Assembly: GCF_000023845.1 (NCBI RefSeq)
Contig: NC_013170.1
Location: 124,001 to 188,000 of the forward strand
Direction of reading: 5' to 3'
DNA length: 64,000 nt
Source of the DNA: Cryptobacterium curtum DSM 15641
GTDB taxonomy: Bacteria; Actinomycetota; Coriobacteriia; Coriobacteriales; Eggerthellaceae
The notes beneath the pieces were generated by a model, which was not told the DNA's origin, did not search any database, and saw only the letters and a program-made list of their open reading frames with translations. The position numbers and the translations under genes are program-made. Of this stretch, positions 1 to 64,000 are shown one piece after another (the stretch's first letter is position 1; each line of letters begins with the position of its first letter).

Positions 1-1350
1 CTCACTCCTGTTGGTTTACCTGATGAACGTCGCCTGGTTCTTCCTGATGACTGGCCAGACGACCTTTATCCGCTGCGTAAGGACTCGATGGATTACCGTC
101 ATCGTCCTATGCCAGCAAGCGATGTAGAAAATTATGAATTCCTGGCTGATACGGGCGAGCATGAAACGACAATCATGCCTATGGGTCCGTTGCATATTAC
201 CTCTGACGAACCCGGACATTTTCGCCTGTTCGTCGAAGGTGAAAACATTATTGATGCAGATTATCGCTTGTTCTATGTTCATCGCGGCATGGAAAAAGTT
301 GCTGAATCGCGTATGAATTATGATGCGGTTACCTTCCTGGCCGACCGTGTTTGTGGCATTTGCGGTAACGCTCATTCGGTTGCGTACGCCGAGGCAGTCG
401 AGCATGCTCAAGGTATTGAAGTACCCGAGCGTGCCCAGTATATTCGTGCTATCTCGTTGGAAGTTGAGCGCATGCACTCTCATCTGCTCAACTTAGGCTT
501 GGTATGTCACTACTGCGGTTTTGATACGGGTTTCCAGCATTTCTTCCGCGTACGCGAAGATTCGATGCGTCTTGCTGAATTGCTGACCGGTCATCGCAAG
601 ACCTATGGCATCAATCTTATCGGCGGTGTGCGCCGCGATATCCTTTCCGAGCAGAAGCTGGCGACATTCAAAGCGGTTGATAAACTGCGTAAAGACGTTA
701 AAGGCTTGGTTGACGAGCTAATGAGCACGCCAAACTTTATTGATCGTACAAAAGGTGTTGGGCGACTTGACCCGCAGATCGCTCGTGCATTTAGCCCAGT
801 TGGTCCCTGCATGCGTGGTTCAGGCTTTACACGCGACGTGCGGTTTGATCATCCATTCGATGGCTATAAGTTCCTGCCGGACACCTTCAAAGCACGTTCA
901 CATGATGGTTGCGATGTTATGAGCCGCTCTATGGTTCGTATCGAAGAGTTCCTTGATAGCTGCGATATGGTTGAATATCTGCTCGATAATGCACCAGAAG
1001 GTCCAATTCTGACGCAGGATTGGACGTACACGCCGCATAAATATGCGTTGGGTTATACTGAGGCGCCGCGCGGCGAGGATACACACTGGGCTATGGTTGG
1101 CGATAACCAAAAGTGCTATCGCTGGCGTGCCAAGGCAGCTACGTATAGTAACTGGCCTATTCTGCGCTATATGTTCCGTGGCAATACCATTTCTGATGCA
1201 GCGCTTATCGTCGGCAGTATGGACCCGTGCTACTCTTGTACTGACCGGGTAACGGTGGTAGACGTTGAGAAGAACACCAGTAAGACACTCACAAAAGATC
1301 AGCTGGAATCATACTGCGTCCGCCGTACGCATTCTCCGCTGAAGGATTAG
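1..1350 (+). CDS. hycE: Formate hydrogenlyase / hydrogenase-3 large subunit (HycE/HyfG-like), 5' end outside window
   Basis: The reading frame is open from base 1, so the gene starts upstream; the ATG at 88 is internal. The first ~30 residues (PDDWPDDLYPLRKD) look like the end of a NuoC-like domain, as in HycE where NuoC- and NuoD-like parts are fused. It is the [NiFe] catalytic subunit of a membrane-associated, H2-evolving complex. Both nickel-ligand motifs are present: CGIC at window residues ~118-121 and DPCYSC at ~408-413. After DPCYSCTDR there is a 33-residue tail (417-449) resembling the HycE tail removed by the endopeptidase HycI. The next gene follows with no gap. Family assignment is secure; hydrogenase 3 versus 4 type cannot be separated here. 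Confidence 0.93.
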   Translation, partial: LTPVGLPDERRLVLPDDWPDDLYPLRKDSMDYRHRPMPASDVENYEFLADTGEHETTIMPMGPLHITSDEPGHFRLFVEGENIIDADYRLFYVHRGMEKVAESRMNYDAVTFLADRVCGICGNAHSVAYAEAVEHAQGIEVPERAQYIRAISLEVERMHSHLLNLGLVCHYCGFDTGFQHFFRVREDSMRLAELLTGHRKTYGINLIGGVRRDILSEQKLATFKAVDKLRKDVKGLVDELMSTPNFIDRTKGVGRLDPQIARAFSPVGPCMRGSGFTRDVRFDHPFDGYKFLPDTFKARSHDGCDVMSRSMVRIEEFLDSCDMVEYLLDNAPEGPILTQDWTYTPHKYALGYTEAPRGEDTHWAMVGDNQKCYRWRAKAATYSNWPILRYMFRGNTISDAALIVGSMDPCYSCTDRVTVVDVEKNTSKTLTKDQLESYCVRRTHSPLKD

Positions 1351-1896
1351 GTGAAGGCTATGCTGAAGACTTTACGCAACATCCTGAAAACGGGCGACGC
1401 AACGATTAAGTATCCGTTCGCGCCCTATGACACCGTGCCTTATATGCGCGGCAAGCCCGAGCACGACCTTGAAAAGTGCATTGCCTGTGCAGCCTGTGCG
1501 GTTGCCTGTCCGCCGAATGCTATTCAGATGCCAACCGACTTGTCGGCAGGCACGATTACGTGGTCAATTGATTACGGTCGCTGCATCTTTTGTGGTCGCT
1601 GCGAAGAAGTATGTCCGGTAGTGGCAATTAAGCTGACTAACGAATTTGAACTTGCTGTGGCGAGCAAATCCGACCTGATTGAAGATTGCACATATACATT
1701 GCAGAAGTGCTCGAAGTGTGGGCAGTATTTCGCGCCGCGCAAAGAAGTCGATTATGCAGTGCGCATCATGCAGGCGGACAAAGACAATCCTGAAGCGCAA
1801 GAAGCTGCGCGCTTGGCAGGCATCTGTCCTACCTGTAAGCGCATTGCTGATGCGACAGCAGCTCAAGCGGCTGTGCGCGCGCAAGGAGGTAACTAA
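1351..1896 (+). CDS. hycF: Formate hydrogenlyase iron-sulfur subunit (HycF/HyfH-like, NuoI family)
   Basis: Predicted 181-residue ferredoxin-like subunit that carries electrons between the formate dehydrogenase side and the hydrogenase small subunit. Two [4Fe-4S] motifs are visible: CIACAACAVACP near residues 43-54 and CIFCGRCEEVCP near 76-87. A further Cys cluster in the C-terminal third (CSKCGQ, CPTCKR) also fits HycF, which is about 180 residues. The start is GTG at 1351, directly after the hycE stop; an ATG three codons later (1360) is an alternative. The stop overlaps the next start as TAATG, so translation is probably coupled. Confidence 0.92.
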   Translation: MKAMLKTLRNILKTGDATIKYPFAPYDTVPYMRGKPEHDLEKCIACAACAVACPPNAIQMPTDLSAGTITWSIDYGRCIFCGRCEEVCPVVAIKLTNEFELAVASKSDLIEDCTYTLQKCSKCGQYFAPRKEVDYAVRIMQADKDNPEAQEAARLAGICPTCKRIADATAAQAAVRAQGGN

Positions 1897-2747
1897 TGAC
1901 TTCAAATACTATTACCGAGACGAGGTCAACCCAAAGCTCCATTATGCAAGGGTACGAGACCCGCTCAACAGCAACAGCTCAGAAGCTTCAGTATCAGTTG
2001 GAGCCGAAGGTGCTTGACCAGAAGATTGCTGAAGCGAAGGCAGCCCTGCTTAACGATATTAAACGTTCTGTGTATATCTACCGCGTCGACTGTGGTGGCT
2101 GCAATGGCTGCGAAATTGAAATTTTTGGCACCTTGACACCAGTGTTTGATGCCGAACGTTTTGGTATCAAAAATATGGCAAGTCCGCGCCATGCTGATAT
2201 TCTCGTGTATACCGGTGCAGTTACGCGTGCCATGCGCTTGCCAGCTCTACGTGCTTACGAAGCGGCTCCCGATCCGAAACTCATCGTTTCATATGGAGCA
2301 TGTGGCTGCACAGGTGGTATCTTTCACGATAATTACTGTGTTTGGGGCGGTACCGACAAGCTATTTCCGGTTGATGTCTATATTCCTGGTTGCCCGCCGT
2401 CGCCGGCACAGACCATTTATGGCTTTGCTATGGCACTTGGCCTGTTGGGCCAGAAGCTTCACGAAAAGCACCTGGTAGAAGGTGAAGGCGAGCAGGCACC
2501 GATTATGTTTGCTGACATACCGTATAAGCTACGGTGCGAATTAGAGCGCGAGGCTCGTCGCATGGCAGGGTATGTTTACGGTCGCGATCTGGTCGATACC
2601 TTTATGCAGGCGCTTGAGCCAGAAGACGGCAAGGTTCTTACTTCGGTTGATGCGCTTATTGAGGCAGAATCTGATCCGCGCAAGGTTGAAATTTACGCTG
2701 ACTTGAAGCAGATTTTAACGTCAAAGATCGTTGGCAAGAAGGCATAA
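1896..2747 (+). CDS. hycG: Formate hydrogenlyase small subunit (HycG/HyfI-like, NuoB family)
   Basis: 283-residue [NiFe]-hydrogenase small subunit homologous to NuoB, expected to hold the [4Fe-4S] cluster next to the active site. The ligand pattern is visible: DCGGCNGCEIE near residues 65-75, GACGCTGG near 133-140 and PGCPPSP near 167-173. About 45 N-terminal residues precede the conserved domain, and the protein is slightly longer than the ~255-residue HycG of enterobacteria. A strong Shine-Dalgarno (AAGGAGG, 1883-1889) lies inside the hycF end and supports the ATG at 1896. Only 3 bases separate it from hycH. Confidence 0.93.
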   Translation: MTSNTITETRSTQSSIMQGYETRSTATAQKLQYQLEPKVLDQKIAEAKAALLNDIKRSVYIYRVDCGGCNGCEIEIFGTLTPVFDAERFGIKNMASPRHADILVYTGAVTRAMRLPALRAYEAAPDPKLIVSYGACGCTGGIFHDNYCVWGGTDKLFPVDVYIPGCPPSPAQTIYGFAMALGLLGQKLHEKHLVEGEGEQAPIMFADIPYKLRCELEREARRMAGYVYGRDLVDTFMQALEPEDGKVLTSVDALIEAESDPRKVEIYADLKQILTSKIVGKKA

Positions 2748-2750
2748 GGC

Positions 2751-3248
2751 ATGGCAGATAAGGAATACGTACCGGGCGAGAATCGCATGGAAGCCATTGG
2801 CAGTACGGGGGATCACATTTCCTTTTACTTGCTGACGCGTAAAATGGTGGACAACGCGAAATCCATTCCCGAAGATGTGCAGGACGTGTTGTATTACACG
2901 CTTGCTATCGGACACCATACCGGTGTCATGGATTTCTTCGAGGAACGCCTTTCTATTCCTGTTGAAAGCTATCGCAAGATAGTTGACTTGATGGAAGACG
3001 ATCAGGCTCGTCGTAAGTGGCTTGGGGTATTTAAGTTCGGTGAGATTGAAGTTGGTAAAGAACATCTTTCTCAGGTGTTACCTGCAGCTCGATCAGCACT
3101 TTCTCATATCGACGTATTCAATGAAGTAGGCAAGAAAAGTATCTCGCTTACTGCCGATGAAATCGATGAGCTGTCCCGTCTTGTGGAGCTGCTTTTGCGT
3201 GTACGCAGCGAAACTAATGTGTACCTCATGGTAAGGAGGACACAATGA
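2751..3248 (+). CDS. hycH: Formate hydrogenlyase assembly protein HycH
   Basis: 165 residues. The pattern VYYTLAIGHH-type core (here VLYYTLAIGHHTGVMD), RRKWLGVFKFGEI and the terminal NVYLMVRRTQ match the HycH family, which is needed to mature the large subunit and is not part of the final enzyme. The position between the small subunit and the HycI protease is the classical order. The final codons overlap the hycI start (ATGA, 3245-3248), and an AGGAGG for hycI lies inside this gene. No catalytic motif is visible; the exact molecular role in the family is poorly defined. Confidence 0.88.
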   Translation: MADKEYVPGENRMEAIGSTGDHISFYLLTRKMVDNAKSIPEDVQDVLYYTLAIGHHTGVMDFFEERLSIPVESYRKIVDLMEDDQARRKWLGVFKFGEIEVGKEHLSQVLPAARSALSHIDVFNEVGKKSISLTADEIDELSRLVELLLRVRSETNVYLMVRRTQ

Positions 3249-3763
3249 GCGTCGACGAGCAGCACGTGAATAGTTCAACTACAGAGAAAGCAGCGGACGA
3301 AAAGCCGCGCAATATTGTATTTACGGCTGGCAGTGTACTACGAGGCGATGATGCTGCTGGCCCATTACTAGCGAAAATACTTGATGAAGACCCCGCTGAC
3401 GGGTGGGAGGTTATTGATGGCGGACAGACGCCTGAGGATGACTTGGGCTATATTCGCGATCGAGCGCCGGAGCGGATTCTGTTTGTTGATGCATCAAAAA
3501 TGGGCTTGCTACCAGGTATGGTTCGGCAGCTCTCTGCTGAAGATGTAGCCGAATCATTCCTGATTACTACGCATTCTCTGCCTATTTCATTTCTGCTCAA
3601 GCGGTTGTACGAGGTGTGCAATGACGTGACATTCCTTGGCATTCAAGTTGCTTCGACCGAATTCTTTGATCCCGTGACGCCTGAGGTGCGCCATGCGGTA
3701 GAAGATATAGCGCGACGGGTTCGACAAGGAGCTGACTTTTCGGACTACGAGCATATTCAATAA
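3245..3763 (+). CDS. hycI: Hydrogenase maturation endopeptidase HycI
   Basis: 172-residue member of the HycI/HyaD peptidase family, which trims the C-terminal tail of the large subunit once nickel is inserted. Visible landmarks are GSVLRGDDAAGPLL near residue 30 (family GNxxxxDDGxG motif with the metal-binding Asp), VIDGGQTPEDD, FVDASKMGLLPG and the TTHSLP segment, all matching HycI closely. The N-terminus carries ~20 extra polar residues compared with the enterobacterial protein. Its likely substrate is the HycE tail encoded two kilobases upstream in the same operon. Confidence 0.92.
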   Translation: MSVDEQHVNSSTTEKAADEKPRNIVFTAGSVLRGDDAAGPLLAKILDEDPADGWEVIDGGQTPEDDLGYIRDRAPERILFVDASKMGLLPGMVRQLSAEDVAESFLITTHSLPISFLLKRLYEVCNDVTFLGIQVASTEFFDPVTPEVRHAVEDIARRVRQGADFSDYEHIQ

Positions 3764-3810
3764 GGGGTATAGCGTCCAAAGGAGGACGCCGACAATGAGG
3801 GGAGATATCT

Positions 3811-4650
3811 ATGAGTGCAACTGCGGAGGATTTGAAAGGCCTGAAGCCTGATGCACTTGCGCCCGCTGAAGTTGAGATGAAGTCTGAAACTATTGGCGTG
3901 GGCAAAGCAAATATGGCTCCGGTGAAGATGTTTGTCTCGGCGATGCTAGCTGGTGCGTTCATTGCATTTGGTGGCATGTACTTTTGCATCTTCTTAGGCG
4001 ATGCAACTATGCCATTTGCTGCGCAGCGTATGGTGGGGGGCATTTGCTTTTGCTTAGGTCTGGTGTTGGTTTTATGCTGCGGATGCGAGCTATTTACGGG
4101 TAACTCGTTGATGGTGACAGCGCTGGCTTCTAAAAAAATTGGCATAGGTGGTCTGCTGAAGAACTGGGTTATTGTCTGGATCGGCAACTTGGCTGGTGCC
4201 ATTGTGGCGGTGTTCTTCATCTGGATGGCTCATGTTGGTGCACTCAATGGCGGTAACGTGGCGAACGCTATGTACAACGTGGCACTGGGCAAGGTAACTC
4301 CTGATTGGATGACCCTGTTCTTCAAGGGAATTATGTGCAATATTTTTGTTTGCTTGGCTGTGTGGATCGGTTTTTCTGCTCGTACCGTGGTTGATAAGGT
4401 TATCGGTATTCTGCTTCCGATTTCTGCTTTTGTTGCTGCCGGCTTCGAGCACTGTGTTGCCAACATGTCCTTTTTGCCGATGGGTTTTGCTCTCAATGCT
4501 TTTGCTGGTATCGGCGATCCGGGTACCATTACCATTGCAAGCGTGTTCTATAACCTTTCTGCAGCGACACTCGGTAACATTGTCGGCGGCGCAATCGTCG
4601 GTTTGGCATACTGGTTTGTGTATGCACAGGGAAAGAAAAAGCAGGGCTAA
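3811..4650 (+). CDS. focA: Formate/nitrite transporter family channel, FocA-like
   Basis: 279 residues with six hydrophobic segments and the FNT signatures: FGGMYFCIFLGDA in the first pore loop and GFEHCVANM with the central pore histidine (about residue 211). FNT pentamers move formate (or nitrite, hydrosulfide) across the membrane. Location directly after the formate hydrogenlyase genes argues for formate. The first ~35 residues are polar and cytoplasmic. The 47-base gap from hycI carries AAGGAGG at 3779-3785 and a GGGGAG just before the ATG at 3811, so it can be the last gene of the hyc operon. Confidence 0.9.
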   Translation: MSATAEDLKGLKPDALAPAEVEMKSETIGVGKANMAPVKMFVSAMLAGAFIAFGGMYFCIFLGDATMPFAAQRMVGGICFCLGLVLVLCCGCELFTGNSLMVTALASKKIGIGGLLKNWVIVWIGNLAGAIVAVFFIWMAHVGALNGGNVANAMYNVALGKVTPDWMTLFFKGIMCNIFVCLAVWIGFSARTVVDKVIGILLPISAFVAAGFEHCVANMSFLPMGFALNAFAGIGDPGTITIASVFYNLSAATLGNIVGGAIVGLAYWFVYAQGKKKQG

Positions 4651-4659
4651 AGAGCACTG

Positions 4660-4690
4660 AAAAGATAAAGAGCTAAAAACTTTATCTTTT
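4660..4690. terminator. Bidirectional terminator between focA and sbcC
   Basis: Perfect 11-bp inverted repeat (AAAAGATAAAG / CTTTATCTTTT) with a 9-base loop, ending in a T run on each strand. It sits between two convergent genes and overlaps the sbcC stop codon. The stem is A/T rich, so strength is uncertain. Confidence 0.55.
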
Positions 4691-7543
4691 GACCGTTAGC
4701 GTGCTGCCTGTTTGATCTTTTTGTACAACGATACGGTGATCAATACGGTCTTTAAGCTCTTCTACGTGGGAAATAATCCCAACAAGGCGCTTATCTCTTC
4801 CGAGTTGATCAAATACACGCAAAGCTAGTTCGAGGGCTTCGGTATCGAGAGAACCGAAGCCCTCGTCGATGAACATAGTATCTAATTGAATGCCACCGGC
4901 TTGACGTTGTATGACATCTGAAAAACCAAGGGCAAGCGAAAGAGACGCAAGAAAGCTTTCGCCACCCGACAGGGTTTTTACATCGCGCTGCTTGCCGGTA
5001 TAGGCGTCAAATACATCCATATCAAGGCCGCTTTGCGTGCGATTATCACGTGCTTGTTGGCGGCGCAGCAAGGTATAGCGGCCTTCTGACATAAGTGAAA
5101 GCCGTTCGTTGGCGGCATCGAGCACGCTATCGAAGTACACTGACTGTACGTAGGTCTCAAAGGATATCTTGCCCTGTGTGCCGACTGCATTTCCACTGGC
5201 AAGGTCGGCAAGATATGAGATTTGCGAGAATTCTTCTTCAATGCGTTGGGACGACTGAGCAATTTTCTTCAGCGCGACAAGTGCTTTTTCATTAGTGGCT
5301 TGGCGACTTTCAATCGTGGTGATTTCTGCAACAGTGTTCTTGCGTGTTTGCACAACAAGTATGCGTTGTTCTTCAAGAGTTGCCACGTTAAAGTGGGGAG
5401 CTACAGCAAGCTGTTCTTCAAGCTCTTTTTTGCGTGCGACGTGTTCATCATGCGCGCGTCGCTGTTCTTCCCAAGTTGCCTGAGCAACGGTAAAACGCTT
5501 TTGTGCCGCTTCAAGGCGACTGCGGAGATCGTCGATAGTCTTTTGGGCTTGGAGCGCATTGGCGTAATCGGCCGTTGCTCGTAGAGCATTAATTGAGGCA
5601 GCTATTTCTGCTTCGTTCCGCTGTGCTTGGATAAGAGTATCCGATGCCGCACGGGCCTTTTCTTCAAGATCAGGCACCATACATGAAAGCCGATTTGCCT
5701 CATTGGTGAGTTGTTTCTGCTGGTCAGTAGCAGCGTTTAGTTCAGATATGCGGGTTGCTATTGCGGTGCGTGCTGTCGCAAGTTTGCCTGTATCAATACG
5801 TTCGGATTGATACGTCGGGGGCAGTGCTGCCAGAGCTTGCGTAGCGCGTTTTAGCTGGGCATCTTCAGCGGCTTTATCGGCAGCGAGCTTGTTTCCTGCT
5901 TCCTCTAAATGGGTGCGAGCTGTCTGCTCGGTCGCTTGTAAAGTGTCGATATACGCTTGAGTGGGGGCATCAGCTGCAAGGTGTGCTGGGTGGGGGTGCT
6001 CTTTCGATCCGCAGACCGGGCAGGGTGTCCCCGTAGAAAGACTGCGTGCAAGGATACCCGCCTGAGCAGCGAAGAACGCATTTGTTGCCTGAGTGGTGTC
6101 TGCGCGAGCTTGCGCATAGCGCTCTTGTGCATCAGCAAAAGCCGCGGTTGTTGTTTGTGTTTGCTGCTTCATTCGATCAACGAGGGCAGTTTGTTCAAGC
6201 GCATCGGCAATCAAACGTTCGTCATTGCGAGCGCGTTCAAGCTGAGCCGGAGCATCGTGTACACGTTTGGCGGCTTCTGCAATTTCCTCTAACTGCTGGC
6301 GTGCTTGATGAAGTGCCGTTTCGGTTTCGGTGGCCGCCTTCTGACTAGCTGCTACCTTTGACTGGGCGGTGGTGTGTTGCCCTTCGAGGCGGCTTACCTC
6401 GCTAAGGGTTCGTGCCTTTTCTGTTGCAGTGGCAATGTCTTCAGAAAGGCGGTGCCTGAGGCCTTCTTCTGCTTGGGCAGTCTGCCAGTTGGCCTGTGCC
6501 GTTTGATAGGCATTCTCGTGCTCAACTAGGTACGATGTGGTTTCTGCAAGACGCTTTTCCAATTGGGTAGTCTGTCGTGCGCTGCCGAGGTTGCGATCAA
6601 TTTCTTGGAGGCGCGTTTCAGCTTCAGCTTGCTGTTTGGTAAGGGAATGCTTGCGCATATCGTCGTGTGCTGCAATGTTGGCAAGTTCTTTTTCGATGTC
6701 ATCAAGACGTGACAGCACGGATCCTTCGAAGGTAAAGGGGTTGTCTTGTTCGCCTGCTGATGGTACTGACCTTTCGAAGGCAAACGGATCACCTTGTTTA
6801 TCTGCTGATGGTATTGGTCCCTTTAGGGTAAGGAAAACTTCTTGTTGACCTGCCACTTCGTCGTTTGGCATGGTGGTTTCAGGAGCATTTTCAGACGCCA
6901 GCAGCGCAAGATGAATACGCGCTTGCTCTTCACTTGCTTCTACATGCTGTTCAAGTGTGCGTTTGCGTTCAACGAGCCTCTCTTGAATATGTTGGTATGG
7001 CTCGGTGTGAAAAATGCGGCGGAATATTTCGGCACGTTGCTTGGTATTAGCGGTTAAAAGTTGACTGAAATCACCCTGCGCGATCATAACGATCTGCGAG
7101 AACTGTTCAGTAGTGATACCTAACAAGTCAACAACTGCTTCGTCCATTGCGTTTGCTTTGCTTGCGATAACACTGCCGGTTGTCTCGCAGACGAGTTCAG
7201 CTGCACCACCTGCAGCTGTTGTGCCGACTCCCCGTTTTTTGGAGCGCGAATAGTGAGGTACCCGTCGTGCGCGATAGGTCTTTCCGGCCTGCTCGAAAAT
7301 AAATTCGACAAACGGTTCTGTCGTGGCGTTGGCAAATCCGCTCGCAAAGGAAGAGGTTGGCCGTCTCGTACCGCTTGCCTCGCCAAAGAGCGCGAATTTC
7401 ATGGCATCAAATAAGGTTGTCTTGCCGCTGCCGGTTGGGCCACAGATAAGAAAGACGCCGCTTTCACCGAAGAGCGAAAAGTCGATGAAGACACGGTCTG
7501 CATAGGGACCAAAGGCGCATAACTCAAGAGAAAGAGGCCTCAT
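4682..7543 (-). CDS. sbcC: Exonuclease subunit SbcC (Rad50-like ATPase)
   Basis: 953-residue SMC-type ATPase that works with SbcD to cut DNA hairpins and blocked ends. The N-terminal Walker A (GPTGSGKT) is at residues ~35-42, long coiled-coil arms flank a zinc-hook (CPVC, near 509), and the C-terminal Walker B (FIDEGFGSLDTEA) lies near 891. The start ATG (7541-7543) overlaps the sbcD stop by four bases, showing coupled translation. Odd feature: residues ~233-270 of the first arm contain two to three copies of a 16-residue unit (PSA-x-QGDPFAFERSV type), encoded by 48-bp tandem DNA repeats, interrupting the expected coiled coil. Confidence 0.94.
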   Translation of the reverse strand: MRPLSLELCAFGPYADRVFIDFSLFGESGVFLICGPTGSGKTTLFDAMKFALFGEASGTRRPTSSFASGFANATTEPFVEFIFEQAGKTYRARRVPHYSRSKKRGVGTTAAGGAAELVCETTGSVIASKANAMDEAVVDLLGITTEQFSQIVMIAQGDFSQLLTANTKQRAEIFRRIFHTEPYQHIQERLVERKRTLEQHVEASEEQARIHLALLASENAPETTMPNDEVAGQQEVFLTLKGPIPSADKQGDPFAFERSVPSAGEQDNPFTFEGSVLSRLDDIEKELANIAAHDDMRKHSLTKQQAEAETRLQEIDRNLGSARQTTQLEKRLAETTSYLVEHENAYQTAQANWQTAQAEEGLRHRLSEDIATATEKARTLSEVSRLEGQHTTAQSKVAASQKAATETETALHQARQQLEEIAEAAKRVHDAPAQLERARNDERLIADALEQTALVDRMKQQTQTTTAAFADAQERYAQARADTTQATNAFFAAQAGILARSLSTGTPCPVCGSKEHPHPAHLAADAPTQAYIDTLQATEQTARTHLEEAGNKLAADKAAEDAQLKRATQALAALPPTYQSERIDTGKLATARTAIATRISELNAATDQQKQLTNEANRLSCMVPDLEEKARAASDTLIQAQRNEAEIAASINALRATADYANALQAQKTIDDLRSRLEAAQKRFTVAQATWEEQRRAHDEHVARKKELEEQLAVAPHFNVATLEEQRILVVQTRKNTVAEITTIESRQATNEKALVALKKIAQSSQRIEEEFSQISYLADLASGNAVGTQGKISFETYVQSVYFDSVLDAANERLSLMSEGRYTLLRRQQARDNRTQSGLDMDVFDAYTGKQRDVKTLSGGESFLASLSLALGFSDVIQRQAGGIQLDTMFIDEGFGSLDTEALELALRVFDQLGRDKRLVGIISHVEELKDRIDHRIVVQKDQTGSTLTVKR
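6723..6854. repeat. 48-bp degenerate tandem repeat inside sbcC
   Basis: Two 48-bp units (6723-6770 and 6771-6818) share CTTCGAAGG at their starts and a CTGCTGATGGTA block near their ends; a third, more decayed unit starts at 6819. The length is a multiple of three, so the frame is kept and 16 residues are added per unit. Confidence 0.75.
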
Positions 7544-8769
7544 CGAGCAGCCACCTCCTCGTCGATAATCGTGCGAATGGCAGCTATTTGACTTTCAGAC
7601 AGTTCGTTTTCTGTTTGGCTTCGATAAAAATCTGTCAGCAGACCGATTGGATCATTTGATAAATGAGCCTCTTTTATGGCCTGTTGACGTGCAGTTTGAA
7701 TGCGCCGCGTATGCGCAAAGTCGAGTTGCATAACATGTGGATAGAGCGCCCGTATCTTTTCCATGGCGTTCATAAGGGCATCGTCAGTTAAGGTCACATG
7801 CAGGTAATCATCCGCATGTGGGTCGGATGGCGCTGTGCGGGCAAGTTCTTCGAACGATCCCGTGATTTCGCGCAAGGTTCGATTTTCGTGAAGCGGCAGG
7901 CTTCGCGTAGTTACTGACAGCCGCTTATTTGTGGCACCAGGTGAAGTATTGGCACCTGTAATACTCGGTGAAATATCGATGAGTGTTACGCTTTTTTCTC
8001 GGCCTGCTTCGCTGAAAGAATACGGGAAAATGCTGCCGCTGTAACGAATCGTGTCGCGCCCAACTGACTGCGCAGTGTGAATATGTCCCAGTGCCACGTA
8101 ATCAAAAGCGTCGAACACGCTTGCTTGAACACTGTCGAGTCCGCCAACAGAAACCGTTTCAGACTCACACGTTTCGGGTTCGCTTTCGCCGTGTACTACA
8201 AATTGGTGGGCTACCAACAGATTGGCGTCCTTTTCAATAAGGGGCTGATTAGCGCAGGCGACACGGAGTGCATCGGTGTAGTTGGCAATTGCTTCAGCCT
8301 GGTGGGGAAAGGCAGCGCGCACATGGACGGGCCGCACGAAGGGTATGAGATGCACGCGGACGCGTAAGGGTGCCACCTTTTCTTTATTCTCTTCTTTACT
8401 GTCGTTGTTTGCTTCGGTGAAATCGAGGAATTGGGGTGTAGCGGAAAATGCGCGTGCGATATGCACGAATTGTTCTTCTCGAAAGCGCGCACCAAAAGAT
8501 AGGCGCTCGGCGCTATCGTGGTTGCCAGCAATAGCAACTACCGGAATATGAGCCGTTGCCAAGGTGGCAAAGAATTCTTCCAGAACATCGAGCGCTTCAA
8601 GGGGCGCTACGGGCTTGTCGAAGACATCTCCCGCAATGATAACCGCATGAACTTTTTCTTGAACGGCATAAGAGGCCACCTGTTCAAGGGTATATTTCTG
8701 TTCATCTATCAGTGAAAAACCGCGGACACGCTTACCAATGTGCAGGTCGGCGATATGGATAAACTTCAT
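7540..8769 (-). CDS. sbcD: Exonuclease subunit SbcD (Mre11-like nuclease)
   Basis: 409-residue calcineurin-like phosphoesterase that supplies the nuclease activity of the SbcCD complex. The metal-binding motifs appear in order: DLHIGK near residue 7, GDVFD near 47, GNHDS near 81 and GHIHTA near 215. I start the gene at the ATG at 8769, where the protein begins MKFIHIADLH as in the family and an AGAGAGA-type Shine-Dalgarno precedes it; the longer open frame to 8871 adds 34 residues without family support. It is the first gene of a two-gene operon with sbcC. Confidence 0.93.
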   Translation of the reverse strand: MKFIHIADLHIGKRVRGFSLIDEQKYTLEQVASYAVQEKVHAVIIAGDVFDKPVAPLEALDVLEEFFATLATAHIPVVAIAGNHDSAERLSFGARFREEQFVHIARAFSATPQFLDFTEANNDSKEENKEKVAPLRVRVHLIPFVRPVHVRAAFPHQAEAIANYTDALRVACANQPLIEKDANLLVAHQFVVHGESEPETCESETVSVGGLDSVQASVFDAFDYVALGHIHTAQSVGRDTIRYSGSIFPYSFSEAGREKSVTLIDISPSITGANTSPGATNKRLSVTTRSLPLHENRTLREITGSFEELARTAPSDPHADDYLHVTLTDDALMNAMEKIRALYPHVMQLDFAHTRRIQTARQQAIKEAHLSNDPIGLLTDFYRSQTENELSESQIAAIRTIIDEEVAAR

Positions 8770-9099
8770 TGCGGTCTCTCTTTGGTGGTAGATAGTTTCT
8801 AGCGATAGATAAGTTTCTATCTGGTTGTACTTTATTGCATTCGATACTACATGTGTTGTAAATATCAGCAAATACTAGCTGCTATTGAGTCTGCTTGTGG
8901 TTGGGACTGCGTGTCAGGAACTATCCATTGACCTATCCGTTTAGGTGTAGGAATCGAGTATATGACAATACTGTTTCAACATGGCAAGAATTGAAAAGCG
9001 GATAATACCCTTTTCGTATAATCAGAAAACCAGATACTTGCAGGTTCAAAAGTGCCAAGCGCTTGTGCGAACCTTGCCCGATCAAACAGGATCTAACCC
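8770..9099. promoter_or_regulatory. Divergent intergenic region sbcD / ABC transporter
   Basis: 330 bases without a convincing gene. Upstream of sbcD there is a 6-bp inverted repeat, GATAGA (8804-8809) and TCTATC (8816-8821), and the octamer AGTTTCTA occurs twice 18 bp apart (8794 and 8812), which could be an operator. Upstream of the ABC gene a TATAAT (9017-9022) is a possible -10, but the nearest TTGAAA (8991-8996) is 20 bases away. Function is inferred only. Confidence 0.35.
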
Positions 9100-12000
9100 A
9101 TGATAGAGCTTAGAGAACTGCGTAAATCGTATAAAACGGGCGACTTCGTGCAGAAGGCTCTCGACGGTGTATCGCTCAATCTTCGCAACAATGAATTTGT
9201 TGCCGTGTTGGGTGCTAGTGGATCGGGTAAAACGACACTGCTCAATATTTTGGGTGGGCTTGATCATGCCGATTCGGGCGATATTGTTATTAATGGAACC
9301 TCAACAAAAAACTACCGAGCGAAAGACTGGGATGCCTATCGCAATCACCGTATCGGTTTTATCTTTCAGAGTTACAACCTTATTCCGCATCAAAGCATTC
9401 TGTCGAACGTGGAACTTGCTCTGACGCTGGCCGGTGTGTCGCGCGCCGAGCGCCGTCGTCGTGCAACTGAAGCGCTAAAGCAGGTTGGTCTTGGCGATCA
9501 TCTGCACAAACGTCCTAATCAGCTATCTGGTGGCCAGATGCAGCGCGTTGCCATTGCGCGTGCTCTTGTAAACGATCCTAATATCGTTCTTGCTGACGAG
9601 CCAACGGGCGCGCTTGATACCGAAACAGGCATTCAGGTTATGAATATCCTGAAGGATGTGGCATCTGACCGGCTTGTTATCATGGTTACGCACAACCCCG
9701 AATTGGCAGAAGAATATGCCACACGCATCGTGCGACTAACCGATGGCCGCATTGCGGGAGACAGCAATCCCTTTGTTCCACCAGTTGCTTCTGCGCTGCC
9801 CCGCGCTGCACAGGCAGCCACCGGCGCAGCAGCCGTACGTGCTGCCGCTGTGGACGCTGCCGAGGCTGCTGAAACCATGTCCGCTGAATCCGTCGAAGAT
9901 AATGCAGGTGAAGTAACCAGTGCGACTTCCGATCAAGCAGGTGCTCCTAAAGATAAAATGTCTGCATTCGTGCCAGTAGCAGGTACGGCCTGGTCAACTG
10001 GTGTTTCCGCGGCTGGGTCGAGTGCTGCGACATCGGCTGGTGCGGGTGCCGGGTCGGGCATTGGATCAGACCGCAAACGTAACGCGGGTAAGGCCTCGAT
10101 GTCGTTTTTGACGGCGTTGGCCCTTTCCTTCAACAACCTTATGACCAAAAAGGGCCGTACGTTCTTAACGGCCTTTGCCGGGTCGATCGGCATTATTGGT
10201 ATTGCCTCAATTCTTTCGCTTTCCAATGGCGTGAACAACTACATAGCGGATACCGAAGAAAAAGCGCTGATGAGCTATCCGCTTTCTATTACGAAGTCGA
10301 GTTTTGACATAGCAGGACTCATGACAGTCACGATGGGCTATTCCACGTCAAGTAGCGACGATGTTGCATCGGAGCAGACCAATGGGGATGCAACAGCTGT
10401 ATCAACATCCACCAAGATCCCTGAAGAAAAAATCATGTCCGATATGTTCGCCAAGGTGAAAACAAACAACCTGCGCGCGTTTAAGAACTTTCTCGATAAC
10501 GGTGATTCTGGCATTGATCAGTATCTCAACGCGATTCAGTACAACTACAGCATTACGCCGCAGGTGTATCTTCCTAACACCGAAAATGACGAAATCAAAC
10601 GGATCAATCCCTCTGAAATGGGCGGTATGTTCTCTAATGGACTAACCGGATCAGCCCTTTCAGTTTCATCATCGGGCATGAACTCGTTTTATGAATTGTC
10701 AGATTCTTCAGCGGTGCGTGATACCCAAATGGAATTGCTTGAAGGTCACTGGCCGGAGAGTGCGAATGAAGCGGTGCTTGTACTCAGTGGGGCAGGGCAG
10801 ATTAGCGATTACACACTCTATAGCCTTGGTGTGTACGATCCCGAAGAAATGACCAAGATGGCCAAGGATGCGCTTGCTGGTAACGAAGTGACGGTTCCCG
10901 AAACATCTGGCGACTTTACGTATGAAGATGCACTCAATCTGTCATTCAAAATTGTGCCTTTAAGCAGCATGTATCAGTACAACGATGAATCGGGTACGTG
11001 GACCGATATGTCGAAGGACGACGATTACATGAAGCAGCGCATCGACGAGGGAATTGATTTGCGCATCGTTGGTGTCGTAAAGAAGGCAGAAGGCGCAAGC
11101 GGTTCATCAGCAACCGAAGGCGTGGCGTATACCTCGGCCCTCACGCGTGAACTGATGAATAAAGCGGCTGAATCCGACATCGTCAAACAGCAGATCGATA
11201 ACCCCGATACTGATGTGTTTACCGGTAAGACGTTTGACGAATTAAAAGATAGTCAAAAAGAAGAGTTCGACTTAAGTTCGGTATTCTCGGTTGATGAAGA
11301 AGCTCTTCAAAAGGCGTTCTCCTTCGATTCGAGCGCCTTATCGCAGATGGGTTCTGGGTTTGACCCGAGTGCGCTGTCGTTTGATGGAAGCAGTCTTGCT
11401 TTTGATCCGTCTTCGCTTCAACTCGACTCTAGCGCCATTTCAGAGATCTTCAACGAAGATTCTATGCGTGAAATTATGGCGAATGCCCCTCGTTTCAATC
11501 TTGATTCATCAAGTGCCGGGTCGATAACGGATGGTCTTTCTGCCGAACAGCGCCAGCAAATTGCTCAGGCATCCAACAGCCTAGCGGCAGGATTTCTTGC
11601 TTGGTATGTCACACCGCAGGCTAATGGCGGCTACGGCGGGTCGCTGTCCGATCTCACGGGGTCATCGTCGAATTTCGCGGCTGCTTTCCAGCAATATCTT
11701 GCCACCGATGGTGCGCGTGCGATTACCGATCCGCTCATGCAGGATCTGGGTGGCGATATTCAGCAGCAGATCAATGCCGCCATGCAGAATTACATGACAA
11801 ACCAGTTTGCCCCGTATCTATCGGAATCACTGTCAGCCTTGATGCAACAGGCTGCTCAGGTGATGGGGCTGCAAATGGCACAGGCGCTTCAGACTCAAAT
11901 GGCCGCGCTTACCGGCACGCTGGGTTCTCAGCTTTCACAGGCGATTTCTGGTCAGCTTTCCGGTCAGATCAATCAGCTTTCCGAAGCCATGCAGAACGGG

Positions 12001-12723
12001 TTCTCGTTTGACCCTGAAGCATTCGCCGATGCAATTCACTTCAATATGACGCAGGACGACCTTACCAGTTTGCTGACGAACTACATGAACACCGGTGATC
12101 TGACCTACGACGGCAATATGAAGAAACTCGGCTATGCTGAAGAGGCAAGTCCTTCATCGATCGATCTGTATCCTGTCGACTTCCCCGCGAAGGAAAAAGT
12201 GATTGGAATCATTGGCGATTACAACACCGATATGACGAATGCCGGCGAGGACGATAAGGTCATTCAGTATAGCGACTTGGCTGGCGTGCTTATGAAGTCA
12301 GTTACCGATATCGTCAATACCATCAGCCTCGTGCTGATTGCCTTTGTGTCCATCTCGCTGGTCGTTTCATCAATCATGATCGCTATTATTACGTATATTT
12401 CGGTGCTTGAGCGGCGGAAGGAAATTGGCATTCTGCGTGCTATGGGAGCTTCAAAGCGCAACGTGGGTAGTGTCTTTAATGCTGAAACAATTATCGAGGG
12501 TCTTATAGCTGGTATATTTGCTATTGCGGCAGTATGGCTGGCTTCGTTCCCCGTGAATGCTTTTGTTGAAGCGGGCTGGAATGTGCCGAACATCATGAGT
12601 CTTCCGTGGGAATCGGCGCTCATTCTTATCGGGGTGAGTGTGGCGTTGACGTTTGTTGCGGGCCTTATTCCCTCGTCGATGGCTTCACGCCGCGATCCGG
12701 TTGAAGTGCTGCGCAGCGAATAA
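9100..12723 (+). CDS. Fused ABC transporter ATP-binding protein/permease (MacB/LolD-FtsX type)
   Basis: 1207 residues. Residues 1-225 are an ATPase of the MacB/LolD class: Walker [10 protein letters not shown] (38-46), signature LSGGQ (~141), Walker B VLADEP (~165). An Ala/Ser-rich linker (~225-345) leads to the first membrane segment (~354-375). A very large external domain (~380-1060) follows, then three C-terminal membrane helices with the FtsX motif [15 protein letters not shown]. This layout exports or releases envelope-associated substrates such as antimicrobial peptides or lipoproteins; the substrate here is unknown. The external domain holds short repeats ([12 protein letters not shown] type, ~745-775) and Gln/Ser-rich helical stretches. 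It is a single-gene unit followed by a hairpin. Confidence 0.88.
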
Positions 12724-12755
12724 GTTTTACAGGACAAGTTAGCTTCGCATAGGGA

Positions 12756-12789
12756 GGGGGAACCGTGCTCTGGTCTCCCCAGTTTTGTT
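12756..12789 (+). terminator. Probable terminator after ABC transporter gene
   Basis: Stem GGGGGAACC (12756-12764) with GGTCTCCCC (12772-12780), one G-T pair and one mismatch, 7-base loop, followed by AGTTTTGTT. It lies 30 bases past the ABC stop codon. Confidence 0.55.
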
Positions 12790-12884
12790 GCGTCAAGATT
12801 GCGTCGTTTGGCTCGGTATAACAAGCCTTCTGGTCTTCGAGTCAGTTGGCTTGTTGTGACTGAGCATCAATAAGTCCTTACGAA

Positions 12885-12941
12885 AACTGCAGCTGCACCG
12901 CGTTGCTGGACTATGCCAGAGCAAGCGATACAGCTGCAGTT
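12885..12941. repeat. 57-nt near-complete hairpin / inverted repeat of unknown role
   Basis: Perfect 11-bp arms AACTGCAGCTG (12885-12895) and CAGCTGCAGTT (12931-12941). The 35-base interior continues the stem: CGC/GCG, TTGCT/AGCAA and GG/CC pair around an ACTATG loop, with small bulges. There is no T run, so it does not look like a normal terminator. It lies between the convergent ABC and hcp genes. It could be a non-coding RNA, a small palindromic element or a processing site; the sequence alone does not decide. Confidence 0.55.
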
Positions 12942-13016
12942 AAGGGTATCGATATGCTTTGCTGCTAACAGCAGGCAGAAACTAATCGAGATACTTAAGC
13001 CAGCTGTTCGAGATAT

Positions 13017-14579
13017 CTAGCCGAGAATCTTCTTGAGGTCCTCTTCAGGAGTGCTGGTGGGGCTGATCTGATAGTTTTCTACGAGCACATTGAGTACGTT
13101 AGGCGAAATAAATGCCGGCAGTGTTGGCCCAAGATAGATGTTCTTGATGCCAAGATGCAGCAGCGTCAGCAGAATGCAGACAGCCTTCTGTTCGTACCAA
13201 GAAAGCACCATAGATAGCGGCAGATCGTTTACGCCACAATCGAATGCCTGGGCAAGGGCGACAGCCACCTGGATAGCGCCGTAGGCGTCGTTGCACTGGC
13301 CCATATCGAGAATGCGCGGCAGACCAGCAACCGTACCCAAGTCGAGATCGTTAAAGCGGAATTTACCGCACGCCAGAGTAAGAACCACGCTGTCTGCTGG
13401 TGTTTTCTGAACAAACTCGGTGTAGTAGTTACGGCCAGGGCGGGCACCGTCGCAGCCACCAACAAGGAAGAAGTGCTTGATGTCACCGGCTTTAACTGCG
13501 TTTACTACGTCGCCTGCAACAGAGAGCACCGTAGCGCGTCCAAAGCCAGTAGTTGCATGGGTACCGCCATTGATGCCGGTCATAGGATGGTTTTCGGCAT
13601 AGCCACCCAGCTCTTTCGCTTTGGCAATAAGCTCGCTGAAATCCTTTTCAGCGCCAACATGATGTGTTCCGTCAAACTCGACGCAATCACAGGTGAACAC
13701 ATTGTCTGCGTAGCTTTCCTTAGGGGGCATAAGGCAATTTGTTGTAAACAGGATAGGGGCCGGGACGCCGTCAAATTCCTTGCGCTGGTTCTGCCATGCA
13801 GTACCGAAGTTACCCTTGAGTTGCGGGTGCTTCTTGAGCTCGGGATAGGCGTGAGCAGGCAACATTTCACCATGTGTGTACACGTTGACTCCGGTGCCGT
13901 CGGTTTGTTCAAGCAGCAGTTGTAAGTCGTGCAGGTCGTGGCCGGTAACAATAATAAAAGGACCCGCCTCTACTTCAAAAGGAACCTCGGTAGGAACCGG
14001 GTCGCCATAGGTTTCGGTATTCGCCCGATCAAGCAGTGCCATGCAGGACAGGTTAATTTCACCAACCTTCAGCACCAGAGGAAGCAGTGTGTCAAGGCTA
14101 CCTTCTTCAGCAAGGGCGGCCAAAGCTTCAAAGAAAAATGCGTCAACTGTTTCATCAACGTAACCCAATTGGCGTGCGTGATAAGCATAAGCGGCCATAC
14201 CGCGGATGCCAAACAGGACAAGGGACTTCAACGAGCGAATATCTTCGTTAGCTGTCCACATGCGATTCATATCGTAGTCAGCGATGCCAGCTGGAGAGAT
14301 TGCGCGGGTGGCTGCATGTGCTCGGTCGATGAGTGTGCGCACGGCTGCATCTGAAAAGTCAACGTTGGTAACGGTCGCGAACAGGCCCGTCACGACAACT
14401 TCGCGTGCTTCTTCAGTGGCATGGCCCTGCTGTACGGCCTGTCCCAGCGCGACAAGGGCACCCGTCAATTCATCCTGATCGTTAGCGACTAGGGCCGTCT
14501 TGCCGCAGACGCCCGCTGCGCCCGTGCAAGCACTGCATCCGGCAGTTTGTTCACACTGGAAACAAAACATTTCGCTCAT
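13017..14579 (-). CDS. hcp: Hybrid-cluster protein (hydroxylamine reductase)
   Basis: 520 residues. Hcp carries one cubane cluster and a hybrid Fe-S-O cluster; it reduces hydroxylamine in vitro and is linked to nitric-oxide/nitrosative stress defence in anaerobes. The N-terminal cluster ligands are C6, C9, C18 and C25, with an extra C15. Later conserved segments include VTGHDLHDL, GMNGGTH-type (ITGINGGTHATTGFG) and the C-terminal GCDGA and LACGKFRFN blocks with hybrid-cluster Cys ligands. The start is the ATG at 14579, preceded by AGAAGGAGA; the longer open frame upstream has no family support. A divergently transcribed Crp/Fnr regulator starts 166 bases away. Confidence 0.95.
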   Translation of the reverse strand: MSEMFCFQCEQTAGCSACTGAAGVCGKTALVANDQDELTGALVALGQAVQQGHATEEAREVVVTGLFATVTNVDFSDAAVRTLIDRAHAATRAISPAGIADYDMNRMWTANEDIRSLKSLVLFGIRGMAAYAYHARQLGYVDETVDAFFFEALAALAEEGSLDTLLPLVLKVGEINLSCMALLDRANTETYGDPVPTEVPFEVEAGPFIIVTGHDLHDLQLLLEQTDGTGVNVYTHGEMLPAHAYPELKKHPQLKGNFGTAWQNQRKEFDGVPAPILFTTNCLMPPKESYADNVFTCDCVEFDGTHHVGAEKDFSELIAKAKELGGYAENHPMTGINGGTHATTGFGRATVLSVAGDVVNAVKAGDIKHFFLVGGCDGARPGRNYYTEFVQKTPADSVVLTLACGKFRFNDLDLGTVAGLPRILDMGQCNDAYGAIQVAVALAQAFDCGVNDLPLSMVLSWYEQKAVCILLTLLHLGIKNIYLGPTLPAFISPNVLNVLVENYQISPTSTPEEDLKKILG

Positions 14580-14745
14580 AGCATTCTCCTTCTTCTGTCC
14601 GGTGATACCGCCTGTCTGCTTCAAAGGCGGCTCCCGTATAACTCGTCTGCTCACGAGGTTCCCGTTACATGGAAACAGCGCTATCCTAGTGTTGCAAGTA
14701 GAACGTTTCCGTTGCATCAACAACGTAAAGAAAGAAATAGAGAAA
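14580..14745. promoter_or_regulatory. hcp / Crp-Fnr divergent promoter region with palindromes
   Basis: Contains GTTGCATCAAC (14711-14721, arms GTTG/CAAC) and a looser GTT-N7-AAC site (around 14664-14676), both of the two-fold symmetric kind bound by Crp/Fnr proteins. I infer that the regulator at 14746 controls hcp, as HcpR-like proteins do elsewhere; the sites are candidates only. Confidence 0.4.
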
Positions 14746-15420
14746 ATGACCGAAGCATTTAATGATGAAACGATAGGAATCCTACAGCGCAGTGTTCTTT
14801 TTCAGGGGGTAAGCCCTCACGAAATGCATGAGGTGCTCAGTTGCCTTGGTGCGCGCTGTGTTGCGTTTGAAAAGGACGAACGTATCTTTCGCGTGGGTGA
14901 TGGGGTCGATACGCTCGGCGTAGTTCTATCAGGGTCGGTGCTTGTTGGATCGGAAGACTACTGGGGGAATGGCAATATTATTGCCCGCATTGGGCCAGGC
15001 GGGCTGTTCGCTGAAGCATTCGCTTGTTTACCTGACGAAGCGAGTACGGTCAATGTGGTGGCAGCTTCAGCATGCCGCATTGCGTTTTTGGATGTGCGGC
15101 GTATTACGGATACCTGCGTTTCATCATGTGCGTATCATCAGCGCATTATTCGCAACCTGTTGATGGTGTTGGCGCGCAAGAATCTCACGCTAACGCGCAA
15201 GGTGGAACATGTTACAAAGCGTACGACACGAGAAAAAGTATTAGCGTATTTGTCGTCCTGTTCGCAACAGGCTGGTTCATCCCGCTTCGATATTCCCTTT
15301 AACCGCCAGCAGTTGGCCGACTATTTGGCTGTTGAGCGAAGTGCTCTTTCGAGTTGTCTGGGAAAGATGCAACGTGAAGGGCTGATTTCCTTTAAAAAGA
15401 ACCGCTTTGAGTTGAAATAA
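14746..15420 (+). CDS. Crp/Fnr-family transcriptional regulator, likely HcpR-like
   Basis: 224 residues: an N-terminal cyclic-nucleotide-binding-type beta-barrel (~15-125), a dimerisation helix and a C-terminal winged helix-turn-helix (IPFNRQQLADYLAVERSALSSCLGKMQREGLI, here near 180-210). No N-terminal Cys cluster of Fnr type is seen, so an iron-sulfur oxygen sensor is unlikely; a haem- or ligand-sensing role is possible. I chose the ATG at 14746 because it begins just before the family domain; the upstream open frame overlaps hcp antisense. The divergent neighbour hcp suggests a nitrosative-stress regulon. Confidence 0.88.
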   Translation: MTEAFNDETIGILQRSVLFQGVSPHEMHEVLSCLGARCVAFEKDERIFRVGDGVDTLGVVLSGSVLVGSEDYWGNGNIIARIGPGGLFAEAFACLPDEASTVNVVAASACRIAFLDVRRITDTCVSSCAYHQRIIRNLLMVLARKNLTLTRKVEHVTKRTTREKVLAYLSSCSQQAGSSRFDIPFNRQQLADYLAVERSALSSCLGKMQREGLISFKKNRFELK

Positions 15421-15432
15421 AAGCATGTCAGC

Positions 15433-15462
15433 GGCACCAGCATATAGATGTGCTGTGGTGCC
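15433..15462. terminator. Probable terminator between Crp/Fnr gene and nfo
   Basis: Stem GGCACCAGCA (15433-15442) with TGCTGTGGTGCC (15451-15462) carrying a two-base bulge, 8-base loop. It is between convergent genes and is followed by a weak T-rich tail (CCTATTGTTGT). Confidence 0.5.
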
Positions 15463-15481
15463 CCTATTGTTGTATTGCGTG

Positions 15482-16369
15482 CTAGTCCCACGCGGCACGT
15501 AGACGAGCAATCTCGTCAGCATACCCATCAAGGTCGTTGGGGGTTTCCAAAAAGAAAGGCAGGTGGCGAAGGGATGGGTGGCGCGTGATGCGCGAGAGCG
15601 CTTCGAATCCAATGCAGCCATCGCCAATTTTCTCGTGACGGTCTTTATGGGCACCACATGGGTTCTTGCTGTCGTTGAGATGGATAGCATGCAGACGTTC
15701 AAGTCCGATTACGCGGTCGAATTCTTCGAGCACGCCGTCAAGATTGTTTGCGATGTCATAGCCCGCATCCCAAATATGGCAGGTATCCAAGCACACTCCC
15801 ATTTGATCAGTGAGGTCAATGCGATCAATAATTTCTCGGATCTCTTCAAAAGTACGGCCAATTTCCGTGCCTTTGCCCGACATGGTTTCGAGCAGCACGG
15901 TGGTGGTTTGGTCAGGGCGCAGAACGTCGTTGAGTACCGAAGCGATCTTGTCGATGCCCACTTCAGAGCCTTGTCCAACATGACTGCCGGGGTGGAAGTT
16001 GTAAAGCTGATGAGGTGTATTTTCCATGCGTGCCAAATCATCTGCGAAGGTTTGGCGGGCGAAATCTTGAATGCGTTGCTCTTTTGCAGCGGCATTCAGG
16101 GTATAGGGGGCATGGGCGAGAATACGCGTGATGCCAGCCTGCTCAGCAGCGGTACGGAAGGCTTTGATGTCGTTCGGGTCGATCGCCCGTGCTGCTCCAC
16201 CGCGTGGGTTGCGGGTGAAAAATTGAAATGTATTGGCGCCGATATTGCTTGCTGTGCGGGCCATTGCAGCAAACCCCTTCGAGGATGAAAGGTGACACCC
16301 AATGGTGAGTTTTGCGGGGGTGTGTTCTGTTTGATTATGCTTTGCGGGGTTTTGTGCGGTAGCGTTCAT
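15482..16369 (-). CDS. nfo: Endonuclease IV (apurinic/apyrimidinic endonuclease)
   Basis: 295-residue TIM-barrel nuclease of base-excision repair that cuts 5' of abasic sites using three zinc ions. Metal-ligand motifs are visible: NFHPGSHVG (~115), LLETMSGKG with the catalytic Glu (~153), [13 protein letters not shown] (~190), [25 protein letters not shown] (split here; ~228-252) and FFLETPND. The N-terminus has ~20 extra residues rich in Asn/Thr before [11 protein letters not shown]; a shorter start was not found. A terminator-like hairpin follows the stop. Confidence 0.94.
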
Positions 16370-16545
16370 TACACTTCTGTCGTTGTAGAGGGTGGGAAGT
16401 TGAGGGGATGGAGCGTTGCCAGAAGGGCCGAAACATTTCTTATGCGGTCTCTAGCTACGTTAAAACCGATCCGCACACGGAAAAGTGGTACGGATCGGCT
16501 TGGTCGAATGAGTTTTTCTATCTACTCGAATAGTTGCCCGAAATC

Positions 16546-17109
16546 TTACAGCTGGCCAACGAGATCAATGGAAGGTTTCAGCGCATCAGCACCTGGCTGC
16601 CATTTAGCAGGGCATACTTGGTCGCCGTACTTAGCCACAAACTGCGCAGCTAAAAGCAGACGGAGCAGTTCTGCGGCATTGCGTCCTATACCGCCAGCGT
16701 TTACCTGATATACCTGGATGCGACCTTCAGGATCGACGATGAATGCACCACGCTCTGCAAGGCCATCTTCCTTAATGTAGACCTTAAAGTCGCGCGCCAG
16801 AGCATGGGTGGGATCGGCGAGCATAGGATAGGTCACCTTTTGGATACGCTCTGATTCATCATGCCATGCTTTGTGCACAAAGTGCGTGTCGCATGAAACC
16901 GAATAGACCTCGCAGCCCGCTTCCTGGAATTTACCATACAGGTCGGCGAGATCTTCTAATTCGGTGGGGCAGACAAAGGTGAAGTCAGCGGGATAGAAGA
17001 AGAACAGTCCCCATTTACCGAGGACGTCCTGCTTGGTCACAGTTTTGAATTCCCCATTCTGATAGGACTGAACGGAGAAATCACTGATTTCTTTGCCGAT
17101 AAGAGACAT
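16546..17109 (-). CDS. ahpC: Alkyl hydroperoxide reductase subunit C (typical 2-Cys peroxiredoxin)
   Basis: 187 residues, the same length as enterobacterial AhpC. The peroxidatic Cys lies in FTFVCPTELEDL (~residue 47) and the resolving Cys in DQVCPAKW (~166), so it reduces peroxides through an intersubunit disulfide. The ATG at 17109 follows AAAGGAC and gives the canonical MSLIGKEI start; the open frame extends five codons upstream only through a TTG. No ahpF reductase gene lies nearby, so the recycling partner must be elsewhere. The divergent Fur/PerR-type gene 149 bases away suggests peroxide control. Confidence 0.95.
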   Translation of the reverse strand: MSLIGKEISDFSVQSYQNGEFKTVTKQDVLGKWGLFFFYPADFTFVCPTELEDLADLYGKFQEAGCEVYSVSCDTHFVHKAWHDESERIQKVTYPMLADPTHALARDFKVYIKEDGLAERGAFIVDPEGRIQVYQVNAGGIGRNAAELLRLLLAAQFVAKYGDQVCPAKWQPGADALKPSIDLVGQL

Positions 17110-17184
17110 AATCTGTCCTTTCAACTTCTTGATTTATTAAGAACAAGTCCTATTATTAGTACGCAAATCTTTAAGTCAAGGGAA

Positions 17185-17200
17185 GAAAATAAATATTTTC
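17185..17200. promoter_or_regulatory. Palindrome in ahpC-perR intergenic region
   Basis: GAAAAT-N4-ATTTTC, perfect 6-bp arms, in an A/T-rich 148-bp divergent promoter region. A/T-rich dyads are typical Fur/PerR operators, although this does not match the TTATAATNATTATAA Per box. CTATTATTAG (17150-17159) is a second partial dyad. Confidence 0.4.
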
Positions 17201-17257
17201 CTGAACGTTTCGGCATTGGCTGGCAAATGCATATAGTTAGGCACGAATGGAGAAGAT

Positions 17258-17671
17258 ATGGTGCAACGCAGGAATACAAAGCAGCGAAAACTTGTGCTCG
17301 ACTCGGTGCGCAGTTTACATAATCATCCAACGGCCGATGAAGTATATGTACAGGCGCAGCAGTTTGATGGGCATATTAGTCGTGGGACGGTTTATCGCAA
17401 CTTAGCGTTATTGGCTGAAGAAGGTCAGATTTTCATGGTAAAGACTCCTGGTGGTTTTCGCTATGACTTTCGCACTGATGATCATGCTCATGTTATCTGC
17501 ACAAGTTGCGGCACTGTGTATGACTTTCCTATTGATGTCGACCGTCTACAAGAACTTGATGCCCAGGTGGAAGCTGTAACTGGGTTTTCTAAGGTTGAGC
17601 ATAGTGTAGTATTTTCTGGTTTGTGCGACTCGTGTCGTGCTCGTGAACATTCTCAGCGCGCAGCAAGCTAA
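17258..17671 (+). CDS. perR: Fur-family regulator, PerR-like
   Basis: 137 residues. The winged-helix domain includes HISRGTVYRNLALLAEEG (~43-60), the family DNA-recognition helix. The dimer domain has DDHAHVICTSCG and GLCDSCR, the two CxxC pairs (~88/91 and 127/130) that hold structural zinc in PerR/Fur. Regulatory-site His/Asp residues (DFRTDDHAH) are present. PerR rather than Fur is inferred from the divergent ahpC and the overall sequence. It probably represses ahpC until peroxide oxidises the metal site. Confidence 0.85.
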   Translation: MVQRRNTKQRKLVLDSVRSLHNHPTADEVYVQAQQFDGHISRGTVYRNLALLAEEGQIFMVKTPGGFRYDFRTDDHAHVICTSCGTVYDFPIDVDRLQELDAQVEAVTGFSKVEHSVVFSGLCDSCRAREHSQRAAS

Positions 17672-17813
17672 TTTTGTCCCATTCTGCATGATTCATCCCT
17701 CTTCGCTACAATAGGACATTGCGAACAGGCACCCCTTGGTTGTGCTGGCTTAAGGGCTGGTAGCATAACGTCAACAATACGACAGGTGGGTATGCCGCAA
17801 TAGAAGGACGAAC

Positions 17814-19100
17814 ATGAATCCGCTTCTTATTATTCCTACATATGTATCGGCGCGCTCGCAGGCGAAGATCGCTCCGGTGGCAGAAACATACGATCATATG
17901 ACTCCACTGCAATCGCCGGGCGAACTTGCACGCTGCCTTAAATCGCTTATGCACGTGCAAGGTGTTGGTCAAATTGCTGTATTAGTGGTTTCCGAAACAC
18001 AAGTTGCCGCACAGGCTGCTCGCAAGGTACGCGCTATCTGCGAACAGTTCCCCCTGTTAAACACCATTGTGATTGGGCAGGTAGAAGAATCGCTTATCAA
18101 ACAGCGGTTCAAGCAACTTAACCTTACCGGTCTCGACGAGGCTATCAGTCTGCATGGATACAGTGCCATGCGTAATCTTGGGCTGATTGTTGCCGGTGTG
18201 TTTGGATTCGACTCCGTTGTTTTTATCGATGACGACGAAGTGGTTGACGACTCCGAGTTTCTGGTTAAAGGCATGTATGGTCTGGGGAAACTTACGCGAC
18301 GGGGTATTCCCATTTTGGCAAAGAGCGGCTACTTCCTTGATAAGGAAGGCTCCGTTCACTCCAAGCGTCAAGATAGATGGTACGACCGTTTTTGGATGCA
18401 GGGGTCGGCGTTTAATCGCTGGATTGATTCTGCTCTGCGCGGTCCACGTCTTTCGCGCAGCAACCATGTGTGTGGTGGTTGTCTAGCGCTTCATCGTGAA
18501 GCGTATCGGCGTGTGTGCTTCGACCCGTGGATTGTACGGGGCGAAGACCTTGATTATCTACTCAATTTGCGTATGTATGGCTCTGATATTTGGTTTGATA
18601 ATCAGTGGCACCTGCGTCATCTACCACCTAAAACACCAAGTGAAGGCTTGCGTTTCCGTCAGGACATTTACCGCTGGATTTACGAATTTCGCAAGATGGA
18701 ATATAGCCGCACGCAGATCGATCTGCAGCAGATAAAGCCATCGTCGCTTGAGCCGTATCCCGGGCCACTGCTTGAACCGGGTATCACAAAGCGTATTAAG
18801 CGAACCGCACTGTTACGGAGTCTTGCTCGGCCTGATAAGGCTGCTTATCGGCGTGCTGCGCGGGTGGCTACCAGCGAAGCCACCGTATATGCCGAACGGT
18901 GCTGTTCGAAGTATTTCGAATTTCAGTTCATCTGGCCTGAGGCCATGCACCGTATTGAAGATGATGGTGCGCTGCGGGATGCCTTGCTCCAGCATGCCAC
19001 GGTGGGATCGGATACGTCTACTCGTCCGGTTACTGATGATCAGGTGGGGCGTATCGATCCTGGTGCAACAAGTGAGATTCGCCTGAATATGGCAGATTAA
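17814..19100 (+). CDS. Glycosyltransferase-like protein (GT-A fold), function unknown
   Basis: 428 residues. IIPTYV at the N-terminus, VVFIDDDEVV (~138-147, a DxD-type nucleotide-sugar/metal site), GGCLALHREAYRRV (~221) and GEDLDYLLNLRMYG (~243, the acidic ED motif of GT2-like enzymes) point to a family-2-like transferase. No membrane segment is evident. AGAAGGAC precedes the ATG, and a TACAAT (17707-17712) may be the -10. The following TauE-type permease gene starts 15 bases after the stop, suggesting one transcript. The acceptor and sugar cannot be read from the sequence. Confidence 0.7.
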   Translation: MNPLLIIPTYVSARSQAKIAPVAETYDHMTPLQSPGELARCLKSLMHVQGVGQIAVLVVSETQVAAQAARKVRAICEQFPLLNTIVIGQVEESLIKQRFKQLNLTGLDEAISLHGYSAMRNLGLIVAGVFGFDSVVFIDDDEVVDDSEFLVKGMYGLGKLTRRGIPILAKSGYFLDKEGSVHSKRQDRWYDRFWMQGSAFNRWIDSALRGPRLSRSNHVCGGCLALHREAYRRVCFDPWIVRGEDLDYLLNLRMYGSDIWFDNQWHLRHLPPKTPSEGLRFRQDIYRWIYEFRKMEYSRTQIDLQQIKPSSLEPYPGPLLEPGITKRIKRTALLRSLARPDKAAYRRAARVATSEATVYAERCCSKYFEFQFIWPEAMHRIEDDGALRDALLQHATVGSDTSTRPVTDDQVGRIDPGATSEIRLNMAD

Positions 19101-19115
19101 AGCGACGGGTGCGTG

Positions 19116-20024
19116 ATGGTACTGGGGCTTGTTATTGCCTCTCTTGCTGGTGTTGGTATCGGCCTTCTTTCGGGTCTGCTTGGCATTGGGGGCGGTACGG
19201 TGATTGTGCCCCTGCTGCGTTTGGGCTTTGGTTTTGCCGCCATTGAAGCGACAGCAACATCACTATTTGCCATTATTCCCACCTCGGTCGCAGGAGTTGT
19301 GGGACACCTTCGTCATCGCACCTGTGTAGTAGGGGTGGGTGTGGCTGCTGGCTTAGCAGGGGCGCTTACTTCGCCGATAGGTGTGCAGCTTGCCGATAGA
19401 TCGCCTTCATGGGCTATTATGCTGGCTGCTGCCTTAGTTATTGGCTACTCTGCAGTAACGATGCTCAAAAAAGCGCTTGTGTCCTCGCACGTTACGTCTT
19501 CACATGCCGCGTCCCCGCATGTCCCGCACGCTATGCCTTCACAGGATGCATCTCCGCATGTCGCATCCTCACATGCTATATCCCCATATGTCGCGCAAGA
19601 GTCTATCAAGAAGTCCATCAATGCGCATCGGGTACACGCGACCTGCCACCAGATACTTGTAGGTGCGCTGTCAGGATTGATAGCTGGCCTTGCATCGGGA
19701 TATGTTGGTGTTGGCGGCGGCTTTATTATGGTGCCGCTTTTTGTTTCGTTTGCTGGTATTTCGATGAAACAGTCTTCTGGTACATCATTGATTGGTGTGG
19801 CGATTTTGGCTATTCCCGGGGTAATCAGTCAGATGACGCTGGGCAATGTACAGGTGCTGCCTGGTTTAGCGCTGGCTTTAGGTTCGGTGCCCGGTGCCTT
19901 GTGGGGGGCACGATTAGTGCAGGTGATTCCCGAACGTAGTTTGCGCTTACTGTTTGGCATGGTGCTCGTGCTGATGGCGTGCGCACTTGTCTTCAATGAA
20001 GTGTTTTCACTGATAGTTGGGTAG
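19116..20024 (+). CDS. TauE/SafE-family sulfite/anion exporter with His-rich loop
   Basis: 302 residues, about eight hydrophobic segments in two homologous halves, each starting with a GLLGIGGG / GYVGVGGGFI motif typical of the TauE/SafE (DUF81) family. These proteins are thought to export sulfite, sulfoacetate or related anions. GTG at 19113 is an alternative start. Between the halves (~residues 120-165) lies a hydrophilic insert made of short SSHA / SPHV repeats with about nine histidines, unlike the usual short loop; it could bind metal or simply be a repeat expansion. Confidence 0.82.
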   Translation: MVLGLVIASLAGVGIGLLSGLLGIGGGTVIVPLLRLGFGFAAIEATATSLFAIIPTSVAGVVGHLRHRTCVVGVGVAAGLAGALTSPIGVQLADRSPSWAIMLAAALVIGYSAVTMLKKALVSSHVTSSHAASPHVPHAMPSQDASPHVASSHAISPYVAQESIKKSINAHRVHATCHQILVGALSGLIAGLASGYVGVGGGFIMVPLFVSFAGISMKQSSGTSLIGVAILAIPGVISQMTLGNVQVLPGLALALGSVPGALWGARLVQVIPERSLRLLFGMVLVLMACALVFNEVFSLIVG

Positions 20025-20116
20025 CCAGTGCCTGCGCTCATTCGATATTTGTCTACTCACCAGCATCCACTATAACCAGTGGTCCTGCCGTTTCTGACTT
20101 GGCAGTATCTATTTAA

Positions 20117-20146
20117 TTGAAAGCGGAAGATATTCAAGCTGATAAA
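20117..20146 (+). promoter_or_regulatory. Predicted promoter of the LytS/LytR-like operon
   Basis: TTGAAA (20117-20122), an 18-base spacer, then GATAAA (20141-20146), ending 72 bases before the kinase start. Sequence match only. Confidence 0.4.
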
Positions 20147-20218
20147 CTAGGCAGCCAAAAGGGAAAATCATCAGATTGATTCTTCAATTCGCATGGTTTA
20201 AGCGACAAGGAACTCGAT

Positions 20219-21541
20219 ATGTCTAACCAAGTATCATCACGGCAGGCTCTGTACCGTTCTGTGGAAGTAATGCTTCTCGTTGTCGCATTGTTGGCAGGAG
20301 CTGCGACCGTCTTTTTTCTGACTGATTCTGCGCGTGATGTACGTTTCATGACCATTTCGGGTCTTGTTCTGACGGCATGTCTTATCGTATTGATACGACT
20401 ATGGATGAATCCCGATCGAGTTCGGGCAGGCCAAACTGATGCGGTACTTAATTTAGCAAGTCGTATGTTGGCTTGTATGGATGGCGGTCTCAAAGAAGAA
20501 AGCGCCCAGCGTATCTGCGATATGCTTCTACCAGAAACAAGTGCTATTGCGGTTGCTATTACCGATAAGCAGGTCATTTTGGGGTACTCTGGTCGAGGAC
20601 AAGAAACCAATCCGCAGGACGCTCCTATTCGTACGGCGGCTACTCATGCGGTGCTCGATAGTGGCGAAATGCAAGTGCTGTTTTCGTCCGATGCTATTGG
20701 TTTTCCTGATGAACGCCGCGCCATCAATGGAGCCATCGTGGTCCCCCTTACAATGGGCGCAGAAACCGTGGGAACACTTAAGTTTTACTATCCTAGTGCG
20801 CGTAAGATCAACGAAACACAGCGATCGATTGCTGCCGGTTTCGGCGAGTTGCTGTCTACTCAGCTGGCGGCTACGGCACTAGAAGAACAAAAGCGCATGG
20901 TAACCAGCATGGAATTGAAGGCCCTCCAAAGCCAGATCAATCCCCATTTCCTTTTTAATACAATCAACACGATTGCGTCGTTTATTCGCACCGATCCGGC
21001 GAAAGCGCGTGTTTTGTTGCGTGAGTTTGCTGTTTTTTATCGACGCACGTTAGAGGATGCATCCGATCTTATACCGCTTGCACGTGAAGTTGACCAGACC
21101 GAACGGTACCTGCGTTTTGAGATGGCGCGCTTTGGTGAAGATCGCCTACAACTGACCTGCTCTATTCCTTCTCAAGTAAGCGAAATGCTGGTACCGGCTT
21201 TTATGGTTCAGCCGCTTGTTGAAAACGCCGTCAAACATGCGATGCCTGCAACAGGGTGCTTACATATTTCTATCTGTGCTGAACCCCAAGCAGACGATTT
21301 AGTCATACGCATCATTGATGACGGGGTGGGTATGAGCGAAGAGCGCCGCGCCAACATTATGGAGACCTCGTCCCAGACAGGCTTAGGCATTGCTGTGCGC
21401 AATATTCGCGACCGCATTCAAGGTTATTTTGGAGCGGAGTCCTTCATGCGGGTGGAAAGTGAAGAAGGATCGGGCACAACCATCACACTATTTCTGAAAG
21501 GTGGTTGCTTCAAGAACCCGCTTGATCTTGAGGAAAAATAG
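20219..21541 (+). CDS. LytS/YehU-type sensor histidine kinase
   Basis: 440 residues: two membrane segments (~16-35 and 42-60), a GAF-like region (~85-220), then the His_kinase domain LKALQSQINPHFLFNTINTIA with the phospho-acceptor His (~246), and an HATPase domain with VENAVKHA (N box) and DDGVGM (G1). This is the architecture of the LytS family without the usual five-helix 5TMR sensor. AAGGA precedes the ATG. The LytTR response regulator gene 121 bases downstream is its obvious partner. The signal is unknown. Confidence 0.87.
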   Translation: MSNQVSSRQALYRSVEVMLLVVALLAGAATVFFLTDSARDVRFMTISGLVLTACLIVLIRLWMNPDRVRAGQTDAVLNLASRMLACMDGGLKEESAQRICDMLLPETSAIAVAITDKQVILGYSGRGQETNPQDAPIRTAATHAVLDSGEMQVLFSSDAIGFPDERRAINGAIVVPLTMGAETVGTLKFYYPSARKINETQRSIAAGFGELLSTQLAATALEEQKRMVTSMELKALQSQINPHFLFNTINTIASFIRTDPAKARVLLREFAVFYRRTLEDASDLIPLAREVDQTERYLRFEMARFGEDRLQLTCSIPSQVSEMLVPAFMVQPLVENAVKHAMPATGCLHISICAEPQADDLVIRIIDDGVGMSEERRANIMETSSQTGLGIAVRNIRDRIQGYFGAESFMRVESEEGSGTTITLFLKGGCFKNPLDLEEK

Positions 21542-21661
21542 GGCTTTTGCATTCTCTTTTGCGGCGTCCTCTAGGGAAAATGCATGTTTTATGCTGAGCT
21601 TGGGGAAGCCTTGCGGTAAAGTATTTCTTTAATCATCCAATAACACCCGGAAGGAACAGCT

Positions 21662-22378
21662 GTGGTGCTGAAAGCGATAATCGTCGATGATGAAGCGCCT
21701 GCGCGCTCTGAACTGAAGTTTCTGCTTGACGAATTAGGACAAACCGAAGTGGTGGCTGAGGCCGCCAGTGTGCGTGAGGCTATTGAAAAGCTCAAGGAAT
21801 ATCCGTGTGATGTTATGTTTCTCGATATCAACATGCCGGAAGCCTCTGGTCTGCAGCTGGCCGAAGCGTTGCAGCATTTAAAATATCCGCCCGCGGTGGT
21901 ATTTGTGACGGCTTATAGTGAATTTGCTATCGAAGCGTTTAAGGTGAATGCTATCGATTACCTGGTTAAACCGGTGGAATCTGAGCGCCTTTCTCAGGCG
22001 CTGGCTCGTGTGCGTGAACATGTTTCGCTACATGCTAAAGTGCAAAAACTCGAGCGCATTCCAGTGGAAAAGGGCGGTAAGAAGATTCTCATTGGGATCG
22101 ACACCATCCGTTATGTAATGGCGCGCGACGATTACACCTATTTGCAGACGGATAACGATCGCTATTTCAGTACGGTCAGCTTGGCTCAGTTGGAAAAACG
22201 TCTCGATGGGCATGGGTTCTTCCGCGTGCATCGTGGCTACTTGGTCAATCTTTCGCTCGTTTGTGAAGTGGAACCGGTGTCGGGTGGCACCCTGCTTTTA
22301 ACGCTTGATTCCTGTGAGGATAAAGTGCCCGTATCGCGTCGCCGCGTTTCATCTCTCAAGAAGGCACTGGGTATCTAG
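21662..22378 (+). CDS. LytR/AlgR-type response regulator (REC-LytTR)
   Basis: 238 residues. The N-terminal receiver domain has the acidic pair VDDEAP and the phospho-acceptor Asp in VMFLDINMP (~57), with the conserved Lys in YLVKPVE. The C-terminal LytTR DNA-binding domain spans ~140-236 (IRYVMARDDYTYLQT, FFRVHRGYLVN). The start is GTG at 21662 behind GGAAGGA. Family members bind pairs of short repeats near sigma-A promoters and often control envelope, murein-hydrolase or peptide-uptake genes; no target is apparent here. Confidence 0.9.
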   Translation: MVLKAIIVDDEAPARSELKFLLDELGQTEVVAEAASVREAIEKLKEYPCDVMFLDINMPEASGLQLAEALQHLKYPPAVVFVTAYSEFAIEAFKVNAIDYLVKPVESERLSQALARVREHVSLHAKVQKLERIPVEKGGKKILIGIDTIRYVMARDDYTYLQTDNDRYFSTVSLAQLEKRLDGHGFFRVHRGYLVNLSLVCEVEPVSGGTLLLTLDSCEDKVPVSRRRVSSLKKALGI

Positions 22379-22790
22379 TCTTTCTCTTAGGCGCGGCTTA
22401 TGTTTAAGGGGGCTCGCGGGGTCGTTTGCGCTGCTTACGGCTAAGGGGGCTCGATGTTGAACGCGGCTCTTACCTAGTTGCACGTACATTCAGCTTTATT
22501 TATAGCTCAAGCGGTCCAGCATTGTGTGGTTCGCCAGCAAGATGTTGTTCGTTACTAAGCTGCGACTTGCTTAATCTATAACGTATCGACAAGACAGGGC
22601 AACGGCATGGCATGTACTGGCCAACCAGTTCAATGAGTGTCTCGTTTCCTTCTACTTCGTAACACTTAGGTATGTGTGCTGGCATTAGGGCGGGTTAAAA
22701 GGCGCGTGCTTTGATACAATAAATCGGTCGAACACGGTGCATGGATTTTCCTGTAGCCGTGTTCCCTTTCGTATTACTGGAAGAAGGTAC
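22379..22790. repeat. Intergenic region with ~35-bp degenerate tandem repeats
   Basis: Three units start at 22391, 22428 and 22461, each beginning (G/A)CGC-G/T-GCT; the first two share TAAGGGGGCTCG in the middle. The array starts 12 bases after the lytR-like stop codon. The rest (22480-22790) holds no supported gene; TACAAT at 22715-22720 may be the -10 for the isomerase gene. A 61-codon antisense frame here (22500-22685) has no ribosome-binding site or family likeness. Confidence 0.6.
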
Positions 22791-24497
22791 ATGCTTAGCG
22801 TTGAGATGGAAAAGGTGTATCCGTCAGCGAAAACGCTGGTAAAGGACACCGTAGCAAGCCGCTTGCATGCGAAAGACGCGACGCTTTTCAGCTTTTCGGA
22901 AGAGGCCGAAGCTACCGCACGTGAGTACATGGGTTGGGTTGATCTGGCAAGTAATCCGCCGTATCCCCTCGACGATATCAAGAAATTTGCTCGTCAGGTG
23001 CTTGACGATGGGTTTGATACCGTCCTTCTTTTGGGAGAAGGCGGATCAACTCAGGCGCCGATGACTATTACGAAGTACAACAGCGTCGATTGCTCGAATG
23101 TGAAGTTTCGCACGCTTGATTCCGATTCGCCGGTTCGTGTACGCTCGGCACTCGCCAACTGCAACCCGCACCGCTTACTGATAGTGACCTCTTCGAAAAG
23201 TGGCGGCACTATCGAACCAATCAGTTACCTGCGGGCAGTGCGTGCCGAATTGAAAAAGGCTATTCCCGCTGAAGAATTAGTGCATCAGTTAGTTGCGATT
23301 ACCGATCCGGGCAGCGAGCTCGATTGCTTAGCCCGCACAGAAGGATGGCGCAAGGTATTTTCCGGCGAGCCTTCTGTCGGTGGTCGGTATAGTGCGCTGT
23401 CGGTGTTTGGGCTGGTACCAGCTGCACTCGTCGGCATCGACCTCGACAATTTCATCGATCGTGCACGCACGGCCGAGCAAGCGTGCTCAGAAGATTCAGT
23501 CGACAATCCTGCCATTATTTTGGCTGCCTTTTTATACGACAACTATATGGCTGGTCGCGACAAGTTCAGTTTTCTTACCCAGAAGCGCGGTCGCGTATTA
23601 GGTTTATGGATTGAACAACTTATTGCTGAAAGCCTGGGCAAAGGCGGCAAAGGAATTTTGCCCAACATTGAATCCGATGCATTACTGCTTTCGCGCCCGT
23701 CGCCTGATCGTACGGCTATTGTGTACCAGACGCAGAATAGCTTGTGGGACGAACAAAAGAACTTTGAGATGAGTCTTGCGTACATTGACCAATCGATTCC
23801 GCTTTTAAGCTTTAAGGTGGATACGGTTTGCGAGCTCGCAGCTGATTTTGTCATCTGGGAATACGCAACCGCTATGTGCGGCTATCTTATGAAAGTTTGT
23901 CCCTTTGATCAGCCTGATGTCGCCTCGTCGAAAGCGGCGACGATTTCGGTTCTTACCGAAGGCGAGATACCGCCCAATTTCATCCAAGAAAATATTGGGG
24001 ACATGAATATGGGCGAGATCGAAGTGCGTCTATCCGATACGTTTGTCGATGCGACCAACTTGGAAGAGGCACTCAGGAGCTTGATGGCATCCATCGTTCC
24101 GGGTGACTATTTTTCGCTGAATGCATTTTTGCCTTTTGCGGGTGAAGGCCGTCGTGAAGCGCTTGAGCTGATACGTCATACGTTCGCGCGCGAATTTGGC
24201 GTGGTGTCCTGCTTGGAAATTGGCCCCCGCTACCTTCACTCAACGGGGCAGCTGCAAAAAGGCGGCGCCAATAATGGCGTATTTCTGATTCTTTCAGCCG
24301 ATGAGCTCAAAGATATCCCGCTTTCTGATTGGCATGCCCCTTCGTTAGGAGCGTTAGCAAAGGCGCAGGCAGAAGGCGATTTAAAGGTTCTTTCAGAACG
24401 AGGACGCCGCGTCGTTCATCTGCATTTGCCCGACAATTCTGGTGCAACACTGCGCCAGGTGGGTGAAGTCGTGCAAAAAGTTGCTCGGTCTCTATAA
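22791..24497 (+). CDS. pgi: Glucose-6-phosphate isomerase (Tal-Pgi-like type)
   Basis: 568 residues. SIS-type sugar-phosphate isomerase: LLLGEGGSTQAP (~78), the signature block TSSKSGGTIEP (~140) and SVGGRYSALSVFG (~203) correspond to the GGSS, SSKSGTT and GGRFS motifs of PGI. It is closest in pattern to the isomerase half of transaldolase-PGI fusions but no transaldolase domain is present. The role would be interconversion of glucose-6-phosphate and fructose-6-phosphate. I begin at the ATG at 22791 because of AAGAAGG just upstream; an in-frame GTG at 22737 would add 18 residues. Substitutions (EGGSTQ, SKSGGT) leave some doubt about the substrate. Confidence 0.75.
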   Translation: MLSVEMEKVYPSAKTLVKDTVASRLHAKDATLFSFSEEAEATAREYMGWVDLASNPPYPLDDIKKFARQVLDDGFDTVLLLGEGGSTQAPMTITKYNSVDCSNVKFRTLDSDSPVRVRSALANCNPHRLLIVTSSKSGGTIEPISYLRAVRAELKKAIPAEELVHQLVAITDPGSELDCLARTEGWRKVFSGEPSVGGRYSALSVFGLVPAALVGIDLDNFIDRARTAEQACSEDSVDNPAIILAAFLYDNYMAGRDKFSFLTQKRGRVLGLWIEQLIAESLGKGGKGILPNIESDALLLSRPSPDRTAIVYQTQNSLWDEQKNFEMSLAYIDQSIPLLSFKVDTVCELAADFVIWEYATAMCGYLMKVCPFDQPDVASSKAATISVLTEGEIPPNFIQENIGDMNMGEIEVRLSDTFVDATNLEEALRSLMASIVPGDYFSLNAFLPFAGEGRREALELIRHTFAREFGVVSCLEIGPRYLHSTGQLQKGGANNGVFLILSADELKDIPLSDWHAPSLGALAKAQAEGDLKVLSERGRRVVHLHLPDNSGATLRQVGEVVQKVARSL

Positions 24498-24631
24498 GCT
24501 CAGCTGGAGATACGGGTTATCTCGCATACATCAAAATACGCAAAAAGGAGGAAGGGCAGTACCGCCCGAAACAGTATGGAATTTTCAGAGCTTGTGAAAT
24601 ATCTGTAGGGGAACGTCGATTAAGGGTAAGC

Positions 24632-27178
24632 ATGACCGAAGCGCTCAACATTCATGTGACCGGTATTGTACAAGGGGTAGGTTTCCGTCCGTTTGTGTAC
24701 CGACTGGCTCGCAAGCATCATCTGTGCGGCTGGGTGCTCAACGGTGTTGATGGAGTACGTATTCATGCGGAAGGAAGTCAATCTGACCTTGACCATTTTG
24801 CCCTCGCTATTGCCGATGAAGCACCGGCAGCAGCGAAGGTTGAACGGGTACTTTTAGACCCGGCTTCCGTTGAGAGTTTTGAAACGTTCGAAATTCGCTT
24901 TTCAGACGATACCGACACAACGAGTACAACGCTGGTCTCGCCCGATTTAGCGACATGCGATGACTGTCTATACGAGCTGTTTGACCCCGCTGACCGTCGT
25001 TTCCATTATCCTTTTATTAATTGTACGAACTGCGGTCCACGTTTTACGATTACGCGTGAGTTGCCCTACGATCGGGCAAATACCAGTATGGGACCGTTCA
25101 AGATGTGCCCAGACTGTGCGGCTGAGTATGCTGACCCCGCTGATCGTCGCTTTCATGCGCAACCCGATGCTTGCTTTGAGTGCGGCCCGCATATCAGCTG
25201 GTGGGTTTCTCCTTCAGCAACCGATAGAGTGGCGGGCATGCTTGCAAACCAAGAAAGCTGGGCGTCAGACGCAAGCGACTGGGCACCTACGTATGACCAG
25301 CGAAAGATCGGCCGCAATCAGGTACAAAGCGACGCCATTATTGCAGCCTGTATTGCAGTACTCACCGCTGGCGGCATTGTTGCCATTAAAGGGCTCGGCG
25401 GGTTTCACCTGGCCTGTGATGCCACAAACGAACAAGCTATTGCTGAATTACGCCGTCGTAAGCGTCGTCCGGGAAAGCCGCTTGCTTGTATGGTTGCGAC
25501 GCTCGACAAAGCGCGGGCGCTTTGTCAGACAACCCAAGAGGAAGAAGCGCTGCTCTCATCGCCTGCACGGCCTATTGTATTGTTGCGTAAGCGTTCAGAT
25601 GTCTCCTTCGCCACAGGTCTTTCCGATGGGCTATCCGAAATGGGTCTGATGCTTCCCGCCACACCGCTGCAGCATCTGATTCTGCGCGCATTCGGCGGCA
25701 TGCTTGTGATGACATCGGGCAATGTGCATGACGAGCCCATCCAAACTGACGATGCGCGTGCCGCTCATGTTCTTGCCGACGTTGCTGATGCATTTGTCGG
25801 TAACGATCGCCCTATCTTGGAACGGTACGACGATTCAGTGGTGCGGGTTGCGTTCATTGACGCTGATGATTCGATAGTCCAGATGATTCGCCGTGCGCGT
25901 GGCTTTGCTCCGCAACCGGTTCCCCTGCCCAAAGACACGCCTGATGAATGTGTGTTTGCAACTGGCCCCGAACAGAAGAACACGCTTGCTCTCACGCGCC
26001 CCGGCGAGGCATTTGTTTCTCAGCATATTGGTGATATGGAAAATGCACAGACCAACGATGCATGGCTTGAAGCCGCTGCGGCATTCAAGCGGCTGTTCCA
26101 TTTAACACCAAGCCGTGTGATATGCGATATGCATCCCGAATACCTTACGAGCAAGTGGGCGCTGGCGCAGGATCTTCCGGTGGTGCGGGTGCAGCATCAT
26201 CATGCCCATATTGCTTCGGTACTGGCAGAAAATGCCCTCGAAGGCCCCGCGCTCGGGTTTGCTTTCGATGGCACCGGTTATGGCGTTGATGGTGCTATCT
26301 GGGGTGGGGAAGTGCTGCTTGCCGATCTGTCGTCGTTTGAACGTTTTGCAAACTTTTCCTATTTCCCCCTCCCCTCAGGAGCAGGGGCTATTACCCATCC
26401 ACCGCGTTGCGCATATGGTGTCCTGTGGGCATTTGATTTGCTTGATCATCCGGGCGCTGCTTCAGCTCTGTCTGCCTTGGGGGAGACAGCCGATCTGTGT
26501 GCGCAGATGATCGATCGCGGGGTTAATTGCCCGCAGACTTCGTCGGTGGGACGCCTGTTCGATGCAGCAAGTGCACTGCTGGGTCTTTGCACAGAAGCCC
26601 GTTACGAAGGGGAAGGGGCTTGTCTGTTGGAGGCAGCTATTGACTACTCGGCAGATGATGCGGTGGTTGATTCAGTAGTAAGGAGGGCAGCAAGCAATTG
26701 CGATACGCCCGACTTAGATTCTGCGCACGCCAATGCGGTGGTTAATTCGGCAGTCGATTCGACAGCAGAGGCAGATAAATCTGCTATAACACATCGGTAT
26801 CGCGTTGATATCGTGAAGAACGCGGCGACAGAACAAAGCACCGCACAGGACACGGCGGTGCTTCTGCTTGATGCCGCACCACTCTTCCGTGCTTTACTTG
26901 ATGACAAGCAGGCACAGGTGGCAACAGGTGTGATTGCTCGGCGATTCCACGATGCAATCGTACGGGCAATCGTGCAGATGGCGCAGCTTGGCGAAGCTCT
27001 TTATGGCGTGCGTCAAACGGCACTGTCTGGCGGTGTTTTCATGAATCGATACCTCTTGGAGCAGACGGTTTCTGCGCTGTCGGCTGCCGGTTATGCGGTG
27101 GCACTTAACCGCGATTTACCGCCCAACGATGGCTGCATCTCCTATGGACAAGCAGTGGTAGGATTACATACAAAGTAG
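24632..27178 (+). CDS. hypF: Hydrogenase maturation carbamoyltransferase HypF
   Basis: 848 residues. HypF makes the cyanide ligands of [NiFe] centres from carbamoyl phosphate together with HypE. Domains in order: acylphosphatase (GIVQGVGFRPFVYRLA, ~10-25), two zinc fingers (CDDC...CTNC and CPDC...CFEC, ~109-187), a YrdC-like domain (~230-420) and a Kae1-like domain with HHHAH (~522). It is ~100 residues longer than most HypF: residues ~670-745 are an Ala/Asp/Ser-rich insert whose DNA carries a 75-bp imperfect duplication. hypC and hypD follow; hypE, hypA and hypB are not in the window. Confidence 0.94.
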   Translation: MTEALNIHVTGIVQGVGFRPFVYRLARKHHLCGWVLNGVDGVRIHAEGSQSDLDHFALAIADEAPAAAKVERVLLDPASVESFETFEIRFSDDTDTTSTTLVSPDLATCDDCLYELFDPADRRFHYPFINCTNCGPRFTITRELPYDRANTSMGPFKMCPDCAAEYADPADRRFHAQPDACFECGPHISWWVSPSATDRVAGMLANQESWASDASDWAPTYDQRKIGRNQVQSDAIIAACIAVLTAGGIVAIKGLGGFHLACDATNEQAIAELRRRKRRPGKPLACMVATLDKARALCQTTQEEEALLSSPARPIVLLRKRSDVSFATGLSDGLSEMGLMLPATPLQHLILRAFGGMLVMTSGNVHDEPIQTDDARAAHVLADVADAFVGNDRPILERYDDSVVRVAFIDADDSIVQMIRRARGFAPQPVPLPKDTPDECVFATGPEQKNTLALTRPGEAFVSQHIGDMENAQTNDAWLEAAAAFKRLFHLTPSRVICDMHPEYLTSKWALAQDLPVVRVQHHHAHIASVLAENALEGPALGFAFDGTGYGVDGAIWGGEVLLADLSSFERFANFSYFPLPSGAGAITHPPRCAYGVLWAFDLLDHPGAASALSALGETADLCAQMIDRGVNCPQTSSVGRLFDAASALLGLCTEARYEGEGACLLEAAIDYSADDAVVDSVVRRAASNCDTPDLDSAHANAVVNSAVDSTAEADKSAITHRYRVDIVKNAATEQSTAQDTAVLLLDAAPLFRALLDDKQAQVATGVIARRFHDAIVRAIVQMAQLGEALYGVRQTALSGGVFMNRYLLEQTVSALSAAGYAVALNRDLPPNDGCISYGQAVVGLHTK
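26657..26806. repeat. 75-bp imperfect in-frame duplication inside hypF
   Basis: Units start at 26657 and 26732; both begin (G/A)ATGCGGTGGTT(G/A)ATTC, giving DAVVDSVV and NAVVNSAV in the protein. Similarity decays after about 40 bases. The spacing is 25 codons, so the frame is kept. Confidence 0.55.
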
Positions 27179-27185
27179 ACAGCAA

Positions 27186-27211
27186 AGCGCTGCGGGCAGA
27201 TGTGCAGCGCT
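27186..27211 (+). other. Hairpin between hypF and hypC
   Basis: Perfect 8-bp stem AGCGCTGC / GCAGCGCT with a 10-base loop, seven bases after the hypF stop and just before the hypC Shine-Dalgarno (AAGGAGAAGG). No T run, so more likely an mRNA processing or translation-tuning structure than a terminator. Confidence 0.5.
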
Positions 27212-27229
27212 ATCAATAAGGAGAAGGCT

Positions 27230-27481
27230 ATGTGCTTGGCTATTCCAGCGCAGATTACGCAGCGCAAAGAAGACAACATGGCTGAAGTCAACATTATGGG
27301 TGTCACCCGAGACATTTCCATCGATCTGACTCCTGATGCAGCCGAAGGCGATTATGTTCTTGTTCATGCGGGTTTCGCTATTGAAGTGGTTGATCCTCAG
27401 TTTGCCGAGGAAACCCTCGATTTGGTAAAACAATTCCCCGACATGGTTGCCGAAGAAGTACCCGAAGCGGTGCTGGGTTAG
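27230..27481 (+). CDS. hypC: Hydrogenase maturation chaperone HypC
   Basis: 83 residues. HypC binds HypD during assembly of the Fe(CN)2CO unit and then hands it to the large subunit. The family start MCLAIPAQI is present, with the essential Cys2, which fixes the start at 27230; an upstream in-frame ATG at 27200 would bury Cys2 and lacks a better ribosome site. AAGGAGAAGG lies 6-15 bases upstream. The VHAGFAIEVVD segment also matches the family. The stop is 3 bases before hypD. Confidence 0.95.
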   Translation: MCLAIPAQITQRKEDNMAEVNIMGVTRDISIDLTPDAAEGDYVLVHAGFAIEVVDPQFAEETLDLVKQFPDMVAEEVPEAVLG

Positions 27482-27484
27482 GCG

Positions 27485-28597
27485 ATGGCACGTAATTTGC
27501 CTGACAACATTCTTGCCCGCGATCTATCCCGCTTTAAAGATCCCGATCTTGCACGGGGTTTGATTGCGTCGATAGAAGAATTGGCGCCTGTGTCCTGCAA
27601 TTTAATGGAGGTCTGTGGAACCCATACCGTTGCGATTGCACGAAACGGTATTCGTGCGATTATGCCTGAAGGTACCCGATTGCTTTCTGGACCGGGCTGC
27701 CCCGTGTGCGTAACCGCCAACAAAGATATCGACACTGTTATTGCACTTACACGTATTCCCGAAGTTACCGTGGCTACGTTTGGCGATATGACGCGCGTGC
27801 CAGGATCTACTTCAAGCCTGCTTGCTGAAAAAGCGGCGGGACGATCGGTTGAGATCGTCTATTCGCCGCTTGATGCTCTTACCTTTGCTCAGGAGCATCC
27901 AGAGCGGCAAGTGGTGTTCGTTGGGGTTGGGTTTGAAACAACAACACCACTCGTATCTATGGCCATTAAACGAGCACATGTGCTGAATCTATCCAATTTC
28001 ACCGTGTTTGTGGCACATAAAAATATGCCGGGAGCGCTTGAGACAATTGTGGCTGACCCGTCACTGAAGGTTGATGCGCTTATTTTGCCTGGCCATGTAA
28101 GCACGGTGACAGGTATTAGGTGTTACGAATTCCTTGCTCATGATTATGGTGTGCCGGGTGTGGTCACGGGGTTTGAACCAGTTGACGTACTGCAAGGTAT
28201 TGCCATGCTTATGCGGCAGTTGCGCGAAGGGCGCGCTGAAATTGAGATCGCCTATACACGCGGTGTGCGTCCTGAAGGAAACCAAGTTGCGCTTGCCGCT
28301 ATCGACGAAGTGTTCGAAACATGTACGGCTACCTGGCGTGGATTAGGTCCTATTCCAGACAGTGGATATGCGATTCGCGAAAAGTACCGAGCCTTTGATG
28401 CAGTTGCGCGGTTTCAGCCTGTTGTAGAAAAAACAGTTGAACATGCGGGGTGTCGCTGCGGAGACATTCTGCGTGGAGCACAGTCACCTGATGAATGCCC
28501 ACTGTTTGGAAAAGTATGCACGCCGGAAAATCCTATCGGTCCCTGCATGGTATCGAGCGAGGGTAGTTGCGCTGCCTATTATCGATACTATCGGTAA
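27485..28597 (+). CDS. hypD: Hydrogenase maturation protein HypD
   Basis: 370 residues. HypD is the [4Fe-4S] scaffold on which the Fe(CN)2CO group is built. Motifs seen: EVCGTHT (~39-45), GPGCPVCVT (~73-81), FETTTP (~150-157), PGHVS, TGFEPVD and C-terminal Cys residues in CRCGDIL, CPLFGKVC and GPCMVS, which correspond to the cluster ligands and disulfide Cys. It is the last gene of hypF-hypC-hypD. Its 3' end (TCGATACTATCG, 28582-28593) is duplicated just past the stop codon at 28611. Confidence 0.95.
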   Translation: MARNLPDNILARDLSRFKDPDLARGLIASIEELAPVSCNLMEVCGTHTVAIARNGIRAIMPEGTRLLSGPGCPVCVTANKDIDTVIALTRIPEVTVATFGDMTRVPGSTSSLLAEKAAGRSVEIVYSPLDALTFAQEHPERQVVFVGVGFETTTPLVSMAIKRAHVLNLSNFTVFVAHKNMPGALETIVADPSLKVDALILPGHVSTVTGIRCYEFLAHDYGVPGVVTGFEPVDVLQGIAMLMRQLREGRAEIEIAYTRGVRPEGNQVALAAIDEVFETCTATWRGLGPIPDSGYAIREKYRAFDAVARFQPVVEKTVEHAGCRCGDILRGAQSPDECPLFGKVCTPENPIGPCMVSSEGSCAAYYRYYR

Positions 28598-28622
28598 TAG
28601 ACGTCGTGTCTCGATACTATCG
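28582..28622. repeat. Direct repeat spanning the hypD stop codon
   Basis: TCGATACTATCG occurs at 28582-28593 (last hypD codons) and 28611-28622 (after the stop), 29 bp apart. A weaker third copy (GACGCTATCGG) follows near 28651. Confidence 0.5.
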
Positions 28623-28768
28623 TACTAGGCTGCCATCTTCTCTTCTACTGACGCTATCGGATCGAGAGGTATTGCTCATGGTAAGATATATCCCAATTAT
28701 TCGGAGACTGGGGTGTTTTCGGTCGATTGAATACATTGGCTGGTTGCATTCTGCGAAAGGAAACTGCC

Positions 28769-29260
28769 ATGAGTTCGCTACCTCAAAACAAGCTCGATCC
28801 ACGCATTAAGAATGTATGGCGCTGCAATGATGCTTTCTGGATCATAATTCTTACGGCGATTTGTGCTGCAGTTTGCAAAATGGTCACTCTTGAGCCACAG
28901 GCGCGTGCAATCGGCGAAGCCGGCTTTACCCTGGTGCTTGTGCTGGGGGTCATTGCTCTGGTGATATGGCTTTTTGTATTGCCACCTATTCGCTTTATAC
29001 GCTGGCGTTATGAAATTACGCCGGAGTACTTGGACATTGCGCGCGGTATTATCTGGCGCAAACGTGTTGTCATCCCCTTTATTCGCGTGCAGAATACCGA
29101 TACCCGTCAAGGTCCGCTGTTGCGTTTGTTTGGCTTGGCGAGTGTGACGGTGTCGACAGCGGCCGGTGAACACGAGATTCCCGGGCTCAGCTTTACGGCA
29201 GCCGAGGAACTGCGCAATCGCGCGGCCGAGCTGGCTCGCTTAGCACGCGAAGACGTGTAG
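28769..29260 (+). CDS. Bacterial PH-domain membrane protein (YdbS-like)
   Basis: 163 residues with two membrane segments (~25-42 and 54-76) followed by a bPH_2 domain: YEITPEYLDIARGIIWRKRVVIPF-type strand pattern, IRVQNTDTRQGPLLRLFGLASV and AAGEHEIPG. YdbS-like proteins pair with a larger YdbT-like partner; in bacilli the pair is linked to resistance to some bacteriocins, but the mechanism is not settled. Start ATG at 28769 follows GAAAGGA; a 14-codon longer frame exists. The YdbT-like gene starts 10 bases downstream, so they form an operon. Confidence 0.85.
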   Translation: MSSLPQNKLDPRIKNVWRCNDAFWIIILTAICAAVCKMVTLEPQARAIGEAGFTLVLVLGVIALVIWLFVLPPIRFIRWRYEITPEYLDIARGIIWRKRVVIPFIRVQNTDTRQGPLLRLFGLASVTVSTAAGEHEIPGLSFTAAEELRNRAAELARLAREDV

Positions 29261-29270
29261 GGGGCTGGGT

Positions 29271-31373
29271 ATGGCGCAGAATAGCCCAGGTGTTCAGCCT
29301 AACGGAATGCCGCAATCCACTTTGACAAGCACGTTCACGACCGGGCAGCGCCAGCATGTGCATGGCAGCTACATCTGGTTAATGCCTCTGACGCAACTAT
29401 TCGCCATTATCTTTGTTGCCCTTATGGCTAACTTAGCAAGCGTTTCGGCGTTGTTTAATAGTTTTGGCCGAAATTCCCTTGTGGCGACATCTGCACTGAG
29501 TTTTCTGTTTATTGGTGGAATTATTATCATTCCACTTCTGATATATGGGCTGCTCGTAGCTCTTGCCTACTGGGCGTATCGGAATCTGTCATTCGTGTTT
29601 GACGAAGGAGAATTCAGCCTGTATTCAGGCATCATCGTAAAGAAACGCGTGCATGTACCGTATGCGCGCGTGCAATCAGTTAACCATCATGCTACTGTCA
29701 TCCAACGCATTTTTGGTATTTGTACGGTTGCTATCGACACGGCAGGTGGAGCGGCCAATAAGGCAGTTCGTATTCCCTATGTGTCGTTGAGCGTAGCGGA
29801 ACGTTTGCGGTCTGAACTGTTTCTGCGCAAGGCTGTAGCACTTGAACAGATGGCAGGGGGGTCTGCGGCTTCTCAGCAGGCGCCAGCTGTTCAACAGGTA
29901 CCCGTTCCCTCGGCAGCATCTGATACTTCGGCGGCATCTGCTGTATCTGCTGCAATTTCTACGCCGGGGGTATCCTCTGGCGCTTCTTCTGCGGGAGCAG
30001 TGGCAACTTTAGCTGCGGATACTTCATCTGCTCAGGTGGCCATCCCAACGTATGGAAGTGCTGCCATTGATGCAAGTGGTCGTCCCGTTCCTCCAACCGA
30101 ACAAATCCGACAGCATACTGAAAGCGTTCAAGTGGGCAATGGTGCTCAAGCAAGCAATGTGCTCGACGATACCGTGGGCGACATTGCCACTTTTCGCGGT
30201 ATGTTTGGCGGTGCAATCGGCGGCTTGGAAACGGTCTCCTACGAGCATGGGCTCAGCAATGGCCAGCTGCTTATGGCAAGCCTGTCGAGCAGTGGGATGC
30301 CGATGGTCATCGCGATTATGTCTGTCATTGGTTTTGTCACTGCCTTCACGGGAGCGAGTGCTCTGCCGCTTGGTCTGTTTGCTCTTGTAGTGCTTATTGG
30401 TGGCTTAGGCGGCATGTTGCAGGTCATTTTTTCGTATGGCGGATTCAAGGTACGTCGTCGGGGCAGCCGCATCGAGGTTGAACAAGGGCTGCTTCAGCGG
30501 CAGTTTTCAGGTATTGATATTGCCCGCGTACAGTCGATATCGGTCCGTCAGACCTTCTTCCGCCGTTTGATTGGCTACTGCGAAGTATCACTTGGTCGTA
30601 TCGATGCACTGGAAAGTAATCAGCAGAAGAAAGGGTCTTCGGCCAATCTTTCACGAGGCTTGGTAGTGCATCCATTCGTCAAGCTTAGTCAGGTAGAGAA
30701 TATTCTTGCAGGGCTTACTCCTGAATTAATCGACATTCCACGCATTGATCAGCTCGTCAAGCCTCCTCGGCGTGCCCTGCGCCGCGCACTTATTCGGCGC
30801 TGTATCTGGCGTAATGGATGGGTGCCGGCTGCGATTGCCCTTATCGTGGCACTAGCTTGTCTTTCAGTTCTGCGCAATTCGATTGGTATGAACATTGCGT
30901 ATACTATTGATTACACGATGACTGACATGTTGTTAGAAGCAGGTGCCTCAACCTCTGTCACCATGCTGATACTGGATCTTCTTACCAAGATTATTGGGGC
31001 CTTCCTGGGGCTCTGTCTTATTCTTACTGCATTGCAGGCAGTTGGAGCATTCCTTTGGTATCGACATTCAGGGTTTGCATGTACCAAACACGTTGCAGCC
31101 ATTCGCAACGATGGTCTTTCGAGTGAATTTACGATGATTCCGCGTGAAAAACTCCAGTATGCGGGAACGTGTTCGAATCCGTTTCAACGGTTTTCTCAGG
31201 TGGCAAGCATCGAAGCGACGACTGCTGCGGGTGTTACGAAAACCGTGGTGCGTCTTTGGGATGTACGTGCAGACGATGCGCAGCGGTGGCTTGAATGGAT
31301 GCACCCTCGCACCGGGACAGCTTTTTCCATTGAACAGATTACCGCGCAGGATGGTATCAATCGTTCTGCCTAG
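29271..31373 (+). CDS. Large bacterial PH-domain membrane protein (YdbT-like)
   Basis: 700 residues. Two membrane segments at ~37-60 and 75-100, a first bPH_2 domain (~105-190), an Ala/Ser/Pro-rich linker (~200-300), two more hydrophobic segments (~340-390), a second PH domain with RRGSRIEVEQGLLQRQFSGIDIARVQSI (~395-470), two more segments (~520-545, 560-590) and a third PH-like domain at the C-terminus. This three-module arrangement matches YdbT. The linker is longer than usual and low in complexity. Likely a membrane complex with the YdbS-like protein upstream; ligand unknown. Confidence 0.83.
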   Translation: MAQNSPGVQPNGMPQSTLTSTFTTGQRQHVHGSYIWLMPLTQLFAIIFVALMANLASVSALFNSFGRNSLVATSALSFLFIGGIIIIPLLIYGLLVALAYWAYRNLSFVFDEGEFSLYSGIIVKKRVHVPYARVQSVNHHATVIQRIFGICTVAIDTAGGAANKAVRIPYVSLSVAERLRSELFLRKAVALEQMAGGSAASQQAPAVQQVPVPSAASDTSAASAVSAAISTPGVSSGASSAGAVATLAADTSSAQVAIPTYGSAAIDASGRPVPPTEQIRQHTESVQVGNGAQASNVLDDTVGDIATFRGMFGGAIGGLETVSYEHGLSNGQLLMASLSSSGMPMVIAIMSVIGFVTAFTGASALPLGLFALVVLIGGLGGMLQVIFSYGGFKVRRRGSRIEVEQGLLQRQFSGIDIARVQSISVRQTFFRRLIGYCEVSLGRIDALESNQQKKGSSANLSRGLVVHPFVKLSQVENILAGLTPELIDIPRIDQLVKPPRRALRRALIRRCIWRNGWVPAAIALIVALACLSVLRNSIGMNIAYTIDYTMTDMLLEAGASTSVTMLILDLLTKIIGAFLGLCLILTALQAVGAFLWYRHSGFACTKHVAAIRNDGLSSEFTMIPREKLQYAGTCSNPFQRFSQVASIEATTAAGVTKTVVRLWDVRADDAQRWLEWMHPRTGTAFSIEQITAQDGINRSA

Positions 31374-31493
31374 TTTGGATGGTTTAGCTGGGTAAAACCT
31401 AGCTTGGGAAGGAAGTTCAATTACTCTACTTCGCTTGGATAGCTTGGCTTGGGTAAACTTAGTTTGGCAAGACATGCAGTCGTGCTGTCTCGC
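31374..31493. repeat. Two 60-bp degenerate tandem units at the ydbT-like stop codon
   Basis: Unit 1 (31374-31433) starts the base after the TAG stop; unit 2 is 31434-31493. The first ~38 positions match well (TTTGGATGGTTTAGCT against CTTGGATAGCTTGGCT, then GGGTAAA and TTGG-AAG), the rest has decayed. The following bases to 31671 show no gene or clear signal. Confidence 0.6.
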
Positions 31494-31671
31494 CCAGGTG
31501 AAGGCTTGGTGCGCTATTGAAAGGCAACGTAGGTCTTCAGGCGACATGATTGCGATATAACTGAGACATGATTGAGATTACAAGTTAGTCTATGGACATT
31601 TGTGGAGAGCATGGCCCCTTGCCGTGGCGATAGACGTGACATTGCAGCAATATGGTAGAGTAAACGCCAGA

Positions 31672-32445
31672 ATGAAACCGCGAAGACGCACATCCTCATC
31701 ATCTGAAGACCCTGGGCCTGCTGGCATATCTGCAAGCAGGCCTACCCGTCCTGGTGCGCCTGAGGGGTACAACGATAATCCCACCAATAAGCACAAAGCC
31801 GTCTCGCGTCCTTGCGTGCGCGAATATCGTTTAGGCGAAGAGATTGCTAACTCTGTTTCGCATGGCGTTGGAGCGCTGCTTTCTATTGCTGCTGTAGTGC
31901 TTCTTATTGTGACGGCAGTATCTCATGGTGTGGGTATTCATTTGGCCGCTGCTCTGATCTATGGTATCTCCATGTTGTTCGAATACCTGGCCTCAACGCT
32001 GTATCACGCACTGACACATGAGGGAGCAAAGCGCGTTTTCAAGGTACTCGACCATTCATTCATTTATCTTTTTATTGCGGGATCCTATACGCCGTTTTGT
32101 TTGATATCGCTCGCAGATGCCGGCGGCATTTCGCTGGCAGTATTTGTTTGGGCTGTTGCAATTACTGGTATTGCGCTCGAAGCATTTTGGACATTTCGTC
32201 CTCGTTGGATATCGGCTGTTATATACGTGCTGCTCGGCTGGAGTATTGTGGCATTTTTGCCCACGTTAGCACAGGTATTGCCAACAGTTGGTTTCGTGCT
32301 TCTTGTAGTGGGTGGCCTGTGCTATACGGTCGGTGCCGTTTTTTACGTGTTCAAGAAGGTTCCTTACCTCCATTTTGTGTTTCACCTGTTCGTGCTTGCG
32401 GGCAGTATTTTCCAGTTCTTTGTTATCTTGCTGTATGTGGTGTGA
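31672..32445 (+). CDS. Hemolysin III family membrane protein (YqfA/PAQR-like)
   Basis: 257 residues, seven membrane helices. The three conserved sites of the Hly-III/PAQR family are visible: SxxxH (STLYH, ~105), DHSFIYLFIAGSYTP (~123) and HFVFHLFV (~237), which together form a zinc-dependent hydrolase-like centre in the eukaryotic relatives. The physiological role in bacteria is unclear. About 55 polar residues precede the first helix. The start is uncertain: ATG at 31672 lacks a good ribosome-binding site, and the frame stays open to a TTG at 31600. Confidence 0.82.
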   Translation: MKPRRRTSSSSEDPGPAGISASRPTRPGAPEGYNDNPTNKHKAVSRPCVREYRLGEEIANSVSHGVGALLSIAAVVLLIVTAVSHGVGIHLAAALIYGISMLFEYLASTLYHALTHEGAKRVFKVLDHSFIYLFIAGSYTPFCLISLADAGGISLAVFVWAVAITGIALEAFWTFRPRWISAVIYVLLGWSIVAFLPTLAQVLPTVGFVLLVVGGLCYTVGAVFYVFKKVPYLHFVFHLFVLAGSIFQFFVILLYVV

Positions 32446-32532
32446 GGTTAGATGCACGTTCTTTTTGATATTTGTTGTATTGCCGATGCCGACGTTTTCC
32501 CACTACGTTCGACACGCTAAGGAGTTTTACTA

Positions 32533-33864
32533 GTGGCCATTTGGATAAGTATTGCTATAACGTTAGCGCTCATTTTGGCAAACGGCTATTTTTCGGCGGC
32601 CGAGCTCGCGATGGTGAGTGTTCGGAAGACGAAGCTTGAAGCTGCGCTTGACGACGGTGACAAGCGAGCACGTAAGGCGCTTGATGTGGCCGCCGATGCT
32701 GATAATCTGCTTGCAACCATTCAAGTGTACATCACGTTACTTGGCTTCTTCGCTTCTGCTGCTGCTGCGACGACGCTGTCTGACCCGTTTGCCTCGTGGA
32801 TGCAGGAACTGGGTGTTCATGCCGGTGTCGCGCTGCCGTTGGCAACCGTTATCATCACGCTTATTGTGTCGTACATCACTATTGTGGTGGGCGAGCTGTT
32901 CCCCAAGCGGCTGGGCCTTGCGAATCCCGAGGGTGTCAGCATGGCCATGGCTAGCAGCTTTGCATTCTTCCAGCACCTAGCCCGTCCGTTGGTGGCTATG
33001 ACCGCTGCTTCATCGAATGCGCTTGCTCGTTTGTTTCATGTGAAGTCCGTTGACGAGCGGCAGGCGGTTTCCGAAGACGAGATCAAGTACATTGTTAAAG
33101 ACAACGAGGAATTGTTGCCCGACGAAAAGCGTATGATCCATGAAATCCTTGACTTGGCCGATGCCACTGCGCGTGACATCATGACGCCGCGTGCCGATAT
33201 CATCTTTGTGGAAGACACCGAAACGGTTAAAGAAACGCTGAACCGCATGCGTGGTACGGGATATTCGCGCTTGCCGGTGTATCACGAAGACTATGACCGC
33301 ATTGTGGGCGTCGTAAAATACAAAGATCTTATCCCTGCAATCATGGATGATCGTGAAGACGCGACGGTCGATGAATTCACCGATGAAGTTTATTTTGTCC
33401 CTGAAACAAAAGACATTTTCCCGCTGTTGTCCGAGATGCAAACGAATAGGCAACAGATAGCTATCGTTGTCGACGAGTATGGCGGAACCGATGGTTTAAT
33501 TACCATCGAAGATATCGTTGAGGAAATCGTGGGCGAGATTATTGACGAAACCGATCTCGAAAGCCGCTATGTCACACAGCTGACCGATGGTGAATGGCTT
33601 GTTGACGGCAGCTTACCGGTCGATGATGCGATTGAGTTATCGTGGCCGCTTGAAGAATCGGACGATTACGAAACCATTGCAGGATGGCTTATCGATATGG
33701 TTGATACGATTCCCCAAATTGGCGATTCGTACGATTTTGGTGGCTATCGTTTTACGGTGCAGTCGATGCGTCGTCGTCGTATATCGGTTATTCGCGTGCA
33801 GAAACTTGTTGAATCGACGGATGATACCGACCAATCAAGCGATTCTCCCAACGAAGAAAAGTAA
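32533..33864 (+). CDS. CNNM/CorC-family membrane protein (DUF21-CBS-CorC_HlyC)
   Basis: 443 residues. An N-terminal CNNM (DUF21) membrane domain with about four hydrophobic segments and the opening ANGYFSAAELAMVSVRKTKLE (split; ~13-33), two CBS domains (~205-325, beginning RDIMTPRADIIFVE), and a C-terminal CorC_HlyC domain (~345-430). Family members are proposed Mg2+ or Co2+ exporters or regulators of magnesium homeostasis. The start is GTG at 32533 with TAAGGAG upstream. The acidic C-terminal tail is short. It is followed by a 52-bp tandem repeat. Confidence 0.88.
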   Translation: MAIWISIAITLALILANGYFSAAELAMVSVRKTKLEAALDDGDKRARKALDVAADADNLLATIQVYITLLGFFASAAAATTLSDPFASWMQELGVHAGVALPLATVIITLIVSYITIVVGELFPKRLGLANPEGVSMAMASSFAFFQHLARPLVAMTAASSNALARLFHVKSVDERQAVSEDEIKYIVKDNEELLPDEKRMIHEILDLADATARDIMTPRADIIFVEDTETVKETLNRMRGTGYSRLPVYHEDYDRIVGVVKYKDLIPAIMDDREDATVDEFTDEVYFVPETKDIFPLLSEMQTNRQQIAIVVDEYGGTDGLITIEDIVEEIVGEIIDETDLESRYVTQLTDGEWLVDGSLPVDDAIELSWPLEESDDYETIAGWLIDMVDTIPQIGDSYDFGGYRFTVQSMRRRRISVIRVQKLVESTDDTDQSSDSPNEEK

Positions 33865-33885
33865 AAGCGCGACGACAAGTGTGCA

Positions 33886-33989
33886 AGGTAAGCGCATGAG
33901 TGCATGTTCGTGCGCAGGAAGAGTGCAGAGAGCGCGCAGGTAAGCAGATGAACGCATAACCGCGCGCGCGAAAAGCGCAGAAGGGGAAG
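33886..33989. repeat. Two 52-bp degenerate tandem units after the corC-like gene
   Basis: Units 33886-33937 and 33938-33989 both run AGGTAAGC-NN-ATGA-NN-GCAT-N4-CG(T/C)GCGC and then share a GAAGAGTGCAGA / GAAAAGCGCAGA block. The array starts 21 bases past the stop codon and runs into the ribosome-binding site of the next gene. Confidence 0.65.
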
Positions 33990-33995
33990 CCCATC

Positions 33996-34766
33996 GTGCA
34001 TGAGGCATCGAAAAGGCTCTATCGCACCGAGGACGGCCGCTTTGCCGGTGTCGCGGGTGGCTTTGCACGCTATTTTGGCATCGATCTAACGGTCATGCGG
34101 CTGATATTTATTGCGCTTACGATACTCACCTGTGGTTTATTTGTTGTAGCGTATATTGTCATATGGCTTTTGATTCCCTGCGAGGGTAAGCCCATTCGTC
34201 CCCTTGATGTGACAGTTGATCCTTCGCTTTCGTCTTGTTGCAACACGTCACATGCTAAAGCAGCAGCGTTGCGTGGCGTGGCGGTGGCTTGCGCCCTGGT
34301 GGGGGGTGTGTTGCTGCTGGTGGTGGCTCTGTCACTCGCGATGCCCTTTGTTTTGCCGGTATTTTCCCCTTTACAGTTTTGGCCGCTTGCTGTTATGGCG
34401 TTCGGTGTGTTGCGCTTGGCAGTGCCAGGGCGTGACGGCTATACCTTAAACAGCATCGTAGAAGGGGTAATTCTGCTGGTTGTTGGCGCAATGGCGCTTA
34501 TGGCTTCGCTGGGGGCGGTGTCGTTGCGTTTTGATGGTTGGCTTTCCGAAAACTGGGCGTTTTTATGTGTGGTTGCCGGCCTTTTAGTGTTAGCGCGTGC
34601 TACGCGTTCAAATGGATTCATTGTTGCGGCGGCAGTGCTCTTTTTGCTTTTTTGCTTCATCGGATTGGGCGGGTATGCCGATCGGGGGCCGTCGCTTGAT
34701 GATGCGGCAAGGGTTTTTCCCATGCTTGAAAGCGTGAACTCGTGGCAGGGAGATCTGCCGCAATGA
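33996..34766 (+). CDS. PspC-domain membrane protein with extra transmembrane region
   Basis: 256 residues. Residues ~5-70 are a PspC domain (KRLYRTEDGRFAGVAGGFARYFGID-type, then a long hydrophobic segment ending in LLIPCEG). Four further hydrophobic segments (~90-115, 125-140, 155-178, 188-225) form a membrane region like the LiaF/DUF5668 type. PspC proteins sense envelope stress or help hold partners at the membrane. Start is GTG at 33996, with AAGGGGAAG upstream; the nearby ATG at 34000 is out of frame. The stop overlaps the next start (ATGA). Confidence 0.78.
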   Translation: MHEASKRLYRTEDGRFAGVAGGFARYFGIDLTVMRLIFIALTILTCGLFVVAYIVIWLLIPCEGKPIRPLDVTVDPSLSSCCNTSHAKAAALRGVAVACALVGGVLLLVVALSLAMPFVLPVFSPLQFWPLAVMAFGVLRLAVPGRDGYTLNSIVEGVILLVVGAMALMASLGAVSLRFDGWLSENWAFLCVVAGLLVLARATRSNGFIVAAAVLFLLFCFIGLGGYADRGPSLDDAARVFPMLESVNSWQGDLPQ

Positions 34767-35185
34767 AGAAGTTTTCTCGGTATACGCCAGCTGCCCGGGT
34801 TGGCATTGTGGTGGGTGTTGCTTTGGTAGCGATTGGCGTCATTGGCCTTGTTGTTGACCGTGCAAGTGTGGTGCTGTGGTGGACAGCTATCGATGCAGTG
34901 TGCATCGTATTCGATGCACTCTTTCCGGTTTCACTGGTTGCTCTGATTGTGTATCTCATATGGGCTTATCGCAAAGAAGCATTGGTAGCGCAGGGGCCAC
35001 GCCCGACAAATCTGGTACGCAGTAGCGTTGATTGGCGCATAGCGGGAGTATGCGGTGGCCTTGCTCGCTGGTGGGCGATCGATAGCTTGACGGTGCGCAT
35101 TATCGTGCTGCTGTTATTTGTGGCCAGTCCGGCACTCACCGTCTTTATTTACCTCATACTGACGCTGATTCTTCCGCGCGCATAA
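34763..35185 (+). CDS. Small membrane protein with C-terminal PspC domain
   Basis: 140 residues. Two N-terminal hydrophobic segments (~15-33, 45-70) are followed by a PspC domain (~85-140: VDWRIAGVCGGLARWWAID, then a membrane segment ending LILPRA). Translationally coupled to the upstream PspC gene (ATGA overlap). The ATG at 34763 is preceded by GGGAG; a GTG at 34742 is in frame but inside the neighbour. The two genes probably form one envelope-stress-related membrane unit; no phage-shock PspA gene is present here. Confidence 0.76.
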   Translation: MKKFSRYTPAARVGIVVGVALVAIGVIGLVVDRASVVLWWTAIDAVCIVFDALFPVSLVALIVYLIWAYRKEALVAQGPRPTNLVRSSVDWRIAGVCGGLARWWAIDSLTVRIIVLLLFVASPALTVFIYLILTLILPRA

Positions 35186-35629
35186 ACAGAAATAAGTCGG
35201 CAACTGCCTATTCGCGTACGCAAACAGACACAGGTCAGCAGCCCCGCCGTCCTTTGCATAAGGCCTTTCTGCGTACATAAACAGGATCAAATTAGCAGCT
35301 GCCCCGTGTCCTTTACGCGCGAATGTACGCAAGCGTAACCGAGCGGGTCGTTTTCGGGAACTATTCGGGGAATGAATAGGTGTTTTGCAAACGTGTCAAA
35401 AGCCTTCCATTACGTTTCTTCACCAGTTTGGTTGGTATACTGCGGCAAGAGTTAAGCACGCAGTGTTTACTCGCTTGCTGGGCTATACTTCGCATAATGC
35501 GTCTGCAGGCAGGCGTGCGCGTGAAGTTTAAATTTCGCGTGTTGGCAGTAAGTGCCGCCACGGCATTTTACCTGCGGTTGTCTGAGCATTCCGCTGCACA
35601 ATGCGGGTGATGTGAGGAAAGGGTACGAC
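35181..35629. repeat. Intergenic region with degenerate tandem repeats starting at the pspC-like stop codon
   Basis: Copies of (T/C)AAACAG followed by GGCAACTGCC / AGCAGCCCC / AGCAGCTGCCCC-type sequence begin at 35183, 35221 and 35278; the first copy starts with the TAA stop codon itself. Each copy ends in GCGTACG/GCGTACA/TGTACG. Spacing is 38 and 57 bp. Downstream, TATACT (35436-35441) is a possible -10 box. No supported gene between 35186 and 35629. Confidence 0.55.
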
Positions 35630-36289
35630 TTGAGCAATATTATTGTGGTTGGTTGTGGGCGTGTTGGTTCACAGCTCGCAAACATGCTTTCCGAAAACGA
35701 TGACAATGTATGTGTTATCGACAAGAATCCTGATGCCTTTACAGGACTTGGCCGTGCCTTTAACGGATCGGTCATCCAAGGGGTTGGTTTCGACGAAGAG
35801 ACGCTCTCCCGAGCGGGTGCCAATGAAGCTGATTGCGTAGCGGCTGTTACCCAATCGGACAACGCGAATCTCATGACGGCCGAGGTAGCGAGTCGTTTGT
35901 TCCATGTCCCGCATGTTATTACCCGACTTTACAATCCTGGTCATGAGCATGCCTACGAACAGTTGGGTTTTGACTACGTGTGTGGTACGTCGCTGGTAAC
36001 CGAAGATATTTACGCGAAGATATCATCGGGTCATGGATTTCACATCGATACCTTTGGCGAGTTCGAAGTATTACGCTTCTCGCTCGATCTGGAAGGCAAC
36101 AACATGAAAAGCATTCGGGTATCTCAGCTTGAACGCCCTTATGAAGTGCGGATCATCGCATTTGAGCGTGCTGATGGGCGCTCGTGTTCGCTTCCGACGG
36201 GTGATTCGGTTTTAGGTCATGGTGATGCAGTGCTTGCGTGCGTTAAGCACTCGGCGCTGCAGGATTTCTCGCGCTGGATACAGGAATAG
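35630..36289 (+). CDS. TrkA/KtrA-like NAD-binding potassium transport regulator (first of two)
   Basis: 219 residues. RCK_N domain with the Rossmann motif VVGCGRVGSQLA (~6-17) and the acidic VIDKNPDAF strand end, then an RCK_C domain (~135-215). Such subunits gate Trk/Ktr potassium channels in response to NAD(H) or nucleotides. The start is a TTG at 35630: GAGGAAAGG lies 8-17 bases upstream and the next codons give SNIIVVGCG as in the family; an open frame to 35552 adds unrelated residues. No TrkH/KtrB membrane subunit is nearby. Confidence 0.85.
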   Translation: MSNIIVVGCGRVGSQLANMLSENDDNVCVIDKNPDAFTGLGRAFNGSVIQGVGFDEETLSRAGANEADCVAAVTQSDNANLMTAEVASRLFHVPHVITRLYNPGHEHAYEQLGFDYVCGTSLVTEDIYAKISSGHGFHIDTFGEFEVLRFSLDLEGNNMKSIRVSQLERPYEVRIIAFERADGRSCSLPTGDSVLGHGDAVLACVKHSALQDFSRWIQE

Positions 36290-36298
36290 GGGGCTCTC

Positions 36299-36976
36299 AT
36301 GCGCATCGTTATTAATGGCGGTGGCAAGGTAGGGGAGTACCTTGCAAGTGTTTTACTGGCCGATGGCAACGATGTTGTCGTTATTGAAGAAGACCGAGCT
36401 ACTGCCGATCGCCTCGCGAGCACGTTAACCGGCCGCTATATGGTTATTTGGGGTGATGGCTGTGTGTCCCGCTATCAGGAAGACGCAGGCATTCGCCAAG
36501 CAGATCTGTTCGTGTCGACCACGGGCAAGGACGATGCTAACCTTGTGTCATGCGAGATAGCTATGCGCGTGTTTAACGTACCGCGCTGTATTGCCCGCGT
36601 GAACAGCCCAAAGAACCTGCGCATCTTCCGCGAAGTGGGTATTGAATGCGTTTCATCGACAACACTTATTGCCACCATTATTGAAGAGGACGCGATGCTT
36701 GGTGGCATTAGCGTGCTGTCGAGTCTTTCGCACGGCAATGTGGCATTGGCCGAAGTAACTGTTCCACGTATGCGCCATCACGATCCGGTTGAAGGGGTGC
36801 TTGCTCACGATGTGCCTGTTCCCGATGGCTGTGTATTGGTGGCAGTCTCGCGTGGCGATGAAGGCGACATGGAAGTTATTGGTACAACAACACGATTGCA
36901 TCCAGGCGATATGGTAGTTTTAGCAACCGATGCCGAAATGAAAGCGGCTGCCTTGCAGACATTTCGTCAGCTATAA
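36299..36976 (+). CDS. TrkA/KtrA-like NAD-binding potassium transport regulator (second of two)
   Basis: 225 residues, RCK_N with INGGGKVGEYLA (~5-16) and VIEEDRA, then RCK_C (~140-220). It is a diverged paralogue of the gene 9 bases upstream, and the two could form a hetero-octameric gating ring, as in systems with two separate TrkA-like proteins. In this copy the glycine loop is GGGKVG instead of GCGRVG. The gene ends at the head of a precise triple 39-bp repeat. Confidence 0.86.
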   Translation: MRIVINGGGKVGEYLASVLLADGNDVVVIEEDRATADRLASTLTGRYMVIWGDGCVSRYQEDAGIRQADLFVSTTGKDDANLVSCEIAMRVFNVPRCIARVNSPKNLRIFREVGIECVSSTTLIATIIEEDAMLGGISVLSSLSHGNVALAEVTVPRMRHHDPVEGVLAHDVPVPDGCVLVAVSRGDEGDMEVIGTTTRLHPGDMVVLATDAEMKAAALQTFRQL

Positions 36977-37088
36977 AGTGGCCGTAGCCATTTCGTATAC
37001 GTAAGCCGTGTATAAACTGGCTGTAGCTGTTTTACATACGTGAGTTGTATATAAATTAGCTGCGTTCATTTCACATACGGAATTCGTG
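36972..37088. repeat. Three exact-length 39-bp tandem units at the trkA-like stop codon
   Basis: Units 36972-37010, 37011-37049 and 37050-37088, each starting TATAAA and keeping CATACG/GTATACG near position 24-30. The TAA stop codon of the upstream gene lies inside unit 1. Sequence identity between units is roughly two thirds by eye, but the length is identical. Read on the minus strand it would give a 13-residue repeat, which I do not think is translated. Confidence 0.75.
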
Positions 37089-37193
37089 CGCTTACAGCTG
37101 AAGCTGGTGGTATGAAGGCAGTTGTTATTGCTATCGCGGTACAATTTTATAAAACGTGGTGCGCCTGGTGAGCGCAGGAAGGAAGAGAGCTCA

Positions 37194-38537
37194 ATGATCC
37201 CTCGGTATACGCGCCCGCAGATGGGTGGTATTTGGCAGAACGAAAACAAGTTCTCTATCTGGAAAGAAATCGAACTCTTGGCATGCGAAGCACAGGCGGA
37301 GCTCGGTGCATCAGGCATCACAAAGGAAGAAGCCGCATGGATTCGCGCCCATGCTGACTTTACCGTTGAACGTATCGACGAAATTGAAGCAGTAACCAAT
37401 CATGACGTTATCGCTTTTCTCACCTGCCTTGCCGAACATATCGATGCCGATATTCCCGAAGGGCAAGAAAAGCCTTCACGCTGGGTTCACTATGGCATGA
37501 CATCTTCCGATTTGGGGGACACCGCGCTTTCATATCAGATTACACAGGCACTCGGTATCATTATTGAAGATGTGCGCGCTATAGGTGAGGTATGTCGTCG
37601 GCGTGCCTTTGAGTTTCAGGAGACACTGTGCGTGGGACGCACGCATGGTATTCATGCCGAGCCTATGACATTTGGTATGAAGTTTGGCAGTTGGGCCTGG
37701 GCTATGAAGCGTGCACTCGTCCGGCTTGAAGAAGCCCGTAAAGTGGCAGCATGTGGGGCTATATCCGGCGCAGTCGGCACCTATTCAAGCATCGACCCTT
37801 TTGTCGAGCAGTATGTGTGCGAACATCTGGGGCTTTCGCCTGATCCTCTTTCAACCCAAGTGCTTGCGCGCGACCGCCATGCGCAGGTTATGAGTACGCT
37901 TGCTGTTACGGCAGCAAGTTTTGAAAGTATTGCTATGCAGGTACGTCTGCTTCAGCAGTCCGATGTTATTGAGGCGGAAGAACCATTCAAAAAGGGGCAA
38001 AAGGGCTCTTCGGCTATGCCGCATAAACGTAACCCCATCACAGCTGAGCGTGTTTGCGGTCTCGCGCGTACCATCAAGGCTAATGCTCAGGTTGGATACG
38101 ATGATGTTGCCCTGTGGTACGAGCGCGATATTAGCCATTCGGGTGCTGAGCGCACGTCGTTGGCAGATAGCTTTATTGCTCTTGATTACATTGCTGAAAA
38201 ACTGCGGTGGATTCTTGATGGCTTACAGGTATATCCCGAGGCCATGAAGGCAAATCTCAACAAAACGCGCGGTCTTGTTTATTCAAGCAAGGTATTGCTT
38301 GCATTGGTTCAAACGGGCATTACGCGCGAAGAGGCGTATGCTATTGTGCAGCGCAACGCAATGGCAACGTGGCATGATGTGCAACAGGCGAAGGTAGGTC
38401 CGACGTATCGTGATCGCCTTGAGGCCGATCCAGAATGTACACTTGACGCTCGTGAGCTCGATAAAATATTTGATCCGTGGCAGTTCCTTACTCGCAAAAA
38501 CGTGGTATTCAACCGTTTGGAGCAGTTGTCGTTCTAA
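37194..38537 (+). CDS. purB: Adenylosuccinate lyase
   Basis: 447 residues. PurB removes fumarate from SAICAR and adenylosuccinate in purine synthesis. The superfamily signature SSAMPHKRNPITAE (~276-289) is intact, with MTSSDLGDTA (~99, substrate loop) and TRGLVYSSKVL near 361. GGAAGGAAG upstream fixes the ATG at 37194, giving the usual MIPRYTRP beginning; the frame is open 24 codons further upstream without support. Confidence 0.95.
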   Translation: MIPRYTRPQMGGIWQNENKFSIWKEIELLACEAQAELGASGITKEEAAWIRAHADFTVERIDEIEAVTNHDVIAFLTCLAEHIDADIPEGQEKPSRWVHYGMTSSDLGDTALSYQITQALGIIIEDVRAIGEVCRRRAFEFQETLCVGRTHGIHAEPMTFGMKFGSWAWAMKRALVRLEEARKVAACGAISGAVGTYSSIDPFVEQYVCEHLGLSPDPLSTQVLARDRHAQVMSTLAVTAASFESIAMQVRLLQQSDVIEAEEPFKKGQKGSSAMPHKRNPITAERVCGLARTIKANAQVGYDDVALWYERDISHSGAERTSLADSFIALDYIAEKLRWILDGLQVYPEAMKANLNKTRGLVYSSKVLLALVQTGITREEAYAIVQRNAMATWHDVQQAKVGPTYRDRLEADPECTLDARELDKIFDPWQFLTRKNVVFNRLEQLSF

Positions 38538-38626
38538 CAGACGTTTTGCTTCGATGCCTGCTTGTTCTGTCTCGTTTCGTATAAGGACGGTTGGTTGCAT
38601 ACAAGAAAGGCCATGGTGAATGGCTT

Positions 38627-39616
38627 ATGGATATACAGGCAATTGAACAGCAAATTCTAAATGGCGCATGGTGCTTCCCCAACTATGCCATTTATCAGGT
38701 GGGGGGAGCAGCTGGGGGCGAATGTTACCTCATTGTTTCTAATAGTGGATCTGCAGCACTTATCGATGCGGGGTATGCGTGGGATGCACCCGCTACCCTT
38801 GCCAACATACGACGGGTGCTTACCGATGTGGGCGCCAGTCATCTTGAATGGCTCCTGCTCACCCATTCCCATTACGATCATGCGGCGGGTGCTGGTTATC
38901 TTGCCGGCCATATGCCGGGATTAAAGGTTGCCTGTAGTGCATATGCTGCGCGTGTGTTTAGTCGACCTGGTGCCCTTGCTACGATGCGCACACTCAACGC
39001 CAGTGAAGCATATCTGCATGGGTTAACCGATTTTGAAGAAGTACCGGCATCGCTAACAATTGATCGGGTGCTTGAACCAGGTGACACCGTGCGAGCAGCC
39101 GATATGGATTTCACGGTGATTGCTGCACCGGGGCATACAAAATGCTCCATTGCATTCTGGTGTGCCGATAGAAGATTCCTCGTATCGTGCGAGACAGGGT
39201 GCGTATATGCTGGTCCGCTCGATGCAGCGTTTCGTGACGTGTTGGGCAACCCGGCTCCGCAGGGTCTAGAGGTTATGGCTGATCCTGCTTATCTTGTCGG
39301 ATACGCTTCGTCGCTTGATTTTATTGCGCGCGAGATTGATCTTCATCCCGACGTGCTCCTAGTGCCGCACTTCGGCATTATGACCGGGGCTGCAGCAACA
39401 AGCTTTCTTCATGCGGCAGATTATTTCAGCCGGTATGCTGCCGATCTTATTATGCAGGCGCATACTGCGGGTGCCTCGAACGACGAAGTAATTGCACAGT
39501 TTAAAGCGGTGTTTTACAACGATTATGTACAGGCTATCCAGCCGGAAGCAGCCTTTGATCTCAACGCAAGTTATCTGGTGCCGCTCGTGATCCGCGAACT
39601 TTCTGACGCGCAGTAG
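38627..39616 (+). CDS. Metallo-beta-lactamase-fold hydrolase
   Basis: 329 residues. The zinc-binding motif THSHYDHAAG (~76-85) and later APGHTKCS (~165), SCETG (~189) and PHFG (~244) match the five conserved sites of the MBL fold. About 90 C-terminal residues form an extra helical region. Glyoxalase-II-like or quorum-quenching-like activity is possible but the substrate cannot be read. The start ATG at 38627 has no close ribosome site (AAAGG is 16 bases upstream); the frame is open to a TTG at 38591. Confidence 0.8.
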   Translation: MDIQAIEQQILNGAWCFPNYAIYQVGGAAGGECYLIVSNSGSAALIDAGYAWDAPATLANIRRVLTDVGASHLEWLLLTHSHYDHAAGAGYLAGHMPGLKVACSAYAARVFSRPGALATMRTLNASEAYLHGLTDFEEVPASLTIDRVLEPGDTVRAADMDFTVIAAPGHTKCSIAFWCADRRFLVSCETGCVYAGPLDAAFRDVLGNPAPQGLEVMADPAYLVGYASSLDFIAREIDLHPDVLLVPHFGIMTGAAATSFLHAADYFSRYAADLIMQAHTAGASNDEVIAQFKAVFYNDYVQAIQPEAAFDLNASYLVPLVIRELSDAQ

Positions 39617-39782
39617 AGCCTTAATCTGGTTAGCGCAGCTAGTAGCGCCCCGCTGAAAAGTGTCATTGCTGTGTTGCGTCAGTAGTACTGTGTTGTATTA
39701 GGGCTCGTTGATGTTTTGGCAAAGCGAAGAATACCCCTCTTGGCGTATGGCGCGAACGGTTGCACTCACCTAGACTGTGTGC

Positions 39783-41078
39783 ATGGAGAATTTGCTTATC
39801 AATAAGCGGACGATGAAAACACGCGATTGGATGATTGACGGGGCGGTCATGCTCGTGGCGCTCTTCTTCGCCATCGTGCAGATGTACGTGGCATCCTCGC
39901 CGGTGATGTTTCGCGATGAATCGTTCCGCAATATGGCCGGCGTTGTTACGCGCGATCCCGGCATCGCAGCGTATGTGCTGCTGATTGCAACAGTACTCCC
40001 ATTAGTGCTTCGCCGTCGCTTTCCTTGGCCAGTTCTTGTTTTCACATTTACGTTGTTTGTGATGTCTCAAGGGTTGGCACCTAGTTATTCTTTTTCGATT
40101 ATCGGACCTGCTATTGCGCTGTTTACCATCGCGGTTGAACGTCCCCGTACCGAAATTATTATCGCGCTTGCTATTTCGATTGTCGTGTTATTTTGGATGC
40201 CGCCGCCGGGTGAAAATGACAGTATCCGTTTGGTGGTAGTCATTCAAAATGCCACGTATCTAGCTTTGTCGGCTGGTATCGGAGTGGCATACCACATGCA
40301 CAGAAGCTTTCTGCGCGAGGTCGAGCAACGTGTTGCGGAAGTTGAACGTACGCGCGAAAAGGAAGCGGCCCGCCGAGTGGAAGAAGAACGCGTGCGTATT
40401 GCTCGCGAGATTCACGACATTACGGCTCACTCGCTGTCGGCTGTAAGTATTCAGGCGGCGGCGGCCGAGCGGCTTATTGATCGTGATCCTGCTGCGGCGC
40501 GAGGTGCTATTGCGGAGGTTCGTAAGACGGCTAAGAGTGCTCTCGAAGAAATTCGCTCTATGATTGGTGTGCTGCGCAACGAAAGTCAGGAAGTCGAAAC
40601 CAATCCGACGAATGGCACCGATCGCCTGCCTGATCTGTGCGCTTACGCATGCAATGCTGGTCTTGAAGCAACACTAGAAACAGATGGCTACGATGCTCAT
40701 AAAGTACCTGCTTACGTTGATGTGACGGTATTCGGCATTGCCCGCGAGGCGTTGACGAATGTGGTGCGCCATGCTCAGGCAAAGAAGGTGCGTATTACAT
40801 TGTCTCAAGAAGCCGATCAGGTACATTTGCGCATTGAAGATGATGGATGTGGCATTCCCGAAGGACCTTCTGCCTCTATGAAGGCATCTGCGCCGGGATC
40901 GGCGTCGGGTCGTAAGCGCTCTGCGCACTCGCAGCTTGACGATATCTCTGCTGGTGGTCATGGGCTGCAGGGCATGGAAGAGCGGGTATATGTGTTGCAC
41001 GGTTCGTTTTCGGCAGCCAATCGGCCACAAGGTGGTTTTGCGGTTGACGTGCGTATACCGCTTCAGGAAGGTGAATAG
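39783..41078 (+). CDS. NarL-type sensor histidine kinase (HisKA_3)
   Basis: 431 residues. About five hydrophobic segments (~20-160), a short coiled coil (~180-200) and a HisKA_3 domain with REIHDITAHSLSAVSIQAA (~209-227, phospho-acceptor His). The ATPase domain has EALTNVVRHAQA (N box), EDDGCGI (G1) and GHGLQGMEER (G2). Between G1 and G2 is a ~30-residue Ser/Ala/Arg-rich insert (PSASMKASAPGSASG-type), longer than usual. The start is unclear: GTG 39777, ATG 39783 and ATG 39813 are all possible and none has a strong ribosome site. The regulator gene starts 2 bases after the stop. Confidence 0.86.
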   Translation: MENLLINKRTMKTRDWMIDGAVMLVALFFAIVQMYVASSPVMFRDESFRNMAGVVTRDPGIAAYVLLIATVLPLVLRRRFPWPVLVFTFTLFVMSQGLAPSYSFSIIGPAIALFTIAVERPRTEIIIALAISIVVLFWMPPPGENDSIRLVVVIQNATYLALSAGIGVAYHMHRSFLREVEQRVAEVERTREKEAARRVEEERVRIAREIHDITAHSLSAVSIQAAAAERLIDRDPAAARGAIAEVRKTAKSALEEIRSMIGVLRNESQEVETNPTNGTDRLPDLCAYACNAGLEATLETDGYDAHKVPAYVDVTVFGIAREALTNVVRHAQAKKVRITLSQEADQVHLRIEDDGCGIPEGPSASMKASAPGSASGRKRSAHSQLDDISAGGHGLQGMEERVYVLHGSFSAANRPQGGFAVDVRIPLQEGE

Positions 41079-41080
41079 CC

Positions 41081-41866
41081 ATGGATGATCTGCTGGGTGG
41101 CTCGCAGCTCTACGACGATGATTATCGGCGTGCGCAAGAGCGCCTTCGTCGGCGCAGCGAACAGGCTGTAGCTGAAGCTGATTTAGGAGTAAATACGTCT
41201 GAGACCGTCGACGTGCTTATTGTCGACGACCAAGACCTGGTGCGTAATGGCTTTAAGCTTATTTTGTCGTCATACGACCATGTGCGTGTAGTGGGCGAGG
41301 CAAGCAATGGTATCGAGGCATACGAGCAGTCACTTGCTCTTCGCCCACAGGTCGTTCTGATGGATATTCGTATGCCGGTTGAAGATGGTATTGCGGCTAC
41401 GCGCAAAATTGTTGGTGATACCGCCTTGGCGCAAACGCGCGTCCTCGTTCTGACAACGTTTGATATTGACGAATATGTTTACGATGCTCTTCAAGCAGGG
41501 GCCAGTGGCTTTATGTTGAAAGACGCCGAGCCCGATGATATCGTGCGGGCCGTACGGACTGTGGCGGCAGGGGATGCCCTTATTCAGCCTTCGATTACCC
41601 GTCGTTTAATTGAGACCTTTGTTTCATCGCGCCCTCGCACTTCTGCAGCAGCAGGTGGACTTGTTGACCTTACCGATCGTGAACGCGAAATCTTAAGGTT
41701 CGTTGCTCGGGGTATGAGCAACGAAGAAATTGCCGATGATCTTGTTATTTCTCCCGCAACTGTCAAAACACACTTAGCGCGTATTATGGGTAAACTCGAC
41801 GCTCACGATCGTGCTCAGCTCGTAGTGGCTGCCTATGAGAGCGGTCTCGTTCAGCCTGGAAAGTAA
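41081..41866 (+). CDS. NarL/FixJ-type response regulator (REC-LuxR HTH)
   Basis: 261 residues. The receiver domain (~45-160) has VDDQD, the phospho-acceptor Asp in VLMDIRMP (~95) and FMLKDAEP; the LuxR-type helix-turn-helix is at ~195-255 (LTDREREILRFVARGMSNEEIAD, ISPATVKTHLARI; two pieces). About 44 charged N-terminal residues precede the receiver, which is unusual, but AGGAAGGTG before the ATG at 41081 supports this start. Partner of the kinase immediately upstream. Target genes are unknown. Confidence 0.9.
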   Translation: MDDLLGGSQLYDDDYRRAQERLRRRSEQAVAEADLGVNTSETVDVLIVDDQDLVRNGFKLILSSYDHVRVVGEASNGIEAYEQSLALRPQVVLMDIRMPVEDGIAATRKIVGDTALAQTRVLVLTTFDIDEYVYDALQAGASGFMLKDAEPDDIVRAVRTVAAGDALIQPSITRRLIETFVSSRPRTSAAAGGLVDLTDREREILRFVARGMSNEEIADDLVISPATVKTHLARIMGKLDAHDRAQLVVAAYESGLVQPGK

Positions 41867-41925
41867 CGTGCGCGTAACGGCGCGGTGAAATCTTAGCCCC
41901 TAACCTTCAGATTTCTTGAAAACGC

Positions 41926-41953
41926 TTGTTATCCCCCCGCTGGATGATAAGAT
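41926..41953 (+). promoter_or_regulatory. Predicted promoter of groES-groEL
   Basis: TTGTTA (41926-41931), 16-base spacer, TAAGAT (41948-41953). Transcription would begin within or just before the CIRCE element, the usual arrangement for HrcA control. Confidence 0.6.
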
Positions 41954-41965
41954 AGCCATCGTTGA

Positions 41966-41992
41966 TTGGCACTCTGCTGTGATGAGTGCCAG
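41966..41992. promoter_or_regulatory. CIRCE heat-shock operator (HrcA site)
   Basis: TTGGCACTC (41966-41974), exactly nine bases, GAGTGCCAG (41984-41992): one base per arm differs from the consensus TTAGCACTC-N9-GAGTGCTAA, compensated so the dyad stays paired. It lies upstream of groES, the classical position. hrcA itself is not in the window. Confidence 0.93.
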
Positions 41993-42062
41993 CACTCGGA
42001 GCCCGTGAGGCGATGTGTGAGGTAAAGCCGTTTATGACGGACCAGCGAAAGGAAGGCAAGAT

Positions 42063-42350
42063 ATGAATCTGAAACCGTTGGGAGATCGTGTCATCGTTAA
42101 GCAGGACGAAGTTGAGGAAACCACTGCTTCAGGCCTGTTTATTGCAAGTAGTGCTAAAGAAAAGCCGACCACCGGTATCGTTTTGGCGACCGGCGCGGGC
42201 AAGGTGGCTGAAGACGGTAAGGTTCTGCCTATGCCAGTAAAGACAGGCGACCATGTGGTGTACGCTAAGTTTGGTGGCACCGAAATCGAAGTCGAAGGCG
42301 AAAAGGTCATCATCCTGCGTGCCGACGATATCTACGCGGTTCAAGAGTAG
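42063..42350 (+). CDS. groES: Co-chaperonin GroES
   Basis: 95 residues, the usual length. The 10-kDa lid of the GroEL chamber: PLGDRVIVKQDEVEE at the start, the mobile loop TASGLFIASSAKEKP (~23-37) and GDHVVYAKFGGTEIE (~60-74). GAAAGGAAGG precedes the ATG. It is the first gene of a groES-groEL operon downstream of a CIRCE element. Confidence 0.97.
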   Translation: MNLKPLGDRVIVKQDEVEETTASGLFIASSAKEKPTTGIVLATGAGKVAEDGKVLPMPVKTGDHVVYAKFGGTEIEVEGEKVIILRADDIYAVQE

Positions 42351-42445
42351 CACAATCCGCCAACGTGTCGGTGTTTCTCCTGCATGCAGGTGATTTTATG
42401 ATAGCAGTCGGTTCCAGAAAAGCCTGAGATATCGATCTGTATTAG

Positions 42446-44152
<1,707 letters not shown>

Positions 44153-44197
44153 ATCTTACTTCCGTAAGGTTGCATTCCCGCTTATCGGATTAGTATG

Positions 44198-44233
44198 ATG
44201 CTCCGGCATTTGCAAAAATGTCGGAGCATTTTT
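44198..44233 (+). terminator. Intrinsic terminator of groES-groEL
   Basis: 14-bp stem ATGCTCCGGCATTT / AAATGTCGGAGCAT (one G-T pair), GCAA loop, followed directly by a T run. Confidence 0.92.
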
Positions 44234-44322
44234 GTGCGTAAAGAAATAGACTTTCTATCAGCAAAGATATGTTCCATATCGGTTGGGTAAGATCGTATTA
44301 ATTGGGCGCTTTGGGGAGGTAT

Positions 44323-45294
44323 ATGTCTGCGTCAGTTACAGGCGAGAAAGTTTTGCTTATAGCTAACCCTTCTGCACAGAGCGGGAAGGGCGCTATTGCC
44401 GCAAACTTCGCTGCCGATGTGCTTGAGCGGAGTTTAGCTGAGTCTGCTGTGGGCAGTTACCTCGCTGGGGCGCAGCTCGAGGTTCAGTTTACTAAATCAG
44501 CGGGGGACGCTTACCATTTCGCCTTTGCTGCTGGTGGTTATCGTGCGGTAGTAGCGCTTGGCGGTGATGGAGTTATCCATGATGCGGTCAATGGACTGAT
44601 GCATCTAGAGGCGTTCGACCGTCCTGCATTTGGGGTGATTCCTTCTGGCACGGGTAATGATTATGCTCGCGCACTTGGGGTGCCGCTGGGTACAGCTGAA
44701 GCGGTGCAGGTGCTCTTGCAGGCGCGTGCGCCCCGTGCGGTTGACGTGGGCAGTTGTAATGGTGTCTACTTTGCTGAAACACTTTCGTTTGGGTTGGATG
44801 CGGCCATTGCACTCGATACGATGGAGCGGCGTGCACGCACCGGGCAGACAGGTGCGAAAGTATTCGTTGCAAGTGGTATCGATCAGGTGCTGAATCATCT
44901 GCGTGCCTATAAATACACCGGTACGTTTGACGACCAATCTGTGCAGGGACAATCGATTACCTTTGCGGTGCAGGTGGGTCCTTATTACGGCGGTGGGTTC
45001 CGTATTTGCCCTGATGCGCAGATTGATGACGGATACTTTGATATCTGCATAGCCCATCCACCAGTTGGTCCGACGCGCGCTCTTTATATTTTTCTGCGCG
45101 CCAAAAACGCCCATCATACAAAGTTTCGCCAGATTGAATTGCGGAGAGCAAAAAGTTTATCGCTGCACTTCGACGAGCAGCCCTGCGTGCAAATCGATGG
45201 TGAACCGCTGGTAGCCGATTCATACGAAGTGCGTATACATCCACATGAACTGCAGGTTTTAGCACCCCCTATGCGTGGTAGTACGTCGCGCTAA
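44323..45294 (+). CDS. Diacylglycerol kinase-family lipid kinase
   Basis: 323 residues. The DAGK catalytic motifs are present: LLIANPSAQSGKG (~14-26), VVALGGDGVIHDAVNGL (~78-94, nucleotide loop GGDG) and GVIPSGTGNDYARALG (~106-121). The C-terminal half carries the beta-sandwich with FDEQPCVQIDGEPL. Such enzymes phosphorylate diacylglycerol or related lipids (DgkB, YegS types). GGGGAGG 4-10 bases upstream fixes the ATG at 44323; the frame is open seven codons earlier. Single-gene unit on its own promoter after the groEL terminator. Confidence 0.88.
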   Translation: MSASVTGEKVLLIANPSAQSGKGAIAANFAADVLERSLAESAVGSYLAGAQLEVQFTKSAGDAYHFAFAAGGYRAVVALGGDGVIHDAVNGLMHLEAFDRPAFGVIPSGTGNDYARALGVPLGTAEAVQVLLQARAPRAVDVGSCNGVYFAETLSFGLDAAIALDTMERRARTGQTGAKVFVASGIDQVLNHLRAYKYTGTFDDQSVQGQSITFAVQVGPYYGGGFRICPDAQIDDGYFDICIAHPPVGPTRALYIFLRAKNAHHTKFRQIELRRAKSLSLHFDEQPCVQIDGEPLVADSYEVRIHPHELQVLAPPMRGSTSR

Positions 45295-45431
45295 TGTATG
45301 TGCATGATGAATGATGAATCAGTATTACCTCTCCTGATAAAAGACAGTATGTCGGGGCAATGCAATGCACAGCGGTATGAAGAAAAAGAGTGTGTTGACG
45401 TCATAAGGCAATGCCGTAAAAGGATAAAACG

Positions 45432-46286
45432 GTGAACATTATTGAGATAAACAGCTGGGATGATCCACGACTCGATGCTTATGCACGCTTGACTGAAGCA
45501 CAGCTGCGTAATCGACTTGAGCCTGAAAGGGGGCTGTTTATTGCTGAGTCGCCGAAGGTGATTGCTCGTGCGCTTGCGGCAGGCATGCAGCCTCTTTCGT
45601 TTCTCATGGAACGGCAACATCTTGCAGCGGCGCGTACGCTTATTGAAGGTTGTACCGCCGAAGATGGATCGGACATTCCCGTGTTTACTGGTTCGACTGA
45701 AATTCTTAGTCGTCTCACTGGTTTTGAACTGACGCGTGGGGTCCTCTGCGCAATGCGTCGACCTGCTCTTCCTTCAGTGGAAGACCTGCTTGCGAATGCG
45801 CGGCGGGTGGCAGTACTTGAAGGCATCGTGGATCACACAAATGTGGGGGCTGCTTTTCGATCGGCAGCGGCACTTGGTATCGATGCGGTTTTGGTAACTC
45901 CTACCTGTTGCGATCCGCTTTATCGCCGATCAGTGCGCGTTTCTATGGGCACAGTGTTTCAGGTACCTTGGACTCGTATCGGCCAGACGCCCGACGATTG
46001 GCCTGATCGCGGTCTTGAGCGTCTTCATGCGTGTGGCTTTTCTACCGCAGCTATGGCACTTTCTGATAACTCTGTTTCACTATCTGACGCAGCGCTTAAT
46101 GCGTGCGAGCGCTTAGCTATTATTATGGGGACAGAAGGTGACGGCCTAGCAAAACGCACCATTGCTCAGTGCGATTTCACCGTACGTATCCCCATGCGTC
46201 ATGGGGTTGATTCCCTCAACGTAGCTGCTGCAAGTGCTGTGGCGTTTTATCAACTTTGTTCTTCAAGCAATTCCTCAGGGAAATAG
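45432..46286 (+). CDS. SpoU/TrmH-family RNA 2'-O-methyltransferase
   Basis: 284 residues. The SPOUT knot motifs are clear: EGIVDHTNVGAAFRSAAALG (motif 1, ~136-155), IIMGTEGDGL (motif 2, ~233-242) and MRHGVDSLNVAAASAVAFY (motif 3, ~255-273). An N-terminal ~110-residue RNA-binding domain (FIAESPKVIARAL) resembles the substrate-binding part of 23S rRNA methyltransferases. The exact rRNA or tRNA target cannot be told. Start is GTG at 45432, behind AAAAGGA. Confidence 0.87.
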   Translation: MNIIEINSWDDPRLDAYARLTEAQLRNRLEPERGLFIAESPKVIARALAAGMQPLSFLMERQHLAAARTLIEGCTAEDGSDIPVFTGSTEILSRLTGFELTRGVLCAMRRPALPSVEDLLANARRVAVLEGIVDHTNVGAAFRSAAALGIDAVLVTPTCCDPLYRRSVRVSMGTVFQVPWTRIGQTPDDWPDRGLERLHACGFSTAAMALSDNSVSLSDAALNACERLAIIMGTEGDGLAKRTIAQCDFTVRIPMRHGVDSLNVAAASAVAFYQLCSSSNSSGK

Positions 46287-46637
46287 CAAGCAGCGCACTT
46301 CTTAAGGAGTAGTTGGCGTCGAGTGATTTTCAAGTAGTAATTAATAGTTTGAGCAATTTCCGGAGCCCTACCTCTCATTTCCAGACAAATAGTTGAGCCA
46401 ATCGATTCTCAGACCGATATATAACGCCGAGCAGCTAGAACAAAAGCAGAGTTTTCAGATGCTGAACGGCTGCTCGCCAGCTGCTAGAAAACGGAAAGGT
46501 TTTTGCCCACCTACCAGGTAGTGCTTTGCCTGATCTGGGCAGGATTTTCACTGATACGCGGCAAGATCTATCGCGCATGCTGTCATGAAATGCGGCTTCC
46601 AATGGCCGTGCTTTCAGCTGCGTGATAGGAGGCGGCG
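46287..46637 (+). other. Structured 351-base leader upstream of the surface adhesin
   Basis: No gene seen. Two nested structures stand out. First, CGAGCAGC (46428-46435) pairs with GCTGCTCG (46469-46476) around an inner TTCAG-ATG-CTGAA hairpin (46454-46466). Second, TGCCCA (46504-46509) pairs with TGGGCA (46536-46541) around CTACC-A-GGTAG (46511-46521). They lie 95-210 bases before the adhesin start and could be a regulatory RNA leader or intergenic debris; no known riboswitch class was recognised. Confidence 0.4.
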
Positions 46638-49600
46638 ATGCGTTTTGGGTGGGTAATACGATGCAGGTGGCGAATTGCGTTAGCGGGGGCACTTATCTGT
46701 GCGCTTGCATGTTGCGGTTGCTTTTTCGTCTTTCACACGACGTTAGAGCAAGCGTTTGCTTCAGAGAGTGCTTCGCTTGAGGTAGGGGCCGATATCTTCT
46801 ATGGTGGCTATAGCACGAATTGGCTTTCCGTCGAGGGCAGCATGGCGTATTGCGCTCATCCAGAAAAGCAGACGCCGCCTGCCGGTTCGTATGAAAAACA
46901 GGAGATAGTCGCCACAAATGGGCGCACCGATGAAGTACGTGCCGATCTATGGTTTGGGTTTGGTGGTCCTGGTTTTGACGCTTCCTGGTGGCCTACTACC
47001 TGGTACGACGGAAGCGCGATGACCGACGAGCGCTATGCTGCTTTAACACATATTATTGTGGCAGAGGCGTATAACGACAGCGCTATTGCGGCACTTAAGG
47101 GCACCTCGCAGCAATTTCGCACATGGGCCCGCGCTGAGGTGCTCGGATACGACGAAGAAGGTCTTGTCTCCAACGAGCAAGCGACTGCACGCATTATAGC
47201 TGCTCATCTGCACGATGTGCCGTCGGCGTTTACTACCTTTGCCCTTCATACGGGCTCTTCGACACAGGATATCGTTTCATTTGCGCCGGTTGGTTCTCTC
47301 GAGCTGCATAAGATTTCATCGCATGAGTCAGTGAGCGCTGGCAATCCTTGCTACAGCTTAGAGGGTGCCACCTATGAAGTACGTGCGGCATCGGGTGAAG
47401 TAGTGGGAACGCTCACGACCGATGCAGACGGATATGCGCACCTCGAGGGTCTTTTGGCAGGATCGTATACTGTCAAAGAAACAACTCCATCAAAAGGCAT
47501 GGCGCTCGATAGAAGCGAATATTCCGTTGAAGTAGTTTCAGGGTCAACCACTTTGGTTAACGGATCAACGGTATCGGACACCCCTCAAATGAACCCGATT
47601 GAGATCGCGCTTCGCAAGGTTGACTCATCAATGGGGGCGGGTCTATCGCAAGGGGCAGCTACGCTTGCGCATGCGCGGTTTTCTTTCCAATATTATGCAG
47701 GCTTCTTTGATACCGCCGATGCCGCCCGTGCTTCGGGTGTCCCATTACGTTCATGGGTGTTTGAAACCGACAGCGAGGGAGTGTGCCGCTACCGCACGGA
47801 TGACCAGGTAGAGGGGGATGCGCTCTATACCGACGAAAACGGCACCGAAGCACTGCCGCTTGGTACCGTTGTTATCGAAGAAGTGAAGGCGCCGTTGGGT
47901 TATGTATTACCGAGCGAAGCACAGCGTACCTTCTGCGTGCAGATTACGTCTGATGGGGTCGATTCGCATGTGTCTTCATTTGCGGCGCCTGCCTGTCCTG
48001 AACAACCGATCCGTGGCGATTTCCGTCTGATTAAAGAAGCCCCAACTGCGCTTTCTGACAACCCGCAAGAACAGCAGCGCGTGCTGGTGGAAGGGGTGCT
48101 CTTTCAGGTCATCAACGACAACGAACAGCCCGTCATCTCCCCAGAAACAGGAGCTCTCTGTCAGACTGGCGAAGTGGTGTGCACCATCAAAACTGATGAA
48201 TCCGGTCAGGCTTCGACCAGGGCATCTGAAACAAACGGTTGGGCAACACCAGCGGGGTGGACGGGTGCTCTACCGTTTGGCACCTATCGAATTCATGAGG
48301 TAATACCCAATCAAACGGCCGATCGTTTTAAAGCTAAGTATGGGAAAACGCTGCTTACCGTACCTGACTGGAAGGTATCAATCCAATCGGACGGTGCATG
48401 GGATCCACCCACGTTAGTGCTTGACCGCATTCCGCAGACACCGTTGCGTATTGAAAAGGTCGATGCGGAATCGGGTAAGCGTATTCCACTGCCGTGTACG
48501 TTCTCGCTGTACAAGGAAGATGGGCGCGTTGTTGAGTATATCGATCGCACGACGGGACAGAGTAAATCCGAGTGGACAACAAACGACGCGGGCGAGATCC
48601 AGTTGCCCATGCTGCTTGAAGAGGGAATATACGAACTTCATGAGATACAGGCTCCTGAGGGATACTTGATTAATAAAGAACCAATCCGTTTTGATGTACA
48701 GGGATTTCGCGATTGGGATAATCCACTGACGGTAACCTGCGTTGACAACCAACCGCGCGCTCGCTTGCGTGTTGTCAAAACCGATTCTGATACTGGACAG
48801 GTGGTTGCCGGGGCAACCTATCGACTAAAGGCACAAAAAGATATTGTTTCAGCTGATGGAACCATACACGCTAATGCTGGTGACGAAATAGGTCAGATGG
48901 CAACAGACAGTCAGGGTGTCGCCATATTCGATGGTTTACGCCTAGGCTCTTATGCAGTTGAAGAGGTAGCTCCCGCTGCGGGTTATGCACGGGATACAGC
49001 CATAAAGACGGTTGAACTTGCATATGCGGGGCAAGAGACAGCGTTGGTAGAGACGGATTGTCCGGTAACAGACAGTCGTACTCGGGTAATCGTGCGCAAG
49101 GTGTCGGCTAAAGATACCGATAAAGGGTTGCCGCAGGCTCGATTTAGTGTAACGAAACTCGATTCTGGTACTGTGACAGAGATAGAGACAGACGAAAGTG
49201 GTAATGCATCCTTAGATGGTCTCTCCCCAGGGGTTTATCGCGTAAAGGAAGAGGCTGCACCGCACGGATATGCGCTTGATACCGAGCAAGAGCGCACGTT
49301 TACCGTAGACAATCAGGGCTTCGTACACCTTGATGAAGCTGCGGCACATAGTTCTGAGACGACTTCGGTAGAACATGCTCCAGTAGCGCAACTGACCTTG
49401 ACGTTCTCGAATGAACCCATTGAGCTTGCAAGCGACGCATCTGATCAAGAAAGTGGTTCGCACGAAGGGCAGGCGCGCGCGGAAGCCAGCATTATTGATG
49501 CGGTATCGTATAGCGGTCTTGAAGCAGGCAAGAATTATCGCCTGGTCGGAACCTTAATGGATTGCGAGACGGGCGAAGTTCTCTCGATTAATGGAATGCC

Positions 49601-50261
49601 CATTACGGCTGAGACAACCTTTAGCGCGCAACATTCATCGGGCAGTGTCGAGACAGTTTTCTCGTTCGATGCAAGTGGACTTGCCGGTAAGAGTGTTGTT
49701 GCCTATGAAACATGCTTTTTAGGCGATAGTGTTGTTGCTATGCATGAAGATATAGCCGACACGCGACAGATGGTGCACTTTATTGATATCTCTACTGCAG
49801 CACGTGATGGAGGCTCAGATGGCAGCGGTACGCGATCTGTTATTGATGCGGTGAGCTATCGAGGTCTTGAGCCCGGGAAAACGTATCGCATGATCGCCTC
49901 GCTGGTTGATGCTGATAGTGCAGCACCCCTTACAGCCCGTGATGGATTGCCCGCAACAGGGGAGGCCAGTTTTACTCCTGATGCACCAGACGGATCGGTT
50001 GATGTGACGCTATCAATACGCGAACAAGAGGTATCAGGCAAGCGTGCGGTGGTATTCGAGCGTCTAGTTGACGAAAAAGGGCATGTCATTGCCACACATG
50101 AAGATATACAGAGCGCTGAGCAGACCGTTTCGTTTGTCGATAAGCCAGGCTTTTCTCTGCCGAAAACAGGTGACTATCTAATAGGTATTCTCTGTGTCCT
50201 TTCTCTAGCGATTGGTGCAAGTCTCGTTCTTTTTGTTGTGCGTCGGCGGGGTATTCATTGA
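46638..50261 (+). CDS. LPKTG-anchored surface adhesin with Cna_B/SpaA-type and VaFE domains
   Basis: 1207 residues. Signal peptide (~1-41), an N-terminal domain (~42-215) with Cys72 in MAYCAHP and a late Gln/Trp block SQQFRTWARAE (~157), as in thioester adhesin domains. Then at least five Cna_B/SpaA-type modules (~218-930) with E-box ends such as YTVKETTPSKG, VVIEEVKAPLGY, YELHEIQAPEGY, YAVEEVAPAAGY and YRVKEEAAPHGY. Two VaFE-type repeats follow (~950-1055 and 1062-1165: IIDAVSYSGLEAGK and VIDAVSYRGLEPGK). The sortase signal LPKTG (~1174), a hydrophobic helix and RRRGIH end the protein. Expected to stand on the cell wall and self-stabilise by isopeptide or ester bonds. AGGAGG precedes the ATG. 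No sortase or second pilin gene is adjacent. Confidence 0.9.
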   Translation: MRFGWVIRCRWRIALAGALICALACCGCFFVFHTTLEQAFASESASLEVGADIFYGGYSTNWLSVEGSMAYCAHPEKQTPPAGSYEKQEIVATNGRTDEVRADLWFGFGGPGFDASWWPTTWYDGSAMTDERYAALTHIIVAEAYNDSAIAALKGTSQQFRTWARAEVLGYDEEGLVSNEQATARIIAAHLHDVPSAFTTFALHTGSSTQDIVSFAPVGSLELHKISSHESVSAGNPCYSLEGATYEVRAASGEVVGTLTTDADGYAHLEGLLAGSYTVKETTPSKGMALDRSEYSVEVVSGSTTLVNGSTVSDTPQMNPIEIALRKVDSSMGAGLSQGAATLAHARFSFQYYAGFFDTADAARASGVPLRSWVFETDSEGVCRYRTDDQVEGDALYTDENGTEALPLGTVVIEEVKAPLGYVLPSEAQRTFCVQITSDGVDSHVSSFAAPACPEQPIRGDFRLIKEAPTALSDNPQEQQRVLVEGVLFQVINDNEQPVISPETGALCQTGEVVCTIKTDESGQASTRASETNGWATPAGWTGALPFGTYRIHEVIPNQTADRFKAKYGKTLLTVPDWKVSIQSDGAWDPPTLVLDRIPQTPLRIEKVDAESGKRIPLPCTFSLYKEDGRVVEYIDRTTGQSKSEWTTNDAGEIQLPMLLEEGIYELHEIQAPEGYLINKEPIRFDVQGFRDWDNPLTVTCVDNQPRARLRVVKTDSDTGQVVAGATYRLKAQKDIVSADGTIHANAGDEIGQMATDSQGVAIFDGLRLGSYAVEEVAPAAGYARDTAIKTVELAYAGQETALVETDCPVTDSRTRVIVRKVSAKDTDKGLPQARFSVTKLDSGTVTEIETDESGNASLDGLSPGVYRVKEEAAPHGYALDTEQERTFTVDNQGFVHLDEAAAHSSETTSVEHAPVAQLTLTFSNEPIELASDASDQESGSHEGQARAEASIIDAVSYSGLEAGKNYRLVGTLMDCETGEVLSINGMPITAETTFSAQHSSGSVETVFSFDASGLAGKSVVAYETCFLGDSVVAMHEDIADTRQMVHFIDISTAARDGGSDGSGTRSVIDAVSYRGLEPGKTYRMIASLVDADSAAPLTARDGLPATGEASFTPDAPDGSVDVTLSIREQEVSGKRAVVFERLVDEKGHVIATHEDIQSAEQTVSFVDKPGFSLPKTGDYLIGILCVLSLAIGASLVLFVVRRRGIH

Positions 50262-50316
50262 CCGAACTCGCTGTCATCAGTACAATAACAGGCCGCGCGT
50301 AAGCGCTGTATAAGGT

Positions 50317-50392
50317 GGGTCGTTAGCTCAGTTGGTAGAGCAGAGGACTTTTAATCCTAAGGTCGGGGGTTCGAGCCCCCCACGACCCACCA
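50317..50392 (+). tRNA. tRNA-Lys (anticodon TTT)
   Basis: 76 nt with encoded CCA. Acceptor GGGTCGT pairs with ACGACCC, D arm AGCTCAGTTGGTAGAGC, anticodon loop CTTTTAA (anticodon 50350-50352) and T arm GGGGGTTCGAGCCCCC are all standard. Confidence 0.97.
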
Positions 50393-50437
50393 CCTTTTGG
50401 CATCCTTATGCATAATCCGCGAAGACGAGGGGGCTGC

Positions 50438-50995
50438 ATGGCACGCAGGCACCATGCTGGAGGATACGAGCTGACAAAGCCAGTGTACTTTATCGGATTC
50501 ATGGGAGCTGGCAAGACAAGTGTGTCCCAGTATCTTGCTAAGACGCTTGGTCTCGCTTCTATTGATGCTGATGAATACCTTGAGTTGCTTGAAGATCGTA
50601 TTATTGCGGACATTTTTGCCGAAGAGGGCGAAGAAAGCTTTCGCGATCTTGAAACGCAGTATCTTGAAGAACTCTCTCGTCGGTCACCACGTTTTATCGG
50701 CTGCGGCGGCGGTGTGGTAAAACGCCCCAAAAACATCACCATTATGAAAACTCATGGGTATGCGGTATATCTTGGCGTCACCGCCGAAGAAGCATCCCAT
50801 CGTATTCCCAATACTGATTCCCGACCGCTCTTCAAAGATATCGAAACGGCCCGGCGTACAGTTGCTGAGCGCATTCCTCTCTATGAAGCAGCGGCTGATG
50901 CGTATGTGGAGACCACGGGCTATTCAGTTCCTGAGATTGCCGATCAGGTTGAGGCAATCCTTCTCGAAAATGGAATTTTAGTCAAGGAAGACTAA
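50438..50995 (+). CDS. aroK: Shikimate kinase
   Basis: 185 residues, normal length. AroK phosphorylates shikimate in the fifth step to chorismate. Walker A GFMGAGKTS (~18-26), the shikimate-binding DADEYLE (~42), GCGGGVV (~86) and the lid segment SRPLF (~123) are present. I start at ATG 50438, which follows GAGGGGG; an ATG at 50408 would add ten residues, starting 16 bases after the tRNA. Other aro genes are not adjacent. A hairpin with a T run follows the stop. Confidence 0.92.
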   Translation: MARRHHAGGYELTKPVYFIGFMGAGKTSVSQYLAKTLGLASIDADEYLELLEDRIIADIFAEEGEESFRDLETQYLEELSRRSPRFIGCGGGVVKRPKNITIMKTHGYAVYLGVTAEEASHRIPNTDSRPLFKDIETARRTVAERIPLYEAAADAYVETTGYSVPEIADQVEAILLENGILVKED

Positions 50996-51023
50996 AACGA
51001 CTACAATAGCCAATGGAGCGATT

Positions 51024-51060
51024 CGAGCGATGAGGTGCTTTGGTGCCTCTCACTCGTTTT
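51024..51060 (+). terminator. Probable terminator after aroK
   Basis: Outer CGAG/CTCG (51024-51027 and 51053-51056), inner GAGGTGC/GTGCCTC stem with two G-T pairs, then TTTT (51057-51060). Confidence 0.6.
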
Positions 51061-51250
51061 ACGGAAGGCGAATACTTCAACGGGCAAGCGCTTCTCCCCC
51101 GAGTATTTGCTGCAGAGTGCCGGGCGCCGTTCGACCGCCCTTCCACCAGCCAAAAGAGTGCGGTGGGTTTGAGGGAGTTTTGGGCTCCCTTCTTGCTTTG
51201 CAGTAAGAGCTTCGCCTCCGAAAGGGCTGCTGTTGCAGGAAGGATTACTT
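51061..51250 (+). promoter_or_regulatory. Structured leader of the infA/alpha ribosomal operon
   Basis: 190 bases between the aroK terminator and infA, dense in hairpins: AATACT plus CGGG (51071-51084) pair with CCCG plus AGTATT (51098-51107); GGGCG and CGCCC near 51122-51140; AGGGAG and CTCCCT (51172-51190). This fits an autogenous leader for a ribosomal-protein operon, but it does not resemble a class I can name, and no pseudoknot was worked out. Confidence 0.45.
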
Positions 51251-51469
51251 TTGGGTAAAGAAGACGTCATTGAGCTAGGTGGTACCGTACTTGAGGCTCT
51301 GCCAAACGCCATGTTTAAGGTGGAACTTGAAAACGGACATCAGATCCTCGCTCACATTTCCGGCAAGATGCGGATGCACTACATCAAGATTCTGCCGGGC
51401 GATAAGGTGACGGTTGAGCTTTCGGTATACGACCTCGATCGTGGTCGTATTACCTACCGTTTCAAGTAA
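51251..51469 (+). CDS. infA: Translation initiation factor IF-1
   Basis: 72 residues, the standard IF-1 length, OB-fold: [11 protein letters not shown] at the start, [22 protein letters not shown] in the middle (two pieces) and [12 protein letters not shown] at the end. The start is TTG at 51251: GGAAGGA (51238-51244) is six bases upstream, and this gives the family-like (M)GKEDVIE. The longer frame from 51233 adds six non-conserved residues. It is the first gene of the alpha operon. Confidence 0.95.
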
Positions 51470-51487
51470 CCTCATGCATCAGGCGAT

Positions 51488-51553
51488 GGCTCTCATCTCG
51501 ATAATCGAGTGCGCTGTTGTCTGAGAGCCGCCAAGCGCAAGGCCGCTGCGCTT
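51488..51553 (+). other. Two hairpins between infA and rpmJ
   Basis: GGCTCTC (51488-51494) pairs with GAGAGCC (51523-51529) around an inner CTCGA-TAA-TCGAG hairpin. AAGCGCA (51533-51539) pairs with TGCGCTT (51547-51553). The 152-base gap is unusually long inside this operon. No T run follows, so processing or translational control is more likely than termination. Confidence 0.5.
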
Positions 51554-51621
51554 CCGTCAAAATCGGTCACCTGCGGCCAGGTGTAGCGATAGAGGAAACA
51601 CATACCGAAAGGAAGATTGAT

Positions 51622-51735
51622 ATGAAGGTACGTCCTTCGGTCAAGAAAATGTGCGACAAGTGCAAGATCATCAGACGCCACGGCAAGGTTTTTGTTATCT
51701 GCGAAAACCCACGCCATAAGCAACGTCAGGGCTAG
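51622..51735 (+). CDS. rpmJ: 50S ribosomal protein L36
   Basis: 37 residues, full length. The zinc-ribbon ligands are CDKC (11, 14), C27 and H32 in VICENPRHK, so this is the zinc-binding C+ form. AAAGGAAG before the ATG at 51622 sets the start; the frame is open 35 codons upstream without support. Confidence 0.97.
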
Positions 51736-51753
51736 AGAAAGAGGAAGAAGAAT

Positions 51754-52122
51754 ATGGCACGTCTTGTTGGCGTCGACCTTCCGCGCGATAAGCGTATTGA
51801 AGTCGGCTTGACCTACATCTACGGCATCGGCCTGACCACTTCGCAGAAGATCCTCGCCGAAACCGGCGTTGATCCCGATACCCGCGTCAGGGATATCACC
51901 GAAGAAGATCTCACAAAGATCCGCGATTATGTTAATGAAAACCTCTCGGTAGAAGGCGACCTTCACCGTGAAGTCAGCCAGAACGTAAAGCGCCTCATGG
52001 AAATTGGCTGCTATCGCGGCCTGCGTCATCGCAAGGGTCTGCCCGTTCATGGCCAGCGTACGCATACGAATGCTCGTACCCGCAAGGGTCCGCGCAAGCA
52101 AATCGGCGGCAAGAAGAAGTAG
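51754..52122 (+). CDS. rpsM: 30S ribosomal protein S13
   Basis: 122 residues, usual length. [26 protein letters not shown] (start; two pieces) with a helix-two-turns-helix, then [27 protein letters not shown] near the end, the typical S13 tail that touches tRNAs in the P site. AGAAAGAGGAAG precedes the ATG. Eighteen bases after rpmJ. Confidence 0.97.
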
Positions 52123-52134
52123 AGGTAGTAACCA

Positions 52135-52533
52135 GTGGCACAGAAGAAAAACGTGCGCACGCGTATTAAGCGTTCCGAGCGCAAGAACATTACCGTTGGC
52201 GCTGCGCATATCAAGTCTACGTTCAACAATACGATCGTCAGCATCACCGATCCTCAGGGCAACGTGATTTCCTGGCAATCTGCCGGCACCGTTGGGTTCA
52301 AGGGCTCTCGTAAGTCCACCCCCTTTGCTGCACAGATGGCTGCAGAGGCTGCTGCTAAGACTGCTATGGAGCACGGCGTTAAAAAGATTTCCGTGTTCGT
52401 CAAGGGGCCTGGTTCCGGTCGTGAGACCGCTATCCGTTCCCTGCAGGCAGCAGGTTTGGAAGTTGCTTCCATCCAGGATTGCACCCCTATCCCGCACAAC
52501 GGTTGCCGTCCGGCCAAGCGTCGTCGCGTTTAA
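52135..52533 (+). CDS. rpsK: 30S ribosomal protein S11
   Basis: 132 residues. Platform protein contacting the mRNA exit region. [18 protein letters not shown] (~29-46), [14 protein letters not shown] (~53-66) and the C-terminal [18 protein letters not shown] are diagnostic. The start is GTG at 52135, after a short GGTAGTAACCA; the S13 stop is 12 bases upstream. Confidence 0.97.
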
Positions 52534-52551
52534 CTGAAAGGATTTTGAATT

Positions 52552-53145
52552 ATGGCAGTGAACAGGACTCCGGTTCTGAAGCGTTGCAGGCAGCTCGGCA
52601 TTGACCCGATTGTCCTTGGTTACACCGGCAAGGAATCCAAGCGTCAACCCAAGCGCCGCCGCAAGGAAAGCGAATATGGCATGCAGCTTCGTGAGAAGCA
52701 GAAGGCCAAGTTCATTTATGGTGTACAGGAAAAGCAGTTCCGTGGCTATTTCCGCCGCGCGAAGAGTCAGTCTGGCATCACCGGCGAAAACTTGATGGCT
52801 ATTCTTGAGTCGCGTCTCGACAACATCGTGTTCCGTTTGGGTTTTGCCCGCACGCGTCGCGAGGCTCGTCAGACAGTTACGCATGGCCATATTACGGTCA
52901 ATGGGAACCGCGTTGACATTCCGTCATACCGTGTACGTCCCGGCGATCTGATTGCTGTGGCACCGAAGGCTAAGGAACTCCTTGTTATCAAGAGTGCGCT
53001 GGTAAGCAATGAACGCGTGCAGGTTCCCGCTTGGCTTGAAGTCGACATTGAGAAGCTGCAGGGTAGCGTGCTTTCTCTTCCCACCCGTGAGCAGATTGAT
53101 TTGGACATCAACGAGCAGCTCATCGTCGAGCTGTACTCCAAGTAG
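52552..53145 (+). CDS. rpsD: 30S ribosomal protein S4
   Basis: 197 residues. Primary 16S rRNA binder; in E. coli the S4 protein also represses this operon. The S4 RNA-binding domain is at ~85-150 (ESRLDNIVFRLGFA, HGHITVNGNRVDIPSYRVRPGD). The N-terminal zinc-type Cys cluster is absent (only Cys12), so this is the zinc-independent C- form. AAAGGA precedes the ATG. Confidence 0.97.
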   Translation: MAVNRTPVLKRCRQLGIDPIVLGYTGKESKRQPKRRRKESEYGMQLREKQKAKFIYGVQEKQFRGYFRRAKSQSGITGENLMAILESRLDNIVFRLGFARTRREARQTVTHGHITVNGNRVDIPSYRVRPGDLIAVAPKAKELLVIKSALVSNERVQVPAWLEVDIEKLQGSVLSLPTREQIDLDINEQLIVELYSK

Positions 53146-53177
53146 TAACACGCGGCTTTTAAGGAGGCTTATTACAT

Positions 53178-54128
53178 ATGACAGAGTTCATGAGGCCTAC
53201 GATCACTACGGAAGAAGTCAGCGATACCGTTGCTCGTTTCGTTGTGGATCCGCTCGAGCGTGGCTATGGGTATACGCTCGGCAATACTATGCGCCGCGTG
53301 CTGCTGAACTCCCTTGACGGCGCTGCCGCTACCGCCATTCAAATCGACGGTGTGCAGCATGAGTTCGCGACAGCCGAAGGTGTCATTGAAGACATTACCG
53401 ATATTGTTTTGAACGTAAAGGGTCTGGTCTTTAGCGTATTTGCTGAAGACGCTATTGAGGCAACTGCCCATGTGTCGGCAGAAGGCCCTTGCACGGTTAC
53501 CGGTGCCGACCTGCAGGTTCCCACCGAATTTACCCTCGTCAACCCCGATCATGTGATTGCAACGGTTGCCGATGGTGGACAGCTTGATATGACCATCCGC
53601 ATTGGCGTTGGGCGTGGGTATGTAGTTGCTGAACGCAACAAGCGCAACGAAGACCCTATCGGCATTATTCACGTGGATTCACTCTTCTCGCCAGTGCGTC
53701 GCTGCGCACTGAGCGTTACCGACACACGTGTTGGCCAGAGCACCGATTACGACAAGCTTATTCTGGAAGTCGAAACGGACGGTTCCTTAACCCCGACTGA
53801 TGCGGTGTGCCAAGCGGCAAACATCGTCACACAGTACATGGGTGCCTTCCTTTCTCTCAACGAAAGTGAAGAGGAAGAAGAAGGCGAAGTTCCTTCGATC
53901 TTTGCACCTGAAGGTGAAGAAACGAACGCCGAGCTGGATAAGCAGATCGAGGATTTGGACCTTTCCGTTCGTTCCTACAACTGCTTGAAGCGTGCCGGCA
54001 TTCATTCCGTTCGCCAGCTGGTGGAATACTCAGAAAACGACCTTCTCAACATCAGGAACTTCGGTGCGAAGTCCATTGAAGAAGTGAAGGACAAGCTCAT
54101 TTCTATGGGCCTCAACCTGAAGCAATAG
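53178..54128 (+). CDS. rpoA: RNA polymerase alpha subunit
   Basis: 316 residues. The N-terminal domain (~1-230) for dimerisation and beta/beta' assembly shows PLERGYGYTLGNTMRRVLLNS (start; split) and the D-D region; an acidic linker (~230-250, SEEEEEGE) joins the C-terminal domain with LKRAGIHSVRQLVEYSENDLLNIRNFGAKS (two HhH-like motifs; 270-300), which binds UP elements and activators. AAGGAGG precedes the ATG. Confidence 0.97.
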   Translation: MTEFMRPTITTEEVSDTVARFVVDPLERGYGYTLGNTMRRVLLNSLDGAAATAIQIDGVQHEFATAEGVIEDITDIVLNVKGLVFSVFAEDAIEATAHVSAEGPCTVTGADLQVPTEFTLVNPDHVIATVADGGQLDMTIRIGVGRGYVVAERNKRNEDPIGIIHVDSLFSPVRRCALSVTDTRVGQSTDYDKLILEVETDGSLTPTDAVCQAANIVTQYMGAFLSLNESEEEEEGEVPSIFAPEGEETNAELDKQIEDLDLSVRSYNCLKRAGIHSVRQLVEYSENDLLNIRNFGAKSIEEVKDKLISMGLNLKQ

Positions 54129-54140
54129 GAGATTTAAGCG

Positions 54141-54884
54141 ATGAGACATTACAAGAAGGGTCGCAAGCTCGGCACCGACGCCAGCCACACCAAGGCCATG
54201 AAGAAGAGCCTGGTTGCAGCCCTGTTTACGAACGATCGCATTAAGACGATTGAAATGCGCGCGAAAGAAATTCGCCCTGACGTTGATCGTATTATCACGT
54301 GGGCGAAGCGTGGTGACTTGCATTCTCGCCGTCTTGCTATTCGTGCTCTTGGTGATAAAGAACTCGTGCGCGAGGTGTTCGAAAAGGTTGCGCAGGGTCA
54401 GTTTGCCGATCGTAACGGTGGCTACACACGCATCATGAAGCTGGGCTATCGCAAGGGTGACAACGCTCCGATGGTCATCATGGAACTGGTAACCGAACCA
54501 GTTGCCAAGAAGAAGGCTGAAAAGTCGAGCAAGGCTGCTTCGGGTGCCAAGAAGACCGCCCCGAAGAAGGCTGCTCAGAAGACCGAGGACGCAAAAGAAT
54601 CCAAGGCTGCTGCAGCAACTGACGAGGCCAAAGAAGAGCAGTCCGCCGTCGAAGAGGACAAAGCTGTTTCCGAAAAGGCCACTACTAAGGGCGCATCAAG
54701 CAAGGCCAAGGCAACCAAGAAGACCGATGCAAAAGAATCTGCAGCTGAAAAAGCTGTCGACGGAGCCGCTGAAGGTGCAGCCGAACAAGCTGCTCTCGAC
54801 GCCGACGATGCAAAGGTGGAAAAGGCTGCCAAGGAAGAAAAGGTTGACGCCGATAAAGCTGCTAAGGAAGATGCGGGCGAATAG
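54141..54884 (+). CDS. rplQ: 50S ribosomal protein L17 with long C-terminal extension
   Basis: 247 residues; residues 1-117 are a complete L17 (MRHYKKGRKLGTDASHTKA start, RGDLHSRRLAI, GGYTRIMKLGYRKGDNAPM). The remaining ~130 residues are an Ala/Lys/Glu-rich, probably disordered tail with KKTAPKKA and KATKKTDAKE-type stretches. Extended L17 is known in actinobacteria, so the tail is a lineage feature, not a frameshift. Possible roles are rRNA or nucleoid contact; none is shown. A terminator follows. Confidence 0.95.
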   Translation: MRHYKKGRKLGTDASHTKAMKKSLVAALFTNDRIKTIEMRAKEIRPDVDRIITWAKRGDLHSRRLAIRALGDKELVREVFEKVAQGQFADRNGGYTRIMKLGYRKGDNAPMVIMELVTEPVAKKKAEKSSKAASGAKKTAPKKAAQKTEDAKESKAAAATDEAKEEQSAVEEDKAVSEKATTKGASSKAKATKKTDAKESAAEKAVDGAAEGAAEQAALDADDAKVEKAAKEEKVDADKAAKEDAGE

Positions 54885-54938
54885 CTCATATTACGGCAGT
54901 GCTCGTAACGCAGTAGGTAGTGTTGTTCGGGTATGATG

Positions 54939-54971
54939 AAACGGAGGTTCGCACAAGCGGCCTCCGTTTTT
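54939..54971 (+). terminator. Intrinsic terminator after rplQ
   Basis: Stem AAACGGAGG (54939-54947) with CCTCCGTTT (54961-54969), 13-base loop, T run to 54971. The next gene starts only eight bases later. Confidence 0.9.
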
Positions 54972-54978
54972 ATATGAC

Positions 54979-56031
54979 ATGGTAAAAAATGCTGCGACAT
55001 ATCACGGTGATACAACGCCAATGCACGTACTCGACGCGCGAGTTAAGCTCGTACTCCTGCTGGTGTATTCGTTTTCGTTGCTTGTTGTGGGCACATGGGG
55101 AGGGCTGCTTTTCTTCGGGGTGCTTCTTATTAATGCCATTGCTACGGCACGTTTTCCGTGGCGTTTGGCACTGCGCCAGCTTGTGCCGCTTGGTATATTG
55201 CTTGCTTTTGCCATTCTGATGCAGTCGTTTGCGATTGAAACAAGCGCTTCAGTTAGCGCCAGCCCATCAATGGGCGCGAGTGTGTCGTTTAATACGAATA
55301 CGTCATTTTTTCCGCCTGATAAGTCGTTGATTTTTCCGGGATATCCCCTGGTACCCTTACCAGTTTCCTTTGGAGGCCTATCGTTTTCACCGGCTGGATG
55401 CGAACGGGGGGTCTTTTTGGCTTTGCGCATCGTGCTGCTAGTGATGTCGTCGCTTGTGTTTACCTATACGACAGCCGATTTTTCTATTGCTCGCGCATTA
55501 GAGGACATGCTTCATCCGTTTAGAGGCGGCCGTGGTCATGCGCAGGCAAGGGATAATCGCCGCGAGCACCCAAAGCGAGGAAATGAGTTTGGTTATCAGG
55601 GGCACTCAAAGGGGAAGCAGCCGACTAGTTGCGACGCGGGCTCGAATCGATGTCTGGTGCGCAATTATGATGTGCGCTCAAATAGGTGGCAGGCGTTTAG
55701 TCGCGATGCGGCTACCGTGGCGTCGTTAGCACTTCGATTTATCCCTGTTTTCATGGAAGAATCTCGAAGTATTGTCCAGGCTCAGCGAGCGCGTGGCGCT
55801 CACCTTAATCATGGGGGCATACAAACGCGCTTTTTGGCATGGACGACACTACTGATTCCACTTTTTGTTGGTTTGTATCGTCATGCTGATACCGTAGCGG
55901 TAGCTATGGATGCACGTGCGTATGGGGCAGGTCCTTCAACACGGCTTTCTGATACAGCGCTTACCTTTTCCGATTATGCACTTGTTATCGTGGTATCCCT
56001 TTTTTGTATTGGTGTAGCAGTTGTTGCATAA
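54979..56031 (+). CDS. ecfT: Energy-coupling factor transporter transmembrane protein (EcfT-like)
   Basis: 350 residues, about 85 more than a usual EcfT. It would connect vitamin- or metal-binding S components to EcfA ATPases. TPMHVLDARVKL near the start, hydrophobic segments at ~25-60 and 65-85, and the coupling motifs QAQRARGAHL (~267) and AMDARAYG (~309) support the family. Two inserts are seen: a Ser/Pro/Phe-rich loop (~86-135) and a basic, Gly/Arg/His-rich loop (~183-238). No Shine-Dalgarno is visible and the ATG lies 8 bases after a terminator T run, so translation may be leaderless. No EcfA or S gene is adjacent. Confidence 0.8.
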   Translation: MVKNAATYHGDTTPMHVLDARVKLVLLLVYSFSLLVVGTWGGLLFFGVLLINAIATARFPWRLALRQLVPLGILLAFAILMQSFAIETSASVSASPSMGASVSFNTNTSFFPPDKSLIFPGYPLVPLPVSFGGLSFSPAGCERGVFLALRIVLLVMSSLVFTYTTADFSIARALEDMLHPFRGGRGHAQARDNRREHPKRGNEFGYQGHSKGKQPTSCDAGSNRCLVRNYDVRSNRWQAFSRDAATVASLALRFIPVFMEESRSIVQAQRARGAHLNHGGIQTRFLAWTTLLIPLFVGLYRHADTVAVAMDARAYGAGPSTRLSDTALTFSDYALVIVVSLFCIGVAVVA

Positions 56032-56362
56032 AGTCGTTGATCAGGTATGTGCTACCTTGCTGCCATTTCTGTATCACTGCAGCAGCTGTTATATGAAACT
56101 CTTTAGAACAAGCTCACCTTTTTCAGGCTTCTTTTCTATTGCGACAGCAGCAACCGCTGTATAAAGCTTGCGTGACCTGAGCACATCCATAAACTTGTTC
56201 CATTGAGTGCTTCCCGTTAGTCACCCGTTCAAAGAATTTCGTTGAGCACTTTCCGTTAAGGAGCTTTCAGTTCATTGCCGGTGGGCATACTATAATGAAA
56301 TCGTAGAAGCGAGCAGGGTAGAACCTGCCAGATGAACAGCGAAGATGAAAGGTGAATGAGAA
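56032..56362. promoter_or_regulatory. 331-base intergenic region upstream of moeA
   Basis: No gene seen. TATAAT at 56291-56296 is a likely -10 for moeA. A loose 39-bp periodicity exists: (A/G)TTGAG(TG/CA)C...CCGTTA at 56202 and 56241. I could not fold it into a Moco-type riboswitch. Confidence 0.4.
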
Positions 56363-57616
56363 ATGCGTGAGATGATCTCTCCTGAAGAGGCACGGCAGCT
56401 TGTTCTTGATCATGTTTCCCCCCTCGACAGCGAAGAGGTTTCCCTTCTTGAAGCGGTTGGCCGCGTTGCTGCCACGGATATTGCAAGTGATATCGATGTT
56501 TCACCCTTTGCTCATTCGGCTATGGATGGATTTGCACTGCGTGCCAACCAACTGGCAGGTGCAAGTGTCGCTTCTCCGGTGACGCTTAATGTAATAGCAG
56601 AAGAAGGCGCTGGTGAGGTGTTTACTGGCACGATTGGTCCAAACGAATGCGTACGCATTATGACAGGTGCCCCATTGCCTTCCGATGCCGATTCAGTTGT
56701 CAAATATGAAGTTGTAACTGTTGTCGATGGTGACGGCAAAACTGGCAGCATGGTGTCTTTTGATGCGCCGATTGCCTATCGTAAAAATGTGCGCGAAGCG
56801 GGCGAAGATGCCCGAGCTGGCCAAAGAGTTGTTGCAGTAGGCGATGTCATAAGCAGTGCCGGTGTGGGCTTTCTTGCGAGTTGTGGGGCCGTATCGGTTC
56901 GTACCTATCGGCGCCCTCGTGTTGCTGTTATTGCAACAGGTACAGAGCTTGTCGAACCGACCGAGGTTCCCGGACCAGGAAAGATTCGCAATTCCAATAG
57001 TTACGCGATGGCTGCCTGTGTACAACAGGCAGGTGGCATACCCAATGTTCTTCCCATTGTGCCGGATTCCTTTGAAGCATTGAGTGCTGCGGTGGCGTCC
57101 GCCTGCAAAAACTACGATCTCGTGTTAACAACGGGTGGTGCGGCTAATGGTGATTATGATTTCATCAAGCAGGTAGTAGCTGACCAGGGCGATCTGTTTA
57201 TGACGACGGTCAACATGCGTCCGGGCAAGGCACAGACGTTTGGCCTTATTGATGGTGTCCCAGTATTTGGTCTGTCGGGAAATCCGGCTGCCGCCTATGT
57301 GGGTTTTCAAATGCTGGTGCGTCCGGTATTGCGCAAGATGCAAGGGTTCAGTCGTTTTGAACATACGTGTGTACGCGCGCGCCTCTCGAAGGATGTAAAA
57401 AAGAAAGATCCTCGCCGCATCTATCTGCGTTCTACCATTGAAAAGGACGAGAATGGCTATAGTGTTACGCCGGCAGGCAATCAGAGCAGTGGGCTTTTCG
57501 GCGTTATTCAACGCAGTAATTGCTTGGCTATTATGCCGGAAGGCTTAGAAAGTAAAAAAGCGGGCGATATGGTTGAATGCCTGCTTTTGGATATCCCGGA
57601 GGAGTTGGTTCTCTAA
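56363..57616 (+). CDS. moeA: Molybdopterin molybdenumtransferase MoeA
   Basis: 417 residues. MoeA inserts molybdate into adenylated molybdopterin. The N-terminal domains hold DVSPFAHSAMDGFALRA (~44-60, family DxSxMDGYA pattern), the central MPT-binding domain has ATGTELVEPTE (~191-201), TTGGAANGDYDF (~254) and PVFGLSGNPAAAYV (~299-312), and a C-terminal beta domain follows. GAAAGGTG precedes the ATG. The stop overlaps the mogA/moaB start (TAATG). It may serve a formate dehydrogenase coupled to the hydrogenase at the window start. Confidence 0.94.
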   Translation: MREMISPEEARQLVLDHVSPLDSEEVSLLEAVGRVAATDIASDIDVSPFAHSAMDGFALRANQLAGASVASPVTLNVIAEEGAGEVFTGTIGPNECVRIMTGAPLPSDADSVVKYEVVTVVDGDGKTGSMVSFDAPIAYRKNVREAGEDARAGQRVVAVGDVISSAGVGFLASCGAVSVRTYRRPRVAVIATGTELVEPTEVPGPGKIRNSNSYAMAACVQQAGGIPNVLPIVPDSFEALSAAVASACKNYDLVLTTGGAANGDYDFIKQVVADQGDLFMTTVNMRPGKAQTFGLIDGVPVFGLSGNPAAAYVGFQMLVRPVLRKMQGFSRFEHTCVRARLSKDVKKKDPRRIYLRSTIEKDENGYSVTPAGNQSSGLFGVIQRSNCLAIMPEGLESKKAGDMVECLLLDIPEELVL

Positions 57617-58137
57617 TGAGCACAGCCACACCTGATACATCTGCTTCTCATCAGCGGCCAGCGCTTCGTATTGCCGTTATTACCTGTTCAGATACGCGCG
57701 GCATACGAGAAGACACTGCTGGTGCTGCCCTGGAGGACCTTATTCGCGCTGAAGGCTGGGAGGTTATCGATCGTTTGGTCGTGCGTGACGAACGTACGCT
57801 TATTTCGTCAGCCATCATTCGGGCGGCTGACGATTTAGATGCCGATATCATTATTACGTGTGGTGGCAGTGGTCTTTCGCTACGGGATGTAACGCCTGAG
57901 GCCACACGTGATGTTTGCGAGCGCGAAGTGCCCGGTATCGCTGAAGCGATGCGTGCGTACAGTCTAACTATTACTCCATACGCGATGTTATCTCGCGCTC
58001 TCTGCATGCAGCGGGGTCGTCATCTGGTTATTAACTTTCCTGGCAGCGAAAAAGCTGCACGCGAAAATTGGGAAGGCGTCAAGGCAGTTTTACCCCACGC
58101 AGTATCGATGATGGCAGGCGAAGGCCACGGCAAGTAG
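57616..58137 (+). CDS. Molybdopterin adenylyltransferase (MogA/MoaB family)
   Basis: 173 residues. AVITCSDTR (~19-27), TCGGSGLSLRDVTPEAT (~81-97) and INFPGSEKA (~141) mark the MPT-binding fold that adenylates molybdopterin before MoeA acts. It cannot be decided between MogA and MoaB. The ATG at 57616 overlaps the moeA stop; GGAGG is 16 bases upstream inside moeA. The longer frame from 57577 is within moeA. Confidence 0.9.
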   Translation: MSTATPDTSASHQRPALRIAVITCSDTRGIREDTAGAALEDLIRAEGWEVIDRLVVRDERTLISSAIIRAADDLDADIIITCGGSGLSLRDVTPEATRDVCEREVPGIAEAMRAYSLTITPYAMLSRALCMQRGRHLVINFPGSEKAARENWEGVKAVLPHAVSMMAGEGHGK

Positions 58138-58153
58138 GGAAGGCTTCGCAGTG

Positions 58154-59419
58154 ATGGATGATACATTGAATGGATTTACCGGATTTAGCCGCAAAGACGA
58201 TCCGCTGCGCTATGCCGATGCAGATACGCAAGCGGCTTCTCCTGTGTCTTTTAGTAAAGAAGCGCTTGCCAGTATAGCGGGCGAAGACCGTCGGTGGGCC
58301 TGGGTTGAAATCGATCGATCAGCCATTCGCCACAATTTACATGAGGCGAAACGTCGTTTGCAGCCGAATTGCCGATTGATGGCCGTGGTAAAGGCTGATG
58401 CGTATGGGCATGGGGCTGTTGAGGTTTCGCGTACTGCGCTGAACTCAGGCGCTGATGCTCTGGCTGTCGCTACCGTTGACGAGGGCATTGCCTTGCGCGA
58501 AGCGGGCTTGCGTGCTCCTATTCTGTTGCTTTCTGAACCGCCGCAGGCAGCTATTCCGTTGTTGCTGGAGTACAAGATTATGCCCTCGGTGTATCGGGCA
58601 GAGTTTGCGCTTGCGTACGGTGAGATTGCCGATGCGCATCACCTGAAGGCACCGTTTCACTTGGCAGTTAACACCGGTATGAATCGTATTGGTGTACACG
58701 CCGAAGATATTCTTGAATTTGAACGGCAGATATCGTTTCATCGGGCGCTTGAGCAGGAGGGTACGTTCACCCATTTTGCGACAGCCGACTGCCCGGAGAA
58801 TCTCGATTTTCGGATACAGATGAAGCGCTTTACCGAAGCGATCGAAGCACTTCGCTTGGCAGGTATCGATCCTGGTATCGTGCATGCGGCTAATTCGGCA
58901 GCACTGCTGCGTTATCCTGAATCGCATTTTGATATGGCGCGTATTGGCATTGCGATGTATGGCTTCCATCCGTGTGAAGAAACGCGCGATGTGGTTGACC
59001 TGAAGCCGGCCATGAGTGTCTATGCGCGCATTACTGACATTCGTAATGTGTCGGTGGGCGAGGGGGTCAGCTACGGGTTGAACTATCGTAGTCCCGGCAG
59101 TGTGCGGATATGTACGATTCCCTTAGGCTATGCGGACGGATTTAACCGACTGCTTTCGGGCAAGGTTAACGTTATCTTGGACGGCCAGTACTGCCGGCAA
59201 GTTGGCAATATCTGCATGGATCAGTGCATGTTTGAAGTGGACATGCGCACCTATGGCACTCATCCGCGGCTTAACCCTCAGCTAGGTGATATCGTGACGG
59301 TGGTAGGCAATCAGGGCGATGCGATAACAACCATCACCGAGATGGCGTATCTTGCCAACACCATTGAACATGAAGTAGCCATTGGTTTTGCCTGGCGTCT
59401 TCCGCGCCTGTATCGGTAG
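58154..59419 (+). CDS. alr: Alanine racemase
   Basis: 421 residues. PLP-dependent enzyme that makes D-alanine for peptidoglycan. The PLP-lysine motif AVVKADAYGHGAVEV (~77-91), the substrate Tyr in SYGLNYRSPG (~303) and NICMDQCMFEVD (~354) match the family. About 50 N-terminal residues before WVEIDRSAIRHN are extra. GTG at 58151 directly precedes the ATG; GGGAAGG (58137-58143) can serve either. Placed after the molybdenum cofactor genes without functional link. Confidence 0.93.
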   Translation: MDDTLNGFTGFSRKDDPLRYADADTQAASPVSFSKEALASIAGEDRRWAWVEIDRSAIRHNLHEAKRRLQPNCRLMAVVKADAYGHGAVEVSRTALNSGADALAVATVDEGIALREAGLRAPILLLSEPPQAAIPLLLEYKIMPSVYRAEFALAYGEIADAHHLKAPFHLAVNTGMNRIGVHAEDILEFERQISFHRALEQEGTFTHFATADCPENLDFRIQMKRFTEAIEALRLAGIDPGIVHAANSAALLRYPESHFDMARIGIAMYGFHPCEETRDVVDLKPAMSVYARITDIRNVSVGEGVSYGLNYRSPGSVRICTIPLGYADGFNRLLSGKVNVILDGQYCRQVGNICMDQCMFEVDMRTYGTHPRLNPQLGDIVTVVGNQGDAITTITEMAYLANTIEHEVAIGFAWRLPRLYR

Positions 59420-59455
59420 ACCGCTCTTCACACACAACAGATCGAGAACGCACGT

Positions 59456-60043
59456 ATGTTAATAACTCCTCAATCGCTGGAATCTCTTCGCCGTCAAGTA
59501 GAGGCTTGCCATGCTTGTCCATTATGGCAGGGCCGTACTAATGTGGTGTTTGGTGCGGGCAATCCGCAGGCGCGCATCCTGATTATTGGGGAAGCCCCGG
59601 GCAAGAATGAAGACCTGCAGGGCGAGCCGTTTGTCGGCGCGGCAGGTAAGAAGCTTGATGCGTTGCTTGAGATTGCTGATCTCGCACGTGACGATGTGTT
59701 TATTGCCAACGTGCTCAAATGTCGTCCGCCCTCAAATCGCAATCCGCTTCCTGAAGAAATCACTGCCTGTGCGCCGTTTCTGCGCGAACAGACGCGAACA
59801 ATCAATCCTGAGTTCATTGTTACGCTCGGGAACTTTTCCACGAAGTTCGTGCTCAAGACGCAGCTGGGTATTACGCGGCTGCATGGGCAGCTGCAACACG
59901 CGGGCCGGTTTAAGGTGTTTCCTATCTACCATCCTGCTGCAGCAATCTACGACCGCACGAAACAGCAGGCGCTCGAAGATGATTTTCGCACGCTTGGTCG
60001 CTTGGTTAAGGAATCAAATCAAAACGAGGTAGCCGCAAATTAA
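59456..60043 (+). CDS. Uracil-DNA glycosylase, family 4 (iron-sulfur type)
   Basis: 195 residues. Removes uracil from DNA. CHACPLWQGR (~18, two cluster Cys), GEAPGKNEDLQGEPFVG (~44-60, active-site motif GEAPG) and HPAA (~158) with further Cys in KCRPP (~88) and TACAPF (~104) give the four [4Fe-4S] ligands and the catalytic motifs of family 4. The last codons (AATCAAATCAA, 60012) are repeated 74 bases downstream. Confidence 0.92.
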   Translation: MLITPQSLESLRRQVEACHACPLWQGRTNVVFGAGNPQARILIIGEAPGKNEDLQGEPFVGAAGKKLDALLEIADLARDDVFIANVLKCRPPSNRNPLPEEITACAPFLREQTRTINPEFIVTLGNFSTKFVLKTQLGITRLHGQLQHAGRFKVFPIYHPAAAIYDRTKQQALEDDFRTLGRLVKESNQNEVAAN

Positions 60044-60124
60044 AGGGCAACGAAGAACGAAGGGCAACCCGAGAAGAAGGCGATAAATCAAATCAATGGG
60101 CACGAAACGAGATAGCGTGCAATT
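60012..60124. repeat. Duplication of the udg 3' end beyond its stop codon
   Basis: 60012-60041 (last codons of the glycosylase gene) reappears at 60086-60124: AATCAAATCAA, then a 9-base insertion, AACGAG(G/A)TAGC and GCAA-ATT. Between them AAGGGCAAC occurs twice (60043 and 60060). Confidence 0.6.
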
Positions 60125-60183
60125 GCGTGATGAGGCCTGTAACAAGTAATCAAGCGATAGTTGTTTACATGGAGTACATGAAT

Positions 60184-61584
60184 ATGAGCAGTGATGAAAC
60201 TACTTCAAGGAGCACCTTTAACACTCGTGGTGTCCCTAACGTGCTTGGAATCTCCGATACCATTGATACCGCTGACGCTGTCGATACCTTTGATCCGATT
60301 GCCTATCTCAACGAACCACGCTGGCGCTCAAGTCGGCTGGGGCTTGAGCGTATCGAATCCCTTATGGCGGCACTCGGCAACCCGCAAGATAAGTTGACTG
60401 TCGTGCACGTGGCGGGCACTAACGGCAAAGGGTCAACATGTGCAATGGTTGCGTCGGTATTGCAGCATGCCGGGTATCGAACAGGGCTCTTTACCAGTCC
60501 GTATATTATTGAATTCACCGATCGTATTCGCATTGATGGACAAAATGTTTCACTTGCCGCTCTGTGCGCAGCAACACAGACGGTTCGTCGCGTTGCAGAG
60601 CAGATGGACGATCATCCAACCGAATTTGAACTCATGACAGCCGTTGCTTTTGTGTGTTTTGTAGCTGCTGGCTGCACAATGGCGGTAGTTGAAGTGGGTT
60701 TAGGCGGACGGCTTGATTCCACCAATGTTATAGCGGCGCCGGCTGTTTGCGCGCTGGCTCCTATTTCTTTCGACCATACCGATATTCTCGGCAGCACCTT
60801 AGCGCAGATAGCCCATGAAAAGGCAGGCATCATAAAGCCTGGCGCAGCGATTGTCAGTGCACTACAGCGGCCTGAAGCGATGCGCGTCATTGAAAACGCG
60901 GCGTTACAAGTGGGTTCACCTGTTACCGTAGTCGACGAGCAGCGACTGTCAGGAACGCCGGCGCATTTTTCCTATCGCAGTTATACCGACCTTTCGATCC
61001 CGCTGAAAGGAAGTTACCAGACGCATAATGCGGCACTTGCTATTGAGGCGATTGACGCGCTGATACAGAAGGGTATAACCATTACCGAACAGGACTTACG
61101 TGAGGGACTTGCCCAGGTTTCCTGGCCGGGTCGCTTCCAAGTGGTGTCGCATAGCCCTGAATTTATTGTTGATGGGGGACATAATCCGCAGGGGGCACAG
61201 GCACTGGTCGATTCGCTTGAGGCGAATTATCCCGCACGGCGGACAGTTCTGCTTATCGGGGTTCTGGCTGATAAAGATGTTACGAGCATGCTGCGTCGCG
61301 TGTTGCCTTCTGGCTGTGGTGTCGTTTGTATAACCCCACCGAATCCGCGTGCTTTAGGCGCGCAAGAGCTGGCCAGTCAAGTGGTTTCTCTTGCTAAACA
61401 GCTTCAAAACGAAAGTATCGCAATTGATGAGAGGCTTCTGAATCCGGTCTGTGCGCCATCCATTGGTCAGGGAGTCACTTGTGCACAGCAGATGGCAGGC
61501 GCCGAAGGGCTCGTGTGCGCCTTCGGCAGCCTGTATTCTATTGCCGACATTATGGCAGCGCTTGATAAGCACTCAGCCGACTAA
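60184..61584 (+). CDS. folC: Folylpolyglutamate/dihydrofolate synthase
   Basis: 466 residues. Adds glutamates to folates (and may make dihydrofolate). Walker A HVAGTNGKGST (~76-86), the Mur-ligase-like LFTSPY (~103), EVGLGGRLDSTN (~165) and DGGHNPQGA (~330) match FolC. The N-terminus has ~40 extra residues, Thr/Asp rich. I choose ATG 60184, 9 bases after GGAG; ATG 60169 and 60178 and a GTG at 60127 are also in frame. Confidence 0.9.
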   Translation: MSSDETTSRSTFNTRGVPNVLGISDTIDTADAVDTFDPIAYLNEPRWRSSRLGLERIESLMAALGNPQDKLTVVHVAGTNGKGSTCAMVASVLQHAGYRTGLFTSPYIIEFTDRIRIDGQNVSLAALCAATQTVRRVAEQMDDHPTEFELMTAVAFVCFVAAGCTMAVVEVGLGGRLDSTNVIAAPAVCALAPISFDHTDILGSTLAQIAHEKAGIIKPGAAIVSALQRPEAMRVIENAALQVGSPVTVVDEQRLSGTPAHFSYRSYTDLSIPLKGSYQTHNAALAIEAIDALIQKGITITEQDLREGLAQVSWPGRFQVVSHSPEFIVDGGHNPQGAQALVDSLEANYPARRTVLLIGVLADKDVTSMLRRVLPSGCGVVCITPPNPRALGAQELASQVVSLAKQLQNESIAIDERLLNPVCAPSIGQGVTCAQQMAGAEGLVCAFGSLYSIADIMAALDKHSAD

Positions 61585-61715
61585 GTTATTTGTATCTTTT
61601 GGCATCTCCAGTGTAATAGAAGCTTTCTGCCTATTACACCAGGTATCGCCTGGGAGTATCACGAGAGACAGATACACTTTTGCCCACGTGGAAAAGTCAA
61701 ATAAACTCTTTTCCT

Positions 61716-63221
61716 TTATGCTAAAGCAGCTTGTGCGGCATTCGCGCCTGCAAAGCGACCCGACGTGTACGACCAGTTGAGCCCACACCCACCAGAAGGG
61801 TAATCGTCGTAAATAAACGTACCGCAGCAAACCTCGCCGGCAGCGTAATAGTTCTCGATCGGCGCACCAGTTGTATCAAGCACCTGGAAATCGGTGTTTA
61901 CGCGATAGCCACCAAAACTGCCATGGGTGCAGACGCCCATCTGTATGACGTAATACGGAGCCTGCGTTAACGCTTTGAGGTTATCGGCCTTCTTGTTAAA
62001 TTGCGTGTCTACTCCTGCTTCAGCCATTTCATTGTAGGAAGCCAGTGTTATCGCAGCTGTTTGTGCATTGACACCCATGGCGTTGCAGACAGCTTCAAGG
62101 GTATCAGCCTTGGCAGCGAGACCATCAGTAACGCCGCGATCGAGATTATTTTTCTGCTTGTCGCCGAGTGCTTCGTAGGCCGCCTGGTCATAGATGGCGA
62201 AGAATTTCTTATCGGGAAAACGCGCGACAGTATAGTAAATATCATGAGTTTGTCCGCCTTCATTCACAAAGCGGTTGCCGTCGCTATCGACCCACATAAC
62301 CGTTTTACTAATAAGTTTTGATTGACCTGGTTCGATGGGGCAGGACAAAATGCCGTTGGTTCCGCCGTGACCAATGTAATCAGCACCTGCATCAAGCCCC
62401 ATACGAAGACCTTCACCAGTAAGACCGACGCCAACTTCGGTATAAACACCAGCATAATCGGGCATGTATTCGGCTATCATTTCGTCGTTGCGACAGAACC
62501 CGCCTGAAGCCATAATGGTCTTCTTCGCCTGATAGCGCACCAGTTTACCCGTGGCATCAGATGCAATCACGCCAGTGACCGTTCCGTTTTCGATAACCAG
62601 TTCTCGCGCAGCAGTACTGAAGTGGAATTTCACGCCGTTTTCGCGCGCAAGTTGTGTGACGGCATCCAAGGCATCAAGGGCGCTTGTTTTGCAGTTGTGT
62701 CCGCGCGGCACGGTGTCGGTGCCCTTTAGCGACACGGTATCCTTAAACGGCACCTGTAGATCGTCGGCGAGCCAGTTTATGGTTTCACCGAAGTGGTCGG
62801 CGCAAAACTTCTGAATATCGTAATCAAGTTTATCTCCGCCGCGGCGCAGGAAATAAGCAAGTAGATCGTCCGCATTATCATCTATTCCCTGTGCTTTTTG
62901 CAGGTTAGTATCAGCGCCGTAGAAAGTGCCAATTGCGAGTGAACTTGACCCTGCAAGCCATGGAAGTTTTTCGATTAAGATGGTGTCGGCTTGCGCACCT
63001 GCTGCCGCTGCAGCAGCAGAAACACCTGCTCCGCCACCGCCGACCACTAACACATCACAAGACACCGTACGACTGATATGCTCGTTGTTCTTACGGTTTG
63101 CTGCAGGTTGAGGTGCGCAACCCACAAGTGTCCCCAGTGAAGTTGCGGCTGCGCCTCCAATGACTATCCGTGCAAATTGGCGACGGGTCAGATGACACCT
63201 TGTTGTGATGGATGTACCCAT
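61716..63221 (-). CDS. Tat-exported lipoprotein FAD-dependent reductase (fumarate reductase flavoprotein-like)
   Basis: 501 residues. The N-terminus has RRQFARIVIGG (twin-arginine-like) and the lipobox LVGC (~32-35), so the protein is expected to be folded in the cytoplasm, exported and anchored outside. An FAD-binding GGGGAGVSAAA motif (~61-71) and the FrdA/KstD-type C-terminus YPSGGCGLNWSYTSGRFAG follow. This is the flavocytochrome-c-like reductase family common in Eggerthella relatives; there is no N-terminal FMN-binding domain and no cytochrome gene nearby. The electron acceptor is unknown. GAGAAGGGGG precedes the ATG at 63221. Confidence 0.87.
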   Translation of the reverse strand: MGTSITTRCHLTRRQFARIVIGGAAATSLGTLVGCAPQPAANRKNNEHISRTVSCDVLVVGGGGAGVSAAAAAAGAQADTILIEKLPWLAGSSSLAIGTFYGADTNLQKAQGIDDNADDLLAYFLRRGGDKLDYDIQKFCADHFGETINWLADDLQVPFKDTVSLKGTDTVPRGHNCKTSALDALDAVTQLARENGVKFHFSTAARELVIENGTVTGVIASDATGKLVRYQAKKTIMASGGFCRNDEMIAEYMPDYAGVYTEVGVGLTGEGLRMGLDAGADYIGHGGTNGILSCPIEPGQSKLISKTVMWVDSDGNRFVNEGGQTHDIYYTVARFPDKKFFAIYDQAAYEALGDKQKNNLDRGVTDGLAAKADTLEAVCNAMGVNAQTAAITLASYNEMAEAGVDTQFNKKADNLKALTQAPYYVIQMGVCTHGSFGGYRVNTDFQVLDTTGAPIENYYAAGEVCCGTFIYDDYPSGGCGLNWSYTSGRFAGANAAQAALA

Positions 63222-63296
63222 AAAAGCCCCCTTCTCTACGGACGCGAGATTCTCCTCTGTTCACATCCGTCTGCCTGACAGCTTATATGTTTGCAG

Positions 63297-63815
63297 CTAG
63301 GGGATCAAAACAAAACCAATAGCCCCGCAAGCAAGGGCAAGTATCAGCGCGGCAAGCACATCGCGGGGGAAATGGACGCCGCCAATTACGCGCAGGCAGG
63401 CAACAATACTAGCGGCAATGAACGCAGCGATGCCCCAGGGAAGATATACGTACCCTAAAGTGCAAGCGATAATAGCGGCACTAAATACATGGCGGCTTGG
63501 AAACGACTTACCGGCTCTATTGCGTGGTATCAGCGGATCAATGGCGAACAATTCATACGGTCGCTTGGCGTTGAGCGCAGCGCGCAAAACTGTTACGAAA
63601 ATAAACGAAGAAGCGGGCACCATAATAAGCCGTAGCGCGCGATCATCTCCGGTTGCGACCATCCATACTATCGATGCAAGGTAGGTAGCGGCGATAAGGC
63701 CAACAAGCATTCGGTCAAATGTGACAACAACAAGGCGGCCGTGCTTGAGGCGGCGAAATGGGGCAGATATGCGGGCGTACGTGCGAGTATACATAGGTGC
63801 ATTGTACGCGCACAT
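63297..63815 (-). CDS. PAP2-superfamily membrane phosphatase
   Basis: 172 residues with about five hydrophobic segments. The phosphatidic-acid-phosphatase motifs KRPYE (~84), SFPSRHVFSA (~104-113, PSxH variant PSRH) and RVIGGVHFPRDV (~140-151, SRxxxxxHxxxD) are present. It probably dephosphorylates a lipid or polyprenyl phosphate at the membrane. The start is uncertain: ATG 63815 and ATG 63794 are both without a good ribosome-binding site. Confidence 0.84.
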   Translation of the reverse strand: MCAYNAPMYTRTYARISAPFRRLKHGRLVVVTFDRMLVGLIAATYLASIVWMVATGDDRALRLIMVPASSFIFVTVLRAALNAKRPYELFAIDPLIPRNRAGKSFPSRHVFSAAIIACTLGYVYLPWGIAAFIAASIVACLRVIGGVHFPRDVLAALILALACGAIGFVLIP

Positions 63816-63913
63816 CGCATGCTTGTATCGCGGTGTCGCGAGATTGCGTCTCTATGTTCGTTTCGTTACCAGACGGCTGATCCTTCATTCATCTCGAATG
63901 ATGACGGTATACT

Positions 63914-64000
63914 AGACTGCGTCGAGAGAGCACCTCGAATGGGCTCGGGCGGCGCCAAGTTCCGAACCTGGTCAGGTCCGGGAGGAAGCAGCCATAAGGG
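63914..64000 (+). ncRNA. ffs: Signal recognition particle RNA (4.5S-type), 3' end outside window
   Basis: GGTCAGGTCCGGGAGGAAGC (63970-63989) with CAGCCA after it is the SRP RNA apical domain bound by Ffh, including a GGGA-type tetraloop. TATACT (63908-63913) is a likely -10, so I place the 5' end a few bases after it; the exact end is not certain. The gene continues past base 64000. Confidence 0.93.

Follow-up and report, generated by a model that had tools for sequence, protein, structure and literature searches.

According to PMC3733652, the REP/BIME elements of the GTAG superfamily are imperfect palindromes of 20–40 bp that lie just 3′ of coding regions and carry G-U pairs in their stems. 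That source gives REP stems a length of 5–13 bp and describes a head-to-tail arrangement as absent or under-represented in REPs. Here, we analyzed a short tandem array at the end of a TrkA gene of Cryptobacterium curtum DSM 15641, whose genome is one contig of 1,617,804 bases, and compared it with these elements, with intrinsic terminators and 3′ stabilizing stem-loops, and with slippage-type (VNTR-like) intergenic repeats. Positions are those of the window, by which we mean the whole stretch of 64,000 nucleotides that was analyzed; a 264-kb sample of the genome consisted of this 64-kb window and ten 20-kb stretches.

The array is preceded by two consecutive TrkA_N genes, as identified with Pfam. 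The second, trkA2, is an open reading frame on the + strand (36299–36976) with a TrkA_N match (PF02254, E = 8.1e-24) and a weak TrkA_C match. It ends in CTA TAA, and its stop codon (TAA, 36974–36976) sits within the TATAAA that opens the first repeat unit. The gene downstream is the co-directional purB, encoding adenylosuccinate lyase (37194–38537, + strand; PF00206 and PF10397), with its ATG at 37194. Because the TrkA2 of several relatives ends at the corresponding leucine and stop with no repeat behind it, the trkA2 stop is likely to be ancestral, with the repeat built onward from there.

Three ungapped units of 39 bp, all read on the + strand, occupy positions 36972–37010 (unit 1), 37011–37049 (unit 2), and 37050–37088 (unit 3). 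Both the ungapped comparison and Tandem Repeats Finder (TRF) confirmed the preliminary description, which had reported three units of equal length after the second TrkA gene, each starting with TATAAA and the first containing the stop codon. Unit 2 is identical to unit 1 at 28/39 positions, and unit 3 matches unit 1 at 27/39 and unit 2 at 25/39, giving pairwise identities of 64–72% with no indels; 10 of the 11 differences between units 1 and 2 are transitions. The idea that the units might be no more alike than random 39-mers did not survive a shuffling test, in which none of 100,000 per-unit shuffles attained the identity observed for any of the three pairs. Flanking 39-mers taken in the same register on both sides match the units at only 8–12 of 39 positions. 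TRF delimited the array at 36972–37079 (period 39, 2.8 copies, 0% indels, score 97), and a lag of 39 at the array gave the top self-match of the 64-kb window (53/78 positions; lags of 10–300 tested). Among the ten TRF rows scoring at least 50 in the 264-kb sample, the array ranked third, behind a perfect duplication of 33 bp and a 39-bp repeat located within a gene.

The best reading of these data is that the array consists of copies of one 39-bp quasi-palindromic stretch that was tandemly duplicated at the trkA2 end and then drifted. We judge it to be old, and probably no longer variable, because its copies are only 64–72% alike. An exact 33-bp tandem duplication (100% match) in a non-coding gap of the same genome (L064:1624–1689, approximately 401,624–401,689) is its recent counterpart. 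Another period-39 tandem repeat was seen at 19480–19562 of the window (2.1 copies, TRF score 103), within a long ORF.

Duplication followed by drift was one of two explanations put forward in the preliminary description and is the part of its proposal that we retain; the other, selection on unit length through a spacing of 13 codons or helical turns, we rejected by argument. The approximately 3.7 turns that correspond to 39 bp are not a whole number, and successive sites therefore face different sides of the helix. An in-frame TAA is repeated in every unit and further stops occur in other frames; the + strand is thus not translated in units of 13 codons. Substitutions generally outnumber indels, and, judged by this excess, the complete lack of indels among the units is unremarkable because the pairs differ at only 11, 12, and 14 positions.

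Dyad symmetry, which the preliminary description did not mention, is found in palindromes that span the unit boundaries. Hairpin A (36985–37023, + strand) starts about 9 nt past the trkA2 stop and is abutted by hairpin B (37024–37062, + strand); each is an imperfect inverted repeat whose 17-nt arms flank a 5-nt loop and pair at 15/17 positions when G-U is included, 12/17 being Watson-Crick. Unit 3 is left without the right half, and its dyad reaches 6/17 Watson-Crick pairs or 7/17 including G-U. When the columns of the three-unit array were shuffled so that the repeat itself was kept intact, 2 of 2,000 arrays were equally palindromic in any register. Across the 264-kb sample, the A/B geometry with 15 or more of 17 positions paired occurs at only 15 of 263,582 places, A and B included. 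The dyad symmetry of the array looks non-random. The fold z-scores on the + strand were −3.4 for hairpin A and −3.0 for hairpin B, with borders picked after the fold had been seen, and none of 300 dinucleotide shuffles of A and B together folded equally well on either strand. Folded alone, the 117-nt array has a minimum-energy structure without hairpin A, and a wider 241-nt stretch folds unremarkably (z = −0.72). Both strands of the array fold; the symmetry could thus equally act in DNA. We also noticed two 15-nt arms, one in the coding end of trkA2 (36935–36949) and the other in the left part of unit 3 (37058–37072), that are 87% complementary and enclose most of A and B, a pairing that may be due to chance.

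A comparison of the two hairpins revealed 12 differences in 41 columns, all of them transitions. Both bases of one pair had changed (C-G to U-A), five other standard pairs were kept or created by a one-sided change, and one pair was lost. Retaining 15 pairs has a probability of approximately 0.002 if all base changes are equally likely and of approximately 0.12, which is not significant, under transition-only change. We grade maintenance of the stems in A and B as suggested only, because transition-only change leaves 15 pairs in approximately 12% of cases.

Long dyads are found at the ends of other genes as well. Of the 15 places with the best dyads in the 264 kb, long ORFs account for nine and A and B for two. 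The other four are non-coding, and each follows the stop of a gene by no more than approximately 75 nt (in a small sample with mechanically called ORFs); two of them are located between co-directional genes, like A and B. Gene-end dyads thus recur in this genome, and it is possible that such palindromes represent a common type of gene-end hairpin in C. curtum. Long gene-end palindromes were noted at L064:7899, L069:17559, L069:18623, and L071:2791 of the same genome, mostly without a clear T-run.

We then searched for the array elsewhere. A DNA search of its own genome returned five matches, of which only the array itself was better than E = 0.6, and covariance model R1 matched the array alone. 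The core YATACGTRAGYYGTRTATA occurs twice without mismatch genome-wide, both times in the array; allowing up to three mismatches added two 3-mismatch matches to the two in the array, and the reversed control had five. Six matches in the genome were obtained with the 13-base pattern TATAAANTNGCNG, three of them in the array, compared with five for its reversed control, and the neighborhoods of the three matches outside the array contain no such hairpin. A dispersed repeat was ruled out by the DNA search, by model R1, and by core-pattern counts no better than the reversed control.

The array is equally restricted to this genome within the family. The covariance model matched 1 of 138 genomes, its own, and was negative in the 137 others. 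A DNA search of 60 relatives yielded, own genome aside, nothing better than E = 0.15, and TrkA2 or a paralogue is present in 54 of the 60 genomes. From 34 relative loci that were compared, we kept the 26 with purB downstream and dropped eight in which purB fell outside the locus; the loci are not all independent, as the gaps of L029 and L049 are identical and may come from one genome, and the genus is represented by a single genome. None of the 26 trkA2-purB gaps carries the array, and hence there is no conservation argument for a function. These gaps vary from 24 to 1414 bp (median 94) and in content too; TRF detected only one array in them, an unrelated 16-bp repeat in L020. The 60-relative search, the 138-genome model, and the 26 gaps together ruled out a conserved element. 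By eye, the gaps of L011, L012, and L020 (744–1096 bp) have a similar stretch in common, suggestive of an additional gene in the opposite orientation, and the L012 gap contains a long inverted repeat of approximately 150 bp that resembles a small mobile element. Phages, plasmids, and viral contigs gave no match to the array, and a purB scan of the viral contigs found no relative; a mobile or viral origin was rejected on these grounds. We found no published account of this array in the literature searched, which does not prove that none exists.

How, then, does the array compare with the described systems? It resembles the REP/BIME elements in having adjacent units with two 39-nt dyads directly after trkA2 and G-U pairs in the stems. 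REPs carry an unpaired GTAG (or CGTC) tag at one end; here, GTAG stands at the start of each hairpin (36984–36987 and 37023–37026), but its last bases pair in the predicted stem. Unlike in REPs, the units are head-to-tail, the stem is longer than the 5–13 bp given for REPs in PMC3733652, and the array is confined to one locus by DNA search, covariance model, and pattern, with no dispersed copies. The Y1/RAYT transposase (PF01797) was found in 0/1 of the own genome and in 5/14 of the control rings. Dispersion and this transposase are two defining features of REP/BIME elements, and as both are absent, we rejected membership.

Similarly, intrinsic terminators and 3′ stabilizing stem-loops share with the array the placement of stem-loops approximately 9 nt past a stop codon, between co-directional genes, whereas the stems of the array are AU-rich and interrupted rather than G+C-rich and lack a T-run. 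A terminator scan called no intrinsic terminator in the array, with no T-run directly after either hairpin, and because of this missing T-run, the array is not an ordinary intrinsic terminator. With a slippage-type (VNTR-like) intergenic repeat, the array has in common head-to-tail copies of constant length, a single locus, and absence in relatives; it differs in that the copies are just 64–72% alike and the unit is palindromic. A CRISPR array was rejected, the units being head-to-tail without spacers and only 64–72% alike; the C. curtum genome paper lists 0 CRISPR repeats (PMC3035227). A cmscan of positions 36000–38000 against Rfam 15 produced five matches, all under the gathering score, the only one overlapping the array being HOTAIR_3 (E = 4.3). 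We likewise rejected a described structured RNA, since no curated Rfam model reaches its gathering score.

The array is real and is probably an ordinary gene-end structure. Our preferred reading, which we hold tentatively and place a little short of an even chance, is that a gene-end quasi-palindrome was imperfectly triplicated and that the resulting tandem stem-loops act at the 3′ end of the trkA transcript, before purB. A 39-bp quasi-palindrome would have been triplicated at the trkA2 end, probably by replication slippage or recombination between short repeats, and would then have drifted. Because the palindrome spans the unit boundary, its triplication would yield two complete stem-loops in tandem and an unpaired half. 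The tandem stem-loops, carried at the 3′ terminus of the trkA1-trkA2 mRNA, could slow 3′ exonucleases and might loosely promote transcript ending or processing ahead of purB, for which a separate promoter downstream of the array is probable; we infer that the array is transcribed, that it acts at the RNA level, and that it affects the mRNA 3′ end. The main rival is nearly as likely and a serious contender in its own right, namely that the array is neutral debris: a quasi-palindrome prone to slippage would have been triplicated a single time in this lineage and would now be decaying, without any present function. Palindromes are known to be hotspots of slippage, and neutrality is in line with the single locus in the genome, the 137 other family genomes without the array, a trkA2-purB gap whose length and content vary freely in 26 relatives, and a unit 3 devoid of its pairing half. 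It fits less well with two complete dyads that are both still 15/17 paired after 28–36% divergence, although the low probability of such retention when all substitutions are equal vanishes under transition-only change.

The remaining alternatives concern DNA-level regulation and coding. A TACAAT at 37140–37145 (+ strand), inside a CGCGGTACAAT string that is common to the near relative L007, is a candidate −10 of the purB promoter proposed from sequence; it has no good −35, and the promoter scan calls no promoter there. Each dyad could bind a dimeric regulator of purB (or trkA) transcription, with operator centers near −148 and −109 and a third, degraded one near −70, counted from a purB start assumed at approximately 37152. 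Symmetry at the DNA level on both strands, the position of the array upstream of purB, and the occurrence of the exact YATACGTRAGYYGTRTATA core at two genomic places, both in the array, are compatible with such operators, which we nevertheless regard as distinctly unlikely: sites 39 bp apart are not in phase with the helix, the genome offers no other good site (two 3-mismatch matches versus five in the reversed control), the −10 and start of purB are themselves deduced, and the regions preceding purB in relatives do not conserve the arrangement. Least probable is a small RNA or an antisense peptide encoded in the array. A minus-strand frame (36971–37399, 142 aa) does span the three units without a stop and shows a 13-residue period, which is trivial because 39 is divisible by 3; the frame begins with TTG and overlaps purB in antisense, its best Pfam match (E = 0.17) is not above the cut-off, and it is probably due to chance. 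Against a small RNA stand the lack of any Rfam family at gathering score in 36000–38000 and of any promoter called in the array.

A bolder form of our preferred 3′-end reading would make the array a lineage-specific RNA element, in which tandem stem-loops born of triplication undergo pairing-preserving, transition-only change and regulate the end of the TrkA-pair transcript with respect to purB; this we consider unlikely. By itself, the array has little significance. It is a tidy, small-scale case in which a gene-end palindrome has multiplied in tandem at one locus, with neither a Y1 transposase nor dispersed relatives, and may show how REP-like gene-end hairpins begin, prior to their spread.
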